A stretch of DNA of 64,000 bases from Clostridia bacterium (GCA_017620205.1 JAFZQX010000021.1:1-64000), one strand, 5' to 3'. Numbered from the stretch's first letter, positions 1-64,000 are shown. Notes: a model not told the origin generated them from the sequence alone. A program made the numbers and translations.

Positions 1-2
1 TA

Positions 3-107
3 AAGGTACACAACTATAACTATAACAAGTTTCCTATGCGTCCTCTCAACTGGAAAGCTCCTGCCGATTACATAAAAGCTTTCCTTGATAATGGCGAAGT
101 GTTTTAG
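3..107 (+). CDS. C-terminal end of a DDE/integrase-core transposase (5' cut by window edge)
   Basis: An open frame runs in from the left edge and stops at TAG 105-107. Its last residues contain RPLNWKAPADYIKAFLDNG. This matches the way integrase-core (rve) transposases of the IS3/IS481 type end: an Arg-Pro-x-x-x-Leu-x-Trp-x-x-Pro stretch followed by a short helix. Only 34 residues are visible, so neither the family nor whether the gene is intact can be decided. No terminal inverted repeat is obvious in the 58 bp before the next gene. It is the only mobile-element trace in the window. Confidence 0.5.
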   Translation, partial: KVHNYNYNKFPMRPLNWKAPADYIKAFLDNGEVF

Positions 108-165
108 AAATTTTGTAACACATCATTGACAAACCTACAATGATTTGGGTTGCTTAACAATTTAT

Positions 166-1422
166 TTACTGCTTATCCCATGGCAATACTTCCCAACCTT
201 CCGGAGGATTGCCGAGATCCGGCACATCTATAGGCTGACCGCCCGCCAAAGCTGACTGATGCGCAATTAGACCCGGTATGTTGTATCTTGCGACTGCCCA
301 GATGTTAGTGGGGGACAGCTTGCCCGTTTCATAGGCGCGGCAGAAATCGTCTATCAGGAAATGATGCGTGCCGTTATGGCCGTTATGCATGCCGAGAAAT
401 TCTTCGGGTAAACGTGCGGTCGGTTGTGAGGGTGACGCTTCAGACCAGCCTTCGCCGGAGGCTATTTTTTGGATTGCCTCGGTATAATTGCTCTCTATAA
501 GCTCCGCAAGAGGCCTCGGTTGAAGTTCGGCCGTAACATCCTCCATAATAACTTTATGGTCATCTTCGGGATTCCAGCGCGATAAGCTGTGTCTTGCAAC
601 GGAGAATTCATATCCCGCGCTGTCGCCGTAAAACTGTGTAATATATGTTTCGGGCGCAACCCAGCCTATGCAGCGGTTTTCGCATATTCTTACTATGCCG
701 CCGTTTGACAGTTCCATGAGCATTGTCTCATTTGAAAACGGATTGTTATATTCATTTTGTCCGTCCGTGCCGTAAATGTCCGTTCTTGTACTGCCTTTAA
801 AGCCCATGGCTACAACTCTTTTGGCATAAACGCCGGGCATGGATGAGAGAACCATTGATGTTGTGTGAGTTGGATAGAAAAACGGGGGAATACCCGCATA
901 TTTTTTCCAATCCTCACCGCCGGAGCTGCGGAAGCTCTGCTCCATATTGCGTATATCGTGATTATACTGTGCCTCTGCATAAGTAAAGTTTCCGAATGTG
1001 CCTTTGGCAAATTCCCGTCTTAAAAAGCACGCGGGTGCGCGGTAAAATCCGGTTTCGCCCATAGAGTATGTAAGGCGAGTTTCTCTTATTAGTTTTTCTA
1101 TTTCTTTTATTTCGTCAACACTGACGGCACAAGGCACGGAGCTGTATACGTGCTTTCCGGCTTTAAGGGCTCTTATAACCATTTGTCCGTGCGAGAAACG
1201 CTGTGTAAATATTGCAACCGCGTTAATGTCTTTTGATGCCAATACTTCTTCGTATGTATCAATTACTTTAACGCCAAAATCTTTTGCAAATTTTTCGGCG
1301 CGGTCGCGTTTCAAATCGCAAACGTAAACCTCGTCAACTATATGATTTGCTTTAAAAAGCGGAACAAAGAACGGACTGAACCTGCCGCAGCCTATTACTG
1401 CAATTTTCATTTTTTCTTTCAT
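166..1422 (-). CDS. Gfo/Idh/MocA family NAD(P)-dependent oxidoreductase
   Basis: Predicted 418-residue cytoplasmic dehydrogenase of sugar or cyclitol-type substrates. The N-terminal Rossmann fold starts at once with KIAVIGCGRFS (dinucleotide loop, residues 6-16), and the C-terminal alpha/beta domain follows from about residue 125. The usual EKP signature, whose Lys is catalytic in glucose-fructose oxidoreductase relatives, reads SSVPCA here. The protein therefore belongs to the VP-type branch and may not be a simple dehydrogenase. The start is the first ATG, with AAAGGAG 9 nt upstream. It is the last gene of the minus-strand operon that begins at 6659, 50 bp after the third QueG-like gene. 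The substrate cannot be told. Confidence 0.85.
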   Translation of the reverse strand: MKEKMKIAVIGCGRFSPFFVPLFKANHIVDEVYVCDLKRDRAEKFAKDFGVKVIDTYEEVLASKDINAVAIFTQRFSHGQMVIRALKAGKHVYSSVPCAVSVDEIKEIEKLIRETRLTYSMGETGFYRAPACFLRREFAKGTFGNFTYAEAQYNHDIRNMEQSFRSSGGEDWKKYAGIPPFFYPTHTTSMVLSSMPGVYAKRVVAMGFKGSTRTDIYGTDGQNEYNNPFSNETMLMELSNGGIVRICENRCIGWVAPETYITQFYGDSAGYEFSVARHSLSRWNPEDDHKVIMEDVTAELQPRPLAELIESNYTEAIQKIASGEGWSEASPSQPTARLPEEFLGMHNGHNGTHHFLIDDFCRAYETGKLSPTNIWAVARYNIPGLIAHQSALAGGQPIDVPDLGNPPEGWEVLPWDKQ

Positions 1423-1472
1423 TTTTTTAATCTCCTTTAAAGTTTAAGAAGTGTATTTTAAGCAAAATATAA

Positions 1473-2450
1473 TCAGGTTTTGTTGCTGAAATGCCATTCT
1501 TCTTCTCTTTTTCCTGTCTCAAATTGCTTTGTTGAGAGCTTCCAATCTTCTCCCTCTCTGAATTTTCTCTTAAAACCTTTTTTGAGGATGCCTTTTTCTT
1601 CAAGGTGAATATAGCACGCTCTGTCACAGGCTCTGCCGCAGATTGAAGTTCTGTAATAATGCTTTGCGGGCGGATAAAAATAAATGCTGTCCAAAATCTC
1701 ACGTGCTTCCTCGGCGTCAAATTCCGCTGTGCCGTCTATGATTTCAAGCCTGTTGTCAAAGCCTTCAAAAGCGTCCGGCGGCATAAATGGGTTTTTGCTG
1801 CCGTTTCCGCCGTTATAATATACGGCGCACCGCCATGTGTCCATTTTGCCGTTTTTATCTATTGCGCCTCCGGGGCACGCTTTGATACACTCACCGCATT
1901 TGTCGCAAATGTGCGGCTCATACATGGGCGTTGGTTCAAGCTCCGCGTCCGTAATTACAAAGCAGTACCGCATGAAAGGCCCGTATTCATCGTTTAATAC
2001 GGCGCCGGACAGCCCACGCTCGCCAAGCCCGCAAAGAACTGCAAATTTATCAAAATCAATCTGGTTTTCTGCCGTTATTCCTCTGTAAATATCGTTATAA
2101 TCAACTTCGGGGTTGGTTTCGTTTTCCTCGTTCATAATAAGCTGATTGCGCCTTTGCGGCACAGCCTCAAAACCGTTTTCCTCCAAAAGATTGCTGATTC
2201 GAAGCAGCGCAAGCGGCATTACCGTCTCTTCAAGGTTTTCAACGCCCATTGTCGTATACTGATAATACGTAGTTCCTTCTTCAACGCCTCTGTATTCTCC
2301 GCGCAGTACTCTGAAGCCGAGGCCTATAACGGTTTTAGCATTCGGCAGGATTTTAAAAACTGCGTCGTCTTTTTGAAATCTTTCTTTGGGCGCAAAGCCC
2401 ACTACATCCGCGTCAAGCCTTAAAGCGGTATCGATTATCTCTTTTTTCAT
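1473..2450 (-). CDS. QueG-like double [4Fe-4S] oxidoreductase, paralog 3
   Basis: Predicted 325-residue redox protein related to epoxyqueuosine reductase. An N-terminal QueG/DUF1730-like domain covers roughly residues 1-165. A ferredoxin motif follows, CDKCGECIKACP, then a single Cys in WRCAVYY, and a final C-x3-C-x3-C group (ICGRACDRACY). Together these give eight Cys, enough for two [4Fe-4S] clusters. True QueG ends its second cluster with C-x2-C-x3-C-P, so this is a divergent subfamily. The start ATG overlaps the stop of the upstream paralog (ATGA, 2447-2450) and has AAAGGAGG upstream, so the two are translationally coupled. A role in queuosine synthesis is unlikely because three different paralogs sit together and no other queuosine gene is visible. 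Confidence 0.8.
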   Translation of the reverse strand: MKKEIIDTALRLDADVVGFAPKERFQKDDAVFKILPNAKTVIGLGFRVLRGEYRGVEEGTTYYQYTTMGVENLEETVMPLALLRISNLLEENGFEAVPQRRNQLIMNEENETNPEVDYNDIYRGITAENQIDFDKFAVLCGLGERGLSGAVLNDEYGPFMRYCFVITDAELEPTPMYEPHICDKCGECIKACPGGAIDKNGKMDTWRCAVYYNGGNGSKNPFMPPDAFEGFDNRLEIIDGTAEFDAEEAREILDSIYFYPPAKHYYRTSICGRACDRACYIHLEEKGILKKGFKRKFREGEDWKLSTKQFETGKREEEWHFSNKT

Positions 2451-3352
2451 ATTCTGCCCGCCTCCTTTAAGTGCTTATAGCACACAGTTTCACATTTTCT
2501 GCCGCAAAGGCAGGGGACATATCCGAAATGCGTATTGGGCAGGAATTTAAGTTTCCCGTAAATCGCTTTTGCCGACTCGCTGTCAAATCTTTTTTCACCG
2601 TTTATTATCTTTTCTCTTTCGGGATCGTCTTTTAGAAAATCATCCTTCATAAAAGGATTTGATTTATGTGCGCCTCTGTAATAGACGCTGCACTGCCATG
2701 AATCAACTCCGCCCTCGTCTATCGCTTTACCGGGGCAGGCGCGAAGGCACTCCCCGCATTTGTCGCAAAGCTCATCTTTAAACGGCTCATCGCACTCAAG
2801 CGGCATATCGGTAATTATAAACGCATACCTCATATATGTGCCGTATTTAGGAGCGATAACCTTGCCGTTTAAACCTATTGAGCCCAGACCGCAAACCTCA
2901 GCCGCTTTGTTATAGTCTATTATTACTTCGGGTGCGGGCTTGCCGGGCTCTACGGGACTTGAATATTGCAGCTCATACGTTTGGCTTACCTCCGGCGATG
3001 TCTCTTTGTCGCCTTTCACACGAAGTCCGGGCACGGTTCTTTGCAGGCATGCGTCATACCCTGCGTTTTCAATAATACGCGCCATTTTAAGGAGCAAAAT
3101 CTCAACAAAGCCTTCGTCTATATATTTAACGCCCAGATTTGTATAATTATAATACTGCACTTTATTATCCATCGCGTCATAAAGGCCTTTCGGAATCTTC
3201 ATTCCAAAGCCTATGATACATTTTGCTTTCGGTAATATGCACCTTGGATCTCTTTGCGGTTCGCATCCTTCATAATATGAAATGTTGCCGATACCGCAGG
3301 TTGTCGCGCCAAGCTCTTTAGCCTTTTGTTTTATATATTCCGCAGTCAGCAT
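2447..3352 (-). CDS. QueG-like double [4Fe-4S] oxidoreductase, paralog 2
   Basis: 301-residue relative of the genes on either side. The opening residues MLTAEYIKQKAKELGA align with the opening of paralog 1. The first cluster motif is CDKCGECLRACPGKAI, the lone Cys lies in WQCSVYY, and the C-terminal group is CLCGRKCETVC (C-x-C-x3-C-x3-C). The middle part includes YGTYMRYAFIITDMPLE, matching the strand before the ferredoxin domain in QueG-type enzymes. It is shorter than QueG (about 370) because the C-terminal HEAT-like extension is missing. Its start overlaps the end of the cupin gene by about 35 bp, and its stop overlaps the next start. The electron acceptor or substrate is unknown. Confidence 0.8.
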   Translation of the reverse strand: MLTAEYIKQKAKELGATTCGIGNISYYEGCEPQRDPRCILPKAKCIIGFGMKIPKGLYDAMDNKVQYYNYTNLGVKYIDEGFVEILLLKMARIIENAGYDACLQRTVPGLRVKGDKETSPEVSQTYELQYSSPVEPGKPAPEVIIDYNKAAEVCGLGSIGLNGKVIAPKYGTYMRYAFIITDMPLECDEPFKDELCDKCGECLRACPGKAIDEGGVDSWQCSVYYRGAHKSNPFMKDDFLKDDPEREKIINGEKRFDSESAKAIYGKLKFLPNTHFGYVPCLCGRKCETVCYKHLKEAGRI

Positions 3353-3689
3353 ATAAGGTCATCCTTTCTGTAGACTCTTTCTTTATGTTGCTGTCTTCAA
3401 CAACAATCAAAAGCGCGTCTTCGCTTATTTTTAAGTGATGCCATGTTGCGCACTTTATATTATATAAAACGCCGTTTTTCATTTTCATGCAGATAACTTT
3501 GTCATTTTCATAAGTATATAGTTCCGCGGCACCGCGGATAAGTATCATGGCCTCGTCTGTTGTCATGTGGCGTTTGAGCTCACGGGGCTCGCCGTAAGAG
3601 TCGGAATGTGTGATATACGCCACTTGCCACTTATCCGTTTTTGTCATCGGGTAAAAACCGCCGGAGTATGTGTCGCAAATTTCTATCAT
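3318..3689 (-). CDS. small single-domain cupin-like protein
   Basis: A 123-residue beta-rich protein beginning MIEICDTYSGGFYP. The central stretch around HMTTDEAMILIRGAAELY and the later ATWHHLKISEDALLIVVED have the hydrophobic alternation and spaced His/Glu of a cupin barrel that senses or binds a small ligand. The ATG at 3689 is preferred over an in-frame ATG at 3704. GGAGG lies 8 nt before it, and ATGA overlaps the stop of the upstream QueG-like gene, which is the coupling used elsewhere in this operon. Being embedded between two QueG paralogs suggests an accessory or ligand-binding role in the same pathway. I do not recognise a specific family. Confidence 0.7.
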   Translation of the reverse strand: MIEICDTYSGGFYPMTKTDKWQVAYITHSDSYGEPRELKRHMTTDEAMILIRGAAELYTYENDKVICMKMKNGVLYNIKCATWHHLKISEDALLIVVEDSNIKKESTERMTLYADCGIYKTKG

Positions 3690-4765
3690 CTGTCCATCCT
3701 CCATGCTTTTTTGGTTCTTAAAGGCTCTTTAAACCTGCCTTCCATACATCCGCCTTTTTTCTCCAATACGGAAACGCAGGCTCTTATACAGCCGCCGCAT
3801 TTTGCCATGTTGTAACCGACCCAGCTCGGGAAGTATTTTTCAAGGCTTGTATATACCTTCATAACTTCTTTTTCGTTTGCCGCAATATCGCTCTTTTCAA
3901 GCAAATCAAGAGAGCCGCCCTCGTTTTCGTCAAATATTTCCTTAGGTACAAACGGGTTATAGTATCTGCCTGCATGCGTATAGAAAGCGTAGCAGCGCCA
4001 CATATCAATATCGCCCCACTCGCAGATTTTGCCTGCGAGATTAACTGTTACCGTTTTACCGGAATTGATAGGGGGGATACATGAGCCGGGACATTCTCTT
4101 ACGCACGCGCCGCATCTTCTGCAAAGCGGCTTGCCGCTGTACATTTCGTCATATTCGAGCTCCGCGTCCGTAAATATAAAAGCCACACGCTGTAAAGGCC
4201 CGAATTCGGGTGTTAAAAGCATTTTGCTCCAGCCGATTTCTCCGAGACCGCACGCAACTGCCGCCAGGCGGAACTGAAACTGAATATCGGGAGGCACTTT
4301 GCCTTTTCCGGTCTCTCTTGTAAACTGCACGCTTCTGTGATGAGCTGTTTTGCCTTTCGCGTGCTTGCTTACTTCTATTTGCTCTTCCGGTGAAAGCGTG
4401 TTGCCGGGACTTCCGTCCATATCTGAAACAATGCCGCGCGCGCCTGTGTTTCTGTACACAACGGCTTCATAGCCTTCGTCTTCTATAACCTTCCCAACGT
4501 GATATAATACCGCGGGGGCATAAATCTCATTTATACCGCCGTATGCCATTGAAGGATACTGATAAAACTGCGTTCCTTCTTCAATACCTCTTTGAACGCC
4601 GCGAGGTATTCTGAAAGCAAAAGCAATGCAGCTTTTGGCGGTAGGAAACAGGTTTCTCGGATCCATTTCCGGGGGCGCGCCTTCAAACCGCGACATAGGG
4701 CCTATGCCGCATTTGTCCGCACCGGCTTCGAGAGCAGCTTTTTTTATCATTTCACTTGTTAACAT
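3686..4765 (-). CDS. QueG-like double [4Fe-4S] oxidoreductase, paralog 1
   Basis: About 359 residues, the longest of the three paralogs. The start is taken at ATG 4765 (MLTSEMIKKAALEAGADKCG) because AAGGAGG lies 8 nt upstream and the residues align with paralog 2; an upstream in-frame start at 4819 lacks these. It carries CRRCGACVRECPGSCI, then an insertion of about 20 residues, then WRCYAFY, and a C-terminal KCGGCIRACV (C-x2-C-x3-C), the closest of the three to classical QueG spacing. The known family uses cobalamin and two [4Fe-4S] clusters; cofactor use here is inferred. The gene lies 17 bp behind the radical SAM gene and overlaps the cupin gene by four bases. Confidence 0.8.
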   Translation of the reverse strand: MLTSEMIKKAALEAGADKCGIGPMSRFEGAPPEMDPRNLFPTAKSCIAFAFRIPRGVQRGIEEGTQFYQYPSMAYGGINEIYAPAVLYHVGKVIEDEGYEAVVYRNTGARGIVSDMDGSPGNTLSPEEQIEVSKHAKGKTAHHRSVQFTRETGKGKVPPDIQFQFRLAAVACGLGEIGWSKMLLTPEFGPLQRVAFIFTDAELEYDEMYSGKPLCRRCGACVRECPGSCIPPINSGKTVTVNLAGKICEWGDIDMWRCYAFYTHAGRYYNPFVPKEIFDENEGGSLDLLEKSDIAANEKEVMKVYTSLEKYFPSWVGYNMAKCGGCIRACVSVLEKKGGCMEGRFKEPLRTKKAWRMDR

Positions 4766-4782
4766 TTTAAACCTCCTTACCG

Positions 4783-5709
4783 TTAGGGACACCTTGCGGC
4801 ATTTTGTGCCCACAGGCACGCGCCGCAGGTTGGCATATCATTAAATAAACAATCCTTCTTGTTTTCGAGTCTGTCATCACAGCCGTCGCATAAAGTGCAG
4901 TCGGGAAATTCAAAATGTATTACTTTTTCCCGGAAAGCTTTATATTCTTTACTGTTCCATATTTCATCCAAACTCTTTTCCGAAACATTCCCGAAACTGT
5001 ATGAAAATACTTTACGCTTTTCCTCGAATAAATATGTATAGGTATTATGAAGAAGCTGTATACACGGAGAAACATCCCCGTTCCATTTTATAAAGCATTT
5101 TCCTTCCGAAACAAACGGACAATAACCCGCGTTGTCTCCCAAAAGCTTTTTTGTTTCACAGGATTTTTTAAGCGGTCTGTAGGGTATTGCTCCGCTTATG
5201 TTTATTTCGTCGGCATCATACTTTCCGGCAAACTCATATATCTTATCCGTACGTCCGTTTTCAACAACAAAGGCAAAACCCAATTTGCAGCTGCTTCCCT
5301 TGATTTTATTGAAATATTTAATATTATTGAGCACTTTTTCCGAAAAACGGTCTGCGCTTTCCGTGTGCGCGTCATCCAACGATACCCAAAGCATACTAAG
5401 CCCTGCGTTTATCAGCTTGGCGCTCGTGTTTTCGTCTAAAAGAGAGGCGTTTGTTATAATCTCTGTTTTCTTTCCCGCAAACGAAATCCGCCTGACAATT
5501 TCAGTTATGTTTCTATGCAGAAGCGGTTCTCCGATTCCCGAGAGAGAAACAGACTCGAGCTTGTCGGCACTGTCAATATATCCGTAAAGCTTCTGCAGTA
5601 CAGGGTCATTCATTACGCCTTCGGTTTCGTCAAACCAATTATTGCGGAAACAGGTTTTGCAGTTTAAGTTACACTTGGATGTAAGTTCAATATACAGCTT
5701 TTTCATCAT
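4783..5709 (-). CDS. radical SAM protein with C-terminal SPASM domain, tungsten-oxidoreductase-maturase-like
   Basis: 308-residue radical SAM enzyme. The [4Fe-4S]/SAM motif C-x3-C-x2-C is at the very start (CNLNCKTC, residues 13-20). A GEP-type SAM-binding motif reads GIGEPLLH. The C-terminal SPASM region has many Cys (CTLCDGC, then CLFNDMPTCGACLWAQ and a final RCP). The ending PTCGACLWAQ...CP closely resembles what I recall of radical SAM maturases encoded beside tungsten-dependent aldehyde ferredoxin oxidoreductases. No such oxidoreductase lies in this window, so either the partner is elsewhere or one of the QueG-like proteins is served. Its ATG overlaps the stop of the upstream gene (ATGA). 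Family is confident; the substrate is inference. Confidence 0.85.
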   Translation of the reverse strand: MMKKLYIELTSKCNLNCKTCFRNNWFDETEGVMNDPVLQKLYGYIDSADKLESVSLSGIGEPLLHRNITEIVRRISFAGKKTEIITNASLLDENTSAKLINAGLSMLWVSLDDAHTESADRFSEKVLNNIKYFNKIKGSSCKLGFAFVVENGRTDKIYEFAGKYDADEINISGAIPYRPLKKSCETKKLLGDNAGYCPFVSEGKCFIKWNGDVSPCIQLLHNTYTYLFEEKRKVFSYSFGNVSEKSLDEIWNSKEYKAFREKVIHFEFPDCTLCDGCDDRLENKKDCLFNDMPTCGACLWAQNAARCP

Positions 5710-6659
5710 TCTAAAAAAGTAATATCCGTTTCAATTTTTTTGAGTTTCAGAGGATCTCCGTTTTCTATGATATAAGGATATATGTTGTGCGCAGGCTCTA
5801 AAAGCTCCAAAATGTTGCCGCTGTATTTTCCTTTTATATAGCTTTCTATAACACGTATGGGGCTTGGGTTTACTCTCGTTGCGAGCTTTACCGTCTCAAA
5901 ATACGGCTCATATTTATAAATATCTTCGGGTCTTATAAAATTTGTATTATCTATAAGCGATGTCAGGTTTTCGTGCTTTTGCAAAAACTCTTTGCATATT
6001 CCGCGGAAATCATACGCGTTATTCATTTTTGAAATTTCGCTTTCGTGCGAAACGAGGTTATCGTGAAAATTATGCGCACTGCAAAAATTAAGACAACCGC
6101 TGTTTGCGAGCATGCAAAGCGTTTTGCCGTTTTCTTTGCACCAAGTATAAAGCTTTTTTATGGCGTCAAAATCGCGGTTTAATTCTCTTTTCATATAGAA
6201 ACTATCAAAGTATTCTGCTATATACCTCATGCCTTCTATAGTTCCTATTTCCATGTTGACGGAAGCGCGTACCTCCAAATCCGGGAAATTGGCTTTTATG
6301 AATTTGCCGATAATGGGGGAGGTGGTGGTAATGGAACTGAGGCCAAAGGCGCTTTTTACAAAATCGGTTGTGTCGCCGAGGCGTTCAAAGAATGCTTTTG
6401 ACAAACTGTCCGCACCGTAACACGTAGCATTAAACAGGAGATTGAGCTTTATTCCGTTTTCGGAAAGCGCGCGAAGGTCGCTCATTTTCCTCTGCGCCGC
6501 GCCCCACTGCGTAAAATCATCTGCTATGTATGTAGTATTGCGCCCGTTGGCAAACCCGTCCCAGGCAAAGTATACTTCCGATACACTTTCTTTGTTTGAT
6601 ATTATTGTTTTTAGAAAATCCGTTGTTTTTGTAAGTTGATATCCGATTGAAAATTTCAC
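5706..6659 (-). CDS. peptidase U32-like TIM-barrel protein, putative Fe-S binding
   Basis: 317-residue protein, first gene of the minus-strand operon, starting at GTG with AAGGAGA just upstream. The opening FSIGYQL, the alternating beta/alpha pattern with ASVNMEIGTIEGMRYIAEYF near the middle, and the later Cys-rich segment ANSGCLNFCSAHNFHDN suggest the U32/UbiU-UbiV class of barrels, where Cys residues bind an Fe-S cluster. The classical U32 peptidase signature is not present, so peptidase activity is not claimed. Translational coupling to the radical SAM gene points to joint function. It could instead be a stand-alone barrel of an unnamed family. Confidence 0.5.
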   Translation of the reverse strand: MKFSIGYQLTKTTDFLKTIISNKESVSEVYFAWDGFANGRNTTYIADDFTQWGAAQRKMSDLRALSENGIKLNLLFNATCYGADSLSKAFFERLGDTTDFVKSAFGLSSITTTSPIIGKFIKANFPDLEVRASVNMEIGTIEGMRYIAEYFDSFYMKRELNRDFDAIKKLYTWCKENGKTLCMLANSGCLNFCSAHNFHDNLVSHESEISKMNNAYDFRGICKEFLQKHENLTSLIDNTNFIRPEDIYKYEPYFETVKLATRVNPSPIRVIESYIKGKYSGNILELLEPAHNIYPYIIENGDPLKLKKIETDITFLE

Positions 6660-6706
6660 AACATTTCTCCTTTTTTAATTTTTGAAAAATATTTTCTCTA
6701 CTACTA

Positions 6707-6735
6707 TTGATTATAGCATTTGTTTGTGTTATAAT
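6707..6735 (+). promoter_or_regulatory. promoter of the AraC-type regulator; divergent control region
   Basis: TTGATT (6707-6712), 17-bp spacer, TATAAT (6730-6735), about 75 bp before the araC-type start at 6810. On the opposite strand a TATAAT complement lies at 6710-6715 and could serve the operon that starts at 6659, so the two promoters would overlap within about 25 bp. That layout is typical of a regulator controlling a divergent operon. The minus-strand minus-35 element is poor. Confidence 0.6.
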
Positions 6736-6809
6736 ATAATAAATAATAAAGAAAAAATATAAGAAAACAAACTTTTTATCATTTTTTAAACTATACGGAG
6801 CTCGTTGAG

Positions 6810-7655
6810 ATGGAAATATATAATATAAACCCTAATATAAGGTACGCAAGGGAGCACAATAATTTTAAAGGTGTTCCTTATATAAGCAAGTGCTATGACT
6901 GCAGATTGTTTTATATATGCAGCGGCAGGGGATATGTGGTGGCAAACGGCAAAAAGTATAATTTTGCGGATAATCATGTGTTGTTTTTCCCGCCGCAGAC
7001 GGAATACAGATTTACGGTAGAATATGATGACACCACATCCGTGCAGGTGTTTAATTTTGATTTAACAGATAAGTATTTTGGTGACACAAAACACCTCGGA
7101 ACGCCCCCGAAAGAGAAATTTGATAAAGCTTTGGCCCCCTTATACGAGCTGCCACGGGAATTTAATCAAATAATAGTAAGAGAAGATTTTTTCAAAATAA
7201 ACGATTCGCTAAATGACTGTATCGAGCTTTTTATTGCCAAAACAAAATACTATAAGGAAATCGCCTCCGCCATTTTAAAAAAAGCTTTGCTGATACTTTT
7301 GATAGAAGAAAATTCTCTTGGAAAAAACAATAAGCTTATCACGGCCGTTATGGAATACATAAATACAAACTATTCAGACGTGTCGCTTTCAAACGACACG
7401 ATTGCCGCGCATTTTAATTATCATCCTTATTATTTAAACAAGCTTATAAAGAACTTTACGGGCAAAACGATTCATCAATATATAATCTTTTACCGTTTGA
7501 GAATGGCAAAGGATATGCTTCTGACTACAGATGACGATGTAAATACGATAGCGTGGAAGGTCGGCTTTAATTCCACTTCTCATTTTATAAACACATTTCA
7601 CCGCCGTTTTGGACGCACTCCTTATGAATACAGACAGGCAAGGAGTGGTTATTAG
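6810..7655 (+). CDS. AraC family transcriptional regulator with cupin-type sensor
   Basis: 281 residues. The N-terminal half (about 15-160) is a cupin-like ligand-binding domain containing FFPPQTEYRFTV, the pattern of AraC-type arm/barrel sensors. The C-terminal 100 residues hold two helix-turn-helix units: SNDTIAAHFNYHPYYLNKLIKN, then the conserved end VNTIAWKVGFNSTSHFINTFHRRFGRTPYEYR. It is transcribed away from the Fe-S/radical SAM operon, and the plus-strand sugar operon starts 250 bp downstream, so it may control either or both. AraC proteins of this build normally activate in response to a sugar or a small aromatic; the ligand is unknown. Confidence 0.9.
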   Translation: MEIYNINPNIRYAREHNNFKGVPYISKCYDCRLFYICSGRGYVVANGKKYNFADNHVLFFPPQTEYRFTVEYDDTTSVQVFNFDLTDKYFGDTKHLGTPPKEKFDKALAPLYELPREFNQIIVREDFFKINDSLNDCIELFIAKTKYYKEIASAILKKALLILLIEENSLGKNNKLITAVMEYINTNYSDVSLSNDTIAAHFNYHPYYLNKLIKNFTGKTIHQYIIFYRLRMAKDMLLTTDDDVNTIAWKVGFNSTSHFINTFHRRFGRTPYEYRQARSGY

Positions 7656-7906
7656 GCGCCGTCCCACTATGCAGAGAACGCAAAAAGTATGGATGTGAAG
7701 CATTAAACAATATAGTTGCTTATCAAATTGATTAAATATTCTTAATGTTAAAATTCGTTTTGACGGATTTTTGATAAATAAATGCTTTTTGCTGCGAACA
7801 AACTTCACCTCTACAAGTACCCTCGTACGCCTTCGGGTTTGGTTTGTCCGTTCTGCACTATGTTGAAACAGCCCCATAGATAAGTAATATAAAGGACTGA
7901 ATAATT
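7656..7906. other. 251-bp intergenic region, no gene seen
   Basis: Separates the AraC gene from the sugar operon. It ends with a fair ribosome site (AAAGGA) before the ATG at 7907. No clear minus-35/minus-10 pair with normal spacing was found. The closest is TTGATT and TAAAAT around 7728-7755 with too short a spacer, so the sugar operon may be expressed by read-through or from an activator-dependent promoter. A minus-strand open frame across it and the AraC gene end looks like a translation of non-coding sequence. Confidence 0.5.
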
Positions 7907-8833
7907 ATGATTGAAATTCAAAAAAACGCTTTTTTTCAAAAAGGGAAAGACGGAGTTCTGAAAATCACAACTCCCGGCGACAAAAAAATAGATATTATTG
8001 AGTTTGAAGATAAAAAGCTTTGTTATGTTAAAAGCGGTCTCGGCTATCCTGCAATATATCCTATGCACGAGACAAGCTTTGAGCCGAAGGCGGAAGCGAT
8101 TTTAATGGATCTGGACGGCACAAGCGTCCATTCCGAAAGCTTCTGGATGTGGGTGATTGAGCAGACGACGGCAAGGCTTCTCTGCAATGCATCTTTTAAA
8201 AGAGAAGCGGAGGATGAGCCGTTTATTTCGGGGCACAGCGTTTCGGAGCATTTGCAGTATATGATAGATAAATACGCAAAAGGGAGCGACCTCGAAACGG
8301 CGAGACGCTATTACTTTGAAATTGTAAACCATGAGATGAGCGAAATTATGAAGGGGAGAGGCAAAAAGGACGCTTTTACTCCCGCGCCTCATCTTAAAGA
8401 ATTTCTGCTTGCGGTAAAGAGCGAAGGCATAAAAATAGGGCTTGTCACAAGCGGGCTTTATGAAAAAGCGATGCCCGAAATAATATCGGCGTTTCGGCAG
8501 CTTGATATGGGCGATCCGGTTGATTTTTACGATGCCATAATAACGGCGGGACAGGCGCTTCGTAAAGGGCAGACGGGCACGCTCGGAGAGCTTGCGCCGA
8601 AACCGCATCCGTGGCTGTACGCGGAAACGGCAAGGGTTGGTCTCGGTATTCCGTTTGAAAGACGGCATAAGGTTTTGGGAATTGAAGACAGCTCGGCGGG
8701 TGTTGTATCCATAAAGCTTGCGGGCTTTAGCTGCACAGGTGTTTCGGGAGGCAATATAGAGCGTGCCGGAACCGATGAGCTGTGCGATTACAGAGTTGAC
8801 AGTTTAATGCAAATACTTGATATCATTATTTAG
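7907..8833 (+). CDS. HAD superfamily phosphatase / beta-phosphoglucomutase-like
   Basis: 308 residues. The nucleophile motif DLDGT is at residues 68-72, motif II is LVTSG, the Lys motif is PKPHP and the acidic motif III is GIEDSSAG. All four HAD motifs are therefore intact, with an alpha-helical cap between I and II. The first 60 residues precede the HAD fold and match nothing I recognise; they are Lys-rich and include FEDKKLCYVKSG. It heads the sugar operon, 17 bp before the isomerase-Nudix gene, so a sugar phosphate is the likely substrate. Phosphatase versus phosphomutase cannot be settled by eye. Confidence 0.8.
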   Translation: MIEIQKNAFFQKGKDGVLKITTPGDKKIDIIEFEDKKLCYVKSGLGYPAIYPMHETSFEPKAEAILMDLDGTSVHSESFWMWVIEQTTARLLCNASFKREAEDEPFISGHSVSEHLQYMIDKYAKGSDLETARRYYFEIVNHEMSEIMKGRGKKDAFTPAPHLKEFLLAVKSEGIKIGLVTSGLYEKAMPEIISAFRQLDMGDPVDFYDAIITAGQALRKGQTGTLGELAPKPHPWLYAETARVGLGIPFERRHKVLGIEDSSAGVVSIKLAGFSCTGVSGGNIERAGTDELCDYRVDSLMQILDIII

Positions 8834-8850
8834 AAATGGTGGGATAAAGT

Positions 8851-10344
8851 ATGAATAATGTCGGCGGTAATAATAAAGTATACCCATTAAAAATGCGCCC
8901 CGTGTATAAAGACTATTTGTGGGGCGGCGAAAATCTGCATAAAATCTACGGCAAAGGGCCGGAGTTTATTGCGGAGAGCTGGGAGGCGTCCGATAACGCG
9001 GCAGGCAAAAGCGTTATTGATAACGGCATCTTAAAGGGGAAAACGATAGGCGAAGCCGCAGAAATACTCGGGAGCGATCTTTTGGGAGCCGAAAAAGAAT
9101 TTCCGATGCTGTTTAAGCTTATTGACGCGCATGACAGACTTTCAATTCAGGTGCACCCTGATGACGAGTATGCCTTCCGGCATGAAAACGGCTCAAACGG
9201 CAAAACGGAGTTTTGGTATGTGCTTCATGCGGAGCCGGGCGCAAAGCTTATATGCGGCTTTAAAGAGGATACGCCGAAATGCAAGCTTGAAGAAGCGATA
9301 AAAAACGGAACCGTTGAAGACCTTTTAAACAGCGTTGAGGTATCCGCAGGCGATGTCTTTTATATTCCTGCAGGTACGATACACGGAATAGGGAAAGGTA
9401 TAATTGTTGCGGAGATACAGGAGTGCTCCGATGTAACATACAGGGTATATGACTATAACAGGCGCGATAAAAACGGAAATACTCGTCCTTTGCATATAGA
9501 TAAGGCATTGGAGGTTGTAAATCTTAAGTCTTTGGCGGGCCTTGAAAGAGTGGTCTGCAGAGAACACCGTGACGGCTCAAACAACGTAAGAGAGATAATA
9601 AGCAGTAAGTATTTTAATGTATGCACAATAGACATAAAAAAGAAGATGAAAGCCGAAACAGACGGAAACTGCAGAATTGTTTTCTGTATCTCGGGAGAAG
9701 GTACGATAAACGGCGAAAGCTTTAAAGCGGGCGATACATATCTTTTGCCCGCCGAAATCGGCAAATACAAAATAAAAGGTAACTGCAAGGTTATTGTAGC
9801 GGGAAAAGGCGATAATTTCTACGCTCCGATACCTGAAGTAATTAAATCGAAAACAAAGCAATTCAGCAGATTTACCGTAAGGGATGACATTTTAAAAGGA
9901 GAAAAAGGGGAATACCCGTATTCGTTTGTAAGAATAAAAAGCGGAGTTACCGTATTGCCCGTATACGAAGGCAAAATTGTTACGATAAGGCAGTACAGAC
10001 ACGCTTTCCGCAATTTTCTCTATGAGCTTCCGGCGGGCGTTATAGACGAAGGCGAAACGCCGGAGGAAACCGCAATAAGAGAGCTTTATGAAGAGACGGG
10101 ATTTAAAGCGGAAAAAGCGGAATATTTAGGCCCGTTTTATCCGTCTCCCGGAGCTACCGACGAGGTTATTCATCTTTTCAGCGCCGAGTGTACGGAACGC
10201 GATCAGCAGCATCTTGAAAAATCTGAGCTTATCAATGTTTGTATCATGGAAGAGGCTGAATTTGCCGAGAAGATTGCAAAGAATAAGATACTTCACGGCG
10301 GAGCTTTGGCGGCATATTTGAAATACCGTTTAAAAAATAATTGA
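8851..10344 (+). CDS. manA: mannose-6-phosphate isomerase (class I) fused to a Nudix hydrolase
   Basis: 497-residue fusion. Residues about 8-320 are a type I phosphomannose isomerase that interconverts mannose 6-phosphate and fructose 6-phosphate. Zn ligands are visible in QVH (100-102), E120 and H179 within AGTIHGIG, and a YDYNR motif follows. Residues about 335-497 form an ADP-ribose pyrophosphatase-type Nudix domain with a perfect box from G396 to F418 (G-x5-E-x7-RELYEETGF). One frame runs through both parts without a frameshift signature. Usual stand-alone isomerases of this type are about 315 residues. The gene sits in an operon with a D-lyxose/D-mannose isomerase-like cupin and two glycosidases, which fits mannose entry into glycolysis; the Nudix substrate may be a nucleotide sugar or ADP-ribose. 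Confidence 0.88.
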   Translation: MNNVGGNNKVYPLKMRPVYKDYLWGGENLHKIYGKGPEFIAESWEASDNAAGKSVIDNGILKGKTIGEAAEILGSDLLGAEKEFPMLFKLIDAHDRLSIQVHPDDEYAFRHENGSNGKTEFWYVLHAEPGAKLICGFKEDTPKCKLEEAIKNGTVEDLLNSVEVSAGDVFYIPAGTIHGIGKGIIVAEIQECSDVTYRVYDYNRRDKNGNTRPLHIDKALEVVNLKSLAGLERVVCREHRDGSNNVREIISSKYFNVCTIDIKKKMKAETDGNCRIVFCISGEGTINGESFKAGDTYLLPAEIGKYKIKGNCKVIVAGKGDNFYAPIPEVIKSKTKQFSRFTVRDDILKGEKGEYPYSFVRIKSGVTVLPVYEGKIVTIRQYRHAFRNFLYELPAGVIDEGETPEETAIRELYEETGFKAEKAEYLGPFYPSPGATDEVIHLFSAECTERDQQHLEKSELINVCIMEEAEFAEKIAKNKILHGGALAAYLKYRLKNN

Positions 10345-10357
10345 AAAGAGTGATAAA

Positions 10358-10900
10358 ATGCTTACAAAAGAGGTTTATACGGAGTATAAGCAAAAGGCGA
10401 TTGAATTTTTAAACAAAGCAAATATAGTAATTACAGAAGAAGAAAAAGAGCGCATTGAAGTTGCGGAATACGACCAGGGCAATCCCGCCGTAATAGGTCT
10501 TCAGCTCGTTGTTTATGTAAATACGGAGCGCTGCTGCGCGAAAGAGCTTGTACTGCTGCCGGGTCAGACCTGTCCCGAACACCGCCATCCCGAAATAAAC
10601 GGTGAAAAGGGCAAGGAGGAAACTTTCCGCTGCCGCTACGGTACTGTATATCTCTATGTTGAAGGCGAAAAAAACGGAATGAAAGGCTCAAAACCCAAAG
10701 GATACGAAGATGTGTTGACGGCGGAGCATGAAATCATCTTAAAGCCCGGAGAGCAGTATACAATTATGCCAAACACTCTGCACTGGTTCAGAGCAGGCGA
10801 TGAAGGCGCAGTTGTGTCTGAGTTTTCAACAAAAAGCCGCGACGAATACGATATCTATACAGATAAAACCATAAACGCCGCAGGCAAGAGAAATATATAG
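10358..10900 (+). CDS. D-lyxose/D-mannose ketol-isomerase-like cupin
   Basis: 180 residues with the cupin metal site written as EHRHPEINGEKGKEETF (His-x-His, then Glu) and a later His in MPNTLHWFRAGDEG. This spacing matches the D-lyxose isomerase family, Mn-dependent enzymes that also convert D-mannose to D-fructose. It overlaps nothing and follows the mannose-6-phosphate isomerase fusion by 13 bp. Together they would give two routes for mannose or lyxose released by the downstream glycosidases. The family is clear from motif spacing; the preferred sugar is inferred from context. Confidence 0.8.
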   Translation: MLTKEVYTEYKQKAIEFLNKANIVITEEEKERIEVAEYDQGNPAVIGLQLVVYVNTERCCAKELVLLPGQTCPEHRHPEINGEKGKEETFRCRYGTVYLYVEGEKNGMKGSKPKGYEDVLTAEHEIILKPGEQYTIMPNTLHWFRAGDEGAVVSEFSTKSRDEYDIYTDKTINAAGKRNI

Positions 10901-10911
10901 AGGGGATTTAA

Positions 10912-13113
10912 ATGAAACTGACAAATGAGCAAAAAGCAAGAATTGAAAGCCTGCTTTCTCAAATGACGCTCGATGAAAAAATAGGTCAGATGAATAAGGA
11001 AACCGCTTCAATTGTAGGCGGCTTTGATGTCCCGGTTGCGGAACTTATGAAGATGGTAAACGACGGCAGGTTTACCCGCGAAGAAATTGAGGATATGATG
11101 GATAGTGCCGAGCGTGATTATCATGAAGATGATATCCGCGCGGGGCGTGTCGGCGCTATAAGCGGAATGGACCCCGAAAAGGCAAATGATGCACAACGGA
11201 TTGCTGTAGAAGAAAGCAGACTTCAAATCCCGCTTGTTTTCGGCTTTGATGTAATCCACGGCATGCGAAGCGTTTATCCCATTGCCATGGCGGAAGCATG
11301 CTCTTTTGACGATACGCTGTTTGAGGAAACGGCGCATATGGCGGCCATTGAATCAAGAGCATACGGAATATCGTGGAACTATGCGCCTATGCTTGATGTC
11401 GCGCGCGACTCAAGGTGGGGGCGCGTTTCGGAAGGACCGGGTGAGGATCCGTATCTCGCAAGCAGGTTTGCGCGCGGGAAAATACGCGGCCTGCAAAACG
11501 ACCGTACATCTGCCGGAAACTATGTTGCGGCTTGCACAAAGCACTTTGTCGCATACGGCGCGTGCGAGGGGGGCAGAGATTATAACACGGTTTCTATGTC
11601 GATATACGATCTTTATAACATATACCTTCCGCCGTTTCGCGCGGCAACAAAAGAGGGCGCAGCAACTGCGATGGCGTCATTTAACGATTTAAACGGCATA
11701 CCCTGCACCGTAAATGAATATGCACTTCGTGACATTTTAAAAGGTGAGCTTGGATTTTGGGGCTTTGTAGTAAGTGACGCAAACGGTATCAAAGAATGTA
11801 TAACGCACGGTATAGCCGCAGATGCTTCGGACGCAGCGGTTAAAGCATCAAAAGCGGGCGTTGATATGGATATGAGCTCACATATATACCGTGATAAATT
11901 AAAAGCCGCGGTAGAAAACGGAGCTGTGCCCATTTCTGTTATTGACGATGCGGTGCGCCGGATACTGGGCGTTAAGATGTGGCTCGGCCTTTTTGACAAC
12001 CCGTATGTTCCCGAAGACGTTATTGAGTCTTACAAAAAAGGGCTTCCCGCAGAGCATATTTCCCTTACTCTTAAAGCGGCACGGGAGTCCATAGTTCTTT
12101 TGAAAAACGAAAAGGGTATACTTCCGCTTGAAAAATCACAGAAGATTTCTCTTGTCGGTACGCTGGCGGGCAATGCCGATGAGGTTTGTGGCGCATGGGC
12201 AATGGGCAGAAAAATACGCGACTGCGTGTCCATTCTTGACGGACTTAAAAACGCGGGAGCTGACGTTTCATATTATCCCTGCTGCGGCCCACGAGGCGAT
12301 ATAAACACGGCGGAGCTTACAGCCGCCGCGGAAAACGGTGATGTAATTGTTGCGGTAGTCGGAGAAACAAAAGATATGTCGGGCGAGGCGTCGTCAAAAG
12401 CTGATATAACTCTGCCCGGTAAACAGAGAGAAATGCTTCATAAACTTCTTGACAGCGGAAAACCCGTTGTGGCTGTACTTGTAAACGGAAGACCTTTGGC
12501 ACTCGGGTGGGAAAGTGAGCATATTCCCGCAATTATTGAAGCGTGGCAGCTCGGAATTCAAATGGGCAACGCGGTTGCCGATGTTCTGTTTGGAGATGTA
12601 AACCCAAACGGAAAGCTCTCATCATCTTTCCCGGCGGTAAACGGTCAGTGCCCTATATACTATAACCATCCAAGCACAGGAAGACCTGCAGGGGAGAGCA
12701 GATTTACATCGAAGTATCTTGACGCACCGTCTGCGGCGCTTTATCCCTTCGGCTTCGGACTAAGCTATACAACGTTTGAATACAGCGGTTTAAAAGTTAA
12801 GTGCGTGGACGACTGCCTTTTAATATCCGTAAACCTTAAAAACACAGGCGAGAAGGAAGGCACAGAGGTTGCGCAGCTTTATATGCAGGATGTTACAGCA
12901 AGTCTTGTCCGTCCCGTAAAAGAGCTTAAAGATTTTAAGAGAATTACGCTGAAACCCGGAGAGGAAGAAACACTAAGTTTCACTCTCAAAAAGCAGGACA
13001 TGGGTTTTTATGATAACAACGGAAAATATCTGCTTGAGGATGGCATCTTCCGCATTTATGCCGGCGGAAACTCAAGAGACAATTTGGTGCAGGAAATTAC
13101 GGTTAAGTTTTGA
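10912..13113 (+). CDS. glycoside hydrolase family 3 beta-glycosidase
   Basis: 733 residues, normal for bacterial GH3 beta-glucosidase/xylosidase enzymes. The N-terminal TIM barrel includes FGFDVIHGMRSVYPI (110-124), KHFVAYG (210-216) and the nucleophile Asp in GFVVSDANG (D289). An alpha/beta sandwich follows with SIVLLKNEKGILPL, then a fibronectin-III-like C-terminal domain from about 640. No signal peptide is present, so it acts inside the cell on imported oligosaccharides. A ribosome site AGAGGGG precedes the ATG. It is the fourth gene of the sugar operon, 11 bp after the cupin isomerase. Confidence 0.92.
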   Translation: MKLTNEQKARIESLLSQMTLDEKIGQMNKETASIVGGFDVPVAELMKMVNDGRFTREEIEDMMDSAERDYHEDDIRAGRVGAISGMDPEKANDAQRIAVEESRLQIPLVFGFDVIHGMRSVYPIAMAEACSFDDTLFEETAHMAAIESRAYGISWNYAPMLDVARDSRWGRVSEGPGEDPYLASRFARGKIRGLQNDRTSAGNYVAACTKHFVAYGACEGGRDYNTVSMSIYDLYNIYLPPFRAATKEGAATAMASFNDLNGIPCTVNEYALRDILKGELGFWGFVVSDANGIKECITHGIAADASDAAVKASKAGVDMDMSSHIYRDKLKAAVENGAVPISVIDDAVRRILGVKMWLGLFDNPYVPEDVIESYKKGLPAEHISLTLKAARESIVLLKNEKGILPLEKSQKISLVGTLAGNADEVCGAWAMGRKIRDCVSILDGLKNAGADVSYYPCCGPRGDINTAELTAAAENGDVIVAVVGETKDMSGEASSKADITLPGKQREMLHKLLDSGKPVVAVLVNGRPLALGWESEHIPAIIEAWQLGIQMGNAVADVLFGDVNPNGKLSSSFPAVNGQCPIYYNHPSTGRPAGESRFTSKYLDAPSAALYPFGFGLSYTTFEYSGLKVKCVDDCLLISVNLKNTGEKEGTEVAQLYMQDVTASLVRPVKELKDFKRITLKPGEEETLSFTLKKQDMGFYDNNGKYLLEDGIFRIYAGGNSRDNLVQEITVKF

Positions 13114-13140
13114 TTTTGACGGGCGGGGAGAGCGTAGGCA

Positions 13141-14898
13141 ATGAAAAAAGTAAAAGACTATCCGAGACCTCAGATGGTCAGAGACAACTGGATAAACTTA
13201 AACGGAAAATGGGATTTTGCTTTTGACGATGATAATATAGGTGAGCAAAAAGAGTATTTTAAGAGATTTCCGAATTCTCTGGAAATACTTGTCCCGTTTA
13301 CTTATGAAACAAAACTAAGCGGCATCTCCGATGAGTCCGTTCACGAAAATATTTGGTATAACAATAGAATAAAACTGAGCCTCAATAAAGGTAAGAAAAC
13401 CATACTTCATTTCGAGGGCAGCGACTATATAACGAAGGTTTGGGTAAACGGAAAATATGTTGGGATGAATGTGGGAGGATATCACAGGTTTTCGTTTGAT
13501 ATAAGCGGATATATATGTGACGGTGAAAATGACATTACCGTAAAAGCGGAAGATTCGCTGTCGGGCAGTCAGCCGAGAGGCAAGCAAAGATACAGAAAAG
13601 AGAGCTTCAGCTGTTGGTATGTACAGACAACGGGTATTTGGAAAACCGTTTGGATTGAATATGTACCTGAAAACCATATAGTATCTGTAAAAAACACACC
13701 CGATTATGATGAAAAAAGGATTTATATTGAATTAAATGCAGATATCGGCGGAAATGAAACCGATATTTACGAAATAGAAACAGAAATAAAGTATGAAAAT
13801 AGAATAATAAATACAGAGAGAATAAAAGCGGGAACAGATATATTTAATTATGAAATGAGTATCTGTGATGCGCAGAACAATCACAGTATCAAAGAATGGT
13901 CGCCGGAACATCCGTATCTTTATGATATTACATACCGCTTATATAAAAACAATGATTTGATTGACGAAGTGTTTTCATACTTCGGCGTAAGGAAAATATC
14001 AATAAAAGACTCAAAGATATTCTTAAACGGTAAAGAGTTATATCTTAAGATGGTTTTGGATCAGGGATATTGGGCAGAGTCGCATTTAACGCCGCCAAAC
14101 GAAGAAGCGATAATTAAAGATATAGAAATTGCTAAAAAATACGGTTTTAACGGTATAAGAAAACACCAAAAAACAGAGGATGAAAGGTTTTTGTACTATT
14201 GCGATGTATTGGGCATGATGGTATGGGGAGAGATGCCATCTTTTTATGTTTTTAACGACACGTCGGTTACGCGGTTTACAGATGAATGGATAAAAGCAGT
14301 AAAACAAAATTATAATCATCCGTCAATAATCACATGGGTGCCCATAAATGAATCATGGGGGATTTTTGATGTTTCAGAAAACACTATACAGCAAAGATTT
14401 GCAAACAGCATATATCATTTAACAAAATCTCTTGATAATACGAGACCCGTAATATCCAACGACGGCTGGGAACATACAATATCGGATATTATAACAATAC
14501 ATGATTATAAGCAGGACGCCGGCGTGTTACATAAGGAATATAACGATAAAGAACTCTTGGTGCTGAACAATAAAAAAGCATACAGCGCAAACCATAAACT
14601 GTTTTGCGGCGGTTATAAGTATATGGGTCAGCCTGTTGTAATGAGCGAATACGGCGGTATAAAATTCAGTACAGATAAAGGCTGGGGATACGGAAACAGT
14701 GTGCTTGACGAAAATGAATATTTGAAAAGATTTGAAGCTTTAAATGAAGCGATAAGAAAAACAGAGTATTTTTCAGGATATTGCTTTACCCAGCTTACAG
14801 ACGTTCAGCAGGAGAAAAACGGTTTGGTTGACGAGAACAGACGCGATAAACTAAGCGAAGAAGTAATTAAGAAAATTCACAATATAAACAGTAAATAA
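13141..14898 (+). CDS. glycoside hydrolase family 2 protein
   Basis: 585 residues without a signal peptide. The N-terminal sugar-binding jelly roll carries WVNGKYVG (101-108). An immunoglobulin-like middle domain ends near WSPEHPYLYDI. The catalytic barrel has the acid/base Glu in PINESWG (E404) and the nucleophile in VVMSEYGG (E503). These are the GH2 catalytic signatures; beta-galactosidase, beta-mannosidase and beta-glucuronidase share them, so specificity is not assigned. It is shorter than LacZ and similar in size to GH2 glucuronidase-like enzymes. Last gene of the sugar operon, 27 bp after GH3 and just before a bidirectional terminator. Confidence 0.9.
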   Translation: MKKVKDYPRPQMVRDNWINLNGKWDFAFDDDNIGEQKEYFKRFPNSLEILVPFTYETKLSGISDESVHENIWYNNRIKLSLNKGKKTILHFEGSDYITKVWVNGKYVGMNVGGYHRFSFDISGYICDGENDITVKAEDSLSGSQPRGKQRYRKESFSCWYVQTTGIWKTVWIEYVPENHIVSVKNTPDYDEKRIYIELNADIGGNETDIYEIETEIKYENRIINTERIKAGTDIFNYEMSICDAQNNHSIKEWSPEHPYLYDITYRLYKNNDLIDEVFSYFGVRKISIKDSKIFLNGKELYLKMVLDQGYWAESHLTPPNEEAIIKDIEIAKKYGFNGIRKHQKTEDERFLYYCDVLGMMVWGEMPSFYVFNDTSVTRFTDEWIKAVKQNYNHPSIITWVPINESWGIFDVSENTIQQRFANSIYHLTKSLDNTRPVISNDGWEHTISDIITIHDYKQDAGVLHKEYNDKELLVLNNKKAYSANHKLFCGGYKYMGQPVVMSEYGGIKFSTDKGWGYGNSVLDENEYLKRFEALNEAIRKTEYFSGYCFTQLTDVQQEKNGLVDENRRDKLSEEVIKKIHNINSK

Positions 14899-14920
14899 AT
14901 ACATTTTGTGCACGATAAAA

Positions 14921-14951
14921 AAAGCCTGCCGGCAAAATGCCGGCAGGCTTT
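14921..14951. terminator. bidirectional intrinsic terminator between GH2 and the phosphoesterase gene
   Basis: Perfect 14-bp stem (14921-14934 with 14938-14951) and a 3-nt loop, GC-rich core, A-run on the left and T-rich flank on the right. It lies between two convergent genes, so it can stop transcription from both sides. Confidence 0.85.
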
Positions 14952-14966
14952 AAATTTGTAAGAAAT

Positions 14967-17900
14967 TTATTTACTGCAGTAGTGAATATACGCGTTTGAG
15001 ATTTCTCCCGTGCTTTGTGAAAGCTCCATAACCGTTCCGCCGAGTATGGGCGTACCGATGCTGGTTTCAATTGCGATATAGCCGACAATCTTACCTTCTT
15101 CGGTTCTGAAGTTTATTCTGTCATATTCGCCAATCTTCTGACCGTACTGGAAACGTACTCCGTCATCTACAACGCTTGCGCTGTTGCAGTGCTCGTGTCC
15201 TACCAAGATAGAGTCCGCACCGAGAGCTTTCATACCGTTAAATACCGAACGGTCTGTATCCCATGCACCTTTAAGAGGTCTGCCTATATATCCGAAATCG
15301 GTAGGCTGCTTGTCTTCGCGCTCGTCAATGTTAAGAGGTGAAACAAGGTTTTTGTTTTCGTCTACATCGCCGCCGTTTACAAATCCGTATGTATTATATA
15401 AAGCGTCTTCAAAAGCAGCGGGCTGGATGTGGAACGCGAAGGTATATTTCATACCGTCAAAATCGCCGTTTATCTTTTCTGCCGCGTTTGTGTACCATTC
15501 TATCTGGTCATCGCCGAAGCCTGCTGTTTTCTTTGAGTGACCGTTTGCAAAGGTTTCGTCGCTCATAACCGAGCAGCCGTTACTGTCAAGCATGAATATA
15601 ACGCGCTTTAGTTCGCCATCCTGAACAATGCCTATGCTGTAGTTGCCGTTTCCTGTCAGAGTTCTCTGCTTAAAGAGGCAGTTGTCGCAGCCCTCGAGGT
15701 AATCGCACTGCCAGTCGGCGCCCTTTTGGCTTTCGTTATCGTGGTTTCCGAATACCGGCGCCCAGGGGATGCCGAAACTGTCCATGAAATCCGCAAGTCT
15801 TGTAAAGGAAGTACCCGCGTCGTCATAACCGCCGTATACCAGGTCGCCTGTCATAAGTATTAAATCGGGGTTTACTTCAGTTATTACTTTTCTCAAATCA
15901 TTAAATAGTCTTACGTTCATCATGGAAGGTTGCCAGAAATCTCTTTTTTGCTGTGAAAACGCGACGTCCTCACGAACCTGTGTTGCGTCTATAATCTGCG
16001 GGTCGGTAATCTGAAGAATTTTGGCGTCTCTTCCGCTTTCAATATTTACTTCATAGTCAACATATTTTTTAAATTTTCCGGCTTCTCCGCTTTTTCTGTT
16101 AATGATTAAACAATGTGCGAGAGGGTTAAGCTCCGACGACTTGCTCCAAAGGAATACAGACATTTTATCAACCGTACCGATATCAAGGTCAGACGGAATA
16201 TTAAATGCTGTGCTTTGTTCATCTGTTCCTGCCGAGCTTGCCGGTATTGTAAAATCTGTAGCCTCTGCGTCAACAATCATGTTGCCGTTGTAAAACGCAA
16301 GAAATGCTATGGCGTCTATCGCTTCATCCATGCCGTTTGCATAGCTGAGCGTTAAATTCATAGTCGAGCCTACTGAAATATCCGATATGGAGCCTACGGG
16401 CTCTTCATCTACGCTGATGGCGCTTATGGCAACAATATCATTTACCGTCTTAAAGGTAAGTGTTACGTCCTCACCGAGCGCAACGCCCGAAGCGTTTGCA
16501 ACAGTTCCGGGTATTAACAGCGTATACTCTTCATTTAATCCGAGAGCGCTGTCAAGCTCCATTATGTATGAAAGTCCGGATATTGAAGCCGTGTAGGGTA
16601 CAGTATTCTCCGAGCTGTCTTTTAGCAGTATTGCTTGCGTGTTTGCTGTGTCGCCGTCTATTACGCATCCCATGGGGATTTCAATTGTCTTAAGCGCGGT
16701 TGTAACATTTTCGAGGTCTGTTACTTTTTCGCCGAAGCGGTCTGTAAGCTCAATCTTGTCTGTGTCAATTGAAGGCGCTGCCGTGTAATATTCAAGTTTT
16801 ATATCATCCATCAAAACAGATGAGCCGCCGTCTGCCTTAAACATCAAGCCGCGTACTGCATAAGGCGTTGAATTGCCTGTCAGCATGCCGCCTGCCACGG
16901 TTGTTCCGTCAAGATCCTTAATTACGGTTGTGACGGTACGCTCCAAAACGTCAAATGACATCTGGACGTCATACCATTTTGTGCTGTCAAGGTCTATATA
17001 GTCGCTTCCTTTTACAAGTTTGGGAGTGCCTTCGTCATTTATAATCTTGAAGAATGCGCAATTGTCATCTTTGATATCAATACCAATAGCGGGGGTAATA
17101 TTTACCGATACGGGATCAACTACCGTCTCCGGCTTAATCTTAAAGCTTGTTTTGAAAATTCCGCGGAGTGGCTGCGTTGTCGCGGTTACAAGAGGCTCGT
17201 TGCACTGCATGTAAACGAGACCCGAAGCCTCTGTCACATCGGTTGTGTCGGGTTTGTCACCGAGTCTTACAACCCGGCTCGAAAGCTCGCTGTCTTCTTC
17301 AAAAGCATAGCTGTTGCCTATATCACTGTGGTATCTCCACGGCGTATAACCTTTAAAATAGCTTGTTCCTTTGAGGTCTTCGGACACATCTAACGTTGTT
17401 ATACCCTCTTCGGCAACATAGGAGGCGTCTGTAAAGTTATCAAAGGTCTCGTTGTAAATGGTTGTATCTCTTGATGTTTTTTTAATAGATAAGTTATCAA
17501 AGTATAAATATGATTCCTGGTTGTAGCCGAGCGCTGAAACCTTGAAGAAACCTATTGACTCGCCGCTGTCAAAGCTTATCGGGCTTCTGCGCGCGATAAG
17601 CTCGCCTGTAGCTCTATTGTAAAGTTCAACAGAATAATAACGCGCTTCGCAGTTTAAATAGGTTTTAACGGTGTACCAAATTAAGCCGCCAATATCTGCT
17701 GCCTTTAAGGAGCCCTGTTTAACATTGTTGTTTAAAAGCTTTGTATGGTCGCGGTAACCAAGGTAAAATCTTTGGTTAAAGCCCGATATAATATTGTGCT
17801 GTGCAACGGTTGTGCTTGAAGCCGAGCCGTCACCGGTATTTAAAGTAAAAGAAAACTGGGTTTTATTGTTTATTAAAGCGGGTTTAAAATCAAAACTTAT

Positions 17901-18320
17901 TTCCCAACTGCCCGTTGCCGCTTCGCCGGGAGCTACTCCGGGGAACGTTTTGCCGTAGCCGTATGAAGGAACGCTTTGATTATTGCTGGTGCTGCCTTCG
18001 CCTGCCGAAACAACCTGCAGGCATTGGCTGCCGTCTTTTTCTGCTATTTTAGCAAGCTTATAGTTAAAAGTTGAATACGGAGCAACCGCTTCTACGGTGG
18101 TGTGGAGCGAATCGTGATCCGCCATATACCAGCCGTAGTCTTTTAAGGTAAGAAGAGTGTTTTGGTAATTAACGTTACCGCCGAAGCCTTCAAAATCCTC
18201 GCTGTACTCCGTGTCGGTGTTTACCGTTTCGGCAAAGACCGCAGGCACAGATATAACGGCTATGGTTGCAATAATCATAGCGGCTATAATAGTGAGGCTC
18301 AATATTTTGCGTAGTTTCAT
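14967..18320 (-). CDS. large secreted metallophosphoesterase with Ig-like and concanavalin-like domains
   Basis: 1117 residues. An N-terminal signal peptide is followed by two stretches that look like concanavalin/LamG-type beta sandwiches (about 40-265 and 285-510), with repeated phrases such as YFDNLSIKK and VLMDDIKLEYY. Next comes a SbsA/Big_5-type Ig domain ending in VTLTFKTV and another Ig-like unit. The C-terminal catalytic domain runs from about residue 765. Calcineurin-type metal motifs are visible: LQITDPQI (DxQ where DxH is usual), MTGDLVYGGYD, FGNHDNE and LVGHEH. The product is probably exported to the cell surface or medium to strip phosphate from esters. It has its own promoter in the 111-bp repeat at 18353. 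Confidence 0.85.
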   Translation of the reverse strand: MKLRKILSLTIIAAMIIATIAVISVPAVFAETVNTDTEYSEDFEGFGGNVNYQNTLLTLKDYGWYMADHDSLHTTVEAVAPYSTFNYKLAKIAEKDGSQCLQVVSAGEGSTSNNQSVPSYGYGKTFPGVAPGEAATGSWEISFDFKPALINNKTQFSFTLNTGDGSASSTTVAQHNIISGFNQRFYLGYRDHTKLLNNNVKQGSLKAADIGGLIWYTVKTYLNCEARYYSVELYNRATGELIARRSPISFDSGESIGFFKVSALGYNQESYLYFDNLSIKKTSRDTTIYNETFDNFTDASYVAEEGITTLDVSEDLKGTSYFKGYTPWRYHSDIGNSYAFEEDSELSSRVVRLGDKPDTTDVTEASGLVYMQCNEPLVTATTQPLRGIFKTSFKIKPETVVDPVSVNITPAIGIDIKDDNCAFFKIINDEGTPKLVKGSDYIDLDSTKWYDVQMSFDVLERTVTTVIKDLDGTTVAGGMLTGNSTPYAVRGLMFKADGGSSVLMDDIKLEYYTAAPSIDTDKIELTDRFGEKVTDLENVTTALKTIEIPMGCVIDGDTANTQAILLKDSSENTVPYTASISGLSYIMELDSALGLNEEYTLLIPGTVANASGVALGEDVTLTFKTVNDIVAISAISVDEEPVGSISDISVGSTMNLTLSYANGMDEAIDAIAFLAFYNGNMIVDAEATDFTIPASSAGTDEQSTAFNIPSDLDIGTVDKMSVFLWSKSSELNPLAHCLIINRKSGEAGKFKKYVDYEVNIESGRDAKILQITDPQIIDATQVREDVAFSQQKRDFWQPSMMNVRLFNDLRKVITEVNPDLILMTGDLVYGGYDDAGTSFTRLADFMDSFGIPWAPVFGNHDNESQKGADWQCDYLEGCDNCLFKQRTLTGNGNYSIGIVQDGELKRVIFMLDSNGCSVMSDETFANGHSKKTAGFGDDQIEWYTNAAEKINGDFDGMKYTFAFHIQPAAFEDALYNTYGFVNGGDVDENKNLVSPLNIDEREDKQPTDFGYIGRPLKGAWDTDRSVFNGMKALGADSILVGHEHCNSASVVDDGVRFQYGQKIGEYDRINFRTEEGKIVGYIAIETSIGTPILGGTVMELSQSTGEISNAYIHYCSK

Positions 18321-18352
18321 TTCAAATCCTCCTTTTAAATTATCAAAAAAAC

Positions 18353-18463
18353 ATTTAGTGATAATATATAATATTTCCTATGATACTATTATATCATTTG
18401 TCTATTATAATTACAAGATTATATTTTTGTCTGTTTGGTAGACAAATTTGAACTGTATAACAA
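18353..18463 (-). repeat. 111-bp promoter module, copy 1 (upstream of the metallophosphoesterase)
   Basis: Matches 22949-23059 without gaps at 100 of 111 positions. On the minus strand it holds TTGTAA (18411-18416), 17 bp, TATAAT (18388-18393). Upstream of that is the perfect dyad TTTGTCT-N7-AGACAAA at 18426-18446, and a third TTTGTCT half-site lies inside the promoter spacer (18397-18403). The dyad sits about 55 bp before the likely transcription start, an activator-like place. Confidence 0.85.
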
Positions 18464-18493
18464 TAAAAACATGGGGTCAACCATGTTTTTATT
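18462..18493. terminator. stem-loop next to promoter copy 1
   Basis: Perfect 13-bp stem (18462-18474 with 18481-18493), 6-nt loop, A/T-rich outer part with a T-run on the right. It lies directly upstream of the repeated promoter module and may insulate it from read-through. Confidence 0.6.
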
Positions 18494-18536
18494 TGAAATA
18501 TAGTATTAAAGATGGGTTTTGATGTTATAAAAACAG

Positions 18537-18572
18537 GGGATACGGTTTGAGCTGATTCCCAAACCGTATCCC
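18537..18572 (-). terminator. intrinsic terminator of the alkaline phosphatase operon
   Basis: Perfect 13-bp stem (18537-18549 with 18560-18572), 10-nt loop, followed on the minus strand by CTGTTTTT. It lies 25 bp after the stop codon of the phosphatase gene at 18597. Confidence 0.85.
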
Positions 18573-18596
18573 TTTATATCACTGAATTGATAGTTG

Positions 18597-21500
18597 TTAT
18601 GAATCAATTGTTTCGGCAGAACACATCGGATACAGATTTCCCTGCCACCACATTATTTTTATATATGAGCCTTCCGCGCTGTTGTCAAAATCTACATCAA
18701 CTGTCTCCGATGCCGGATACAGCTTAACATCAATAAGTGCTCCGTCAGCATCATACAATGCCGCAAATACGGTTCCTATGCTTGTATTGCCCGAAAGGGA
18801 AACTGCAAGTAAATCGCGGTCAACTGTCATTTTGTTGTCAATGCAAAAGCTTAAAATCCCGTCTGCATAATGCCATGCAGACAAACTGCTTTCCGGTAAT
18901 CCCGTGGCTTTAGCCATGGTAGAAATTCCAATATTGAGTCCCTCTTTAACCTCATCTTTAAGCTGCGCGTTTGTTACACTGCTGTTGTGCGAGCTTTGAA
19001 CATATTCTTCTCCTATATAGTAGTTATTACGGTCTACCGAGTTCTCGGTCCTGACTGCTATATCGGATGCTTTACCGGAGGTTGCCGTTAGCGTTCCGAA
19101 GAAGAAGCATGAGGCAATTGAGCCATAGTTGGTTGAAGCAATACCGCCGGGATTTGCTCCTTCAACACGGGCGTTTGACCAGCAGTTGACAATCCTTCCG
19201 CCTTCGCTTACCGATTTGCATACAGACCCTGCTTCGGCTATATTCTTAACGCTTCCGGTTACGCCTAAATTTATTATTGTGCCTGCCAAGGGCGGGAACA
19301 AGCATTCGTCCGTGGCCGACGCTATGTTAACGTTTATTGAATGTCCCGCGCCGTCATAGAAGCCTGCAAATGACTTATCACTGCCGATGCCCGTATAGCC
19401 TTCAAGTGAAGTCAAATCTATATTTTTCGTCTGTCTGAAATAAATGCCCTGATAGTCATTGCCATCTATTATAGCGTCCGACAGCGCTTTAAAGTCTTCC
19501 GCTGTTTCGATTAAATAGGGGCGGGCACGTGTGCCGTCGGGCTCCGAAAGGGTATTTTCGCCGACGGTTATGGTTGCAACAGCCGCCATGCTGCCGTCCT
19601 GCTTAGACTTTGCCATAACGCCAAATGAAGATGCGGTTTCGTTTTCATCGATTACAAGGAAGCCGTCGGATGCAATAGTTGTACCCTCCGCAACTTCACC
19701 CTCGATCGACCACGTGACCTCCAGCGACGGATTATACTGACCCACGACCGTTGCCGTAAGCAAAACACCGTCACCCTTATCAACAACCGCACTTTGCGGA
19801 GATACTGTTACGCTGTCTATAACCGGGACCGGAATATACAGCTCCGGATAGCCGTTTTCATTTGTCCAATAAGACATCATGGTAGAATTGTAACCGAGCT
19901 TCTTTGCGGCTCCCTTACGGTTAGAATTTAATTTATCCGCAAGAATTGTTTTTGCCTGAGCCTCGGTTAACGCCGTGCCATAAACCAGTCCTGTATTGCC
20001 GACGCCGTCTAAATAATAACACTCTAAAAATTCGTATTCGTCGTTGCCGCTTTTGGGCATTCCTATCGGAACAGTTATATGTTTACTGCTTTGCAGAGTT
20101 CCGCAGAAAGAGCAGTTTCCGACGAGCCCTAAGTTATATGACGTAATACCGCCGACCAACGCCCCTCTGACAGTCGCGTTTGAGTAACAGTTTACTATTT
20201 TTCCGCCGCTGCCTACATAATAAGCGAGACCTGTTGCATAACCGCCGCTTTTGGTAGTTGTAATTGTGCCGAGCGTGCCTGCGTTCATAAGAGTTCCGGT
20301 TATCTTCGGGAAAACGGAAACATTCTGATCCGATGATATATTAACTATTATTTTCTTTCCGTATCCGTCATATACGCCTGCAAAAACAGCTGTATCGTTA
20401 ACGCCTTTATAATCTGAAAAGAGAGTTAAATCAATATCCTTTGTCTGGCGTATATATTTGCCGCTGTATTTATTACCCGAAAGCATGTTGCCCGTAAATT
20501 CCATAAAATCATAAGCGTCGTCAAGAATGAACGGGTCGGAAGCTGTGCCTTTTCCGGTTATTCCGTCGCCCATATCAACTTCCGTAACATAATTCCAGTC
20601 GTCTTCGTCTACCATTTCGGCGGGAACATAGAAATCGTTATTTATGCGCATTGCCGTCCTGCCGTTTGTGGGGATTTTTACGCCGTCTTTATAGTATTCG
20701 TCCTGATTTGCAAACACATATTTATCACCGTTGTTAAAGGTGAATTTCCTTGTCATGGAGTTGTACTGTCCAATATTTGTAACTTTTACAAAAAGCTCTT
20801 CCGTTAAAGCGTCAAGGTCAGCGCCCATTAAAGCGGCACACCAAGGCGCAATCTCCGTATTATCGATTACGTAATTATCACGCGTGCTCTGAGTATCGCC
20901 CAAATCGGGATTTAAGCCTTCAATTAAAGACACGCCCTCGGGAACATAAGCCCATACGCCGACATTGCTGCTTGTGTGGCTGTATGACGCCCAGGAAAGG
21001 CTTGTGGGATTTATGCCTTCCATTACCTCTGCAACTGCGGTTTCGGGGTTTTCAGGTATAACAAGTCCGCCCGTGTCATGGTCGGGAGCACAGATTATAA
21101 CTGTGTCGTTTCGGTCTTTTGCAAAATCAAGAGCAACTTTAAACGCAGCATCAAAAGCGAGATATTCGCTAGTTGTTGTACGGGCGTCGTTGCTGTGTCC
21201 GCCCGTGTCAACCTTGCCGCCCTCAACCATAAGGAAGAAACCGTCGGGATCTCCCGAAAGAGCCGTGATAGCCCCCGATGTCATTTCTGCCAAAGTCGGC
21301 TGTGTTTCTTCCAGATATACGTCATACGGATAAGATTTGTCCGCAACGTTTCCCCAGATTTTGTCGCCGGGCTGAACGTTTAATAAATCATCTTTTGTTT
21401 CAACAACGGTATATCCGTTGTCTATGGCATTTTGTATGGATGCATATTGAGATACCATACCGTAGCCCACACCTAGAACAACCTCAAGACCTCTGTTTTC

Positions 21501-22028
21501 AACCTGTTGATAGATGTCATACTCATCACTTCTGCTTGGCGCGTGTGCCGTGAATGTCGCAGGTGTTGCGTGAGACCAATGATATGTAGAAATAATGCCC
21601 GTTGCCATGCCTTTGGATTCTGCCGCCTCAACGAGATTTGCTTTCGGAACAGAGTTTTTGTCGATACCGACATAACCGTTAACGGATTTATAACCTGTTG
21701 CCATAGCGGTTCCCGCAGCCGCAGAGTCGGTTATGGCGCTCGATGCGGATTTTGTTGTCATACTTCCGGCAAGCTGTGCGCGCATGCTCATCGGCTCTGT
21801 GTCGGTGGGGGTTTTATACGGGTATTTTTCCGCGTTAAACCCGCCCGCGACCTTTACCAAATTGGCAAAATCGTAAAGAGGATAACCGCCGCCGTCGGGA
21901 ATAAGATAAATAATATTTTTTATTTGATCTGCGCCGCTGACCTCCCCGGCGCTCACCGAAACAAAGGTACACGGAATCAGAATCACAATAAGAGAAATCG
22001 ATAACATCAGTGCTAAAAGTTTTTTCAT
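18597..22028 (-). CDS. large secreted alkaline phosphatase with BIG2 and GLUG-like domains
   Basis: 1143 residues. The signal peptide (1-27) ends near VSVSAG. The PhoA-type catalytic domain follows: metal-binding IPDGGG (about 44-49), nucleophile Ser102 within ITDSAAAGTAMATG, VEGGKVDTGGHSNDA, and CAPDHDTGG carrying metal ligands. After about residue 430 come two homologous blocks, each opening with a G-x(A/G)-x-x-P-(F/Y) strand and containing ConcA/GLUG-like phrases (IRQTKDIDLT, FRQTKNIDLT, FAGVYDGYG, FAGFYDGAG). They are separated by a BIG2-type Ig domain (about 740-835). Ordinary PhoA enzymes are about 450 residues, so two thirds of this protein is likely carbohydrate or surface binding. 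It is probably cotranscribed with the barrel gene 37 bp upstream. Confidence 0.9.
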   Translation of the reverse strand: MKKLLALMLSISLIVILIPCTFVSVSAGEVSGADQIKNIIYLIPDGGGYPLYDFANLVKVAGGFNAEKYPYKTPTDTEPMSMRAQLAGSMTTKSASSAITDSAAAGTAMATGYKSVNGYVGIDKNSVPKANLVEAAESKGMATGIISTYHWSHATPATFTAHAPSRSDEYDIYQQVENRGLEVVLGVGYGMVSQYASIQNAIDNGYTVVETKDDLLNVQPGDKIWGNVADKSYPYDVYLEETQPTLAEMTSGAITALSGDPDGFFLMVEGGKVDTGGHSNDARTTTSEYLAFDAAFKVALDFAKDRNDTVIICAPDHDTGGLVIPENPETAVAEVMEGINPTSLSWASYSHTSSNVGVWAYVPEGVSLIEGLNPDLGDTQSTRDNYVIDNTEIAPWCAALMGADLDALTEELFVKVTNIGQYNSMTRKFTFNNGDKYVFANQDEYYKDGVKIPTNGRTAMRINNDFYVPAEMVDEDDWNYVTEVDMGDGITGKGTASDPFILDDAYDFMEFTGNMLSGNKYSGKYIRQTKDIDLTLFSDYKGVNDTAVFAGVYDGYGKKIIVNISSDQNVSVFPKITGTLMNAGTLGTITTTKSGGYATGLAYYVGSGGKIVNCYSNATVRGALVGGITSYNLGLVGNCSFCGTLQSSKHITVPIGMPKSGNDEYEFLECYYLDGVGNTGLVYGTALTEAQAKTILADKLNSNRKGAAKKLGYNSTMMSYWTNENGYPELYIPVPVIDSVTVSPQSAVVDKGDGVLLTATVVGQYNPSLEVTWSIEGEVAEGTTIASDGFLVIDENETASSFGVMAKSKQDGSMAAVATITVGENTLSEPDGTRARPYLIETAEDFKALSDAIIDGNDYQGIYFRQTKNIDLTSLEGYTGIGSDKSFAGFYDGAGHSINVNIASATDECLFPPLAGTIINLGVTGSVKNIAEAGSVCKSVSEGGRIVNCWSNARVEGANPGGIASTNYGSIASCFFFGTLTATSGKASDIAVRTENSVDRNNYYIGEEYVQSSHNSSVTNAQLKDEVKEGLNIGISTMAKATGLPESSLSAWHYADGILSFCIDNKMTVDRDLLAVSLSGNTSIGTVFAALYDADGALIDVKLYPASETVDVDFDNSAEGSYIKIMWWQGNLYPMCSAETIDS

Positions 22029-22047
22029 TTTTTATCCTCCTGTATTT

Positions 22048-22059
22048 TGAAACGTTTCA
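22048..22059. promoter_or_regulatory. LacI-type operator-like palindrome
   Basis: TGAAACGTTTCA is a perfect 12-bp palindrome with the central CG typical of LacI/CcpA-family operators. It lies between the stop of the barrel gene and the ribosome site of the alkaline phosphatase gene, so a bound repressor could block transcription entering the phosphatase gene. It is shorter than a full catabolite-responsive element, and no LacI-type gene lies in the window. Confidence 0.4.
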
Positions 22060-22065
22060 TTGTAT

Positions 22066-22923
22066 CTAAGTTAAAACAGATGTAATTTCATTTGCTGTTT
22101 CATAAAGCATGATACTGCTTTTTTCAAAAAGCGAATCGGGCAGATTGGGGGCCGGCGCGGTCTCAAGAGAGAATACTCCGTTAAAGCCAATATCTTGAAG
22201 CGCGCGGGCAAAAGCCGTCCAATCTACCGTGCCGGAATAAGGCATCAGGTGCAAATCTTTGCCGCATTTGTTATCATGAACATGCAAAACTTTTAATCTG
22301 TCGCCCAGCCGCCTTACCTCATCACACAAAGATAAATCATCAAACACGTTCGCATGCCCGGTATCAAGACAAATCTTAAGATTTTCATCCCCGATTTCTT
22401 CGACAAATCTGAGAATTGCCGCGGGTTTTGCTAAAGAAAACTTCAACATGGGCACGTTTTCAAGACAAACCGTAACGCCGTATTCCTTTGCGGTTATGAG
22501 CAGTTCCTTCATAAACCGCGTGTTTATATCCCACGTTTCTTTTTCGGCGCCCGTGAGAGTATCATCGGCACCCGCCGGCATCAGAGGATGAACCACCCAG
22601 TTTTTACACCCCAGCAGTGATGCAAAGCGGATTGATTTTTGCATTTTATCCATTCGCTCCGCCCGGCTCTCAAACGTACCGTCGCGTGGCGGGGATCTCC
22701 ACGGACCGTGAGCCTGGTTTATTTCAATGCCGGCTTCATCCGCAAGCGCTTTTTCACGAAGCAAAAGCCCATCCGGTGCGGCAGAAGTATAGATTTCCGT
22801 ATTCGTATTTGCCATATTGAAATCAATGCAGGAGAATCCGTGTTCTTTCAGTTTTAAGTATTTCTTATCACCGTATCGGCAGTAGCCGCCGGCAAAAATA
22901 TTAAGCTCTATTCCTATCTTCAT
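22066..22923 (-). CDS. sugar phosphate isomerase/epimerase-like TIM barrel (AP endonuclease 2 fold)
   Basis: 285 residues from the ATG at 22923 (MKIGIELNIFAGG). An upstream TTG at 22944 is possible, but AAAGG lies about 8 nt before the ATG. Xylose-isomerase-like barrel motifs are present: NQAHGPW, WVVHPLMPAG, CLENVPM with a metal Glu, CLDTGHANVF (Asp and His metal ligands), KVLHVHDNKCGKDLHLMPYSGTVDW in pieces around 230-250, and a closing SLETAP Glu. The metal site therefore looks complete. Substrates in this family range from inosose and hydroxypyruvate to ketose phosphates, so none is assigned. First gene of the operon ending with the alkaline phosphatase. Confidence 0.85.
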   Translation of the reverse strand: MKIGIELNIFAGGYCRYGDKKYLKLKEHGFSCIDFNMANTNTEIYTSAAPDGLLLREKALADEAGIEINQAHGPWRSPPRDGTFESRAERMDKMQKSIRFASLLGCKNWVVHPLMPAGADDTLTGAEKETWDINTRFMKELLITAKEYGVTVCLENVPMLKFSLAKPAAILRFVEEIGDENLKICLDTGHANVFDDLSLCDEVRRLGDRLKVLHVHDNKCGKDLHLMPYSGTVDWTAFARALQDIGFNGVFSLETAPAPNLPDSLFEKSSIMLYETANEITSVLT

Positions 22924-22948
22924 ACTAAAACCTTTAACCGACAAATAT

Positions 22949-23059
22949 ATTTAGTGATAATGTATAATATTTCTTATATTATTATTTTATCATTTGTTTA
23001 TTATAATTACAAGATTACGTTTTTATCTGTTTGGTAGACAAATTTGAACTATATAACAA
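22949..23059 (-). repeat. 111-bp promoter module, copy 2 (upstream of the isomerase-phosphatase operon)
   Basis: Gapless match to 18353-18463 with 11 differences. Minus-strand promoter TTGTAA (23007-23012), 17 bp, TAAAAT. The dyad at 23022-23042 has one changed base (TTTATCT instead of TTTGTCT), and the half-site in the spacer is changed too. The minus-35 and the right dyad arm are unchanged. It lies 26 bp before the ATG at 22923. Confidence 0.85.
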
Positions 23060-23100
23060 AAAACACCCGTACATGGTGATTAAATAATATTATTTCATTG

Positions 23101-23126
23101 AAAAAAACACGCCGGAGCGTGTTTTT
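23101..23126 (-). terminator. intrinsic terminator of the PHP-domain gene
   Basis: 11-bp stem (23101-23111 with 23116-23126), 4-nt loop CGGA, GC core with long A and T flanks. It follows the stop of the minus-strand gene at 23168 by about 40 bp. Confidence 0.8.
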
Positions 23127-23167
23127 TTATCATATGGTTGTTATTCCGATTGCAGTTTATACTGAGA

Positions 23168-23902
23168 TTATTTTATCATTGGAACAGACAGCTTCTCAAG
23201 CTTATGACAGGCATTTATTACTCTGTCTGCATCATAGTCCTCCAAAACGTGTCCGTCAAAACCGACGCTCATCTTTATTCCGCTTTTTTTAACGGCGTCA
23301 ATAAACGCGGTGTTTTCGAAAAAATCTTTTACATATTGGTGCTCCCGGTAGTTATGCTTTGAGTCATAATTTACATTAAGCTCCCAAAAAACATTTTGTT
23401 TCTTCATATTCTCCAAAAACGTATCCGTATCTAACCCTTTTGAAAGAATGTAGGCGGGTAAATCCATATGGGCAAGACCAACCCTTTCACATCCGCACCG
23501 CTTGGCAAAAGCCAAAACGTCGTCAATCACAGATTCGCGGTACTGAAAATTCTCAATAAGACAATAATCAAACATGGATACATCAACGCAGTCGGGAAGC
23601 AATGTAAATCCCTTATCTATTGCGGTTATTTCGATACCGCACCATACTTCTATATAATCTTTGTATTTGTCGGCAAGAGTTTTTATATGTTCAAAATACC
23701 TTTTAAGAGCATTATTATGCGTTATTACTCTATGCTCATCGCTTTCGTATGCAACACCCGGTCGGTTCATTACAACTCCGTAATAATGGTCGGAAATCCC
23801 CATAAGTTCTATCCCGCATGTAATTGCATTTTTAATAACAGCTTCAGGAGAATCCTTGCCGCAATAAGAGTAATAAGTATGCGAATGTAAATCCTGAATC
23901 AT
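23168..23902 (-). CDS. PHP-domain phosphoesterase (histidinol-phosphatase-like)
   Basis: 244 residues from ATG 23902 (MIQDLHSHTYYSYCG), preferred because AAAGGGG lies 9 nt upstream; an in-frame GTG lies at 23944. PHP metal motifs are all visible: DLHSHT (HxH), GISDHYY, CGIEIT with the metal Glu, GLAHMDLP and GFDGHV. The fold hydrolyses phosphate esters with two or three metal ions. Histidinol phosphatases (HisK) share this layout, but no histidine gene is nearby, so another phosphoester is likely. It stands alone with its own terminator, next to two exported phosphatases and an isomerase-like barrel, and completes a phosphate-ester-themed stretch. Confidence 0.85.
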   Translation of the reverse strand: MIQDLHSHTYYSYCGKDSPEAVIKNAITCGIELMGISDHYYGVVMNRPGVAYESDEHRVITHNNALKRYFEHIKTLADKYKDYIEVWCGIEITAIDKGFTLLPDCVDVSMFDYCLIENFQYRESVIDDVLAFAKRCGCERVGLAHMDLPAYILSKGLDTDTFLENMKKQNVFWELNVNYDSKHNYREHQYVKDFFENTAFIDAVKKSGIKMSVGFDGHVLEDYDADRVINACHKLEKLSVPMIK

Positions 23903-24138
23903 TTGCGTCACCCCTTTGGATAAATCAATATTTAAGCATATCACACATCCAACTTTTTATCTTATTGTATCATTTGTTATATTATCTTTCAATCCCCGAT
24001 ACGTAATTTTTTTATAACATATGAAATTGCGCGCGAAAGTGTGCAGTTGCTTGTTTCATAAAAGTGTACTTATATGCCTTGCAGACTCAGGGTCAGGGGG
24101 TGATGTGCTGAAAACACTTTTTTATTTATGTTTAAGTC

Positions 24139-24167
24139 TTGAAATCTTATTGAGCAGCGTGTATAAT
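24139..24167 (+). promoter_or_regulatory. promoter of the GGDEF gene
   Basis: TTGAAA (24139-24144), 17 bp, TATAAT (24162-24167), 38 bp before the GTG start at 24206. The rest of the 303-bp gap from 23903 holds no gene I can support; a purine-rich stretch around 24088-24102 and a short GTG/CAC hairpin near 24105 have no clear role. No conserved c-di-GMP riboswitch core is seen. Confidence 0.75.
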
Positions 24168-24205
24168 TATACTATAATTATTTCATTTGCAGAGGGGGAA
24201 TATCA

Positions 24206-25822
24206 GTGCATTCAATACGTACAAAAATCGGTGTGCTCATTGCAACAACCATAATCCTTGTAACCGCAATAATAACACTTCTTGCCGTATATGAGATTAA
24301 GGGTGTTGTTGATTATTCTTCCAAAGAAATTCTTATGCTGTCGTGTGAGAACGGTCAGAAGAATCTTGACACATATTATAAAAGCGTTTCGCAGTCGGTT
24401 GAAATGATTGCAAGCTATGCCGAAACAGATCTTTTAGGTTTGAGTCCTGACGGCTTTGAAGGTCATGTTGCCCGTGTTGACAGCGTTTTTATGAAAATGG
24501 CTGACAATACAGACGGCGTAATGACATATTATTACCGTATTGATCCCGAGTTTTCCGATACGGTTAAAGGCTTTTGGTATGTGAATTTGGACGGTAAAGG
24601 CTTTAAGGAGCATGAGGTTACGGATATTACGCTTTATGATACAAACGATCAGTCAAAGCTTGTTTGGTTTACCGTTCCTAAAGCAACGGGAAGTCCCGTA
24701 TGGCTTCCGCCGTATTCTACCGACAATCTTGACCATTATGTTATATCATATAATGTGCCCATACATAAAGACGGACGTTTTGTGGGCGTTATCGGTATTG
24801 AAATTGACTATAAAACGATAGTTGATACGATAAGCGACATAAAGGTTTACAAAAACGGATATGCGTATATTAGTGATGAAGACGGGAATATCATCTGTCA
24901 TCCGCTTATAAATCTTTCAAAGCTTATAGGCAAAACAGACGAAAAAGTTCCGTATGATATGAAAAACGCCAACAATTATATAAACTATAATTATAAAGGT
25001 GTTGAAAAACAGGCGGTATGGCTGCCGCTTTCAAGCGGAATGCGTATAAATGTTGCTGTGCCTACGTCGGAAATAAACGCAAACTGGCGTGATTTGATTA
25101 TCAGAGGAATAATTGTTTCGCTCCTGCTGCTTGTTGCTTCGATTTTGCTCACAATGCGTTTGGCACAGCATATTACAAAGCCGCTTAAGAAGCTTACGGA
25201 GGCTGCCGAAAAGGTAAACAAAGGCGACTACGATATAGAACTGAATTATGAAGGAAACGATGAGGTAGGCATTCTTTCAAAAACGTTTACAACCCTTATT
25301 AATCATATAAAAAACTATGTAGGTGAGCTCAGCAACATGGCATATAAGGACGCGCTTACATCTGCGTATAACAACGGCGCTTTTGAAAAACGAACTGCGG
25401 AGATTGATGATAAGATAAACAGCGGAGACGGCGACACAGATTTTGCGGTATGTATGTTTGACTGCAACGACTTAAAATCCGTAAACGATCAGTTCGGGCA
25501 TAAAAAAGGCGATTTATATATCAAAAACACGTTTGAGATAATTTCGGATGTGTTTAAGAACAGCTCTGTTTTCAGAGTGGGCGGAGACGAGTTTGCCGTT
25601 ATACTAACGGGTGATAATTACGAGAACAGAGAAGCGCTTACGCAACTTTTTAAGGCAAAGCTTGAAGAAAGCAAAAGCTCAAACATCAGCCGCTGGGAAC
25701 AGATCAGCGTAGCAATCGGTATGGCGGAATATAATCCCAAAACCGATTCATGCGTTGACGATGTAATCCGCCGCGCGGATAAGAATATGTACTTTGACAA
25801 GCGTGAAAATAAAAGACGTTAA
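24206..25822 (+). CDS. diguanylate cyclase with extracellular double-Cache sensor and HAMP domain
   Basis: 538 residues starting at GTG with AGAGGGGG 7 nt upstream. TM1 is at about 8-29. A periplasm-facing dCache sensor covers about 35-285 and contains GVIGIEIDYKTIVD and the following Cache strand AYISDEDGNIICHP. TM2 is at about 297-317. A HAMP linker follows (ITKPLKKLTEAAEKVNKGDYD), then a GGDEF domain with the active loop VFRVGGDEFAVIL intact. The domain should make c-di-GMP from two GTP. The allosteric inhibitory RxxD site is absent: the equivalent residues before GGDEF read FKNS. The opening DALTSAYNNGAFEKR departs from the usual LTGLxNR. Single-gene transcript with its own promoter and terminator. 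Confidence 0.92.
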   Translation: MHSIRTKIGVLIATTIILVTAIITLLAVYEIKGVVDYSSKEILMLSCENGQKNLDTYYKSVSQSVEMIASYAETDLLGLSPDGFEGHVARVDSVFMKMADNTDGVMTYYYRIDPEFSDTVKGFWYVNLDGKGFKEHEVTDITLYDTNDQSKLVWFTVPKATGSPVWLPPYSTDNLDHYVISYNVPIHKDGRFVGVIGIEIDYKTIVDTISDIKVYKNGYAYISDEDGNIICHPLINLSKLIGKTDEKVPYDMKNANNYINYNYKGVEKQAVWLPLSSGMRINVAVPTSEINANWRDLIIRGIIVSLLLLVASILLTMRLAQHITKPLKKLTEAAEKVNKGDYDIELNYEGNDEVGILSKTFTTLINHIKNYVGELSNMAYKDALTSAYNNGAFEKRTAEIDDKINSGDGDTDFAVCMFDCNDLKSVNDQFGHKKGDLYIKNTFEIISDVFKNSSVFRVGGDEFAVILTGDNYENREALTQLFKAKLEESKSSNISRWEQISVAIGMAEYNPKTDSCVDDVIRRADKNMYFDKRENKRR

Positions 25823-25827
25823 ATCTT

Positions 25828-25875
25828 AAAGAGAATGTCTGAACGGTCTAAACACCGCAAACGGACATTCTCTTT
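25828..25875 (+). terminator. intrinsic terminator after the GGDEF gene
   Basis: 12-bp stem (25828-25839 with 25864-25875), apical part containing a second CGGT/ACCG stem, then a T-rich tract. It begins 6 bp after the stop codon. Confidence 0.8.
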
Positions 25876-25992
25876 TTGTTTAGACACGTTTTTGGTGTGA
25901 AAAACGCTCCGCGCTATAGGAATGTTCAAAAAAGAAAGTGTGTCTCCCTTTGTTTTAAACAAAACACAGAGCCCGCCGTGATTTGAAAAACA

Positions 25993-26022
25993 TTGACAAA
26001 AACGGGAATTCTGTGGTATAAT
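25993..26022 (+). promoter_or_regulatory. promoter of the coiled-coil zinc-ribbon gene
   Basis: TTGACA (25993-25998), 18-bp spacer, TATAAT (26017-26022), 58 bp before the ATG at 26081, which has TAGGAGGG at its ribosome site. Confidence 0.8.
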
Positions 26023-26080
26023 CAAAATATATTTTATATAGTTAAAACTAACGTAAGCATACTGTTAGGAGGGTTATGAA

Positions 26081-26539
26081 ATGGCAAATATTCTTGACAA
26101 TGTTGTTTCCGGTATCAGTCAGGGAGTTAACAGCATAAGCGAAGGGGCAAAAAACCTGGTCGGAAAAACGGGCATGAATACGCAAATTCAGAATCTTGAG
26201 CGTGAGAAAAACGCCGTTTTTCAAAATCTGGGCTCGCTTGTATACACGCTTCAGACAAGCGGCGCAGTAAATATTGATCAGATCGGCAGCATGTGTGAAC
26301 AGATAAAAGGATACAATGACCAGATAGAAAACTTGAAAAACCAGATTAAGATGCTTGATGCACAAAAAGGACAAAATAATCACCAAGCTGCAGTATGCCA
26401 ACAGCCCGTAAATCCGGAATCTGCGCCTGCCGATGGGGTTGCAAATATGGCAGACGCTAAGTTCTGCGGCAAATGCGGTAATGCAAACAAGCCGGAGGCT
26501 AAGTTCTGCGCGAGGTGCGGCGGGCCGTTAAACGGCTGA
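26081..26539 (+). CDS. coiled-coil protein with C-terminal double zinc ribbon
   Basis: 152 residues. The N-terminal 100 residues are helical, with heptad-like stretches (QNLEREKNAVFQNLGSLVY, then IENLKNQIKMLD), probably a coiled coil; no membrane segment is seen. The end holds two paired CxxC motifs (FCGKCGNANKPEAKFCARCG), which form a zinc ribbon binding one Zn. Small zinc-ribbon proteins of this type are common in Clostridia and often bind protein partners rather than nucleic acid. It is the first of a group of zinc-ribbon proteins ending at the kinase gene. Specific function unknown. Confidence 0.75.
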   Translation: MANILDNVVSGISQGVNSISEGAKNLVGKTGMNTQIQNLEREKNAVFQNLGSLVYTLQTSGAVNIDQIGSMCEQIKGYNDQIENLKNQIKMLDAQKGQNNHQAAVCQQPVNPESAPADGVANMADAKFCGKCGNANKPEAKFCARCGGPLNG

Positions 26540-26643
26540 GCGCTTTTTGAAAAAACAGCGGAGCTCCGTATACAGTAATAATAGGCGGAAAATAGTATCG
26601 TATTTAATTAAAATTAATATACAATAAGAAAGGACTAAGAATT

Positions 26644-27372
26644 ATGGAATTATGCAAAAAATGCGGAACAGAACTAGACGAACAGGGCGTTTGCCCGAAC
26701 TGCGGTGTGGCAGAAGATGAAAAAGATACTGTCAACGAAGCTGTTGATGAAACGGTAAATGAAACGGTAAATGAAACGGTAAATGAGACAGTAAATGAAA
26801 AGGTTAATGAACCTGTTGCAGAAGCAGAAACTGTGATTGAGGAAAAAGAGCCTGAAGTTGCGGAACCTGTCGCAAGTCAACCTGCTAAACCCGACAACGG
26901 TTTGCTTGCCCGTATTATTGCATGCGTTGCGGCGCTTGCAATTATTATAGGCTGCTTTGCTTTAACAGGCAGAAGCTATAAAAAAGTTGCTAAAGAATAC
27001 ATGCAGGCCGTTATAAACGGAGAACCCAAAAAGATAGCAAAGCTTGTTCCTCGCGATGTGGTTGACCTTTATACCGAAGTTATGTATGACGGCGATAAAG
27101 AAAAATTCTATGACTCAATAAATGACCTGTCATATTTGTCAAAAGAAATTGAAGACAAAGATATAAAGCCCTCAAAGGTAAAAGTTAAAATTAAAGATGT
27201 AGAGGATCTTGACGAAAGTACATTAAAATACGCTAAGCTTACATATCACAGCAAAAGAATCAAAAAAGGTAAAAAGATTACACTTGAAGTTAAACTGCCG
27301 GACGAGGATAATCCGAGAGAGTTCACTGTAAATGCAGTTAAAAAGGGCAGAAAATGGTATTATTACGGTTGA
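26644..27372 (+). CDS. zinc-ribbon membrane protein with tetrapeptide repeat and outer DUF4878-like domain
   Basis: 242 residues. An N-terminal zinc ribbon (CKKCG...CPNCG, residues 4-20) would lie in the cytoplasm. A Glu-rich low-complexity linker follows, made of four-residue units (D/E-x-V-N/D) encoded by a 12-nt tandem repeat. One TM helix comes next (about 88-106, LLARIIACVAALAIIIGCFAL). The outer domain opens with KEYMQAVINGEPKKIAKLVP, an NTF2/DUF4878-like pattern shared with the lipoprotein encoded just downstream. Ribosome site AGAAAGGA. A perfect terminator follows. Function unknown; the layout suggests signalling between the cytoplasm and the surface. Confidence 0.75.
   Translation: MELCKKCGTELDEQGVCPNCGVAEDEKDTVNEAVDETVNETVNETVNETVNEKVNEPVAEAETVIEEKEPEVAEPVASQPAKPDNGLLARIIACVAALAIIIGCFALTGRSYKKVAKEYMQAVINGEPKKIAKLVPRDVVDLYTEVMYDGDKEKFYDSINDLSYLSKEIEDKDIKPSKVKVKIKDVEDLDESTLKYAKLTYHSKRIKKGKKITLEVKLPDEDNPREFTVNAVKKGRKWYYYG
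26725..26820 (+). repeat. 12-nt tandem repeat (about 8 units) inside the zinc-ribbon membrane gene
   Basis: Three units are identical (GAAACGGTAAAT at 26749, 26761 and 26773), with diverged units on both sides (26725, 26737, 26785, 26797, 26809). Each unit codes for four residues, so changes in copy number keep the frame. Confidence 0.85.
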
Positions 27373-27404
27373 TTTCATGATGCCTGTTAACGCTTAAAGA
27401 AACG

Positions 27405-27434
27405 GGGATGCGCAAAATGCGTTTTGCGCATCCC
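27405..27434 (+). terminator. intrinsic terminator after the zinc-ribbon membrane gene
   Basis: Perfect 13-bp stem (27405-27417 with 27422-27434) and a 4-nt loop, then TTTATA. The T-run is short, so partial read-through into the following lipoprotein gene is possible. Confidence 0.75.
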
Positions 27435-27481
27435 TTTATAGGTTTAACATATTTTTGATTTACACGAAAGGACAATATAAA

Positions 27482-28066
27482 ATGAAAAAGAAAACAATAA
27501 GTTTGAGAATAATTTCGGCGCTGCTCGCACTTTCTATGATGTTTGTGCTTTCCGCCTGCGGCAAGAAAGAGGTGAATGAAGAAACTTCCCAAAACGAAGA
27601 GAGCGCAAGCACATATACGGAAAACACAAACGGCGTTTTAAGCCCCGAAGAAGCAGCCAAAGAGTATATGCAGGCTGAAAAGGATGGCGATGTAGATAAG
27701 ATTTATTCTCTGGTGCCGAACGAAGTGGCCGAATATCTTATTAATAACGTATATGACGGCGACAAAGAAAGCCTTATATACGAAATTAACGAACAATGTC
27801 TGGCAAGCTATTTGAAAAACAGCGAGATTCCCGCAGAAGAATGCGGCTTTGAGTTTATATCGGCAGATGATATTGATGAAGAAATGTTTGAAGAAACGCA
27901 AAGAGTTTTTACCGAAAATGAAATCGCAGAGATAACAGATACAAAAGACGCAACTTTTAAATTCTGGATCCGGGATGAAGTGCAGGAGGGTTTTATTGTT
28001 CAGTTGGTGAAAATAGGAGATAAATGGGGCGTTCTACCGTATTATTTAATTGACCGTTTGGCATAA
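27482..28066 (+). CDS. lipoprotein with DUF4878-like domain
   Basis: 194 residues from ATG 27482 (GAAAGGA 11 nt upstream; an earlier in-frame TTG at 27455 is not favoured). The lipobox LSAC places the lipidated Cys at about residue 27, after a typical signal (MKKKTISLRIISALLALSMM). The outer part begins AAKEYMQAEKDGDVDKIYSLVPNEV and continues NNVYDGDKESL, clearly paralogous to the outer part of the preceding membrane gene (KEYMQAVINGEP..., MYDGDKEKF). The pair probably arose by duplication and may work together on the cell surface. Function unknown. Confidence 0.75.
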   Translation: MKKKTISLRIISALLALSMMFVLSACGKKEVNEETSQNEESASTYTENTNGVLSPEEAAKEYMQAEKDGDVDKIYSLVPNEVAEYLINNVYDGDKESLIYEINEQCLASYLKNSEIPAEECGFEFISADDIDEEMFEETQRVFTENEIAEITDTKDATFKFWIRDEVQEGFIVQLVKIGDKWGVLPYYLIDRLA

Positions 28067-28152
28067 GCTTTCGGCTTTGCATATCGCTTTGGTTAATCCG
28101 TCATAAAATACGCAGTGTTTTTGTGCGAAATGTATATATTTCTTCTTTCTTA

Positions 28153-28181
28153 TTGACAAATTTATGTAAATAGTGTATTAT
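28153..28181 (+). promoter_or_regulatory. promoter with long structured leader before the TM2 gene
   Basis: TTGACA (28153-28158), 17 bp, TATTAT (28176-28181). The start codon is only at 28359, giving a leader of about 170 nt. The leader contains a GTGCTTT/AAAGCAC hairpin (28191-28212) and a CTATT/AATAG hairpin near 28235-28250. I do not recognise it as a known riboswitch. Confidence 0.7.
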
Positions 28182-28358
28182 AATATTATAGTGCTTTGAT
28201 ACGAAAAAGCACGCCGGCATTCGGTTATGGAATATACTTTGCGCCTCTATTGGAATAGGGCCTTTCGTATATTTACATAAATTATTTAAAGCAACTAATC
28301 TGCTTTGTCGAAGAGGCGGCATTGCAGGGTGGCGGCTACATTTAAGGAGGAGATTTAA

Positions 28359-28757
28359 TTGTATTGTAGAAATTGCGGCTCAGAAATCGATCAGAACGCG
28401 GCTATATGTGTAAAATGTGGATTTGCAAAAGGAACGGGAACAACATATTGCGCAAACTGCGGACAGCCTGTAGCGGCAGGCGCGGGTTTTTGCACAAGCT
28501 GCGGATTTGCTATTAATAACGCAGCTAATGTAGATCCGTCAACACAGAAATCTAAAATGACGGCAGGACTTTTGGGCATTTTCCTCGGCGGTTTGGGCAT
28601 ACATAATTTTTATTTAGGATATACCGGAAAAGCTATCGCTCAGATTGCATTATCATTTTGCTTTGGTATCGGCGCCATCTGGGGCCTTATTGAAGGCATT
28701 ATGATTTTGACAGGAAGCATTAATACAGACGCTAACGGTGTTCCGCTTAAAGACTGA
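28359..28757 (+). CDS. TM2-domain membrane protein with two zinc ribbons
   Basis: 132 residues, starting at TTG (AAGGAGG 9 nt upstream), so the second codon gives YCRNCG at once. Two zinc ribbons fill residues 2-51 (CRNCG...CVKCG and CANCG...CTSCG). A TM2 domain follows, with the diagnostic GIFLGGLGIHNFYLGYTGKA stretch and a second helix ending IWGLIEGIMILTG. TM2 proteins are small two-helix membrane proteins of unclear function. The stop TGA overlaps the ATG of the next gene (TGATG), and a terminator hairpin lies just past it. Confidence 0.85.
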   Translation: MYCRNCGSEIDQNAAICVKCGFAKGTGTTYCANCGQPVAAGAGFCTSCGFAINNAANVDPSTQKSKMTAGLLGIFLGGLGIHNFYLGYTGKAIAQIALSFCFGIGAIWGLIEGIMILTGSINTDANGVPLKD

Positions 28758-29152
28758 TGAATCATCATGATAAAAAGCAGGCTCTTGATAAGCAGGAGTC
28801 TGCTTTTTTTCTTTCGGAAAGGCATATAAAATACCTGCCTCTAAAGCTTATATTCTTCGGAACTGTTTTAATTCTTGGGGCAGTATTATATAAATCGGGC
28901 ATAGGCTGTATCTGGAGATACTTTTTTGGAGTGCCTTGCCCCGGCTGCGGAATCACCCGCGCATACATTTCTGCTTTCAAAGGAGATTTTAAAGCGGCTT
29001 TCGGATATAACTATATGTTTATAAGCATACCGCTTGTAATTCTTTATATACTGTATGACGGCAGACTTTTTAAATCCCCAAAAGCGGATGCGGTATTGCT
29101 TTCTTTATTGGCATTCGGGTTCTTGATTCATTGGCTGAGCGTATTTATTTAA
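28757..29152 (+). CDS. DUF2752 family membrane protein
   Basis: 131 residues. The signature FFGVPCPGCGITRAYIS with C-P-x-C-G-x-T-R is the DUF2752 hallmark. Hydrophobic helices lie at about 29-48, 79-97 and 110-130. The ATG at 28757 overlaps the TM2 stop codon, and no other in-frame start with a ribosome site was found before the conserved part. The first 17 codons are therefore also the arms of an intrinsic terminator (28772-28808). Expression probably depends on ribosomes moving from the TM2 gene through the hairpin. Function of the family is unknown. Confidence 0.75.
   Translation: MNHHDKKQALDKQESAFFLSERHIKYLPLKLIFFGTVLILGAVLYKSGIGCIWRYFFGVPCPGCGITRAYISAFKGDFKAAFGYNYMFISIPLVILYILYDGRLFKSPKADAVLLSLLAFGFLIHWLSVFI
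28772..28810 (+). terminator. intrinsic terminator embedded in the start of the DUF2752 gene
   Basis: 13-bp stem with one G-U pair (28772-28784 with 28796-28808), 11-nt loop, and a seven-T tract at 28804-28810. It stands where the TM2 transcript should end, but lies inside the next coding sequence. Confidence 0.8.
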
Positions 29153-29249
29153 CTTAAGATACAAGGCAGATATAAGATGTCACATCTCCTTTTTAAGTGT
29201 TTTTTAGGAAAAACCGGTTTTAACATCTGAAAAAAGAGGCTTAAGAATT

Positions 29250-31292
29250 ATGGATATTAACTATTACAAATCTTTTGAACCGATTGACGGAAAATGGTAT
29301 ATAACCAAGGCGATCGGAAGCGGTTCTTTCGGAACTGTTTTTGAAATTGAACGCAGGGATTTCAGCAATTTAAAAGCTGCGCTGAAGGTTATATCAATTC
29401 CTGTTTCGCAAAGCGAGGTTCAGAGTTTTCGCGAAGAGAATTACGATCTTGACGAAAAGAGCGTTACTGCGTATTTCTACAGCTTTGTCGAAGAATTTAT
29501 AAAAGAATTTCAACTTATGGCAAAGCTTAAAGGACACAGTAATATTGTAAGCTATGAAGACCATGACGTTATAAAAAAGAGCGAGGGAGTGGGCTGGGAT
29601 ATCTTTATCCGCATGGAGCTGCTTACTCCTATGAACAAGTATTTTGCACAGAATGCTCCGACGCGCAGAGATGTCATAAAGCTTGGGATAGATATCTGTA
29701 AGGCTCTCGAAGTATGTCAGAAGTTCAAAATAATACACAGAGATATAAAACCGAGCAATATTTTCGTATCTGAAACGGGCGAATATAAACTTGGTGATTT
29801 CGGCGTTGCAAGAACGCTTGAAAAAACATCAAGCGGCCTCTCGAAAAAAGGTACGTATACATATATGGCACCGGAAGTATATAAAGGCGAGGCGTATGGC
29901 TCCAATGTGGATATATATTCGCTTGGAATTGTAATGTATAAGCTGCTCAATAATAATTTGGAGCCTTTCCGCAGAGACAGAACGTATTCCGACGGCGAAA
30001 GAGCTTTAGAAACAAGAATGCAGGGCGCTCCCGTACCAAAACCGGCGAATGCGGACGGCAGACTTGCGGAGATTGTTTTAAAAGCATGCTGCTATAATCC
30101 CAAAGAGAGATATGAGAGCCCTCATCAATTGAGAGAAGAGCTGGAACAGATTTATTATACGGAAAGCGAAGGTAAAGTAATTTACCCCGGCGGGGATAAG
30201 GTTTTTTATGAGCCTTCTAATGACAGCGCTGACAGCAATAACGAAGACAATGAAAAAACGGAGACGGTTTTAGACAGCATTAATAATGAAACGGCAGCGT
30301 TCACACCGTCAGAAATATATGGAATAAACGAAACGGTTTCAGAGAAGCCTGACGCGGATTTTGCGATGGAAAAACAGAATGAGGAAAACAAAAAGGGCGA
30401 TTCGCGAAACAAGAAAATCATAGCGGCTGTTGCTGCCGCTGCCGCGTGCCTTTTGATAGGTTTCGGACTGTTTTCTCATTTTAATAAGGCAAAGCCGTCA
30501 GATATACCCGTTGCCGGTATTGAAGGACTGCCGGAGGAATCTCTTAACATGGTTTTGGGCGATACATATAAGCTTGAAGCGCACCTCTATCCCGAAAACG
30601 CAACCGTATTAAGCAATCAGGACGAAAAACCGGTCATTGAATATAAATCTTCTGATGAAACGGTTGCCTCTGTTGATAAAGACGGCACTGTAACTGCGGT
30701 TTCGGAAGGCACAGCTGTTATTGAGGTGTCTTCACTCGGGTTTACAAAGGAAATCAAAATAAACGTTACTACGCAAAAAGTTGACGTTACAGAAATAATA
30801 GGTCTTAACCCTGCGGCGGAAATAGCTGTGGGCGAGTCTACAACGGTATACTGTTCAGTTTTGCCGGAGAACGCAACGGTACAGACAGTTACATATTCAA
30901 GCTCCGATGAAAGCGTTGCCACAATCGGGCCCGACGGAGCGATTTGGGGCATAGCACCGGGAACTGCTACAATTTCCGCAACTGCAGATAATGTTACGGC
31001 GGAAATGACCTTGACTGTAAAGGCGAGAGAAGTTCAAACAGCAAAAACCGCAGCACCTACTCAAAAACCTGTACAGACAAAAACTCCGAGTTATGAATCG
31101 GGACAAACACAGCAAAAAACAGCTTCCCCGGTTTATACGCCCTCGCCAACACAAAAACCTGTTGCAACTCCTCAACCGACACAGGCACCGGCACAGGTAC
31201 CCACACCCACTTGCCCGGTGTGCCACAGCAAATATCATACAGTGCATCCCACCGGGCAGGAAGTGCCTAATATAGAAAAAGAATTTGATTAA
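29250..31292 (+). CDS. transmembrane Ser/Thr protein kinase with two extracellular BIG2 domains
   Basis: 680 residues. The cytoplasmic kinase domain (about 16-300) is complete: Gly loop GSGSFGTV (23-30), Lys in ALKVIS, HRDIKPSN (163-170), DFG (183-185) and APE (207-209). An acidic linker leads to one TM helix (about 389-408). Outside are two BIG2 Ig-like domains (about 420-508 and 512-592) with the usual YKSSDETVASVDKDGTVTAV pattern, then a Thr/Pro/Gln-rich stalk. The end CPVCHSKYHTVH has clustered Cys and His that could bind a metal. Known clostridial PrkC-type kinases carry PASTA domains instead of BIG2. It lies between zinc-ribbon membrane genes and surface-protein genes, which could be partners or substrates; that is inference. 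Confidence 0.9.
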   Translation: MDINYYKSFEPIDGKWYITKAIGSGSFGTVFEIERRDFSNLKAALKVISIPVSQSEVQSFREENYDLDEKSVTAYFYSFVEEFIKEFQLMAKLKGHSNIVSYEDHDVIKKSEGVGWDIFIRMELLTPMNKYFAQNAPTRRDVIKLGIDICKALEVCQKFKIIHRDIKPSNIFVSETGEYKLGDFGVARTLEKTSSGLSKKGTYTYMAPEVYKGEAYGSNVDIYSLGIVMYKLLNNNLEPFRRDRTYSDGERALETRMQGAPVPKPANADGRLAEIVLKACCYNPKERYESPHQLREELEQIYYTESEGKVIYPGGDKVFYEPSNDSADSNNEDNEKTETVLDSINNETAAFTPSEIYGINETVSEKPDADFAMEKQNEENKKGDSRNKKIIAAVAAAAACLLIGFGLFSHFNKAKPSDIPVAGIEGLPEESLNMVLGDTYKLEAHLYPENATVLSNQDEKPVIEYKSSDETVASVDKDGTVTAVSEGTAVIEVSSLGFTKEIKINVTTQKVDVTEIIGLNPAAEIAVGESTTVYCSVLPENATVQTVTYSSSDESVATIGPDGAIWGIAPGTATISATADNVTAEMTLTVKAREVQTAKTAAPTQKPVQTKTPSYESGQTQQKTASPVYTPSPTQKPVATPQPTQAPAQVPTPTCPVCHSKYHTVHPTGQEVPNIEKEFD

Positions 31293-31311
31293 TATAAAGG
31301 AGATTCTAATT

Positions 31312-32487
31312 ATGAAAAAAATTATTGCGTTTTTTGTGGTTTTAGCAGTATTATTCAGTTACACGACTGTTGCCTGTGCTGATGACGATTATCCTACCGT
31401 AGATGTGTATATAAACGGCGAAAAACTTTATACGGATCAGCCGGCTATTATATATCAGGACAGAACGTTGGTTCCTCTTCGCGCCATTTGCGAAGCATTA
31501 AAGTGTGACGTAGACTGGAACGGAGAAACACAAACAATTACAATACAAAATGAATTAACTATAGTTAATGCAACAATAGGCGCTTATCAATTGAAAATGA
31601 AAGACCGAAGAGCAGAAAATGGAGACGGCGCGCAACAAGAAACGCCCATTGATGTTCCGCCGATGATTATGAATGGCAGGACGCTGGTTCCCGCAAGGGC
31701 GATATCAGAAGCTCTTAATGCCGACGTCGGTTGGGACCCGGATACCGGAACTGTTGCCATAACAATGGAATATGATGCAATCGGTATCTTTCGTGGAAAT
31801 CTGGCAAGTGTAAAAAAAGATGGTAAAGGCGGTCTTATAAATAAAAAAGGAGAAATAGTTGTTCCGCTTGTTTATGATTATGTGGGCGAATATGATACAA
31901 ATGTAGGGTTAGTAATAGTTAAAAACAACGGTAAAGCGGGATGCTTAAACGAAAGAGGCGAGGTGGTTGTTTCGCTTGCTTATGACGAGGTATTTTCTTT
32001 TATAAATGGCTGGGCACAAGTTTGGAAAGACGGCAAAAAAGGACTTGTAAATAAAGAGGGTTATCTTGCAGTTCCTCCTGTTTATGACTCTGTGTATGGT
32101 TTTGACGAAGGCTTTGCAATAGTTGAAAAAGACTGGAAATACGGATTTGTCAATACAGCCGGAGAGATTGTCGCTTCTCCTGTCTATGACAATGCGTATG
32201 ATTTTAGAGAAGGATTGGCACCGGTTAAAAAAGACGGCAAATGGGGATATATAAATACCAAAGGAGAGGTCGTCATTCCTCTTGTTTATGACAATATATG
32301 GCGATTTAGAGACGGCTTGGCACAGGTTCAAAAAGACGGTAAATACGGATATATAAACAAAGAAGGAGAGGTAGTCGTTCCGATTGCTTCTGACTCCGGA
32401 AGTGAAGCTGGTGATGGCTTGGGAGGAAACACGGATTTGGATGATTTGAAAAAAGCGTTGGCTGAATTGCACGCATTTAATAATTAA
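31312..32487 (+). CDS. secreted protein: copper-amine-oxidase-N domain plus six WG repeats (paralog 1)
   Basis: 391 residues from ATG 31312 (AAAGGAG upstream; an earlier in-frame TTG at 31285 is not favoured). A signal peptide ending near VACAD is followed by a copper-amine-oxidase-N stalk-type domain (about 25-155) with two halves: DQPAIIYQDRTLVPLRAICE and MIMNGRTLVPARAISE. About six WG repeats of roughly 34 residues then follow (x-KDGKWGYINTKGEVVIPLVYD type), and a short acidic tail. Such domains sit on clostridial cell surfaces; ligands are unknown. It starts 19 bp after the kinase gene, so the two are probably cotranscribed. Confidence 0.85.
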   Translation: MKKIIAFFVVLAVLFSYTTVACADDDYPTVDVYINGEKLYTDQPAIIYQDRTLVPLRAICEALKCDVDWNGETQTITIQNELTIVNATIGAYQLKMKDRRAENGDGAQQETPIDVPPMIMNGRTLVPARAISEALNADVGWDPDTGTVAITMEYDAIGIFRGNLASVKKDGKGGLINKKGEIVVPLVYDYVGEYDTNVGLVIVKNNGKAGCLNERGEVVVSLAYDEVFSFINGWAQVWKDGKKGLVNKEGYLAVPPVYDSVYGFDEGFAIVEKDWKYGFVNTAGEIVASPVYDNAYDFREGLAPVKKDGKWGYINTKGEVVIPLVYDNIWRFRDGLAQVQKDGKYGYINKEGEVVVPIASDSGSEAGDGLGGNTDLDDLKKALAELHAFNN

Positions 32488-32501
32488 AAATTATAAACAA
32501 A

Positions 32502-32605
32502 TAAGGAAAAATTGTTGTGCCGCACGATTATGATGATTTGTAAATATGAGCGATGGCTTGGCGAAAGTTTAAAAAGGCGGCAAACGGATATATATAACAA
32601 AAGAC
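32502..32605 (+). pseudogene. decayed WG repeat
   Basis: Reading across frames, this stretch spells G-K-I-V-V-P-H-D-Y-D-D-L, then after a stop M-S-D-G-L-A-K-V, then K-G-G-K, then Y-I-T-K-D. That is the order of one WG repeat unit as found in the flanking genes. Stops and frameshifts show it is not translated as such. It is probably what is left of a longer paralog 1 or of a deleted gene copy. Confidence 0.6.
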
Positions 32606-32637
32606 GGTAGGTCTTGCCGCGCTGTTTGAATACTGTA

Positions 32638-32673
32638 TGAATAGGTCTTGACATAAGCGTTAAGACCTATTCA
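32638..32673. promoter_or_regulatory. 12-bp inverted repeat before paralog 2
   Basis: TGAATAGGTCTT (32638-32649) pairs exactly with AAGACCTATTCA (32662-32673) across 12 bases. No T-run follows, so it is not a standard terminator; an operator or a leader hairpin about 40 bp before the ATG at 32713 is possible. Confidence 0.4.
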
Positions 32674-32712
32674 TAATGATTGGTATCAAAATAATAATGT
32701 CTGGAGATTGTT

Positions 32713-33165
32713 ATGAAAAAGATTGTTTGTATTTTAATTATTTTGGCTTTCATATTTAGTTACACAACGGTTGTATGTGCATACGACACCGTAGACGTAT
32801 ATGTAAACGGCGAAGAGCTTAAAACAGATCAGCCCGCTATTATATATCAGGACAGAACATTGGTTCCGCTTCGCGCCATTTGCGAAGCGTTAAAGTGTAA
32901 CGTAGACTGGAACGGAGAAACACAAACAATTACAATAGAAAATGAACTGACAATAGTCTCCGTGCAAATAGGCAACTACTATTTGTCAATGAAAGACAGA
33001 AGAGAAGAACGCGGAGACGGAGATGTTCAAACAAAACCCATAGATGTTCCTCCTATGATAATGGGCGACAGAACATTGGTCCCCGCAAGGGCGATAGCCG
33101 AAGCTCTTAATGCCTATGTTTCGTGGAATGCGGCAAACAGAAGAGTTGATATAACAATGGAATAT
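32713..33165 (+). repeat. duplicated copper-amine-oxidase-N coding segment, copy in paralog 2
   Basis: About 450 bp from the start codon, nearly identical at DNA level to 34325-34777 (offset 1612 bp, no gaps at protein level). Long identical runs cover the signal peptide and both half-domains. This shows a recent duplication or gene conversion limited to the first domain. Confidence 0.8.
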
Positions 33166-34233
33166 GATGCTATTTCATGGTTTTTTAATGGATTTGCGCA
33201 AGTAACAAAGGACGGAAAATGTGGCTTTATAGATAAAACGGGAAATGTTGTTGTTCCGCTTGAATATGAGGATGCGCGTCAGTTTGATGATGACAGGGTA
33301 GTTGTTAAAAAGAACGGCAAATGGGGTTGTATCAACAATCTGGGAGAAGTAGTTTTACCTATTATTTGCGATTATACTTTTTTGACAGCGGACGGGCGTG
33401 TTAAAATAGGATTAGGCGGTAAATACGGATTGTTTGATTTTAATGAAAACTCTTTTGTTGTTCCGATTGAATTCGAGGACGTATATATTAGGACTGAATG
33501 TTCGCCGAGTTCCTGGGAAATTATAGGCGTTAAATTGAACGGGAAATATGGATTCATTGACATGGAAGGTAATACAATTATTGATTTCCAATATGATTCA
33601 ATACAATCATTCGATCCAGATGGGATCGCAATTGTTGCAAAAAACGGAAAATACGGCGTAATAAATGTGTACGGAGAAGAAATATTGCCATTTGATTATC
33701 TGGATCTTGCATATTTTTCCGCAGAGAATATATTTGCAGAAAACTCTTATGGGAAATGGGGTATTTTAGATGAAAATTTTATTTTGAAAGTTCCTTATGA
33801 ATATGATGACACTTCAAGCTTGATAAAAGTGTGTGCAAATATAAAAAAAGGACTTGCTGATTATGAAATTCTGTTCAGGTGGGTTGATTACAAAATTGCT
33901 GTTAAGAAAGACGGAAAATGCGGAATAATAGATATAAACAATAATGTAATAGTACCGTTTGAGTATGACGATATATTATATTGTGACGATGATTATATTC
34001 ATGTCTCAAAGAACGGCAAATGGGGATATGTAAACAAAGAAGGAGATATTGTAACCCCATTTGAATCAGTTAATGCCGAAATTGAAGCAACTGACGCGGC
34101 GGCAGAATCTGTTGAGGGGATTTGGACAGAAGCAGTTGAGTGTGAGCCTGATGAGTGCGTGGAAGATGAAGCGGCTTGGGAAATACCTGATGCTGAATGT
34201 GCAGAAGAATGGACTGATGCAGTTGCAGAGTAA
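32713..34233 (+). CDS. secreted protein: copper-amine-oxidase-N domain, diverged WG repeats, acidic tail (paralog 2)
   Basis: 506 residues. Signal peptide and copper-amine-oxidase-N domain (about 1-150) are almost identical to those of paralog 3, but the WG repeats after it are strongly diverged, with units such as AKNGKYGVINVYGEEILPFDY. After the last unit (NKEGDIVTPFE) the protein continues for about 50 residues rich in Glu, Asp, Ala and Cys (ECEPDECVEDEAAWE). Paralog 3 stops exactly there (TAA where this gene has TCA), so the tail could have arisen by stop-codon loss. Probably exported and surface attached; no anchoring motif is seen. Confidence 0.85.
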   Translation: MKKIVCILIILAFIFSYTTVVCAYDTVDVYVNGEELKTDQPAIIYQDRTLVPLRAICEALKCNVDWNGETQTITIENELTIVSVQIGNYYLSMKDRREERGDGDVQTKPIDVPPMIMGDRTLVPARAIAEALNAYVSWNAANRRVDITMEYDAISWFFNGFAQVTKDGKCGFIDKTGNVVVPLEYEDARQFDDDRVVVKKNGKWGCINNLGEVVLPIICDYTFLTADGRVKIGLGGKYGLFDFNENSFVVPIEFEDVYIRTECSPSSWEIIGVKLNGKYGFIDMEGNTIIDFQYDSIQSFDPDGIAIVAKNGKYGVINVYGEEILPFDYLDLAYFSAENIFAENSYGKWGILDENFILKVPYEYDDTSSLIKVCANIKKGLADYEILFRWVDYKIAVKKDGKCGIIDINNNVIVPFEYDDILYCDDDYIHVSKNGKWGYVNKEGDIVTPFESVNAEIEATDAAAESVEGIWTEAVECEPDECVEDEAAWEIPDAECAEEWTDAVAE

Positions 34234-34324
34234 GCAAAAAAATGAACGGACTTGCCCAAAGAGCAATACAAGATAGCACAAAGGACATATTCAGTTTGTG
34301 AAAAAATAATGTCAGGAGATTATT

Positions 34325-34777
34325 ATGAAAAAAAGCATTTGTTTTTTAATTATTTTGGCTTTCATATTTAGTTACACAACGGTTGTATGTGCATACGACA
34401 CCGTAGACGTATATGTAAACGGCGAAGAGCTTAAAACAGATCAGCCGGCTATAATATATCAGGACAGAACATTGGTTCCGCTTCGCGCTATTTGCGAAGC
34501 GTTAAAGTGTAACGTAGACTGGAACGGAGAAACACAAACAATTACAATAAAAAATGAACTGACAATAGTCTCCGTGCAAATAGGCAACTACTATTTGTCA
34601 ATGAAAGACAGAAGAGAAGATCGCGGAGACGGAGATGTTCAAACAAAACCCATAGATGTTCCTCCTATGATAATGGGCGACAGAACATTGGTCCCCGCAA
34701 GAGCGATATCTGAAGCCCTTAATGCTGATGTTTCGTGGGATGCGGAAAACAGAAGAGTTAATATCAAATTGGATTAT
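34325..34777 (+). repeat. duplicated copper-amine-oxidase-N coding segment, copy in paralog 3
   Basis: Partner of 32713-33165. Similarity falls sharply after the domain end, where the WG repeats of the two genes differ. Confidence 0.8.
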
Positions 34778-35911
34778 GACATGATTGGGGACTTTAAAGA
34801 AGGTTTGTCAGGAGTTGAAAAAGACGGCAAATGGGGATTTCTAAACAAAGAAGGAGAGATCGTTATACCGCTTGTGTATGACGATGTGTGGAGTTTTAGG
34901 GACGGTTTAGCGAAAGTAGAAAAAAACGGCAAATATGGATTTATAAACAAAGAAGGAAAGGTTGTAGTTCCGCTTATATATGACGACGTGTATAGTTTCA
35001 GCGAAGGCTTGGCAATGGTAAAAAAAGACGGCAAATATGGATTTGTAAATAAAGAAGGAGATGCTATAGTTCCGCTTATATATGACGAAGCGTGGTATTA
35101 TAGCGATGGATTGGCAAGGGTTAAAAAAGATGACAAATATGGATTTGTAAATATAGAAGGCGAGCTTGTTATTCCGCTTATTTATGACTTTACATTTAGT
35201 TTCAACGAAGGTTTGTCAGAAGTTGAAAAAGACGGCAAATGGGGATTTATAAATAAAAAAGGGGAGGTTGTAGTTCCGCTTATATATGACGACGTGTATA
35301 GTTTCAGCGAAGGCTTGGCAAAGGTAAAAAAAGACGGTAAAAGTGGATATATTAACAAAGAAGGAGAGATAGTTATACCTCTTGTTTATGACTCTGCGGG
35401 GGATTTTAGTGAAGGCTTGGCGTATGTTAAAAAAGATGACAAATTGTGCTATATAAACAAAGAAGGAGAGATCGTTATACCGCTTGTGTATGACGATGTG
35501 TGGAGTTTTATGGACGGTTTAGCGAAAGTAGAAAAAAACGGCAAATATGGATTTGTAAATAAAGAAGGAAAGGTTGTAGTTCCGCTTATATATGACGACG
35601 TGTATAGTTTCAGCGAAGGCTTGGCAAAGGTAAAAAAAGACGGCAAATATGGATTTGTAAATAAAGAAGGAGATGCTATAGTTCCGTTTATATATGACGA
35701 AGCGGATAACTTTAAGGAAGGTTTTGCAGCAGTAAGAAAAGGCGGTTACGGAAACGGTGGATGGGGGGTTATAAATAAAGACGGAGAGCTTGTTGTTCCA
35801 CTCATGTATGACAGTATGATTGAGTTTAGCGGAGGTATAGCGCGGGTTCAACTAAATGGCAAACGTGGAAAAATAAACAAAGAAGGCGAAATAGTTGTTC
35901 CGTTTGAATAA
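34325..35911 (+). CDS. secreted protein: copper-amine-oxidase-N domain plus eleven WG repeats (paralog 3)
   Basis: 528 residues. A signal peptide (ending near VVCAYD) and a copper-amine-oxidase-N domain (about 25-150) are followed by eleven WG repeats of about 34 residues, each like SFSEGLAKVKKDGKYGFVNK then EG-x-x-VPLIYDDVY. The repeats are regular and most keep the Gly-Lys-Tyr/Trp-Gly core. A 251-bp block covering parts of repeats 1-3 recurs 612 bp later in repeats 7-9, so the array grew by a six-unit duplication. Ribosome site AGGAGA before the ATG. WG arrays are thought to bind ligands or proteins; the target is unknown. Confidence 0.88.
   Translation: MKKSICFLIILAFIFSYTTVVCAYDTVDVYVNGEELKTDQPAIIYQDRTLVPLRAICEALKCNVDWNGETQTITIKNELTIVSVQIGNYYLSMKDRREDRGDGDVQTKPIDVPPMIMGDRTLVPARAISEALNADVSWDAENRRVNIKLDYDMIGDFKEGLSGVEKDGKWGFLNKEGEIVIPLVYDDVWSFRDGLAKVEKNGKYGFINKEGKVVVPLIYDDVYSFSEGLAMVKKDGKYGFVNKEGDAIVPLIYDEAWYYSDGLARVKKDDKYGFVNIEGELVIPLIYDFTFSFNEGLSEVEKDGKWGFINKKGEVVVPLIYDDVYSFSEGLAKVKKDGKSGYINKEGEIVIPLVYDSAGDFSEGLAYVKKDDKLCYINKEGEIVIPLVYDDVWSFMDGLAKVEKNGKYGFVNKEGKVVVPLIYDDVYSFSEGLAKVKKDGKYGFVNKEGDAIVPFIYDEADNFKEGFAAVRKGGYGNGGWGVINKDGELVVPLMYDSMIEFSGGIARVQLNGKRGKINKEGEIVVPFE
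34842..35092 (+). repeat. 251-bp internal repeat, copy A (WG array)
   Basis: Matches 35454-35704 at an offset of exactly 612 bp (six 102-bp WG units) with only a few base differences by eye. Confidence 0.85.
35454..35704 (+). repeat. 251-bp internal repeat, copy B (WG array)
   Basis: Second copy of 34842-35092. Differences include GGG to TGG at the RDG/MDG codon and CTT to TTT near the end. Confidence 0.85.
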
Positions 35912-35921
35912 CACCGCGGTA

Positions 35922-35950
35922 TTGACAAATAAGCTTTAAGGATATATACT
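35922..35950 (+). promoter_or_regulatory. promoter of the lipoprotein-GNAT-SLH/GH5 operon
   Basis: TTGACA (35922-35927), 17 bp, TATACT (35945-35950), 37 bp before the ATG at 35987, which has CAGGAG as ribosome site. Confidence 0.75.
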
Positions 35951-35986
35951 GTTTAGTAATAAAAATTTACATAACAGGAGTTTATT

Positions 35987-36472
35987 ATGAAAAAGACAAT
36001 CAGTTTAATACTTGCGGCACTTTGCTTGGTTTATATAGCGTCATGCGGATATAAAGAAAGCATTGTTGATTTTAATTTTGAAATGACCAAAGAGGATGTT
36101 TCAAAGCTTTGCGAGGGCAGCGAAAAATCGGATAAGTATCATTATGAAGGCGTATCGGCTTATATCCGTAAGGATATTCCGTATTTAACCGGCGAAGAAG
36201 TAACCGTTTTTTATTATTTTGATAAAGACTCGGGCAAGCTTGACAGAACAGTTTATTATTTAAGTGAGTGTTCCGAAAAGAATATTGAAAAAATGAAAAA
36301 GAGTCTTGATAAAAAATACAACCGTGTAAGAAATGATACTACTGAACTGGATGGGGTTTCGAAGACAACAATTAAATGGGAAAGCGACGATATGGATATA
36401 ATATATAATTCCGGCAATAAAGACGGAAAAGTAAGTTCAAGCATAAGCTTTGAAAAAAGAGAGGCAAATTAA
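35987..36472 (+). CDS. small lipoprotein of unknown function
   Basis: 161 residues with a lipoprotein signal (MKKTISLILAALCLVYIASC, Cys at about 20). The mature part is charged and contains YFDKDSGKLDRTVYYLS and an amphipathic helix EKNIEKMKKSLDKKYNRV. I recognise no family. The next gene begins two bases after its stop, so it shares an operon with the acetyltransferase and the surface GH5 enzyme. Confidence 0.7.
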   Translation: MKKTISLILAALCLVYIASCGYKESIVDFNFEMTKEDVSKLCEGSEKSDKYHYEGVSAYIRKDIPYLTGEEVTVFYYFDKDSGKLDRTVYYLSECSEKNIEKMKKSLDKKYNRVRNDTTELDGVSKTTIKWESDDMDIIYNSGNKDGKVSSSISFEKREAN

Positions 36473-36473
36473 A

Positions 36474-36878
36474 ATGCAAATTGACTATAAAGACACGCAT
36501 GATTTTTCCGAAGGAGAGCTTCAGCGCCTTTTCCTCTCTGTTGAGTGGTCTTCGGGTCATTTTCCCGAAAAGCTCAAAGTCGCAATGCAAAACTTTAAGA
36601 CTGTCTTTTCCGCCTGGGACGGCGATAAGCTTGTCGGCATGATTTGCGTTATGGACGACGGTATAATGAACGCATATGTGCATTATCTTTTGGTGGACCC
36701 CGAATATCACGGTCAAAAAATAGGCAGAACGCTTGTTGACATGGTAAAGGAAAAGTATAAGAACTATCTGCGTATAGCGGTTATAGGATACGATAGCGAG
36801 ATAAATTTTTATGAAAACTGCGGCTTTAAAAAGAGCAGTGACGCGTCGCCGCTTTTTATAACGTCGCTTTGGACTTAA
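36474..36878 (+). CDS. GNAT family N-acetyltransferase
   Basis: 134 residues from ATG 36474 (AGAGAGG upstream; an earlier in-frame TTG at 36450 lies inside the preceding gene). The GNAT core is clear: VHYLLVDPEYHGQKIGRTLV carries the acetyl-CoA pyrophosphate loop (Q-x-x-G-x-G type, here QKIGRT), and the closing NFYENCGFKK is the usual beta6-beta7 motif. It transfers an acetyl group from acetyl-CoA to an amine; the substrate is unknown. Middle gene of a three-gene operon. Confidence 0.85.
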   Translation: MQIDYKDTHDFSEGELQRLFLSVEWSSGHFPEKLKVAMQNFKTVFSAWDGDKLVGMICVMDDGIMNAYVHYLLVDPEYHGQKIGRTLVDMVKEKYKNYLRIAVIGYDSEINFYENCGFKKSSDASPLFITSLWT

Positions 36879-36888
36879 TGAGGATACA

Positions 36889-38409
36889 ATGTTTAAGAAA
36901 ACGCTTTGTTTGACAACTTTTATTATTTGTTTTATATTTTTTAATGTTTTCGCCTTTTCCGATGTGGGGGAAGGCGATTGGTTTTATGAAAACGTAACGG
37001 ACATGACGGAAAACGGATACCTTAAAGGGTATGAGGACGGCACATTCCGTCCTTCGGGGATAATAACGAAAGCTGAGCTTGTTTCAATAGTATCAAGAAT
37101 TTCGGGATTGCCGCCCGAAACATCTTCTTCAAATCACTGGGCTGCGCCGCTTATGCAAAGCGCTTTGTCAAAAGGCCTTTACGATTGGGATGAAATCCCG
37201 CCCACGGGCGAAAACTATGATATGCCCATAAACAGACAGCTTGCTTTTAAAATTGTTATGAAAGCATTTTTGCCGGAGGCAAAGGGCGACTATAACGATA
37301 TAGCGAAAGCGCCTGATTTCGGCGAGCTTGACGGCAGATACTATGAAAGCACGTCGGCGGCGGTGTCTATGGGAGTTGTTTTGGGTGATGAAAGCGGAAA
37401 ACTTAAGCCCAAAGACAATATAACGCGCGCGGAGGCTTGCGCTGTTATAATGCGCGCCGCAAACAAAAAAGGCGGTTTAAGCCCTTATACAGCGCCCGAA
37501 GAGGAAATTCCCGCGCCGCAGACGGCACGCGGCGGTGGCGTCGGTGAAAACGGACGCCTTCAGGTAATAGGCACTCAGCTTTGTTCTGAAAACGGTGAAC
37601 CGGTAGTTCTGCACGGCATGTCAAGCCACGGCCTGCAATGGTTTCCCGCTTTTGTTTCGGAAAACGCCATAAAAGCGACGGGTGACCGGGGCGCGAATCT
37701 TATAAGGCTTGCCATGTATACTGCGGAAGGCGGATATCTTTCAGATAAGTCTGTGAAAAACACTCTTGTAAATGCGGTTGACGCCGCGATAAGACAGGAT
37801 ATGTATGTAATAATTGATTGGCATATTCTCTATGATAACGATCCTCTTCAAAATGCGGATGAGGCAGAGGCGTTTTTCCGCGATATCTCAAAAAGATACG
37901 CTGATTCTCCCGCGGTTTTATACGAAATATGCAATGAGCCCAACGGAAACATTACGTGGAGTGGTAATGTCAAGCCGTATGCGGAGCGTATAATAAAAGC
38001 AATAAGAGAAAACTCAAACGGAGTTATATTGGTCGGCTCGCCTACATGGAGCCAGGACTTGCATGAAGCAGCAAAAGATCCGATAAACGCAGGAAACATA
38101 ATGTATACATGCCATTTTTACGCGGGAACACATACAGATTGGTTGAGACAACGAATTGCAGACTGCGGGCTGCCCGTTTTTGTGACGGAATGGGGGACGA
38201 GTGCCGCAGACGGCAACGGCGGTGTTTATCTCAGCGAGGCACAAAAATGGATTGACTTTATGCGTGAGCGCAATATAAGCTGGGCAAATTGGTCGCTTTG
38301 TGATAAAAACGAAAGCAGCGCGGCAATAAAAAGCGGCGCCGATATTTCGGACGGTATAAGCGACAGTGAACTCACCGACAGCGGAAAATTCGTATTCGGC
38401 AGTTTTTAG
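36889..38409 (+). CDS. SLH-anchored family 5 glycoside hydrolase (endoglucanase-like)
   Basis: 506 residues. A short signal peptide (to about residue 23) is followed by three S-layer homology units (about 24-190; note NGYLKGYEDGTFRPSGIITKAE and GDESGKLKPKDNITRAEA) that bind cell-wall polymers. A linker leads to a GH5 barrel from about 215. The acid/base Glu is in YEICNEPNG and the nucleophile Glu in FVTEWGTS; YVIIDWHIL and the His in MYTCHFYAG are also typical. It should hydrolyse beta-glucan or cellulose outside the cell while tethered to the wall. Starts 10 bp after the acetyltransferase gene and ends before a strong terminator. Confidence 0.9.
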   Translation: MFKKTLCLTTFIICFIFFNVFAFSDVGEGDWFYENVTDMTENGYLKGYEDGTFRPSGIITKAELVSIVSRISGLPPETSSSNHWAAPLMQSALSKGLYDWDEIPPTGENYDMPINRQLAFKIVMKAFLPEAKGDYNDIAKAPDFGELDGRYYESTSAAVSMGVVLGDESGKLKPKDNITRAEACAVIMRAANKKGGLSPYTAPEEEIPAPQTARGGGVGENGRLQVIGTQLCSENGEPVVLHGMSSHGLQWFPAFVSENAIKATGDRGANLIRLAMYTAEGGYLSDKSVKNTLVNAVDAAIRQDMYVIIDWHILYDNDPLQNADEAEAFFRDISKRYADSPAVLYEICNEPNGNITWSGNVKPYAERIIKAIRENSNGVILVGSPTWSQDLHEAAKDPINAGNIMYTCHFYAGTHTDWLRQRIADCGLPVFVTEWGTSAADGNGGVYLSEAQKWIDFMRERNISWANWSLCDKNESSAAIKSGADISDGISDSELTDSGKFVFGSF

Positions 38410-38417
38410 ACAAACTA

Positions 38418-38451
38418 AAAGGGCTGTAAGCATTCTTGCTTACAGCCCTTT
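38418..38451. terminator. bidirectional terminator between the GH5 gene and a lipoprotein gene
   Basis: Perfect 15-bp stem (38418-38432 with 38437-38451), 4-nt loop, A-run before and T-run after, between convergent genes. Confidence 0.88.
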
Positions 38452-38471
38452 ATAATTTATTGTTGACTTAA

Positions 38472-39206
38472 TTATGCCGCTATATCGTCAAAACTGTCAA
38501 ATGTTTCACCGGGGTCGGTAATTATCCATTTGTCGCCCGATTTTTCTAATTTAAGTTCTATTTCATCTGTAGTGGTATCGGCATTGTCAAGCGTTTCCTG
38601 GAATTTATCAGACATAAGCTCAACTATCTTGGGCATAAATGCTTTAAGCATTTCGTCTTGAGAAGATGATTCTGAAATTGCTCCGCTTTCCAAAAGCTCC
38701 TGGAAGTAGCCTTCAAAATCGAAATCAACGTCATCAAAGTCTATGTTGTCAAAGTTTACGGCATCGGTATCTATAACCGTGAAATTGATTTTAACAGTTG
38801 CTTCATCGCCGTCAACATCAGTTTCTAATATTTCATACTCCAATGAATCTTTAATAGCATCGCGTACTATTTCTATGATTGGCTGAAATTCTTCTTCAAG
38901 ACCTTCAAACATTTCATTGCTTGCCAATGCTTCTTCAAATACTTTGTCTACAAAGTCGTCTTCGTCTTCGAAAGGAAGTTTGGCGTCTTCGTCTAAGTCA
39001 AGATATGTAGAAGCTTCTTTTAAATTAAGGTCGCAGAGAACGTCCATGTAATCCGTAACTACACCTTCAACTATATCTTTGTCACTTTTCTGGCCTGCTC
39101 CGTCTTTTTTTCCTTCCGAGCTGCTGCCGGTATTGCCGCATGCGGCAAGTGCAAATAACAGCATGGCTGAAATAAGAATGCATAAAAGTTTTTTGATTTT
39201 GCTCAT
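38472..39206 (-). CDS. acidic lipoprotein, DUF5105-like
   Basis: 244 residues. The lipobox LAAC follows MSKIKKLLCILISAMLLFA. The mature protein begins with a Ser/Gly/Lys linker. Its folded part has a helix-rich start (VVTDYMDVLCDLNLKEASTY) and a very acidic middle (FDNIDFDDVDFDFEGYF). It ends with a beta strand ELKLEKSGDKWIITDP, the pattern of NTF2-like lipoproteins such as DUF5105/DUF4878. Ribosome site AGGAGA. Monocistronic on the minus strand, facing guaB. Function unknown. Confidence 0.7.
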   Translation of the reverse strand: MSKIKKLLCILISAMLLFALAACGNTGSSSEGKKDGAGQKSDKDIVEGVVTDYMDVLCDLNLKEASTYLDLDEDAKLPFEDEDDFVDKVFEEALASNEMFEGLEEEFQPIIEIVRDAIKDSLEYEILETDVDGDEATVKINFTVIDTDAVNFDNIDFDDVDFDFEGYFQELLESGAISESSSQDEMLKAFMPKIVELMSDKFQETLDNADTTTDEIELKLEKSGDKWIITDPGETFDSFDDIAA

Positions 39207-39344
39207 TTAACTAATCTCCTTTTTTTCGGCTGAACAAAATAGAAGTACACAGCCGTTATTTGTCATAATTTTAGCATAAAATATGATAAAAGTCAATAAA
39301 AACGCATTGTTTAACAAGCGAAAATCATACATTTATTTTCTTAA

Positions 39345-40881
<1,537 letters not shown>

Positions 40882-40883
<2 letters not shown>

Positions 40884-40911
40884 AAAAAGCCGCCGTAAGG
40901 CGGTTTTTTAC
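40882..40911 (+). terminator. guaB intrinsic terminator
   Basis: GCCGCC-GTAA-GGCGGT hairpin extended by an A-run and T-run, directly at the stop codon of guaB. Confidence 0.85.
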
Positions 40912-41174
40912 TTGAAAAAATCCTGAAAACTCCTTAATATCAGCCAAAAATAAGCCTTAATTATTAATAAAGCATTAAGATTTGAGTATTTGTGTTGACA
41001 AAATATATAAAAAACGGCAGTTTTGCAGGGCTGAAATTGTGATATCGATTAAAAAGAATGGGTATAAATTGCACAAAAAAACCGTTTTCTGCTATGCAAA
41101 ATGCCCAAAAACGCGATAAAACAAGGGCTTTTCGCAGTTTGTTAAAAACCTTTAAAAAGAAAAATAACTTTTTC
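40912..41174. other. non-coding gap of about 260 bp
   Basis: AT-rich stretch between the guaB terminator and the next promoter. A TTGACA at about 40995 followed by AT-rich sequence could be a second weak promoter. A 68-codon open frame starting at 41058 runs through the downstream promoter and into the next ribosome site, so I do not accept it as a gene. Confidence 0.5.
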
Positions 41175-41203
41175 TTGACAACAAATGGGTTTGGTGCTAA
41201 TAT
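41175..41203 (+). promoter_or_regulatory. promoter of the first acidic lipoprotein gene
   Basis: TTGACA (41175-41180), 17 bp, TAATAT (41198-41203); an overlapping TATAAT at 41201-41206 has 20-bp spacing. The leader carries a short hairpin (TTGGCGAGC with GCTCGGCAA, one mismatch) before the AAAGGAG ribosome site. Confidence 0.7.
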
Positions 41204-41260
41204 AATAGAGAAATTTGGCGAGCCTGTTGCTCGGCAATTAAAAAAAAGGAGATTAATACA

Positions 41261-41725
41261 ATGAAAGAATTAAAGAAACTTTTATGTGGTCTCGTTGCAG
41301 CTATGATGATCTTTACTCTTGCTGCATGCGGAGAAAAGGCAGAGGAAACAAAAGAAGAAGCTAAGACAGAAGAAACAGCTCCTACCGCAACTGAAGCTCC
41401 CGCTGAAGAAGAGGATGACGCTGATGTTGCCGGCAGCTATGTTGCTGTAGACGCTACAATGGGCGAAGAAGAAATGAGCGAAGAAGAAGCTGCTATGCTT
41501 AAAGAAATGCTTTCAAGCTTTACTCTTGAACTCAAAGATGACAACACAGCTTTGATGAACTTAGGCGAAGACGAACCCGAAGAGCTTGAATACACTGTTG
41601 AAGGCGACACAATCACATTGACAGCTGAAGGCGAGTCCTTGTCCGGTACAATCGAAGACGGTAAAATCGTTCTTGATTTCTCACCCGTTGAAGAAGGCAT
41701 GACAGTAACATTCGAAAAAGAATAA
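41261..41725 (+). CDS. acidic lipoprotein with small beta-barrel-like domain
   Basis: 154 residues. Lipobox LAAC after MKELKKLLCGLVAAMMIFT. A Glu/Thr/Ala linker (about 24-52) precedes a domain that begins GSYVAVDATMG and alternates short strands: LELKDDNTALMNL, YTVEGDTITLTAEG, GTIEDGKIVLDF, VTFEKE. The lipoproteins at 42795 and 43395 show the same strand order, so this is a local paralog family. The fold is like small lipocalin-type domains of unknown role found in Clostridia. Followed by a terminator. Confidence 0.75.
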   Translation: MKELKKLLCGLVAAMMIFTLAACGEKAEETKEEAKTEETAPTATEAPAEEEDDADVAGSYVAVDATMGEEEMSEEEAAMLKEMLSSFTLELKDDNTALMNLGEDEPEELEYTVEGDTITLTAEGESLSGTIEDGKIVLDFSPVEEGMTVTFEKE

Positions 41726-41798
41726 TATAGATTTCGTTATTAATTAGTCGTTTTTCGGAGCGAAAAATGTTTGATTTTTGATGATTTTTAAAGAACCG

Positions 41799-41837
41799 AA
41801 CCCCGAAAAACTTATTAAAAAAGGAATTTTCGGGGTT
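41799..41837 (+). terminator. intrinsic terminator after the first acidic lipoprotein gene
   Basis: Perfect 11-bp stem (41799-41809 with 41827-41837), 17-nt loop; the 3' arm is followed by TGGAAATTTTTT. The TTGACA of the next gene lies 10 bp further (41848-41853). Confidence 0.7.
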
Positions 41838-41847
41838 TGGAAATTTT

Positions 41848-41878
41848 TTGACATTATTTTAAACTTTTATAATATAAT
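41848..41878 (+). promoter_or_regulatory. promoter of the Ala/Glu-repeat lipoprotein gene
   Basis: TTGACA (41848-41853) with a double minus-10, TATAAT at 41868 (spacer 14) and at 41873 (spacer 19); neither is ideal, so the exact minus-10 is unsure. Confidence 0.55.
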
Positions 41879-41945
41879 GTAGTGCGAAAGTTTTCGGGTT
41901 TAACCCGTTAACTATATATAAAAAAAATAAGGAGTATGATTAAGA

Positions 41946-42245
41946 ATGAAAGAATTAAAGAAACTTTTATGCGGACTTATGGCAGCTTTGATGATTTTTG
42001 CTCTTGCTGCTTGCGGTGAAACAGCACAGGATGCTGCAGACAGCGCTAAAGACGCTGCTACAGAAGCAGTTGACGAAGCTGCAGACAAAGCTGAAGATGT
42101 TAAAGAAGATGCAGAAGATGCTGTTGAAGATGCAGCTGACGCTGTAGAAGAAAAAGCTGAAGACGTTAAAGAAGCTGCAGAAGATGCAGTAGAAGACGCT
42201 GAAGAAGCTGTAGAAGAAGCAGTTGAAGAAGCTAAAGCTGAATAA
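41946..42245 (+). CDS. small lipoprotein with Ala/Glu/Asp helical repeats
   Basis: 99 residues. The first 25 are almost the same as in the lipoprotein at 41261 (MKELKKLLCGL...LAACGE), also at DNA level. The mature part is wholly repetitive: AEDAVEDAADAVEEKAEDV and similar, with no Gly, Pro or aromatic residue, so one long charged helix or an extended acidic chain is expected. It resembles LEA- or apolipoprotein-like sequences. It would hang from the membrane as a negatively charged rod. Function unknown. Confidence 0.75.
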   Translation: MKELKKLLCGLMAALMIFALAACGETAQDAADSAKDAATEAVDEAADKAEDVKEDAEDAVEDAADAVEEKAEDVKEAAEDAVEDAEEAVEEAVEEAKAE

Positions 42246-42312
42246 TTATTTAGTAAGTTTTTAACTGTGTACGCTTGATTTCCTTATTACATAAGTTAAG
42301 TGTCAAAAAAAC

Positions 42313-42340
42313 AAACCGCCCTGAAATATCAGGGCGGTTT
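42313..42340. terminator. bidirectional terminator between the repeat lipoprotein gene and spoIIID
   Basis: Perfect 12-bp stem (42313-42324 with 42329-42340), 4-nt loop, A-run and T-run on its two sides, between convergent genes. Confidence 0.88.
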
Positions 42341-42361
42341 TAAATTTGCGCCTTTCAGCTT

Positions 42362-42625
42362 TCACATATCCGCTTGTTTTAATTTCAAATATTTTTCCCT
42401 TGTAGCCATTCCGCCTCTTATATGTCTTTTTGATTTGTTTTCATCCAAAACTATACGCACGGCTTCAAACAGCCGCCTGTTTATTTTCGGAAGCCTGTCG
42501 GCTATGTCTTTATGTACCGTGCTTTTACTGATCCCGAATACTTTTGCGGTATCTCTTACAGTGCATTTATTTGCTATTATATAGCTTGCAAACTCTGTTG
42601 CGCGTTTTTCTATATATTCCTTCAA
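42362..42625 (-). CDS. spoIIID: stage III sporulation transcriptional regulator SpoIIID
   Basis: 87 residues. The helix-turn-helix TVRDTAKVFGISKSTVHKDI is near identical in pattern to SpoIIID of Bacillus and Clostridium (TVRxxAKxFGxSKSTVHKD). The conserved continuation RLPKINRRLFEAVRIVLDEN and the C-terminal basic helix RHIRGGMATREKY are also there. Known SpoIIID controls mother-cell genes between sigma E and sigma K. This is the only sporulation gene in the window and shows that the lineage is, or was, spore forming. It stands alone, unlike in species where it neighbours mreB. Confidence 0.93.
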   Translation of the reverse strand: MKEYIEKRATEFASYIIANKCTVRDTAKVFGISKSTVHKDIADRLPKINRRLFEAVRIVLDENKSKRHIRGGMATREKYLKLKQADM

Positions 42626-42732
42626 AATAGGCTCCTTTCCGCCGCGGTTTTCGGCAGACTCATCTTTATTTAATTATATGGAAAATAAACTGTCTTATAA
42701 CTCTATATTTTGAACATTGATATTTAATTTGC

Positions 42733-42761
42733 TTGCAAGGTGATGCAAAGAATGATATAAT
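42733..42761 (+). promoter_or_regulatory. promoter of the lipoprotein gene at 42795
   Basis: TTGCAA (42733-42738), 17 bp, TATAAT (42756-42761), 33 bp before the start codon. Confidence 0.75.
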
Positions 42762-42794
42762 TTTAAAAGCATGAAAACGATAGGAGATATTATT

Positions 42795-43175
42795 ATGAAA
42801 AAGATAGCAGTGATTTTAGCGGCGGTTATTTGCTTGGTTTCACTCTGCGCTTGTTCCGGTACGTCAAAGAGTGGGCAAGGCATACCTGAAGGAACGTATA
42901 AACCCGTTGGTTTTACGGAAGACGGCGGAGCCGGAGAAGTGGGTGACGAAGCTGTTCCCATGTTTAACGATATTTCACTTGTTATTTTAGGCGTTGATAC
43001 TGCCGAGATGGTATACGGCGAACAAAATAGCAGGGTTACATACCGTCTTGAAGGCGAAAGTTTTACGCTAAACGGTGCAAATGTGAATATGACGGGCGTA
43101 TTTAAAGACAACAAAATCGTTTTATTCTCGGGAGAAGACCGTAAAAGCGGTATGATTTTTAAAAAAATTGACTGA
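42795..43175 (+). CDS. small lipoprotein, beta-rich paralog
   Basis: 126 residues from ATG 42795, which has TAGGAGA 8 nt upstream; an ATG at 42771 is too close to the promoter. Lipobox SLCAC. The mature part starts GTYKPVGFTEDGG and ends GVFKDNKIVLFSGEDRKSGMIFKK, with YRLEGESFTLNGANV in between. This is the same strand order as the lipoproteins at 41261 and 43395. Function unknown. Confidence 0.7.
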   Translation: MKKIAVILAAVICLVSLCACSGTSKSGQGIPEGTYKPVGFTEDGGAGEVGDEAVPMFNDISLVILGVDTAEMVYGEQNSRVTYRLEGESFTLNGANVNMTGVFKDNKIVLFSGEDRKSGMIFKKID

Positions 43176-43188
43176 TATATTAAATATT

Positions 43189-43221
43189 AAAAGCGCAGAA
43201 AGCCCTGTTTTATGCGCTTTT
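43189..43221 (+). terminator. intrinsic terminator after the lipoprotein gene at 42795
   Basis: 9-bp stem (43189-43197 with 43213-43221), 15-nt loop, followed by a T-rich stretch. Confidence 0.7.
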
Positions 43222-43294
43222 GCTGTTTTTGTTTAATAATGACTGCGTCAAATTTTATATTTGTATTAAAAAGTATTAAATATGCGAAAAACCC

Positions 43295-43323
43295 TTGCAT
43301 TTGATAAAAATTGATGGTATAAT
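43295..43323 (+). promoter_or_regulatory. promoter of the lipoprotein gene at 43395
   Basis: TTGCAT (43295-43300), 17 bp, TATAAT (43318-43323), 71 bp before the ATG. Confidence 0.75.
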
Positions 43324-43394
43324 ACATTTGCTTTTATGGAAATAAAAGTAAATTTTATTTATGTCGCTTAAGTGCGGCAGATAGGAGTTATTAT

Positions 43395-43742
43395 ATGAAA
43401 AAGACATTAGCAGTATTGTTAGCAATTGTTTGCGTGATTTCTCTTTGCGCATGCGGAGCAAGTTCAAACAGCAAATATTACGGTGTTTATAAAGCTAAAA
43501 CACTCGGCGGTCTCGAGGATATGCTCGGAGAAGATGCTCTCGATGGTTTTACTCTTGAAATCAAAGACGATAAGAAAATCGAAATGACATTTGACGGTGA
43601 AACAAATACAGGCGAATATTCAATCGACGGTGATAAGTTTGTTTTGAAAGATTCAACAGACGAAATCGAAGGAACATATAAAGACGGTGTTATCACTATT
43701 GAAATTGAAGGAATCGAATGCACGTTTGAAAAAGCTGAGTAA
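43395..43742 (+). CDS. small lipoprotein, beta-rich paralog
   Basis: 115 residues with lipobox SLCAC after MKKTLAVLLAIVCVI. The mature domain reads YGVYKAKTLGGLEDMLGEDALDG, then strands LEIKDDKKIEMTF, GEYSIDGDKFVLKDS, GTYKDGVITIEI and CTFEKAE. It shares length, strand order and the closing TFEK motif with the lipoprotein at 41261, from which it lacks the acidic linker. Third copy of a locally amplified family. Function unknown. Confidence 0.75.
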   Translation: MKKTLAVLLAIVCVISLCACGASSNSKYYGVYKAKTLGGLEDMLGEDALDGFTLEIKDDKKIEMTFDGETNTGEYSIDGDKFVLKDSTDEIEGTYKDGVITIEIEGIECTFEKAE

Positions 43743-43803
43743 TAGCATAATAGTGTAAACTTCTAAGACAGAACACATATTTCGCAAAGATTCTTTATGA
43801 TTT

Positions 43804-43834
43804 AATCCCAAGAGATTATGTATCTCTTGGGATT
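43804..43834 (+). terminator. intrinsic terminator after the lipoprotein gene at 43395
   Basis: Perfect 13-bp stem (43804-43816 with 43822-43834), 5-nt loop, T-run after. Confidence 0.85.
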
Positions 43835-43894
43835 TTTATTTTAATTTTAATAATTATGTTAAATTACGTTTATTTTACATGAAACCGAAACACA

Positions 43895-43923
43895 TTGACC
43901 AAATAAGAAAATCATGTTATATT
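43895..43923 (+). promoter_or_regulatory. promoter of the FG-GAP protein gene
   Basis: TTGACC (43895-43900), 17 bp, TATATT (43918-43923), 37 bp before the ATG at 43960. Confidence 0.7.
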
Positions 43924-43959
43924 AAAGAATAGAATATAGCACAAACGGAGCTGATAATT

Positions 43960-46668
43960 ATGAAAAAATTGTTGTTTATGGTTATCGCATTATCTTTAGT
44001 ATTCGTTTCCGACTGTGTTGCAGTAAAGGGAGATGCAAGTTTGTCGCTCGTGTATTCCATGAGTGGAGCTGACGGTGCGCACTATATTCCCGAGGCGTAT
44101 TATGCATCCCCGATCATAGTGGATTTTGACAGCGACGGAAGGCGCGAGATTGTGTTCGGCAATTACAGCCTCTGTGTTGCGGATGCCGGAACAGGCAATG
44201 TATATTGGAAAGTAAACGGCGGTTATGACAGAACTGTTCCGTACAAAACCGGCGCTGATGTAGGTATACTTTGGGATCTTGACGTTTGTGATATTGACGG
44301 TGACGGCGTTTATGAAATAATAAGCGTTTATAAGGGCGGCATAGTTTCTGTCTTAGATTGGCACGGGTATTCTAAAAGGGGCTGGCCGCAGCAGCTTGCA
44401 GGTGAGCACGGTGTTGTTGACGCTTCTGCGCGCTCGCTTGAAGTTGCGGATTTAAACCATGACGGTAAATATGAGATAATAGTGGGTGCTTCAACCGAAT
44501 CTGCTGAATGCGTATGGGTTTATGACTGCAGAGGCAATATCCTTGAAGGATGGCCGCAGCTTGCAAGTTATCAGGATGCAGAAAAAGCGGGCACCGATAA
44601 AATATACACAGGGTTCAGTTTCGGAGTATTTATGGACGGTGTGACTTCCGGCGATATTGACGGCGACGGAACAGATGAAGTTCTTGTTGCAACAGACACG
44701 GGATTTCTTTGCATTTATAATATAAAGGGAAAGCTGATGCCTGCAAATTCGAAAATATTCGGCGGCAGAACGTGGGGCAGAGTAGGTCTCTTTGAGTCTA
44801 TGGATACCGAGCAGGATATGAGTAAAGCCGCAAACGAAGGTTGGGGCGGAGCAGTCAAAGGAAATGAAACCCGTGACATTTTATATAAAGGCGAACTGGG
44901 CCATTCGGTAGTGCGTGCGGTTGATTTGAACGGCGACGGAAAAGATGAAGTAATAACGTCTGCAATTATTCTTGACCGTGCAAAAAACACAAACAGGAAA
45001 AGCGGAGATTATGATTCAAGCAAATACATGACATTTTTTATATTCAACGGCGACAGAACGCGTTACGGCGGTTGGGAAACCGTTCCTACAGATCAGGACT
45101 TCATGGGAGCGCCGCTGATTCAGGATGCGGACGGACTTGCTATGGGAGTTCAGTCGGAGCCTGTTATCTGCGATTTAAACGGCGACGGAATAAGTGAAAT
45201 CCTTTTAAACACTTATGACGGATGCGTTCATGCTTTCTCTGTAAACGATGCATTGCACGAGTTTGGCAAGTTTCCCTACAGAATACCGCAAACCGGTTAT
45301 ATTGCGGAAACGGCAAGCGGCGTAGTTTGCTGCGATTTAAACGGCGATGGCTGCAAGGAAGTTATTTTTGCAACGGCAACAAAATCGCCTGACGGCTCTA
45401 AGAATTTCGGGCAGAAGGGCGGAGTATATGTTTTAAATTACGACGGAACGCTTGTTGCATATTCGCAATTGCCGGATGCATATACTATATTTGAAACGGG
45501 AAGACCCGCATATACGAATTTCGCATATGCGAAACCTGCTGTCGGAGATGTTGATAACGACGGAAAATACGAAATAGCAGTAAACACACGCTATTCGGGG
45601 CTTTGTCTTTACAGATTTGACGGAAGCTTCACAACGCCTAAACTTTCAAGCAATAACGTTGATGACGATATAACCGTTAAAGTATCGGGCAATACCGTTA
45701 AATTCGATCAGGAGCCTATTATATATAACAACAGAACAATGGTTCCGATGCGGAAGATATTTGAATCAATCGGGGCAACCGTAGCTTGGGATCCGGCAAC
45801 CAAGACGGCAACCGGCATACGCGGTGACAGAATAGTAAAAATCACTATTGGCAGCAAACATATGTACCTGAATAATAAACTGATAGAAATTGACACGCCT
45901 GCTATGCTTGTGGGCGATAGGACGCTCGTGCCGGTAAGAGCTATTTCGGAAGGGCTTGGCTGTAATGTCCAGTGGAATGACGCAAGTAGAACCGTGTCAA
46001 TTGAGCCTAAGATTTTTCAGTGGTCATCGTGGAGTACAACCAGGCCGAATGTTGACAGAGATCTCTTTTACGTTGAGGAAAAAACGGAATACAGATACAG
46101 AACAAGAGAAAAAGAAACTTACACGCAGGATACCAAGACGAACTCGTGGAATTTTATAAAAGAAGAAGTTACATACGGAAGCTGGAGCAGCTGGCAAAGA
46201 GACAGAATCTCCGAAAACGAGAACCGTGAAGTAAAAACACGGCAGCAGTCTGAAAAGAAATACTATCATTATGCACATTATTGCACGGGCAATATTTCGG
46301 ATGCAAATCACCGTTACCGAACAAGCGATTATAAGTTCCACTCGGATTGCCTATATCATGATTTGGGATGGTTTGACTATAAGCTTCCGGAACATCCGGA
46401 CGGCGAGGGCGGCTGCGTTTTGGAAAAAGATGACGGCAAATATTACAGATGTGCAAATACGTGTTACAGATGGTATCTTGTTGAAACAAGGGGCGGAGAT
46501 TATTTAGAATATTCATCCAGACCGATTTACCATAAATACTATTATTGGCGTTGGTCGGACTGGTCTCGGTGGTCGGATTGGCAGGAAAGCTATCCGTACG
46601 GCGCGTATTACGGCAATGAGTATTATGATGTTGAAAGCCGCACTGTATACAGATATAAAGAAAAATAG
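43960..46668 (+). CDS. secreted FG-GAP/VCBS repeat protein with copper-amine-oxidase-N domain and Trp/Tyr-rich tail
   Basis: 902 residues. A signal peptide (about 1-26) is followed by a beta-propeller region of seven or more FG-GAP units (about 45-550), each with a calcium-type loop such as DIDGDGVYEI, DLNHDGKYEI, DIDGDGTDEV, DLNGDGKDEV, DLNGDGISEI and DVDNDGKYEI. A copper-amine-oxidase-N domain follows (about 565-685, with YNNRTMVPMRKIFE and VGDRTLVPVRAISE). The last 215 residues are full of Trp, Tyr, Arg and paired Cys and repeat a WSxWS...YRYR theme at both ends. Extracellular, probably adhesive or polysaccharide binding; the tail may be a separate binding module. Confidence 0.85.
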   Translation: MKKLLFMVIALSLVFVSDCVAVKGDASLSLVYSMSGADGAHYIPEAYYASPIIVDFDSDGRREIVFGNYSLCVADAGTGNVYWKVNGGYDRTVPYKTGADVGILWDLDVCDIDGDGVYEIISVYKGGIVSVLDWHGYSKRGWPQQLAGEHGVVDASARSLEVADLNHDGKYEIIVGASTESAECVWVYDCRGNILEGWPQLASYQDAEKAGTDKIYTGFSFGVFMDGVTSGDIDGDGTDEVLVATDTGFLCIYNIKGKLMPANSKIFGGRTWGRVGLFESMDTEQDMSKAANEGWGGAVKGNETRDILYKGELGHSVVRAVDLNGDGKDEVITSAIILDRAKNTNRKSGDYDSSKYMTFFIFNGDRTRYGGWETVPTDQDFMGAPLIQDADGLAMGVQSEPVICDLNGDGISEILLNTYDGCVHAFSVNDALHEFGKFPYRIPQTGYIAETASGVVCCDLNGDGCKEVIFATATKSPDGSKNFGQKGGVYVLNYDGTLVAYSQLPDAYTIFETGRPAYTNFAYAKPAVGDVDNDGKYEIAVNTRYSGLCLYRFDGSFTTPKLSSNNVDDDITVKVSGNTVKFDQEPIIYNNRTMVPMRKIFESIGATVAWDPATKTATGIRGDRIVKITIGSKHMYLNNKLIEIDTPAMLVGDRTLVPVRAISEGLGCNVQWNDASRTVSIEPKIFQWSSWSTTRPNVDRDLFYVEEKTEYRYRTREKETYTQDTKTNSWNFIKEEVTYGSWSSWQRDRISENENREVKTRQQSEKKYYHYAHYCTGNISDANHRYRTSDYKFHSDCLYHDLGWFDYKLPEHPDGEGGCVLEKDDGKYYRCANTCYRWYLVETRGGDYLEYSSRPIYHKYYYWRWSDWSRWSDWQESYPYGAYYGNEYYDVESRTVYRYKEK

Positions 46669-46691
46669 AACAAAACCTGACGGAGGATATA

Positions 46692-47639
46692 ATGAAAAAG
46701 ACGGTTTCGGTACTAATGAGGATTATTTTGATTTTATGCTTGTTGTTAATATATCCTGTCAACTGCATGGCAGATGAAATTGACAGCATAGACGACGGTA
46801 TAGCGTTTTCTTTGCCGGACAACTGGGTACGTGACGGCGGATTGGAACATGTATATTCGTTCAAGAGCGCAGATAACAGCGATGAAATATTCTGGATAGG
46901 CATAACGGATTTCAGTGATAACTATTGGGCTTATTCAATGGACTTTTTTGACGAAGACGATTTCAGAAAGTATTGGGACACCTATTTTTCAGAGTCTTCT
47001 TTGAAGCAGGACTGGCTTGATACGCACGGCATAGATGCCGGCGTGACAATCGGATATAACAACACATCGTATGAAACACATAATGGCGTTATATATTATA
47101 AATACGAACAGTCATATACTGTAAACAGCAACGGATTTTTATATCCTCTTGAGTACCATTCCGTTGCGTATTCAACCGTAAAAAACGGAAAGAGCTATGA
47201 CTTTTATTATAACAGGGAAGTATCTGAGCCTGACCTTATTGCAGATGTCATAAACGTGCTCGATAGTATATCATACGAGAACGGAGAAATAAAAATATTC
47301 ATAAACGGTAATATGATTTATCCCGAAAACCCGCCCGTGCTTATAGGCGGGAGAACTCTTGTGCCTATAAGAGCCGTTGCCGAGGAGCTCGGTTATGTTG
47401 TCGGATGGGACGGAGAAACAGAAAGAGTTACAATTGAAGATAGATCTTCGGATACCGTTCTGGATTTTGGGATCGGTTTCAGCGTTGCATATAAAAACGG
47501 AACCGATGAAATTGACCTTGATGTGCCTCCGTTTATAATCGAAGGGAGAACGTATTTGCCTTTAAGAGTGGTGGCGGAAGAACTTGATGCGTTTGTCAGC
47601 TGGGACGGTGTCAATAGATTTGTAGAGATATATAAATAA
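46692..47639 (+). CDS. secreted protein with C-terminal copper-amine-oxidase-N domain
   Basis: 315 residues. A signal peptide (to about residue 26, VNCMA) is followed by a domain of about 160 residues starting FSLPDNWVRDGGLEHVYSF, a pattern seen in PsbP/DUF-type secreted domains that I cannot name. The copper-amine-oxidase-N domain takes residues about 195-315 (LIGGRTLVPIRAVAEELGY and IIEGRTYLPLRVVAEELDA). It starts 23 bp after the FG-GAP gene with GGAGG, so the two are cotranscribed and probably both at the cell surface. Confidence 0.8.
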   Translation: MKKTVSVLMRIILILCLLLIYPVNCMADEIDSIDDGIAFSLPDNWVRDGGLEHVYSFKSADNSDEIFWIGITDFSDNYWAYSMDFFDEDDFRKYWDTYFSESSLKQDWLDTHGIDAGVTIGYNNTSYETHNGVIYYKYEQSYTVNSNGFLYPLEYHSVAYSTVKNGKSYDFYYNREVSEPDLIADVINVLDSISYENGEIKIFINGNMIYPENPPVLIGGRTLVPIRAVAEELGYVVGWDGETERVTIEDRSSDTVLDFGIGFSVAYKNGTDEIDLDVPPFIIEGRTYLPLRVVAEELDAFVSWDGVNRFVEIYK

Positions 47640-47643
47640 AACT

Positions 47644-47677
47644 GAAAAGCTCATCCGTAAAAACGGATGGGCTTTTC
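47644..47677. terminator. bidirectional terminator between the surface-protein operon and trmD
   Basis: 15-bp stem with one G-T pair (47644-47658 with 47663-47677), AAAA loop, A/T-rich outer ends, between convergent genes. Confidence 0.85.
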
Positions 47678-47680
47678 GGT

Positions 47681-48424
47681 TTAATCAGTATTAGGGCAGG
47701 GCGGCTCGCCCTCTTCCAAAAGCTTAATATCTTCTTTTGAAAGGTCCAGCTTTTCAAATAAATCCGGCCTTTTTTCCTTTGTTCTTATAAGCGACATGTA
47801 TCTGCGCCACTGTTTTATTTTTGCTTCGTGTCCGGAAAGCAGAATAGGGGGCACTTCTTTGCCGTGAAATACAGGCGGTCTTGTATACTGCGGATACTCA
47901 AGCAGCCCTTCGGTGTGCGATTCCGTAGCCGCGTTTCCGTTTTGTATAACTCCTGGTATCATCCTTGCCACGGCGTCTATCACGACCATAGCGGGTATTT
48001 CTCCGCCTGTTAAAACATAGTCGCCTATAGATACTTCCATATCAACTATTTCTTCGAGTATTCTCTCATCAACGCCCTCGTAGTGACCGCATAAAATAAC
48101 TATATGCTCTTCTTTTGCAAGCTCTTTTGCCATATCCTGCGAAAATTTGGCGCCCTGGGGCGACATATATATTGTTAAGGGCTTTTTCTCGCACGCTTCG
48201 GTTATCGCCTCGTATGCGTTAAAAATGGACTCGGGACCCATAACCATGCCTCCGCCGGCACCGTAGGGGTAATCGTCAACCTTTTTGTGCTTGTTTGCAG
48301 AATAATCACGTATATCGGTACAGCAAAGCTCAAAAAGCCCGCCGCGCCGCGCTCTTCCTATAATACTGTCTCCGAGAGTTTCCCTAAACATTTCCGGAAA
48401 GAGAGTAAGTACGTCAATTTTCAT
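47681..48424 (-). CDS. trmD: tRNA (guanine-N1-)-methyltransferase TrmD
   Basis: 247 residues, normal length. SPOUT-class enzyme that methylates G37 of tRNAs reading CNN codons, using SAM. Motifs: start MKIDVLTLFPEMF, KVDDYPYGAGGGMVMGPE, the trefoil-knot loop LCGHYEGVDERI, and IGDYVLTGGEIPAMVVIDAVARM, where the active Asp for proton removal lies further on in the same enzyme. The C-terminal domain ends PDLFEKLDLSKEDIKLLEE. The start overlaps the rimM stop by 11 bp. Last gene of the ribosome/SRP cluster. Confidence 0.97.
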   Translation of the reverse strand: MKIDVLTLFPEMFRETLGDSIIGRARRGGLFELCCTDIRDYSANKHKKVDDYPYGAGGGMVMGPESIFNAYEAITEACEKKPLTIYMSPQGAKFSQDMAKELAKEEHIVILCGHYEGVDERILEEIVDMEVSIGDYVLTGGEIPAMVVIDAVARMIPGVIQNGNAATESHTEGLLEYPQYTRPPVFHGKEVPPILLSGHEAKIKQWRRYMSLIRTKEKRPDLFEKLDLSKEDIKLLEEGEPPCPNTD

Positions 48425-48923
48425 CTTCTATCAATCCTTCAATTGGATTTATAAGAACAGTTTTTTCTTCTAAATCTATTTTTAAAACAACTTCGTCTAT
48501 GGCGGGTACTAAAATATCTTTTCCCCGGTCGCGCTTTATAGCGTAAACATCGTTGCTGCCTGTTGAAAACACATCCGATACTTTTCCGAGCACCGTACCG
48601 TCTTCCGTTTTTGCGGTAAGACCTATAATATCTGTAATATAGTATCTTCCTTCTTCAAGCTGCGGCGCCGAATCGCGCGGCACATAAAGGTCGCATCCGC
48701 GGAGCGCTTCTGCTTCTTCTATTGAGTTTACATTATCAAAATGCATAATAAGCGCGCCCTTGTGAGGCTTTGAAAATTTCAAAGAGAGCATAGTGCCGTC
48801 TTTTAAATATACCTTGTCTATTTCACTGAAAAAATCCGGGCTGTCCGTAAAAAACAGCGCCTTTACATCGCCCGATATTCCGTGAGTGTTTACGATTTTT
48901 CCGCAATGGAGCATATTTTCCAT
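48414..48923 (-). CDS. rimM: 16S rRNA processing protein RimM
   Basis: 169 residues. It assists late 30S assembly around S19. The N-terminal beta-barrel opens LHCGKIVNTHGISGDVKALFFTDSPDFF, with the conserved G-(K/R)-I-x-x-x-x-G-x-x-G-E/D-V pattern. The linker ALRGCDLYVPRDSAPQ is typical, and the PRC-barrel half contains YYITDIIGL and ends DILVPAIDEVVLKIDLEEKTV. Between this gene and khpA a strong terminator intervenes, so rimM-trmD may be set lower than the upstream genes or have its own promoter. Confidence 0.95.
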   Translation of the reverse strand: MENMLHCGKIVNTHGISGDVKALFFTDSPDFFSEIDKVYLKDGTMLSLKFSKPHKGALIMHFDNVNSIEEAEALRGCDLYVPRDSAPQLEEGRYYITDIIGLTAKTEDGTVLGKVSDVFSTGSNDVYAIKRDRGKDILVPAIDEVVLKIDLEEKTVLINPIEGLIEDEN

Positions 48924-48960
48924 ATCGTTCCGCCTTTCAAAGCGTTCTGTTTTGGTGTTA

Positions 48961-49006
48961 AAAAGGGGTTGTTACAAAACAAAACTATTTTGTCACAGCC
49001 CCTTGT
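48961..49006 (-). terminator. intrinsic terminator between khpA and rimM
   Basis: On the minus strand a long hairpin (AAGGGGCTGTGACAAAA pairing with TTTTGTAACAACCCCTT, with small mismatches) is followed by a T-run. It lies inside an otherwise co-directional operon, 13 bp after the khpA stop and about 40 bp before the rimM start. Confidence 0.75.
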
Positions 49007-49018
49007 AAGACAATAATA

Positions 49019-49255
49019 TTAATCAACATCAATAATGTCAACTATTGCCTTAGTATTCTCTCTGCCTGCAGCAGCTTTCATAACAGAACGGATTGCTTTT
49101 GCAATTCTGCCCTGTTTGCCTATAACCTTGCCCATATCATCCTTATGAACGCGAAGCTCTAAAACAGTTGCGTCATCGCGAACGATTTCCGTAACTTCAA
49201 CACAGTCAGGATGCTCGACCAAGGATTTGGCAATAAATACCAATAAGTCCTTCAT
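49019..49255 (-). CDS. khpA: KH-domain RNA-binding protein KhpA
   Basis: 78 residues, the usual size. The single KH domain has ELRVHKDDMGKVIGKQGRIAKAIRSVM with the GKQG loop in the G-x-x-G position. KhpA pairs with KhpB (EloR/Jag) in Gram-positives to bind RNA and affect cell elongation. It stands between rpsP and rimM, its standard place. The ribosome site GGAAGGA fits the first ATG. Confidence 0.93.
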   Translation of the reverse strand: MKDLLVFIAKSLVEHPDCVEVTEIVRDDATVLELRVHKDDMGKVIGKQGRIAKAIRSVMKAAAGRENTKAIVDIIDVD

Positions 49256-49273
49256 AAAGCTATCCTTCCTTTA

Positions 49274-49519
49274 TTACTTGCTAATTCCGCTTCTTTTAAG
49301 GAGTGATTTAACACTGTCTGTGGGCTGAGCGCCTGTTGCAAGCCATTTGTTAATCTTTTCCGCGTCGAGTTTGATTTCGGAAGGGTTTGTCATAGGATTG
49401 TATGTTCCGACTTCTTCGATAAATCTGCCGTCACGGGGATAACGTGAGTCTGCAACAACAACTCTGTAAAAAGGAGCTTTTTTAGCACCCATTCTTCTGA
49501 GTCTGATTTTAACTGCCAT
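49274..49519 (-). CDS. rpsP: 30S ribosomal protein S16
   Basis: 81 residues. Begins [25 protein letters not shown], the standard S16 start, and continues with [23 protein letters not shown] ribosome site 5-8 nt before the ATG, stronger than its neighbours, as expected for a ribosomal protein. Second gene after ffh in the classical ffh-rpsP-khpA-rimM-trmD order. Confidence 0.97.
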
Positions 49520-49607
49520 CTATATCACCTCCGGGTAATAATTTATATAATTAATTCTAAAAAGAATAATTACCGTTTATAACATAGTAAACTGCGCACG
49601 AAAGTGC

Positions 49608-50939
49608 TTACATAAATTTGAATCTTCCGAGCTTTTTCTTGCCGGCTTTGCCCGTAAACTGCTTCATGATTTTCTGCATATCGTCAAACTGCTTTAAAAG
49701 GCGGTTTACGTCCTGAACCTGCGTTCCGCTGCCTTTGGCAATTCTCGTTTTGCGGCTCGCGTTTATAATAGCGGGATTTTCACGCTCTTTCATAGTCATT
49801 GATTTAATAATAGCCGCGGTGCGGTCAAACTGTTTCTCGTCAATATTTGCGTTTTCAAGAGCCTTGGCGTTTACGCCGGGCAGCATTCCCGCAATAGATG
49901 AAAGAGGTCCCATGTTTCTCATGCTGTCCATCTGCTCTAAAAAGTCGTTTAAATCAAAACGCTGGCTTTTTATTTTTTGTTCAAGCTCAGCCGCTTTTTT
50001 TTCGTCAAAAACTTCCTGCGCTTTGTCAATAAGTGTTAAAACGTCGCCCATGCCGAGAATTCTCGATGCCATTCTGTCAGGATAAAAAGGCTCGATATCC
50101 GCGAGCTTTTCGCCCGTACAGGAAAACTTTATCGGCTGACCGCTTACAGCTTTAACAGAGAGCGCCGCGCCGCCTCTTGTATCGCCGTCAAGCTTTGTAA
50201 GTACTACGCCGGTGATTCCGACGGTTTCGTTAAAGCCTTTTGCGATATTAACGGCGTCCTGACCGGTCATTGCGTCAACAACGAGTAAAACATCATCGGG
50301 AGAAACCGCTTCTTTTATAGAAGCAAGCTCTTCCATTAAAGCTTCGTCTATCTGCAGTCTGCCGGCTGTATCTATAATAATTGTATCGTAAAGTGAAGTA
50401 TCGCAGGTTTCAACACAGCGTTTTGCAATTACTACGGGGTTTTTCTCGCCCTCCATTTTGAAAACGGGAATACCGATGCTTTTGCCGAGAACTTCAAGCT
50501 GCGTAACGGCAGCGGGACGGTAAACGTCACAAGCTGCGAGATACGGCCTTTTGCCTTGCTTTTTTAAAAGACCGGCAAGCTTTGCGGCCGTTGTTGTTTT
50601 ACCTGCGCCGTTTAAGCCCGCCATGAGTATTACCGTAGGCGGTTTTGGGGATACTGCAAGCTTTGCGTCTCCGCCGCCCATAAGGGAAATAAGCTCATCA
50701 CGCACTATTTTTACGATCTGCTGGGCGGGGGTGAGGCTTTCCAAAACCTCGCTGCCCATTGCTTTTTCGGAAACGTTATTTATAAATTCTTTTGCAACTT
50801 TAAAATTAACGTCGGCCTCAAGGAGCGCCATACGCACTTCACGCATGGCTTCTTTTATATCCTTCTCCGAAACCTTGCCTTTTCCGCGGAGCTTTTTAAA
50901 GGTTGCCTGAAGCTTTTCACTTAAACCATCAAATGCCAT
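49608..50939 (-). CDS. ffh: signal recognition particle protein Ffh
   Basis: 443 residues, normal length. GTPase that targets nascent membrane proteins with 4.5S RNA. The N domain starts FDGLSEKLQATFKKLRGKGK. The G domain has LNGAGKTTTAAKLA (P-loop; usually GLQGSGKTT, so Ala for Ser is a mild variant), DVYRPAAVTQLE, IIDTAGRLQ and LTKLDGDTRGGAALS. The Met-rich M domain includes FLEQMDSMRNMGPLSSIAGMLPG and the RNA-binding SKTRIAKGSGTQVQDVNRLLKQF-like segment (about 385-410). Follows ylxM by 11 bp. Confidence 0.97.
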   Translation of the reverse strand: MAFDGLSEKLQATFKKLRGKGKVSEKDIKEAMREVRMALLEADVNFKVAKEFINNVSEKAMGSEVLESLTPAQQIVKIVRDELISLMGGGDAKLAVSPKPPTVILMAGLNGAGKTTTAAKLAGLLKKQGKRPYLAACDVYRPAAVTQLEVLGKSIGIPVFKMEGEKNPVVIAKRCVETCDTSLYDTIIIDTAGRLQIDEALMEELASIKEAVSPDDVLLVVDAMTGQDAVNIAKGFNETVGITGVVLTKLDGDTRGGAALSVKAVSGQPIKFSCTGEKLADIEPFYPDRMASRILGMGDVLTLIDKAQEVFDEKKAAELEQKIKSQRFDLNDFLEQMDSMRNMGPLSSIAGMLPGVNAKALENANIDEKQFDRTAAIIKSMTMKERENPAIINASRKTRIAKGSGTQVQDVNRLLKQFDDMQKIMKQFTGKAGKKKLGRFKFM

Positions 50940-50950
50940 TTTTATTCCTC

Positions 50951-51295
50951 TCAGTTAAAAATATCTGAAATATTATCAACGCTTTTTAAAATGTTTTTGC
51001 CGCTTTCGGTTTTGTCTGCACCGGTTTTTAATATCTCGTTTTGTATGTTTCTGGTTTCATCCAAAATAAGCTGAAACTTGTTATAAAAGCCGGCTTTATC
51101 CTCAAAATCAAGCAGGTGAGCTTCGCCTTTTTTGATAAAGTCACGTGCACACTGGCGTGTAACGGCTATATTATCCGCAATTTCAGAAAGCGAAAAATCC
51201 ATATTATAATACATCTCAAGTGCAAGCCGCTGTTTTTCGGTGAGCAAAACGCCGTAAAAATCAAGCAGCATGCTCATGTTATTATCCTGCTTCAT
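50951..51295 (-). CDS. ylxM: YlxM/p13 family helix-turn-helix protein
   Basis: 114 residues. The opening LLDFYGVLLTEKQRLALEMYYNMDFSLSEIA, split here by its HTH turn, and NIAVTRQCARDFIKKGEAHLLDFEDK match the UPF0122/YlxM family, which is always next to ffh. In known species it helps SRP function or its regulation. The region 4-like HTH is complete. First gene of the minus-strand operon, with a promoter 50 bp upstream and a short leader hairpin. Confidence 0.93.
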   Translation of the reverse strand: MKQDNNMSMLLDFYGVLLTEKQRLALEMYYNMDFSLSEIADNIAVTRQCARDFIKKGEAHLLDFEDKAGFYNKFQLILDETRNIQNEILKTGADKTESGKNILKSVDNISDIFN

Positions 51296-51344
51296 AATAA
51301 TACCTCACGGGAAGTGTAAAACATTTTTGCTTTACACCTTGAAG

Positions 51345-51373
51345 ATTATACATCGTAAACTACTTTTTGTCAA
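51345..51373 (-). promoter_or_regulatory. promoter of the ylxM-ffh-rpsP-khpA operon
   Basis: On the minus strand TTGACA (51368-51373), 17 bp, TATAAT (51345-51350). The leader carries a GTGTAAA/TTTACAC hairpin (51314-51337) before the ylxM start. Confidence 0.88.
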
Positions 51374-51432
51374 GGCTTTTTTCATATAAACACATGAATT
51401 TATAATTAATTTATTTTTTTTACAAAATACTA

Positions 51433-51462
51433 TTGACAAATATTACCAATTCCTGCTATAAT
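51433..51462 (+). promoter_or_regulatory. promoter of the SSB-like gene
   Basis: TTGACA (51433-51438), 18 bp, TATAAT (51457-51462), about 50 bp before the first ATG. It is back to back with the ylxM promoter. Confidence 0.85.
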
Positions 51463-51510
51463 ATGACCATAGTTACCAAATAATGGAAATAAACATAAAG
51501 GAGAGGCGGA

Positions 51511-52188
51511 ATGAATATTATGTTAAATGAAATTGAACTTAGAGAGGAGAAAAGCAAAATGGAAGCACAAGTCACAAATTCTGCTAAAGTTTACGGCACG
51601 GTTTCAGCTGCGGCTGAATTCAGCCATGAAGTTTACGGAGAAGGTTTTTATACTTTCTTTGTAACCGTTCCGAGACTTTCCGATACAAATGATATTATTC
51701 CGGTTATGATTTCCGAAAGATTAATCTCGCCCGATGAGATAGCCTTAGGGGAGAAAGTATTAATAAACGGTCAGTTCAGATCCTATAATAACTATTCCGA
51801 TACGGGGAGCAAGCTTATGCTTACTCTTTTTGCAAGGGAAATTTTAATGGGCGAGAATGAGAGCGCTGTACCAAATGAAATAACGCTTACAGGGTTTATC
51901 TGCAAGCCGCCCGTTTACCGTCATACCCCGTTCGGGCGCGAAATAGCGGATATTCTTTTGGCCGTTAACCGTTCCTATAATAAATCAGACTACATACCCT
52001 GCATAGCATGGGGCAGAAACGCGCGTTTCTGTAAAGGACTTGAGGTAGGCAGCAAAATAACGCTTACGGGCAGAATGCAGTCACGGGAATACAGAAAGAA
52101 GATAGATGAGGATGAGTACGTGACAAAGACAGCGTATGAAGTTTCCGTAATAAAGCTTGAGGAATGTAATCTGGCGGCGGAGGCATAA
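51511..52188 (+). CDS. single-stranded DNA-binding-like protein with two OB folds
   Basis: 225 residues from ATG 51511 (AAAGGAGAGG upstream). A second ATG at 51559 (MEAQVTNSAKVYG) also has a good ribosome site (AGAGGAG) and would give 209 residues. The first OB fold (about 22-115) includes FYTFFVTVPRLSDTNDIIPVMISE. The second (about 122-220) is more SSB-like, with ITLTGFICKPPVYRHTPFGREIADILLAVNR and YIPCIAWGRNARFC. Ordinary SSB has one OB fold and an acidic tail; this end (LEECNLAAEA) lacks the DDDIPF tip. It is probably an accessory ssDNA-binding protein. Monocistronic. Confidence 0.8.
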   Translation: MNIMLNEIELREEKSKMEAQVTNSAKVYGTVSAAAEFSHEVYGEGFYTFFVTVPRLSDTNDIIPVMISERLISPDEIALGEKVLINGQFRSYNNYSDTGSKLMLTLFAREILMGENESAVPNEITLTGFICKPPVYRHTPFGREIADILLAVNRSYNKSDYIPCIAWGRNARFCKGLEVGSKITLTGRMQSREYRKKIDEDEYVTKTAYEVSVIKLEECNLAAEA

Positions 52189-52212
52189 CCTTTTGTTATT
52201 ATTAAACAGAAA

Positions 52213-52243
52213 AAGATAACGCAAAGCTTTCTTGCGTTATCTT
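52213..52243. terminator. bidirectional terminator between the SSB-like gene and the transglycosylase gene
   Basis: Perfect 12-bp stem (52213-52224 with 52232-52243), 7-nt loop, long T-run on the plus strand. Its right arm overlaps the last codons of the minus-strand gene. Confidence 0.85.
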
Positions 52244-52782
52244 TTTTTTTCGTTTTCCCAAATATATATTTTCTTGAAAAGCTCAACTTTTTTAACGTAT
52301 TTTTCTGTTTCTGCAAACGGGATTTTTGAAAGTGTTTTACCGTCCGAAGAATACTCGGAATTCTTAAGCCATTTTTCAACATTGCCGTGTCCCGCGTTAT
52401 AAGCGGCTATGGCGTTTTGTTCGTTGCCTCCGCATTTTTCGATAAGATATGAGAGATAATAAGTTCCGAGCCTTATATTATCGTCCGGGTCCAGTATATC
52501 ATAGATATCCATATCAATTTTCTTGGCGCACCAAACTGCCGTTTCGTCCGTCAGCTGCATAAGACCTTTGGCGCCTTTATTCGAACGCGCTTCGCGGTTG
52601 AAATTGCTTTCGGCTTTAATAACCGCGTAAACGAGGTTTTTGTCAACATCGTATTCCGCCGCGTATTTTTCAACGTATCTGTTATAGTTTCTCGGAAAAA
52701 AATATTCAATTGTATATGGAATATATTGTATTAGTACAATTACAATAACAGCTAATATCAAAAATCTAATTAATTTTTTCAT
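52237..52782 (-). CDS. membrane-anchored lytic transglycosylase (SLT family)
   Basis: 181 residues. One N-terminal TM helix (about 5-27) anchors the protein. The SLT domain has the catalytic Glu in VIKAESNFNREARS, then SNKGAKGLMQLTDETA, NIRLGTYYLSYLI and IAAYNAGHGNVEKWL, all in the usual order. It cleaves peptidoglycan strands to anhydromuropeptides. The start overlaps the end of coaE by 17 bp. Last gene of the long minus-strand run from 60455. Confidence 0.92.
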   Translation of the reverse strand: MKKLIRFLILAVIVIVLIQYIPYTIEYFFPRNYNRYVEKYAAEYDVDKNLVYAVIKAESNFNREARSNKGAKGLMQLTDETAVWCAKKIDMDIYDILDPDDNIRLGTYYLSYLIEKCGGNEQNAIAAYNAGHGNVEKWLKNSEYSSDGKTLSKIPFAETEKYVKKVELFKKIYIWENEKKR

Positions 52783-53359
52783 TTATACACCAGTTTTTTA
52801 TTTCATTTTCAAGTTGTTCGGGCGTGCCGTTGTTTTCAAAAACATAATCTGCCCGCGACCTGTAAGTTTCGTCATCGGGTTGGGAAGATATTCTGTTTTC
52901 TGCGTTTTTACGCGAAATGCCGTCGCGGCGCATGATGCGCTCAATACGCGTTTCTTTGCGCGCCGTCACAAGCAAAACTATATCGCATTCCAAAAATTCA
53001 TCGGGCAAAAGCGCGGCATCAAAAACTATTGTGCCTTTTGCATTTTCAGCGCGTCGCCCCAGTTCCTCGCTTATATATTTATGCGTAATTTCGTTTAAAA
53101 TGCGAAGCTTGTTTTTGTCCGCAAACACTTCTTCGCCGAGCTTTTTGCGGTTTATTTCATCGTTTGTCAGTATTTTATCGCCAAAAGCGTCTAATACTTC
53201 ATTAAAAGCCTTTTGTCCTTTTTCCATTATTTCTCTGGAAACCTTGTCCGCGTCAACAACTTCAATGCCGAGTGCGCGGAAAGTTTGTGCAGCCGTGCTT
53301 TTGCCGCTGCCGCTGCCGCCCATAAGCCAGATCGTTTTTTTATTATTTTTTTGCATCAT
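52766..53359 (-). CDS. coaE: dephospho-CoA kinase
   Basis: 197 residues, normal length. Last step of CoA synthesis: phosphorylation of dephospho-CoA at the ribose 3' position with ATP. P-loop GGSGSGKSTA at about 14-23, VVDADKVSREIM with the conserved Asp, the helical lid region, and VLLVTARKETRIERIMRRDGIS with the Arg residues for ATP. Usual start MMQKNNKK; AGGAG lies 7 nt upstream and the start lies inside the end of polA (17-bp overlap), the common polA-coaE order. Confidence 0.95.
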   Translation of the reverse strand: MMQKNNKKTIWLMGGSGSGKSTAAQTFRALGIEVVDADKVSREIMEKGQKAFNEVLDAFGDKILTNDEINRKKLGEEVFADKNKLRILNEITHKYISEELGRRAENAKGTIVFDAALLPDEFLECDIVLLVTARKETRIERIMRRDGISRKNAENRISSQPDDETYRSRADYVFENNGTPEQLENEIKNWCINEKIN

Positions 53360-55844
53360 ACCAGCTCCTGCCGCGTCCTATTTCAACTTCAAGCGGAACA
53401 GACAGGGGGAATGCGTTTTCCATTTCCGCACGAAGTATGTTTTCTGCAATATCAACTTCGTCTTTGTGCGCTTCAACTATAAGTTCATCGTGTACCTGAA
53501 GTAAAAGACGTGATTTCGGCGCCTTTTCTTTAAGTGCGTCTGATACTTTTATCATAGCAAGCTTTATAATATCCGCCGCCGTGCCCTGAATTGGGGCGTT
53601 TAAAGCAACGCGCTCGCCGAACGCGCGCAGCATATGATTTGAGGAAGAAAGCTCGGGTATGTAGCGTCTTCTTTCCGAAAGTGTTGTTACATATCCGTTT
53701 TCTTTCGCAAATTCTACAATTTTCTTCATATATTCTTTTACGCCCGAAAAATAGTCTAAGTATTTTTCAATATAAGCCTTGGCTTCTTTTACGGAAACAG
53801 AAATATCCTGCGCGAGCGAAAAAGCTCCGATACCGTAAACTATACCGAAATTAACCGCTTTTGCGCGTCTGCGCATCTCTTCCGTTACCATAAACTCCGG
53901 AACGCCGAAAACTTCGGAGGCGGTTTTTGTATGAATATCAACGCCGCTGCGGAATGCTTCCTGCATAGCCTTGTCATCGGCCACAGCGGCTAAAACGCGC
54001 AGCTCAATCTGCGAATAGTCCGCGTCAAGCAAGAGGTAATTATCGTCTTGCGCTACGAAAACTCGGCGGAACTCGCGGCCGAGCTCTGTCCTTACCGGTA
54101 TGTTCTGCAAATTAGGCTCTGTAGAGCTTATTCTGCCCGTTGTTGTAACCGTCTGATTAAAGTTTGAATGTATTTTGCCCGTCTCATCATCTATAACGGA
54201 CAAAAGACCGTCCGCATAAGTTGATTTAAGCTTTGATAAGTGTCTGTATTCCAAAATGTTATTAATGATAGGGTGATGGGTTTTGAGTTTTTCCAAAATA
54301 TCCGCGTTTGTCGAATAACCCGTTTTTGTTTTCTTTGCAAACGGGAGCTCAAGCTTTTCAAAAAGAATAACGCCGAGCTGTTTCGGAGAATTAATATTAA
54401 ATTCTTCGCCCGCCTGCGAATAAATCTCCGTTTCGAGTTTTGCTATTGAGTTTTTAAGCTTTTCGGAAAAATCCGCGAGCATATCTTTATCCGCTTTAAA
54501 GCCGATAAGCTGCATTTTTGCAAGAACGTCTATAAGCGGAAGCTCAATTTCATAATAAAGTCTGTCCTGACCGAACTCCGACAGCTTTTCGTTTAAAGCC
54601 GCACGCAGAGAGGGGAGGACGGATATAAAGCCGCCGTTTTCCGGCACTGCATCAAGATAATACTCCGAAAGAGATTTTACGGAAAAATCTGATCTCGCGG
54701 GGTCTAAAATATATGCGGCAATAGCCGTGTCAAACGAAAGATTATTAAGTTTTATTCCGCTTTTTGCGAGCGCAATAATACATTCTTTCGCATTGTTTGC
54801 GGTTTTTGATACTGTTTCGTCTTCAAATATATCTTTCAGCTTTTCAAAAGACGCACGCAAAACTTCGCCGCCCTGCAAAAAGAACGCATCCTCATTTTCA
54901 AGTGCGAAATAAAGCTCTTTGCCTATTTTGGCTTTATCGGGAGCACCGTCTTTTATTTCCGCGTTTATTTCTTTGGCGGTTGATTTAATTTCCAGACGTG
55001 ATAAAAATGATTTGAACTCAAGCTTTTGGAAAAGCGGCGCCAGTTTGTCCGTATAGGGCTTTATAACAAAATCATCAAGCGTTTCGGAAATAGGAACATC
55101 GCACTTTATGGTGCCGAGATAGCGGCTGAGCAATGCGCTGTCATGACCCGTTTCAAGTTTATTATGGAGCGCGCCCGAAATCTCTGAAAGGTTTTCGTAA
55201 ACACCGTCTACCGTTTTATACTTTTGAATAAGAGAAAGCGCCGTTTTTTCGCCTACGCCTTGGACACCCGGGATGTTATCGGAACTGTCGCCCATAAGCC
55301 CTTTTACTTCTATAAGCATAGTCGGAGTAACGCCGTATTTTTCCATGACCTTCGCTTCGTCATAAAGCACGGTTTCCGTTCTGCCCATTGATGATGTTGT
55401 TAAAAGAACGTTAGTGTTTTTTGTAATAAGCTGCAAATCGTCGCGGTCACCGGTGAGTATGCGGCAGATAACGTTTTCCTTTTCGCAAAGCGCCGAAACC
55501 GTTCCGATAAGGTCATCTGCTTCATAGCCTTCAAGCTCAATGTGAGCTATATTCATAGCGTCAAGCACTTCTTTTAATAACGGCATCTGCTCCGCAAGTT
55601 CTTCGGGCATACCCTTTCGCTGTGCTTTATATTCCGCGTATTCTTTGTGACGGAAGGTTTTTGCGCGGACATCAAACGCAACAACGCAGTAGTCCGGCAC
55701 TTCTTCTTCCATAGTTTTCAGGAATATATTTAAAAAGCCGTAAATACCGTTGGTATTCAGGCCTTCTTTTGTGGTAAGCTGTTTTATGGCATAAAACGCC
55801 CTGTTTATTATACTGTTTCCGTCGATAATTAAGAGTTTTTTCAT
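53343..55844 (-). CDS. polA: DNA polymerase I
   Basis: 833 residues. The N-terminal 5'-3' exonuclease (about 1-290) has IDGNSIINRAFYAI and the metal Asp cluster (YEADDLIGT, LTGDRDDLQLI, GLMGDSSDNIPGV). The middle 3'-5' exonuclease-like domain (about 300-470) lacks the DxE motif start and looks degenerate, as in Bacillus and Thermus enzymes. The polymerase has motif A LDADYSQIELRVLA, motif B RRRAKAVNFGIVYG and motif C LLQVHDELIVE. It fills gaps and removes RNA primers. Start ATG overlaps the stop of the upstream gene by four bases. Confidence 0.97.
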   Translation of the reverse strand: MKKLLIIDGNSIINRAFYAIKQLTTKEGLNTNGIYGFLNIFLKTMEEEVPDYCVVAFDVRAKTFRHKEYAEYKAQRKGMPEELAEQMPLLKEVLDAMNIAHIELEGYEADDLIGTVSALCEKENVICRILTGDRDDLQLITKNTNVLLTTSSMGRTETVLYDEAKVMEKYGVTPTMLIEVKGLMGDSSDNIPGVQGVGEKTALSLIQKYKTVDGVYENLSEISGALHNKLETGHDSALLSRYLGTIKCDVPISETLDDFVIKPYTDKLAPLFQKLEFKSFLSRLEIKSTAKEINAEIKDGAPDKAKIGKELYFALENEDAFFLQGGEVLRASFEKLKDIFEDETVSKTANNAKECIIALAKSGIKLNNLSFDTAIAAYILDPARSDFSVKSLSEYYLDAVPENGGFISVLPSLRAALNEKLSEFGQDRLYYEIELPLIDVLAKMQLIGFKADKDMLADFSEKLKNSIAKLETEIYSQAGEEFNINSPKQLGVILFEKLELPFAKKTKTGYSTNADILEKLKTHHPIINNILEYRHLSKLKSTYADGLLSVIDDETGKIHSNFNQTVTTTGRISSTEPNLQNIPVRTELGREFRRVFVAQDDNYLLLDADYSQIELRVLAAVADDKAMQEAFRSGVDIHTKTASEVFGVPEFMVTEEMRRRAKAVNFGIVYGIGAFSLAQDISVSVKEAKAYIEKYLDYFSGVKEYMKKIVEFAKENGYVTTLSERRRYIPELSSSNHMLRAFGERVALNAPIQGTAADIIKLAMIKVSDALKEKAPKSRLLLQVHDELIVEAHKDEVDIAENILRAEMENAFPLSVPLEVEIGRGRSWYDAKK

Positions 55845-56674
55845 TTTGATTCACCTTGAAATGTCAGCGTTTTAACGGTTACCGTAACCTTATTTACGTT
55901 TATGGATGTGCTGAAATCCACCGCTTTGCATATGGCGTCTATAACGCGCAGTGCGACGGGTTTAATAACAAGTCCGTATAAAACGGCAACGTCGATACGT
56001 ATATCGATTCCGCCGTCGGACGGTATTATATGACAGCCCAAAGCTTTTGTTATACCGTCAATCTGTTCGGCTTCATGAAGACAAATCTGAGTTAAAACGG
56101 AGTTTGAAATCTGAAACTCGCCGAGATAGCTGAAAGTGGGGCGTACTACCGTTCTTTCACTCATATCGTCAAAGTTTTTGGGGTCTTGCTTGCCGCGTGT
56201 TATTTTCTTAAGCGCGTCCATCCAGTATCCCGAAAAATCCTTTTTGATTTCAAAGGTGGGGACGGGGATGACGTGTTTTCCCTGACTTTGACGGACTTTT
56301 TTTGCGGTATTGATTTCTTTTGCGGACGCAACATCCTCAATCTCAATAAAATCTTCTATGTTAGGCAAATCGAGTGCCTTCGCTATTTTTTCTACCATCT
56401 CGTGAGATGTGCCGAGTATCATGATGCCGTCGGGATCTTCCGTTTTTATAGCTTCTTTAACGCTCTCCGCAAGCTCCTTGTCAAAAAAGAGCGCACAACG
56501 GACAGACGCCAAGCGCGTGCTTTCTTTTTTAGCGGATTTACCTGCGATAACACGCTTTTGCGAAATCAAAAGACCGTCGTCAATTATATATTTAATACCG
56601 CGCGCGGCGGCAACATCCAAAGCACGGTAGCTTTTGCCGCTGCCGCTTACGCCTACAAATCCCAAAACTTTCAT
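55841..56674 (-). CDS. P-loop ATPase-like domain fused to an Asp23/Gls24 domain
   Basis: 277 residues. The N-terminal half starts KVLGFVGVSGSGKSYRAL, a Walker A P-loop (7-15), followed by YIIDDGLLI and later DGIMILGTSHEMVEKI. This is a small NTPase-like fold of about 165 residues. The C-terminal 110 residues match Asp23/Gls24 alkaline-shock proteins: RPTFSYLGEFQISNSVLTQICLHEAEQIDGI then IDIRIDVAVLYG and VNKVTVTVKTL. Asp23 proteins are usually free-standing and membrane attached. Linking one to an NTPase suggests nucleotide-controlled surface or envelope stress action. Sits between rex and polA with very short spacing. Function unknown. Confidence 0.8.
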   Translation of the reverse strand: MKVLGFVGVSGSGKSYRALDVAAARGIKYIIDDGLLISQKRVIAGKSAKKESTRLASVRCALFFDKELAESVKEAIKTEDPDGIMILGTSHEMVEKIAKALDLPNIEDFIEIEDVASAKEINTAKKVRQSQGKHVIPVPTFEIKKDFSGYWMDALKKITRGKQDPKNFDDMSERTVVRPTFSYLGEFQISNSVLTQICLHEAEQIDGITKALGCHIIPSDGGIDIRIDVAVLYGLVIKPVALRVIDAICKAVDFSTSINVNKVTVTVKTLTFQGESK

Positions 56675-56686
56675 AGATAATCACCA

Positions 56687-57319
56687 TTATTTTCCGCATA
56701 TGGCATGCGAAAGAGTCATTAAACTGTCGCTCAAATGCACGTTTTCAATAGCTACGCCTGCGGGAACAGACAGCTCCTTGTGAGAGAAGTTCCATATGCC
56801 GCGGACGCCGAGGCTGCAAACGCGCTCCGCAACTTCCTGTGCGGCGCTTTTGGGAACGGTTAAAATTGCAATGTCGGGAGCGAGGGTTTTAAATTCCTTT
56901 TCCATCTCGTCGATATGTTTTACTGTGATACCGTTTATTTTACTGCCGATTATAGCTTTATTACTGTCAAATATTCCGACGAGGGTAAAGCCGCGTTTTT
57001 CAAAGCCGTGGTAGTTGGCTATTGCGTGACCAAGATTACCTGCGCCTATTATGACAGTTTTATGTCCCTCGTTAAGACCCAGAATGTCTCCGATTGAGAG
57101 ATAAAGCTGTTCAACATTATATCCGTATCCCTGCTGACCGAAGCCTCCGAAGCAGTTAAAATCCTGCCTTATCTGGGAAGCCGTTACGTTCATTTTTTTT
57201 GCAAGCTCCATTGAGGATATACGTTCTACACCGTCGCTTTTTAAATCCGCGAGATATCTGTAATATCTCGGCAGACGGCGAACGACTACTTTGGAAACCT
57301 TTTTTGAAGGTTGTTTCAT
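56687..57319 (-). CDS. rex: redox-sensing transcriptional repressor Rex
   Basis: 210 residues, normal length. The N-terminal winged helix reads VVRRLPRYYRYLADLKSDGVERISS, followed by VTASQIRQDFNCFGGFGQQGYGYN, the Rex hallmark. The Rossmann domain has VIIGAGNLGHAIANY and senses NADH/NAD. The C-terminal helix for domain swapping follows. Rex represses fermentation and respiration genes at low NADH. It lies 24 bp after isocitrate dehydrogenase, so it is probably transcribed with two NADH-producing genes. No clear Rex operator was seen here. Confidence 0.96.
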   Translation of the reverse strand: MKQPSKKVSKVVVRRLPRYYRYLADLKSDGVERISSMELAKKMNVTASQIRQDFNCFGGFGQQGYGYNVEQLYLSIGDILGLNEGHKTVIIGAGNLGHAIANYHGFEKRGFTLVGIFDSNKAIIGSKINGITVKHIDEMEKEFKTLAPDIAILTVPKSAAQEVAERVCSLGVRGIWNFSHKELSVPAGVAIENVHLSDSLMTLSHAICGK

Positions 57320-57343
57320 TTCGATTTTCCGCCTTTCAAAAAA

Positions 57344-58507
57344 TTAAAGTGTTTTTAAAGTTTCCATAATGTAATCGGAAAACTCTTCGTTTGTAGCGCC
57401 CGTATCGCGGCCTGTGATGGTGAGCTTCTTTTCTTCGTACATACAGATGTCAAGAGCGCGCGATAATTTATCGGCTTCTTTTGAATAACCGATGTGGTTT
57501 AAGAGCATTACGGCTGCGCGGATAATACTTGAAGGATCCGCATACTTGTCTCTGCCTTCCTGAACCATTCTGGGAGCGCTGCCGTGTATAGCTTCAAACA
57601 TAGCATATCTCTTGCCGAAGTTTGCGCTGCCCGCAGTTCCTACGCCGCCCTGAAACTCTGCCGCTTCGTCTGTAATTATATCGCCGTAAAGATTGGGGAG
57701 TACTACAACCTGGAAGCCTGTGCGGCGTTTTTCGTCAACGAGTTTTGCGGTCATAATATCTATATACCAATCGTCAAATTCAATATCGCTGTATTCCTTT
57801 GCAACTTCTTTGCATATATCAAGGAACTTGCCGTCTGTAGTTTTTATAACGTTTGCCTTTGTAACTGCAGTAACTCTTGTTTTGCCGTTTTTCTTTGCGT
57901 ATTCAAAAGCTGCTCTTGCAATTCTTTCAGTGCCTTCTGTTGTTGTTACGCAAAAGTCAATTGCGAGGTCGTCCGTTACATGAACGCCGTCACTGCCTAC
58001 AGCGTAAGAGCCTTCCGTGTTTTCGCGGAAGAATGTCCAGTCGATTCCCTGCTCGGGAACTTTAACGGGACGTACATTTGCGAAAAGGTCAAGCGCTTTG
58101 CGCATAGCAACGTTTGCGCTTTCAATGTTCGGCCACGGATCACCTTTTCTGGGTGTTGTTGTAGGTCCTTTTAAAATAACGTGGCATTTCTTAAGCTCTT
58201 CCAAAACGTCGTCCGGGATGGGCTGCATTTTAGAGACTCTGTTTTCTATTGTAAGACCGTCTATAACTTTAAATTCAACCTTGCCTGCCTTTACTTCGTC
58301 GGCAAGTAAGAATTCAAGAATTCTGTGCGCCTGACGTGTAATTGCGGGGCCGATGCCGTCGCCGCCTACAACGCCTATAATTATTTTATCGAGTTTTGAA
58401 AAATCCAAAAACTCTTTGTCTGCTTTTATTCTGTCGTTTCTTTCAAGCTGCTTTTTTAAAACAGCGGCAAATTTTTCGGTAGCGTTTTTAATTGCTTCTT
58501 CGTACAT
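57344..58507 (-). CDS. isocitrate/isopropylmalate dehydrogenase family, probable NAD-dependent isocitrate dehydrogenase
   Basis: 387 residues from ATG 58507 (AAAGGA 8 nt upstream); in-frame TTG/ATG codons at 58525 and 58516 lie closer to or before that site. Motifs: IGVVGGDGIGPAITRQ at the start of the fold, RKGDPWPNIESANVAMRKALDLFANVRPVK, FFRENTEGSYAVG with the substrate-phosphate Arg and Glu, YIDIMTAKL, VVLPNLYGDIITDEAAEFQGGVG and FEAIHGSAP. Placement directly after aconitase supports isocitrate as substrate, making 2-oxoglutarate for glutamate synthesis. Isopropylmalate dehydrogenase is the alternative, but no leu genes are adjacent. Confidence 0.88.
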   Translation of the reverse strand: MYEEAIKNATEKFAAVLKKQLERNDRIKADKEFLDFSKLDKIIIGVVGGDGIGPAITRQAHRILEFLLADEVKAGKVEFKVIDGLTIENRVSKMQPIPDDVLEELKKCHVILKGPTTTPRKGDPWPNIESANVAMRKALDLFANVRPVKVPEQGIDWTFFRENTEGSYAVGSDGVHVTDDLAIDFCVTTTEGTERIARAAFEYAKKNGKTRVTAVTKANVIKTTDGKFLDICKEVAKEYSDIEFDDWYIDIMTAKLVDEKRRTGFQVVVLPNLYGDIITDEAAEFQGGVGTAGSANFGKRYAMFEAIHGSAPRMVQEGRDKYADPSSIIRAAVMLLNHIGYSKEADKLSRALDICMYEEKKLTITGRDTGATNEEFSDYIMETLKTL

Positions 58508-58526
58508 TTGCTTCATTCCTTTCAAA

Positions 58527-60455
58527 TTAGTTATTCATACTGCGCATATAGTTTATAAGACCGCCCGCGAGTATCATGTCTTTCTGACGGGAGGAAAGCG
58601 TGATAATTGTGTTTATCGTCTTGCCGTTTGTCTTGTTAAGCACTTTGATAAGAGAGCCTGCCTGAATCTGCTCTGCGGGGTTTTCTATAACGAGATTGTC
58701 GCCTTCCGATATATTTTCATAATCGTTTTCGTTTTCAAATGCGAGAGGCAAAATGCCTGAGTTTATAAGGTTTGCCATGTGAATTCTCGCAAAGCTTTTA
58801 GCAATAACCGCGCGGATACCGAGGTATAAGGGAGCGAGAGCCGCATGCTCACGCGATGAGCCCTGACCGTAGTTTGAGCCGCCTACGATTATGCCGCCGC
58901 CGTTTTCCTTTGCGCGCTTCGGAAATTCCGGGTCGCAGGGAGTTAAACAGAAGTCCGCGAGATACGGAATGTTTGAACGGTAGGGAAGAAGCTTTGCGTT
59001 TGAGGGCATAATATGGTCTGTTGTGATATTGTCTTCAACTTTTATAAGCGTTTTGCAGTCGATATCGCCTTCAAGCTTTTTGTTTAATGGGAACTCTTTG
59101 ATGTTGGGACCGCGTACAACTTCTACGTCGTTGCCTTCGGGTGCGGGAGCTAATACCATGTTGTCGTTTACCATAAAGCTGTCGGGCTGTGTAATTTCGA
59201 TTCTGTCTCCAAGCTCCGTGGGATCGGAAAGAACGCCGCAAATAGCTGAATAAGCCGCGGTTTCGGGGCTTACAAGATAAACCTGAGCCGATTTCGTTCC
59301 GCTTCTGCCTTCGAAATTTCTGTTAAATGTACGAAGCGATACAGCGTTCGTGCGCGGAGCCTGTCCCATGCCGATACACGGGCCGCATGCGGATTCAAGT
59401 ATTCTTGCGCCTGCCGCAACCATGTCTGCGAGTGCTCCGTTTTGTGCGAGAGTGTTTAAAACCTGTTTTGAGCCGGGTGCTATTACAAGGCTTACATCGG
59501 GATGAACCGTTTTGCCTTTTAAGATTTTTGCAACCTTCATCATATCCATATAAGATGAGTTTGTGCAGCTGCCAATGGCTACCTGATCTACTTTTATTTT
59601 TCCTATATCAGAAACCTTTTTAACGTTGTCGGGGCTGTGGGGAGTTGCGGCAAGAGGAGTAATAGACGATAAATCGATTTCAATTTCTTCGTCATAAACT
59701 GCGTCTGCGTCGGGAAGAATTTCGGTAAAGTCTTCCTCTCTGCCCTGAGCCTTTAAGAATTCTTTTGTTATGTCATCAGATGGGAAAATAGATGTTGTTG
59801 CGCCGAGTTCCGCGCCCATGTTTGTAATTGTTGCACGTTCGGGAACAGTTAAAGTTTTAACGCCTTCGCCGCCGTATTCAACTATTTTGCCAACGCCGCC
59901 TTTAACTGATAAAACGCGTAAAACTTCAAGAATTATATCTTTTGCCGAAGCAAAGCCCGTGAGCTTGCCGCGAAGGTTTACTTTTAAAACCTTGGGCATC
60001 GGGAGATAGTAAGGACCGCCGCCCATTGCAACAGCAACATCAAGACCGCCCGCGCCGATTGCGAGCATGCCGATACCGCCGCCTGTGGGAGTGTGGCTGT
60101 CGGAGCCGAGCAGCGTCATTCCCGGTACACCGAAGCGTTCAAGCTGAACCTGGTGGCATATACCGTTGCCGGGACGTGAGAAGTAAATGCCGTGCTTTGA
60201 TGTAACTGTCTGTATGTATTTGTGGTCATCTGCGTTTTCAAAGCCCGCCTGGAGCATGTTGTGGTCTATGTAAGCGACCGATTTTTTCGTTTTAACTCTG
60301 TCAATTCCCATTGCTTCGAACTGGAGATATGCCATAGTACCTGTTGAGTCCTGGGTAAGAGTCTGGTCAATTCTTATCGAAATTTCACTTCCGGGCGTCA
60401 TTTCTCCCGAAAGCAAGTGCTTTTCAATAATCTTCTGCGCTAAATTTTTTCCCAT
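58527..60455 (-). CDS. aconitate hydratase
   Basis: 642 residues from ATG 60455 (AGAGGTGA 8 nt upstream; an in-frame start at 60485 is not favoured). It belongs to the shorter, LeuC-like bacterial aconitase group. MGKNLAQKIIEKHLL opens the protein. Substrate motifs include SDSHTPTGGGIGMLAIG. [4Fe-4S] Cys ligands lie in CTNSSYMDM and SACGPCIGMG. The C-terminal swivel domain includes IIVGGSNYGQGSSREHAALAP. It isomerises citrate to isocitrate and feeds the next gene. First gene of the long minus-strand run. Confidence 0.93.
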   Translation of the reverse strand: MGKNLAQKIIEKHLLSGEMTPGSEISIRIDQTLTQDSTGTMAYLQFEAMGIDRVKTKKSVAYIDHNMLQAGFENADDHKYIQTVTSKHGIYFSRPGNGICHQVQLERFGVPGMTLLGSDSHTPTGGGIGMLAIGAGGLDVAVAMGGGPYYLPMPKVLKVNLRGKLTGFASAKDIILEVLRVLSVKGGVGKIVEYGGEGVKTLTVPERATITNMGAELGATTSIFPSDDITKEFLKAQGREEDFTEILPDADAVYDEEIEIDLSSITPLAATPHSPDNVKKVSDIGKIKVDQVAIGSCTNSSYMDMMKVAKILKGKTVHPDVSLVIAPGSKQVLNTLAQNGALADMVAAGARILESACGPCIGMGQAPRTNAVSLRTFNRNFEGRSGTKSAQVYLVSPETAAYSAICGVLSDPTELGDRIEITQPDSFMVNDNMVLAPAPEGNDVEVVRGPNIKEFPLNKKLEGDIDCKTLIKVEDNITTDHIMPSNAKLLPYRSNIPYLADFCLTPCDPEFPKRAKENGGGIIVGGSNYGQGSSREHAALAPLYLGIRAVIAKSFARIHMANLINSGILPLAFENENDYENISEGDNLVIENPAEQIQAGSLIKVLNKTNGKTINTIITLSSRQKDMILAGGLINYMRSMNN

Positions 60456-60564
60456 CTTAATTTCACCTCTATAAATTATTCCCAAATATTATACACAAAT
60501 TTGAGCTTTGTGTCAAGTGAATATAAGGTATAATATATAATATTAAAATAAGTATAAAAAAAAG

Positions 60565-60593
60565 TTGAAATTTAGATAATTATGTTGTATAAT
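60565..60593 (+). promoter_or_regulatory. promoter of the iscS-iscU operon
   Basis: TTGAAA (60565-60570), 17 bp, TATAAT (60588-60593), 63 bp before the ATG at 60656; ribosome site GAAAGGA. Confidence 0.8.
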
Positions 60594-60655
60594 TTTATCT
60601 TGATGATTAATTAATTTGAATCCTTGTACCGGAAACGAAAGGAATGATTATATAA

Positions 60656-61819
60656 ATGATATATTTTGATAACGCGGCAACAACGGGCGTGAGCCCCGAA
60701 GTTCTCGATAAAATGCTGCCGTTTTTTAAAGAACGGTTCGGAAACCCGTCCTCGCAGTTTTACGAAGCGGGCAGAAGCGCTAAAGAAGCTCTTGAAAACG
60801 CGCGCGAAATCATTGCCGGCTGCTTAAACTGCGATATAAACGAAGTTTTTTTCACGGCTTCGGGCAGCGAAGCGGATAACTGGGCTGTAAAAGGTGCGGC
60901 GGAAGCGGGACTTGCCAAAGGCAAGAATAAGATTATTACATCGGCAATTGAGCACCATGCGGTTTTAAATACCTGCAAATATCTTGAAAAACACGGATAC
61001 GAGGTTGTTTATCTGCCTGTTGACGAAAACGGTACTGTTTTACCGCAAACGCTTAAAGATGCCGTTGACGATAAGACATCTATAGTATCAATAATGCTTG
61101 CAAACAATGAAATAGGCACAATAGAGCCTATAGCGGAGCTTGCCGGAATCGCGCACGAAGCCGGCGCGCTGTTTCATACAGACGCCGTTCAGGCGGCGGG
61201 CCATATAGAGACTGACTTTAAAGCGCTCGGCGTAGATCTTTTGAGCATTTCAGGCCATAAGTTTCACGCTCCGAAAGGCGTAGGCGCGCTTATAACAAGA
61301 AAAGGTTTGAGATTACCAAATCTTATTCACGGCGGCGGTCAGGAAAAGGGCAGACGCGCGGGTACGGAAAACGTGCCGTATATAGTGGGCATGGCATACG
61401 CTTTGAAATTCGCGTGTGACAACATGGAAGAAAACACAAAAAAAATAAAAGCCATACGCGACAGGCTTATAAGCGGAATAGAAGAAAAAATACCGTATGT
61501 AAAGCTAAACGGTCACAGGGAGCAAAGACTTCCCGGAAACGTTAATTTCTCATTTAAATATATTGAAGGCGAATCACTCATGCTTTGGCTTGACATGAAT
61601 TCCGTTGCGGTATCAAGCGGTTCTGCGTGCGCTTCGGGCTCGCTTGACCCGTCGCATGTGCTTTTGGCCATCGGCTTGCCGCACGAAATAGCGCACGGCT
61701 CACTGAGACTTAGCATAGGCGACTTAAACACTATGGAGGAAGCGGACAAGCTTCTCGAAATACTGCCTCCGATAGTTGAGAAACTCAGAGCGATGTCACC
61801 GCTTTACGAAAACAAATAA
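60656..61819 (+). CDS. iscS: cysteine desulfurase (NifS/IscS type)
   Basis: 387 residues. PLP enzyme that takes sulfur from cysteine for Fe-S cluster assembly. Opens MIYFDNAATTGVSPEVL. HHA motif in SAIEHHAVLNTCKYLE. The PLP Lys is in SISGHKFHAPKGVG, and the mobile-loop Cys is in VSSGSACASGSLDPSHVL. The group is close to clostridial NifS rather than gamma-proteobacterial IscS. Followed 23 bp later by the scaffold gene. The many Fe-S proteins in this window (QueG-like proteins, radical SAM, aconitase) need such a supply. Confidence 0.95.
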   Translation: MIYFDNAATTGVSPEVLDKMLPFFKERFGNPSSQFYEAGRSAKEALENAREIIAGCLNCDINEVFFTASGSEADNWAVKGAAEAGLAKGKNKIITSAIEHHAVLNTCKYLEKHGYEVVYLPVDENGTVLPQTLKDAVDDKTSIVSIMLANNEIGTIEPIAELAGIAHEAGALFHTDAVQAAGHIETDFKALGVDLLSISGHKFHAPKGVGALITRKGLRLPNLIHGGGQEKGRRAGTENVPYIVGMAYALKFACDNMEENTKKIKAIRDRLISGIEEKIPYVKLNGHREQRLPGNVNFSFKYIEGESLMLWLDMNSVAVSSGSACASGSLDPSHVLLAIGLPHEIAHGSLRLSIGDLNTMEEADKLLEILPPIVEKLRAMSPLYENK

Positions 61820-61842
61820 GTTTTCCCGAAAGGAGATTTAAT

Positions 61843-62286
61843 ATGTATACCGAAAAAGTAATGGATCATTTTACAAACCCGAGAAACGTTGGGGAAATAG
61901 AAAACGCTGACGGCGTAGGCACTGTCGGCAACGCAAAATGCGGAGATATAATGAAAATGTATCTCAAAATTGAAAACGACGTTATAGTTGATATAAAGTT
62001 TAAAACATTCGGCTGCGGCGCGGCAATAGCTACGAGCAGCATGGCAACGGAACTTGTTAAAGGCAAGAGCGTTGACGAAGCTTTAGAGCTTACAAACAAA
62101 GCAGTTGTAGAGGCTCTCGGCGGACTTCCGCCGCAGAAAATCCACTGCTCCGTTTTGGCAGAGGAAGCGATTTCCGCCGCTGTTGAGGACTACTGCAAAA
62201 AAACGGGAAGAGAGTTCCCTAAAAATAAATGTACGGGCTGCTGCGGCTCATGCTCTGCCCACAAAAGCGACGAAGAAAGAGAATAG
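61843..62286 (+). CDS. iscU: Fe-S cluster scaffold protein NifU/IscU-like
   Basis: 147 residues. The scaffold Cys residues are in GNAKCGDIMKMYL, FKTFGCGAAIATSSM and PPQKIHCSVLAEEAI, the three conserved IscU/NifU-N positions. An additional Cys-rich tail, CTGCCGSCSAHK, follows the scaffold domain and is typical of the clostridial NifU-like variant. Works with the desulfurase encoded just upstream. GAAAGGAG ribosome site. Confidence 0.93.
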   Translation: MYTEKVMDHFTNPRNVGEIENADGVGTVGNAKCGDIMKMYLKIENDVIVDIKFKTFGCGAAIATSSMATELVKGKSVDEALELTNKAVVEALGGLPPQKIHCSVLAEEAISAAVEDYCKKTGREFPKNKCTGCCGSCSAHKSDEERE

Positions 62287-62308
62287 AATTTTAAAGGGGT
62301 TTTAACAC

Positions 62309-63265
62309 ATGAGTTTGATGTGGGTAATCCTGCTTTTTGCTTTAGGTATTTTGCTTATAGTTAAAGGCGGCGATTATTTTGTAGACGCTGCAACGTGGAT
62401 TGCGGAAGTTTCGGGCATACCGAAAGTTATTGTCGGTGCAACCGTTGTGAGCATAGCGACGACACTTCCCGAAATAATAGTATCAATAACGGCGGCCATA
62501 AGCGGCAGCGCAGACATAGCGGTGGGAAACGCGATAGGCTCAGTAACCGCAAATACAGGCCTTATTTTAAGTATTTGCGCGCTGGTTTCACCGTTTGCAA
62601 TAAAGATCCGCGACTATGCTTTAAAGGGCGTTTTGCTTGTGCTTGCGACGGTTTCAATATATCTTTTCAGTCTTAAAGGCTCGCTGTCGATAATAGGCAG
62701 TATTGTGCTTTTTGCGATTTTCATAATCTTTATTTATGAAAACGTAAAGCTCGCGAAAGAGAATATGGGCGGAGACAACAGCACGGAAACAAATAATAAA
62801 GAAACCGCTTATAAAATATTCCAGTTTGTCGCAGGTACTGCGGGAATAGTTATCGGCGCAAGACTTCTCGTTGATAACGGCAGGTCTTTGGCGCAGTTTT
62901 TCGGCGTTCCGGAAGCTATAATAGGCGTAACGCTTATTGCAATAGGCACTTCTTTGCCCGAGCTTGTTACAACTGTTGTCGCGGTTTCGAAAAAACAGGG
63001 CGCACTCTCTGTGGGAAACATAATAGGCGCAAATATAATAGATACAACGCTTATTGTTCCGATTTGCGGGATGATAGCGGGAAAGCCGCTTGCAATTGAT
63101 GCACAGTCATTAATGCTTGATATGCCCGTGTGCATTTTAACTGTGGCTTTAGCGGTAATTCCGATGCTTCTCAAAAAAAAGCTTATGCGTTGGCAGGGCG
63201 TTTTGATGATTTCGGTATATATAGCATATCTTGTGCTTCTTATGATGTTTTTCGTTAAAATATGA
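62309..63265 (+). CDS. calcium/sodium antiporter family membrane protein (CaCA, YrbG-like)
   Basis: 318 residues with about ten hydrophobic helices in two homologous halves. Each half carries the ion-binding alpha repeat: IVGATVVSIATTLPEIIVSI and IIGVTLIAIGTSLPELVTTV, both with the G-x-S/T-x-P-E core, followed by GNAIGSVTANT and GNIIGANIIDT. Members exchange Na+ or H+ for Ca2+ or K+. The first half has ATTLPE where GTSLPE is usual, a mild change. Why it sits behind the Fe-S assembly genes is not clear. Confidence 0.9.
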   Translation: MSLMWVILLFALGILLIVKGGDYFVDAATWIAEVSGIPKVIVGATVVSIATTLPEIIVSITAAISGSADIAVGNAIGSVTANTGLILSICALVSPFAIKIRDYALKGVLLVLATVSIYLFSLKGSLSIIGSIVLFAIFIIFIYENVKLAKENMGGDNSTETNNKETAYKIFQFVAGTAGIVIGARLLVDNGRSLAQFFGVPEAIIGVTLIAIGTSLPELVTTVVAVSKKQGALSVGNIIGANIIDTTLIVPICGMIAGKPLAIDAQSLMLDMPVCILTVALAVIPMLLKKKLMRWQGVLMISVYIAYLVLLMMFFVKI

Positions 63266-63288
63266 AACTGAGATTGGAGAATTAACAC

Positions 63289-63816
63289 ATGGATTTTTTC
63301 AGCGAATATATGGTTAAGGCAAAGAAAAAACATTCGGATTATATAAAGATTGTTTTGATATTACTCGCAGCTGCAATACTTTCGTTTATTTTGTATTCGG
63401 TGTTTACTATATTTGTTTATGTTCCGATTATTCCGCAGATCGCGTTTCTCGGCATATTCCTGGTTTGGTATTTTGCGATAACAAAATTTGTAAGAAGATA
63501 TAATATTGAGTATGAATATACGCTCACAGAAAGCGAGCTTGACGTTGACAAAATAATGTCACGCAGCATGCGCAAAAAACTGCTGAGCGTAAACGTAAGA
63601 AGCTTTGAGATAATGGCGCCGCTTGCAAGCTCTTATTATACAGATAGTTATAAAAGCTATAAAACCATATTTGCTGCATCGGCGGAAGACAGCGAAAACG
63701 CATATTTTGCCGCGTTTAAAAATGACGGACAGAATACGGTTGTTATTTTCGAGCCAAACAACAGAATGCTTGATATAATAGAACGCTATTGCCGCGACAG
63801 GCTTCACAGAAAATAA
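63289..63816 (+). CDS. membrane protein of unknown function, DUF6106-like
   Basis: 175 residues. Two TM helices (about 20-40 and 46-66) are followed by a soluble part rich in beta strands: YEYTLTESELDVDKIMSRSMRKKLLSVNVRSFEIM has the character of PH-like (YdbT/bPH) domains. It ends with an Arg-rich helix. The length and layout agree with what I recall of the clostridial DUF6106 family. Cotranscribed with the antiporter (23-bp gap) and 23 bp before the next gene. Confidence 0.65.
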   Translation: MDFFSEYMVKAKKKHSDYIKIVLILLAAAILSFILYSVFTIFVYVPIIPQIAFLGIFLVWYFAITKFVRRYNIEYEYTLTESELDVDKIMSRSMRKKLLSVNVRSFEIMAPLASSYYTDSYKSYKTIFAASAEDSENAYFAAFKNDGQNTVVIFEPNNRMLDIIERYCRDRLHRK

Positions 63817-63839
63817 TTTTTTTCGAAACGGAGATCATT

Positions 63840-64000
63840 ATGTATATTGTAAATTCCTCACAAATGAAAAAAATAGAAGAAAAAGCCGCAGATGCGGGGA
63901 TAAAAACACTAATACTTATGGAAAACGCAGCCTCGGCTTTAAAAGCCGGGGTTTTATGTTTTAAACCGGAAAAGACGTTTGTTTTCACCGGGAAAGGACA
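63840..64000 (+). CDS. nnrD: NAD(P)H-hydrate epimerase/dehydratase, N-terminal part (cut by window edge)
   Basis: The visible 53 residues open MYIVNSSQMKKIEEKAADAGI and continue LILMENAA, the unmistakable start of the YjeF N-terminal epimerase domain. FVFTGKG is the first part of its nucleotide loop (usually V-x-x-G-x-G-N-N-G-G-D). The family repairs hydrated NAD(P)H. Whether the ADP/ATP-dependent dehydratase domain is fused cannot be seen. Starts 23 bp after the upstream gene with CGGAG as ribosome site. Confidence 0.85.
   Translation, partial: MYIVNSSQMKKIEEKAADAGIKTLILMENAASALKAGVLCFKPEKTFVFTGKG

Follow-up and report, generated by a model that had tools for sequence, protein, structure and literature searches.

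The 64,000-nucleotide stretch of DNA analysed here (the window; Clostridia bacterium, GCA_017620205.1 JAFZQX010000021.1:1-64000) carries near its start a cassette of four genes, encoding a U32-like barrel protein and three proteins of the RdhA/QueG superfamily, whose order is conserved in several families of one class and which is preceded by a divergent gene for an AraC-family regulator. The RdhA/QueG superfamily is known mainly from dehalogenation and queuosine synthesis. Judged by their sequences, the three cassette proteins constitute a separate branch of it that combines features of both QueG and the reductive dehalogenases (RdhA), and the genomic surroundings of the cassette fit chemistry on a sugar.

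Gene organization of the locus

The compact array of seven minus-strand genes behind a divergent AraC gene, described in the first-pass annotation, was confirmed: all eight genes were found, seven on the minus strand (166-6659) and the AraC gene opposite to them (6810-7655). In the order of transcription, the minus-strand genes encode the U32-like protein, a SPASM radical SAM protein, Q1, a small cupin, Q2, Q3 and a Gfo/Idh oxidoreductase, where Q stands for QueG-like and Q1, Q2 and Q3 denote the three RdhA/QueG-superfamily proteins of the cassette. The features of the locus are as follows.

6810..7655, plus strand: divergent AraC-family regulator (HTH_18, 1.2e-22)
6744..6771, minus strand: conserved block TTTGTTTTCTTATATTTTTTCTTTATTA, proposed AraC site (footprint in six loci)
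6710..6718, minus strand: putative extended -10 box TGCTATAAT of the cassette promoter, which lacks a good -35 box (footprint; inspection)
5706..6659, minus strand: U32-like TIM-barrel protein, 317 aa, core gene 1 (GTG start, GGAG upstream; alignment; Foldseek; adjoins Q1 in relatives)
4783..5709, minus strand: radical SAM/SPASM protein resembling TIGR04317 metalloenzyme maturases (ATGA overlap with U32)
3686..4765, minus strand: Q1, RdhA/QueG-superfamily protein, core gene 2 (AGGAGG upstream; identity of relatives, Foldseek, tree)
3318..3704, likelier start 3689, minus strand: small cupin, optional member (WbuC-like, 1.8e-5)
2447..3352, minus strand: Q2, second RdhA/QueG-superfamily protein, core gene 3 (orthologous clade of its own, both cluster motifs retained)
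1473..2450, minus strand: Q3, third RdhA/QueG-superfamily protein, core gene 4 (orthologous group in tree, both cluster motifs intact)
166..1422, minus strand: Gfo/Idh/MocA oxidoreductase, optional last gene (PF01408, 1.8e-20)

ATGA overlaps join the U32 gene to the SPASM gene and Q2 to Q3, and the Q1/cupin junction is probably of the same kind. The cupin and Q2 genes overlap by 35 nt, and gaps of 17 nt and 50 nt separate SPASM from Q1 and Q3 from Gfo/Idh, respectively. For Q1 the start at 4765 was preferred over the GTG at 4819 given in the ORF list, which is not a likely one. The SPASM protein matched the radical SAM (6e-11) and SPASM (5.8e-17) domains; the WbuC match of the cupin is weak, and its relatives also match Cupin_2 weakly. 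The window opens on a contig end with an insertion-sequence-like remnant (the sequence preceding the Gfo/Idh stop resembles the final part of a transposase gene), and the gene order past Gfo/Idh therefore could not be read.

Conservation and distribution of the cassette

Loci were gathered by searches with the U32 protein in related genomes, in named genomes and in a sample of the class, and their neighbourhoods were then read. The conservation of the neighbourhood that the first-pass annotation had suggested looking for was found: U32, Q1, Q2 and Q3 are kept together, complete, in the same order and on one strand, in 17 loci (window included) from several families, and such conservation of order in 17 loci is far beyond chance. 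Four further loci (L017, L020, L029 and L067) are cut by contig ends and consistent in order; in L069 the U32 gene stands on its own. Fifteen of the 17 complete loci have a divergent AraC gene. The cupin gene is present in L021, L022 and L028-L031, as well as beside a related pair of genes in L076, and Gfo/Idh in L019, L021, L022, L028 and L030-L032, and at a greater distance in L066 and L068.

The core of the cassette is the AraC gene facing U32, Q1, Q2 and Q3, with cupin and Gfo/Idh as accessory genes. From the seven-gene cluster originally proposed, U32 and the three Q genes were retained as the core and cupin and Gfo/Idh as optional members, while the SPASM gene, found in no other cassette locus, was removed. 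The idea that the genes work as one system gained support from both sides: the 17 complete loci speak for co-inheritance, and a conserved promoter footprint (see below) for apparent co-regulation.

Those hosts that are named are uncultured Clostridia, with genomes assembled from samples of ruminant and other origin. The spread of the cassette is patchy, because U32 relatives, distant ones counted, occur in just 33 of the 391 genomes of the class. Q2 and Q3 of the window share 83-88 % identity with their counterparts in L028 and L030-L032 (two of these four loci belong to genomes of another family), versus 67-73 % with those of the own-family loci L019, L021 and L022; their being nearer to the former points to horizontal transfer of the cassette. 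Q1 is by far the most conserved protein (80-94 % identity across families vs 49-69 % for U32) and for this reason makes a good marker for tracing the substrate. A related pair, Q1b-U32b, of approximately 40 % identity, was found without Q2 and Q3.

Relationship of the Q proteins to QueG and reductive dehalogenases

The three Q proteins scored 51.9, 43.4 and 27.3 bits against the QueG model TIGR00276, below its cut-off of 200, and 51.2, 47.1 and 35.7 bits against the reductive dehalogenase model TIGR02486, below its cut-off of 160. Profile searches with the Q proteins matched PceA-type dehalogenases and QueG. With the structural model of Q1, which is of modest confidence (pLDDT 65, pTM 0.70), all 46 Foldseek matches at E<=1e-3 were RdhA or QueG structures, and the B12 chaperones CblD and MMACHC came next, at weaker values. 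Two four-cysteine motifs, the predicted ligands of two [4Fe-4S] clusters, are invariant in Q1, Q2 and Q3; in Q1 they comprise C215/218/221/225 and C258/323/326/330, the further residues of interest being D160 and R193.

When 20 QueG proteins from the class were included in a tree, Q1-Q3 split from QueG at 100/100; the Q1 and Q2 clades were fully supported and the Q3 clade at 81/93. The HEAT domain typical of QueG is absent from Q1-Q3, whose chains end soon past the second cluster, and the active-site motif VDTGPL of QueG was not found in them. The Q proteins thus fall outside the true QueG clades, and scores, motifs and tree together rule out a true QueG identity. Every one of the 62 scored sequences, among which three loci appear twice, has Arg at the position of PceA Arg-305 and Asp or Glu at that of PceA Asn-272; for Q1, no residue could be assigned to the active-site Tyr of RdhA and QueG (Tyr-246 position). 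In the structural study of QueG, Asn-272 of PceA aligns with the active-site Asp of QueG, and QueG has no equivalent of Arg-305 (PMC4646009). With an Arg-305-type Arg together with a QueG-like acidic position, and apart from QueG in the tree, the Q proteins are, on sequence grounds, a separate branch of the RdhA/QueG superfamily that shares features with QueG and with RdhA but belongs neither to QueG nor to the classical RdhA. The earlier label "QueG-like" holds at the level of the superfamily and not for QueG proper, given the RdhA-type Arg and three clades of their own.

With the reductive dehalogenases (PceA, NpRdhA; TIGR02486) the Q proteins share the core fold, the two [4Fe-4S] motifs and a TPEFGP..R motif with the Arg-305 equivalent. 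Unlike them, they are 301-359 aa in length, have no obvious Tat signal, lie far under the model cut-off and are encoded in glycan contexts, three paralogues together. The core fold and the two motifs are also common to QueG (TIGR00276), as is an acidic residue resembling its active-site Asp, whereas scores of 26-52 bits against a cut-off of 200, the missing HEAT domain and VDTGPL motif, and the position in another clade set the Q proteins apart. No QueG above the cut-off was found in the window's own genome; the cassette carriers G003, G004 and G043 have a separate gene elsewhere that scored 159-177 bits against the QueG model.

The U32-like barrel

In the Pfam search the U32-like protein of the window had no match, and 3 of 15 relatives matched Peptidase_U32 weakly (best 0.0018). 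The best Foldseek match of its model (pLDDT 69.5) was the U32 protein Mk0906 (5d88, E 5.8e-8), and by predicted fold the barrel is U32-like. Cysteines 80, 174, 189, 193 and 222 are invariant in the alignment, and it is plausible that they hold a putative Fe-S cluster. The U32 oxidases carry a four-cysteine motif, CX6CX15CX3C (PMC11574389). The cassette protein resembles these oxidases (UbiU/UbiV, RlhA, TrhP) in the U32-type barrel and the conserved cysteines and differs from them in cysteine spacing, which is not CX6CX15CX3C, in its marginal relation to Pfam U32 and in having Q proteins as partners.

The cassette promoter

The intergenic region between U32 and AraC contains a footprint conserved in six loci, GTTTGTTTTCTTATATTT..TT.TTTATTATTT followed by the extended -10 box TGCTATAAT, which is changed to TGTTATAAT in L028. 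This layout would be that of an activator-dependent promoter, and the footprint fits the control by the divergent AraC protein assumed at the outset. The 28-base pattern, scanned over the genome with up to three mismatches, gave one site; the reversed control pattern likewise gave one match, and there were no matches in 100 shuffles of the window. A wider AraC regulon was ruled out, as there is no second site in the genome at up to three mismatches. In more distant loci, TTTG-rich stretches were seen by eye at the same place.

Genomic contexts and cobalamin

Plant-glycan genes recur in the flanks of the cassette (GH3, GH38, GH106, GH20, GH42 and acetyl xylan esterase). The plus-strand neighbours in the window encode a HAD protein, a mannose-6-phosphate-isomerase/Nudix fusion, a lyxose-isomerase-like cupin, GH3 and GH2, and the HAD protein is 84-86 % identical to those beside the cassette in L067 and the related pair in L076. 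The latter pair lies next to GH2, GH28, an esterase and a cupin. Distant tandem Q pairs were found near LacI regulators, in one genome also with a Gfo/Idh gene. The glycan neighbours of the cassette vary by genome, as expected in any glycan-degrading gut bacterium.

In L024 the Q1b-U32b pair is located within a run of closely spaced genes that includes an L-arabinose-isomerase-like gene and an FGGY kinase, which suggests that the product of the pair is placed near ordinary aldose isomerase and kinase steps. From this association with isomerase and kinase genes we infer that the cassette may yield an ordinary sugar from an unusual or modified one. The cassette itself encodes neither a transporter nor a sugar kinase. 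The first-pass annotation had proposed reductive anaerobic chemistry on a sugar or an aromatic compound; the recurring sugar contexts fit the former, and the latter found no support.

Two cobalamin riboswitches are present in the window's genome, by reading near genes for large secreted proteins and ECF-type transporters, and B12 is probably available to the host. Such riboswitches are equally common in relatives without the cassette, and a riboswitch that occurs both with and without it was ruled out as a cassette marker. The Rfam search near the cassette revealed nothing relevant in the window and eight relatives.

Proposed function

The reading we favour, held at somewhat under an even chance, is that of an inducible, ferredoxin-driven, probably corrinoid-dependent cytosolic catabolic module for the reductive conversion of an unusual plant sugar to a common one. 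The AraC protein would sense a plant-derived sugar and activate the operon. Electrons from ferredoxin would pass to the [4Fe-4S] clusters of a Q protein and on to a bound corrinoid, which would reductively break a C-O (or similar) bond of the unusual or modified sugar, with the acidic residue and the RdhA-type Arg of the Q protein sharing in proton transfer. The U32 barrel, with an Fe-S cluster of its own, might act on the same substrate or on the product. Where present, Gfo/Idh could determine the oxidation state of one carbon of the sugar, and the cupin could serve as an isomerase or binding protein; the resulting common sugar would enter ordinary isomerase/kinase metabolism, as in the related L024 operon. 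More doubtful is the fuller picture of a new oxygen-free pathway in Clostridia of gut and rumen, where a U32 iron-sulfur barrel and three corrinoid/Fe-S reductases would strip a group such as O-methyl or hydroxyl from unusual plant sugars.

No description of this gene set was found in the literature, in agreement with the earlier remark that no described pathway with these genes was known; as the search covered open-licence papers only, this absence is weak evidence. If the proposed module is real, the superfamily would acquire a third role, in carbohydrate breakdown, besides dehalogenation and queuosine synthesis; a probably corrinoid-dependent step would be added to gut and rumen glycan metabolism; and the poorly understood U32 family would gain a partner and a testable small-molecule role.

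Q1 might be the only catalytic member, with Q2 and Q3 as electron-transfer or corrinoid-reactivating partners in a methyl transfer, for instance the O-demethylation of a methyl sugar. The high identity of Q1 among relatives (80-94 %), the related pairs that have Q1 and U32 without Q2 and Q3, and the position of the L076 pair near a methylenetetrahydrofolate reductase gene would agree with this, but Q2 and Q3 also retain the acid, the Arg and every cluster Cys, folate genes were seen in one genome only and a corrinoid methyltransferase is missing from the cassette; we regard this division of labour as rather unlikely.

The Arg-305 position that the Q proteins have in common with dehalogenases, and their matches to PceA in profile searches, could also reflect reductive dehalogenation or dehydroxylation of a dietary or plant aromatic, for detoxification or electron disposal. 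However, the neighbourhoods examined showed no Tat signal, no membrane partner and no genes of an aromatic pathway, and the contexts consist of glycan and sugar genes, with Gfo/Idh pointing to sugars, which makes an aromatic substrate improbable.

Inducible RNA modification, in which U32 would act like RlhA and TrhP by hydroxylating a nucleoside that the QueG-like proteins would then reduce, is suggested by the action of characterised U32 oxidases and QueG on RNA (PMC11574389, PMC4646009) and by the core without a transporter or sugar kinase. The Q proteins, which belong to a separate clade and are devoid of HEAT domain and VDTGPL, do not suit such a role, and nor do regulation by AraC, the patchy distribution, the optional nature of Gfo/Idh and the operon with isomerase and kinase genes in which a related pair lies; the probability of this reading is low.

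The radical SAM/SPASM gene

In all other cassette loci the SPASM gene is absent and U32 runs directly into Q1, which rules it out as a core member. Its product is similar along its length to the tungsten-enzyme radical SAM maturases (TIGR04317), and relatives of it adjoin, by sequence reading, an AOR-like gene (L102) or Mo/W-type genes (L099). The window protein, in contrast to those maturases, reached 238 bits against a cut-off of 380, is approximately 40 residues shorter, and belongs to a genome in which a search for AOR found none, so the function of an AOR maturase there was ruled out. The sole other close relative among 291 genomes (46 % identity) is encoded in G127, a genome that also carries the cassette, after genes that look like those of heme/cobalamin synthesis.

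That the SPASM enzyme is the functional centre, maturing Q, U32 or a peptide with the other genes in support, appears very improbable: its ATGA overlap with U32, the missing AOR partner and the G127 relative with its heme/cobalamin-like neighbours would agree with it, but the gene is missing from every other cassette locus, gaps of 17-50 nt are too small for a precursor peptide gene, and the gene looks inserted because the U32 gene of the window is a mosaic towards the SPASM junction.

The window U32 is 83 % identical to that of L028 over its first third and 51 % identical at its end, while in the same direction its identity to L017 and L018 climbs from approximately 40 to 62-66 %. This pattern fits recombination towards the SPASM junction, and the SPASM gene is probably an insertion into the cassette and not a part of the system.

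Genes adjoining the U32-Q1-Q2-Q3 cassette

The genes surrounding the cassette, in which Q denotes a protein of the RdhA/QueG superfamily, include the following:

1-107 (+), transposase-like remnant, IS3-type by reading; apparently the last 34 codons, the contig ending inside the gene
7907-8833 (+), HAD-family phosphatase/mutase-like protein
8851-10344 (+), fusion of a class I mannose-6-phosphate isomerase (cupin domain) with a Nudix domain, in a single 497 aa frame
10912-13113 and 14967-18320, GH3 and secreted calcineurin-like phosphoesterase genes

The HAD-family protein has counterparts that are 84-86 % identical in distant genomes (L076 2807-3748 and L067 107-793), and at all three loci it lies close to a U32-Q1 cassette or to the Q1-U32 pair lacking Q2 and Q3, of which it is possibly a functional partner. 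Relatives of the GH3 and phosphoesterase genes adjoin cassettes in other genomes (L030, L032, L063), which suggests that a neighbourhood larger than the cassette may be common to several genomes.

On the other side, the Gfo/Idh gene directly adjoins the transposase-like remnant, which hints at mobility of the cassette. The contig breaks at this point because its end falls within the IS3-type transposase-like gene.

The U32 gene (5706-6659, minus strand) is a mosaic, with a start like that of L028 and an end like those of L017 and L018. For the radical SAM/SPASM gene (4783-5709, minus strand) the only other close relative found among 291 genomes (L097 9300-10295, 46 %) lies downstream of genes resembling those for heme/cobalamin synthesis and for a P-type ATPase; the genome concerned carries the cassette as well. 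Distant U32-like genes are also adjoined by one or several radical SAM genes (L080 7629-15009, L027 5247-9065), an association that looks unrelated.

Large, mutually similar secreted proteins are encoded near both cobalamin riboswitches of the window's own genome (L107 3624-7811 and L108 1161-4370) and may serve as B12 binders at the cell surface.
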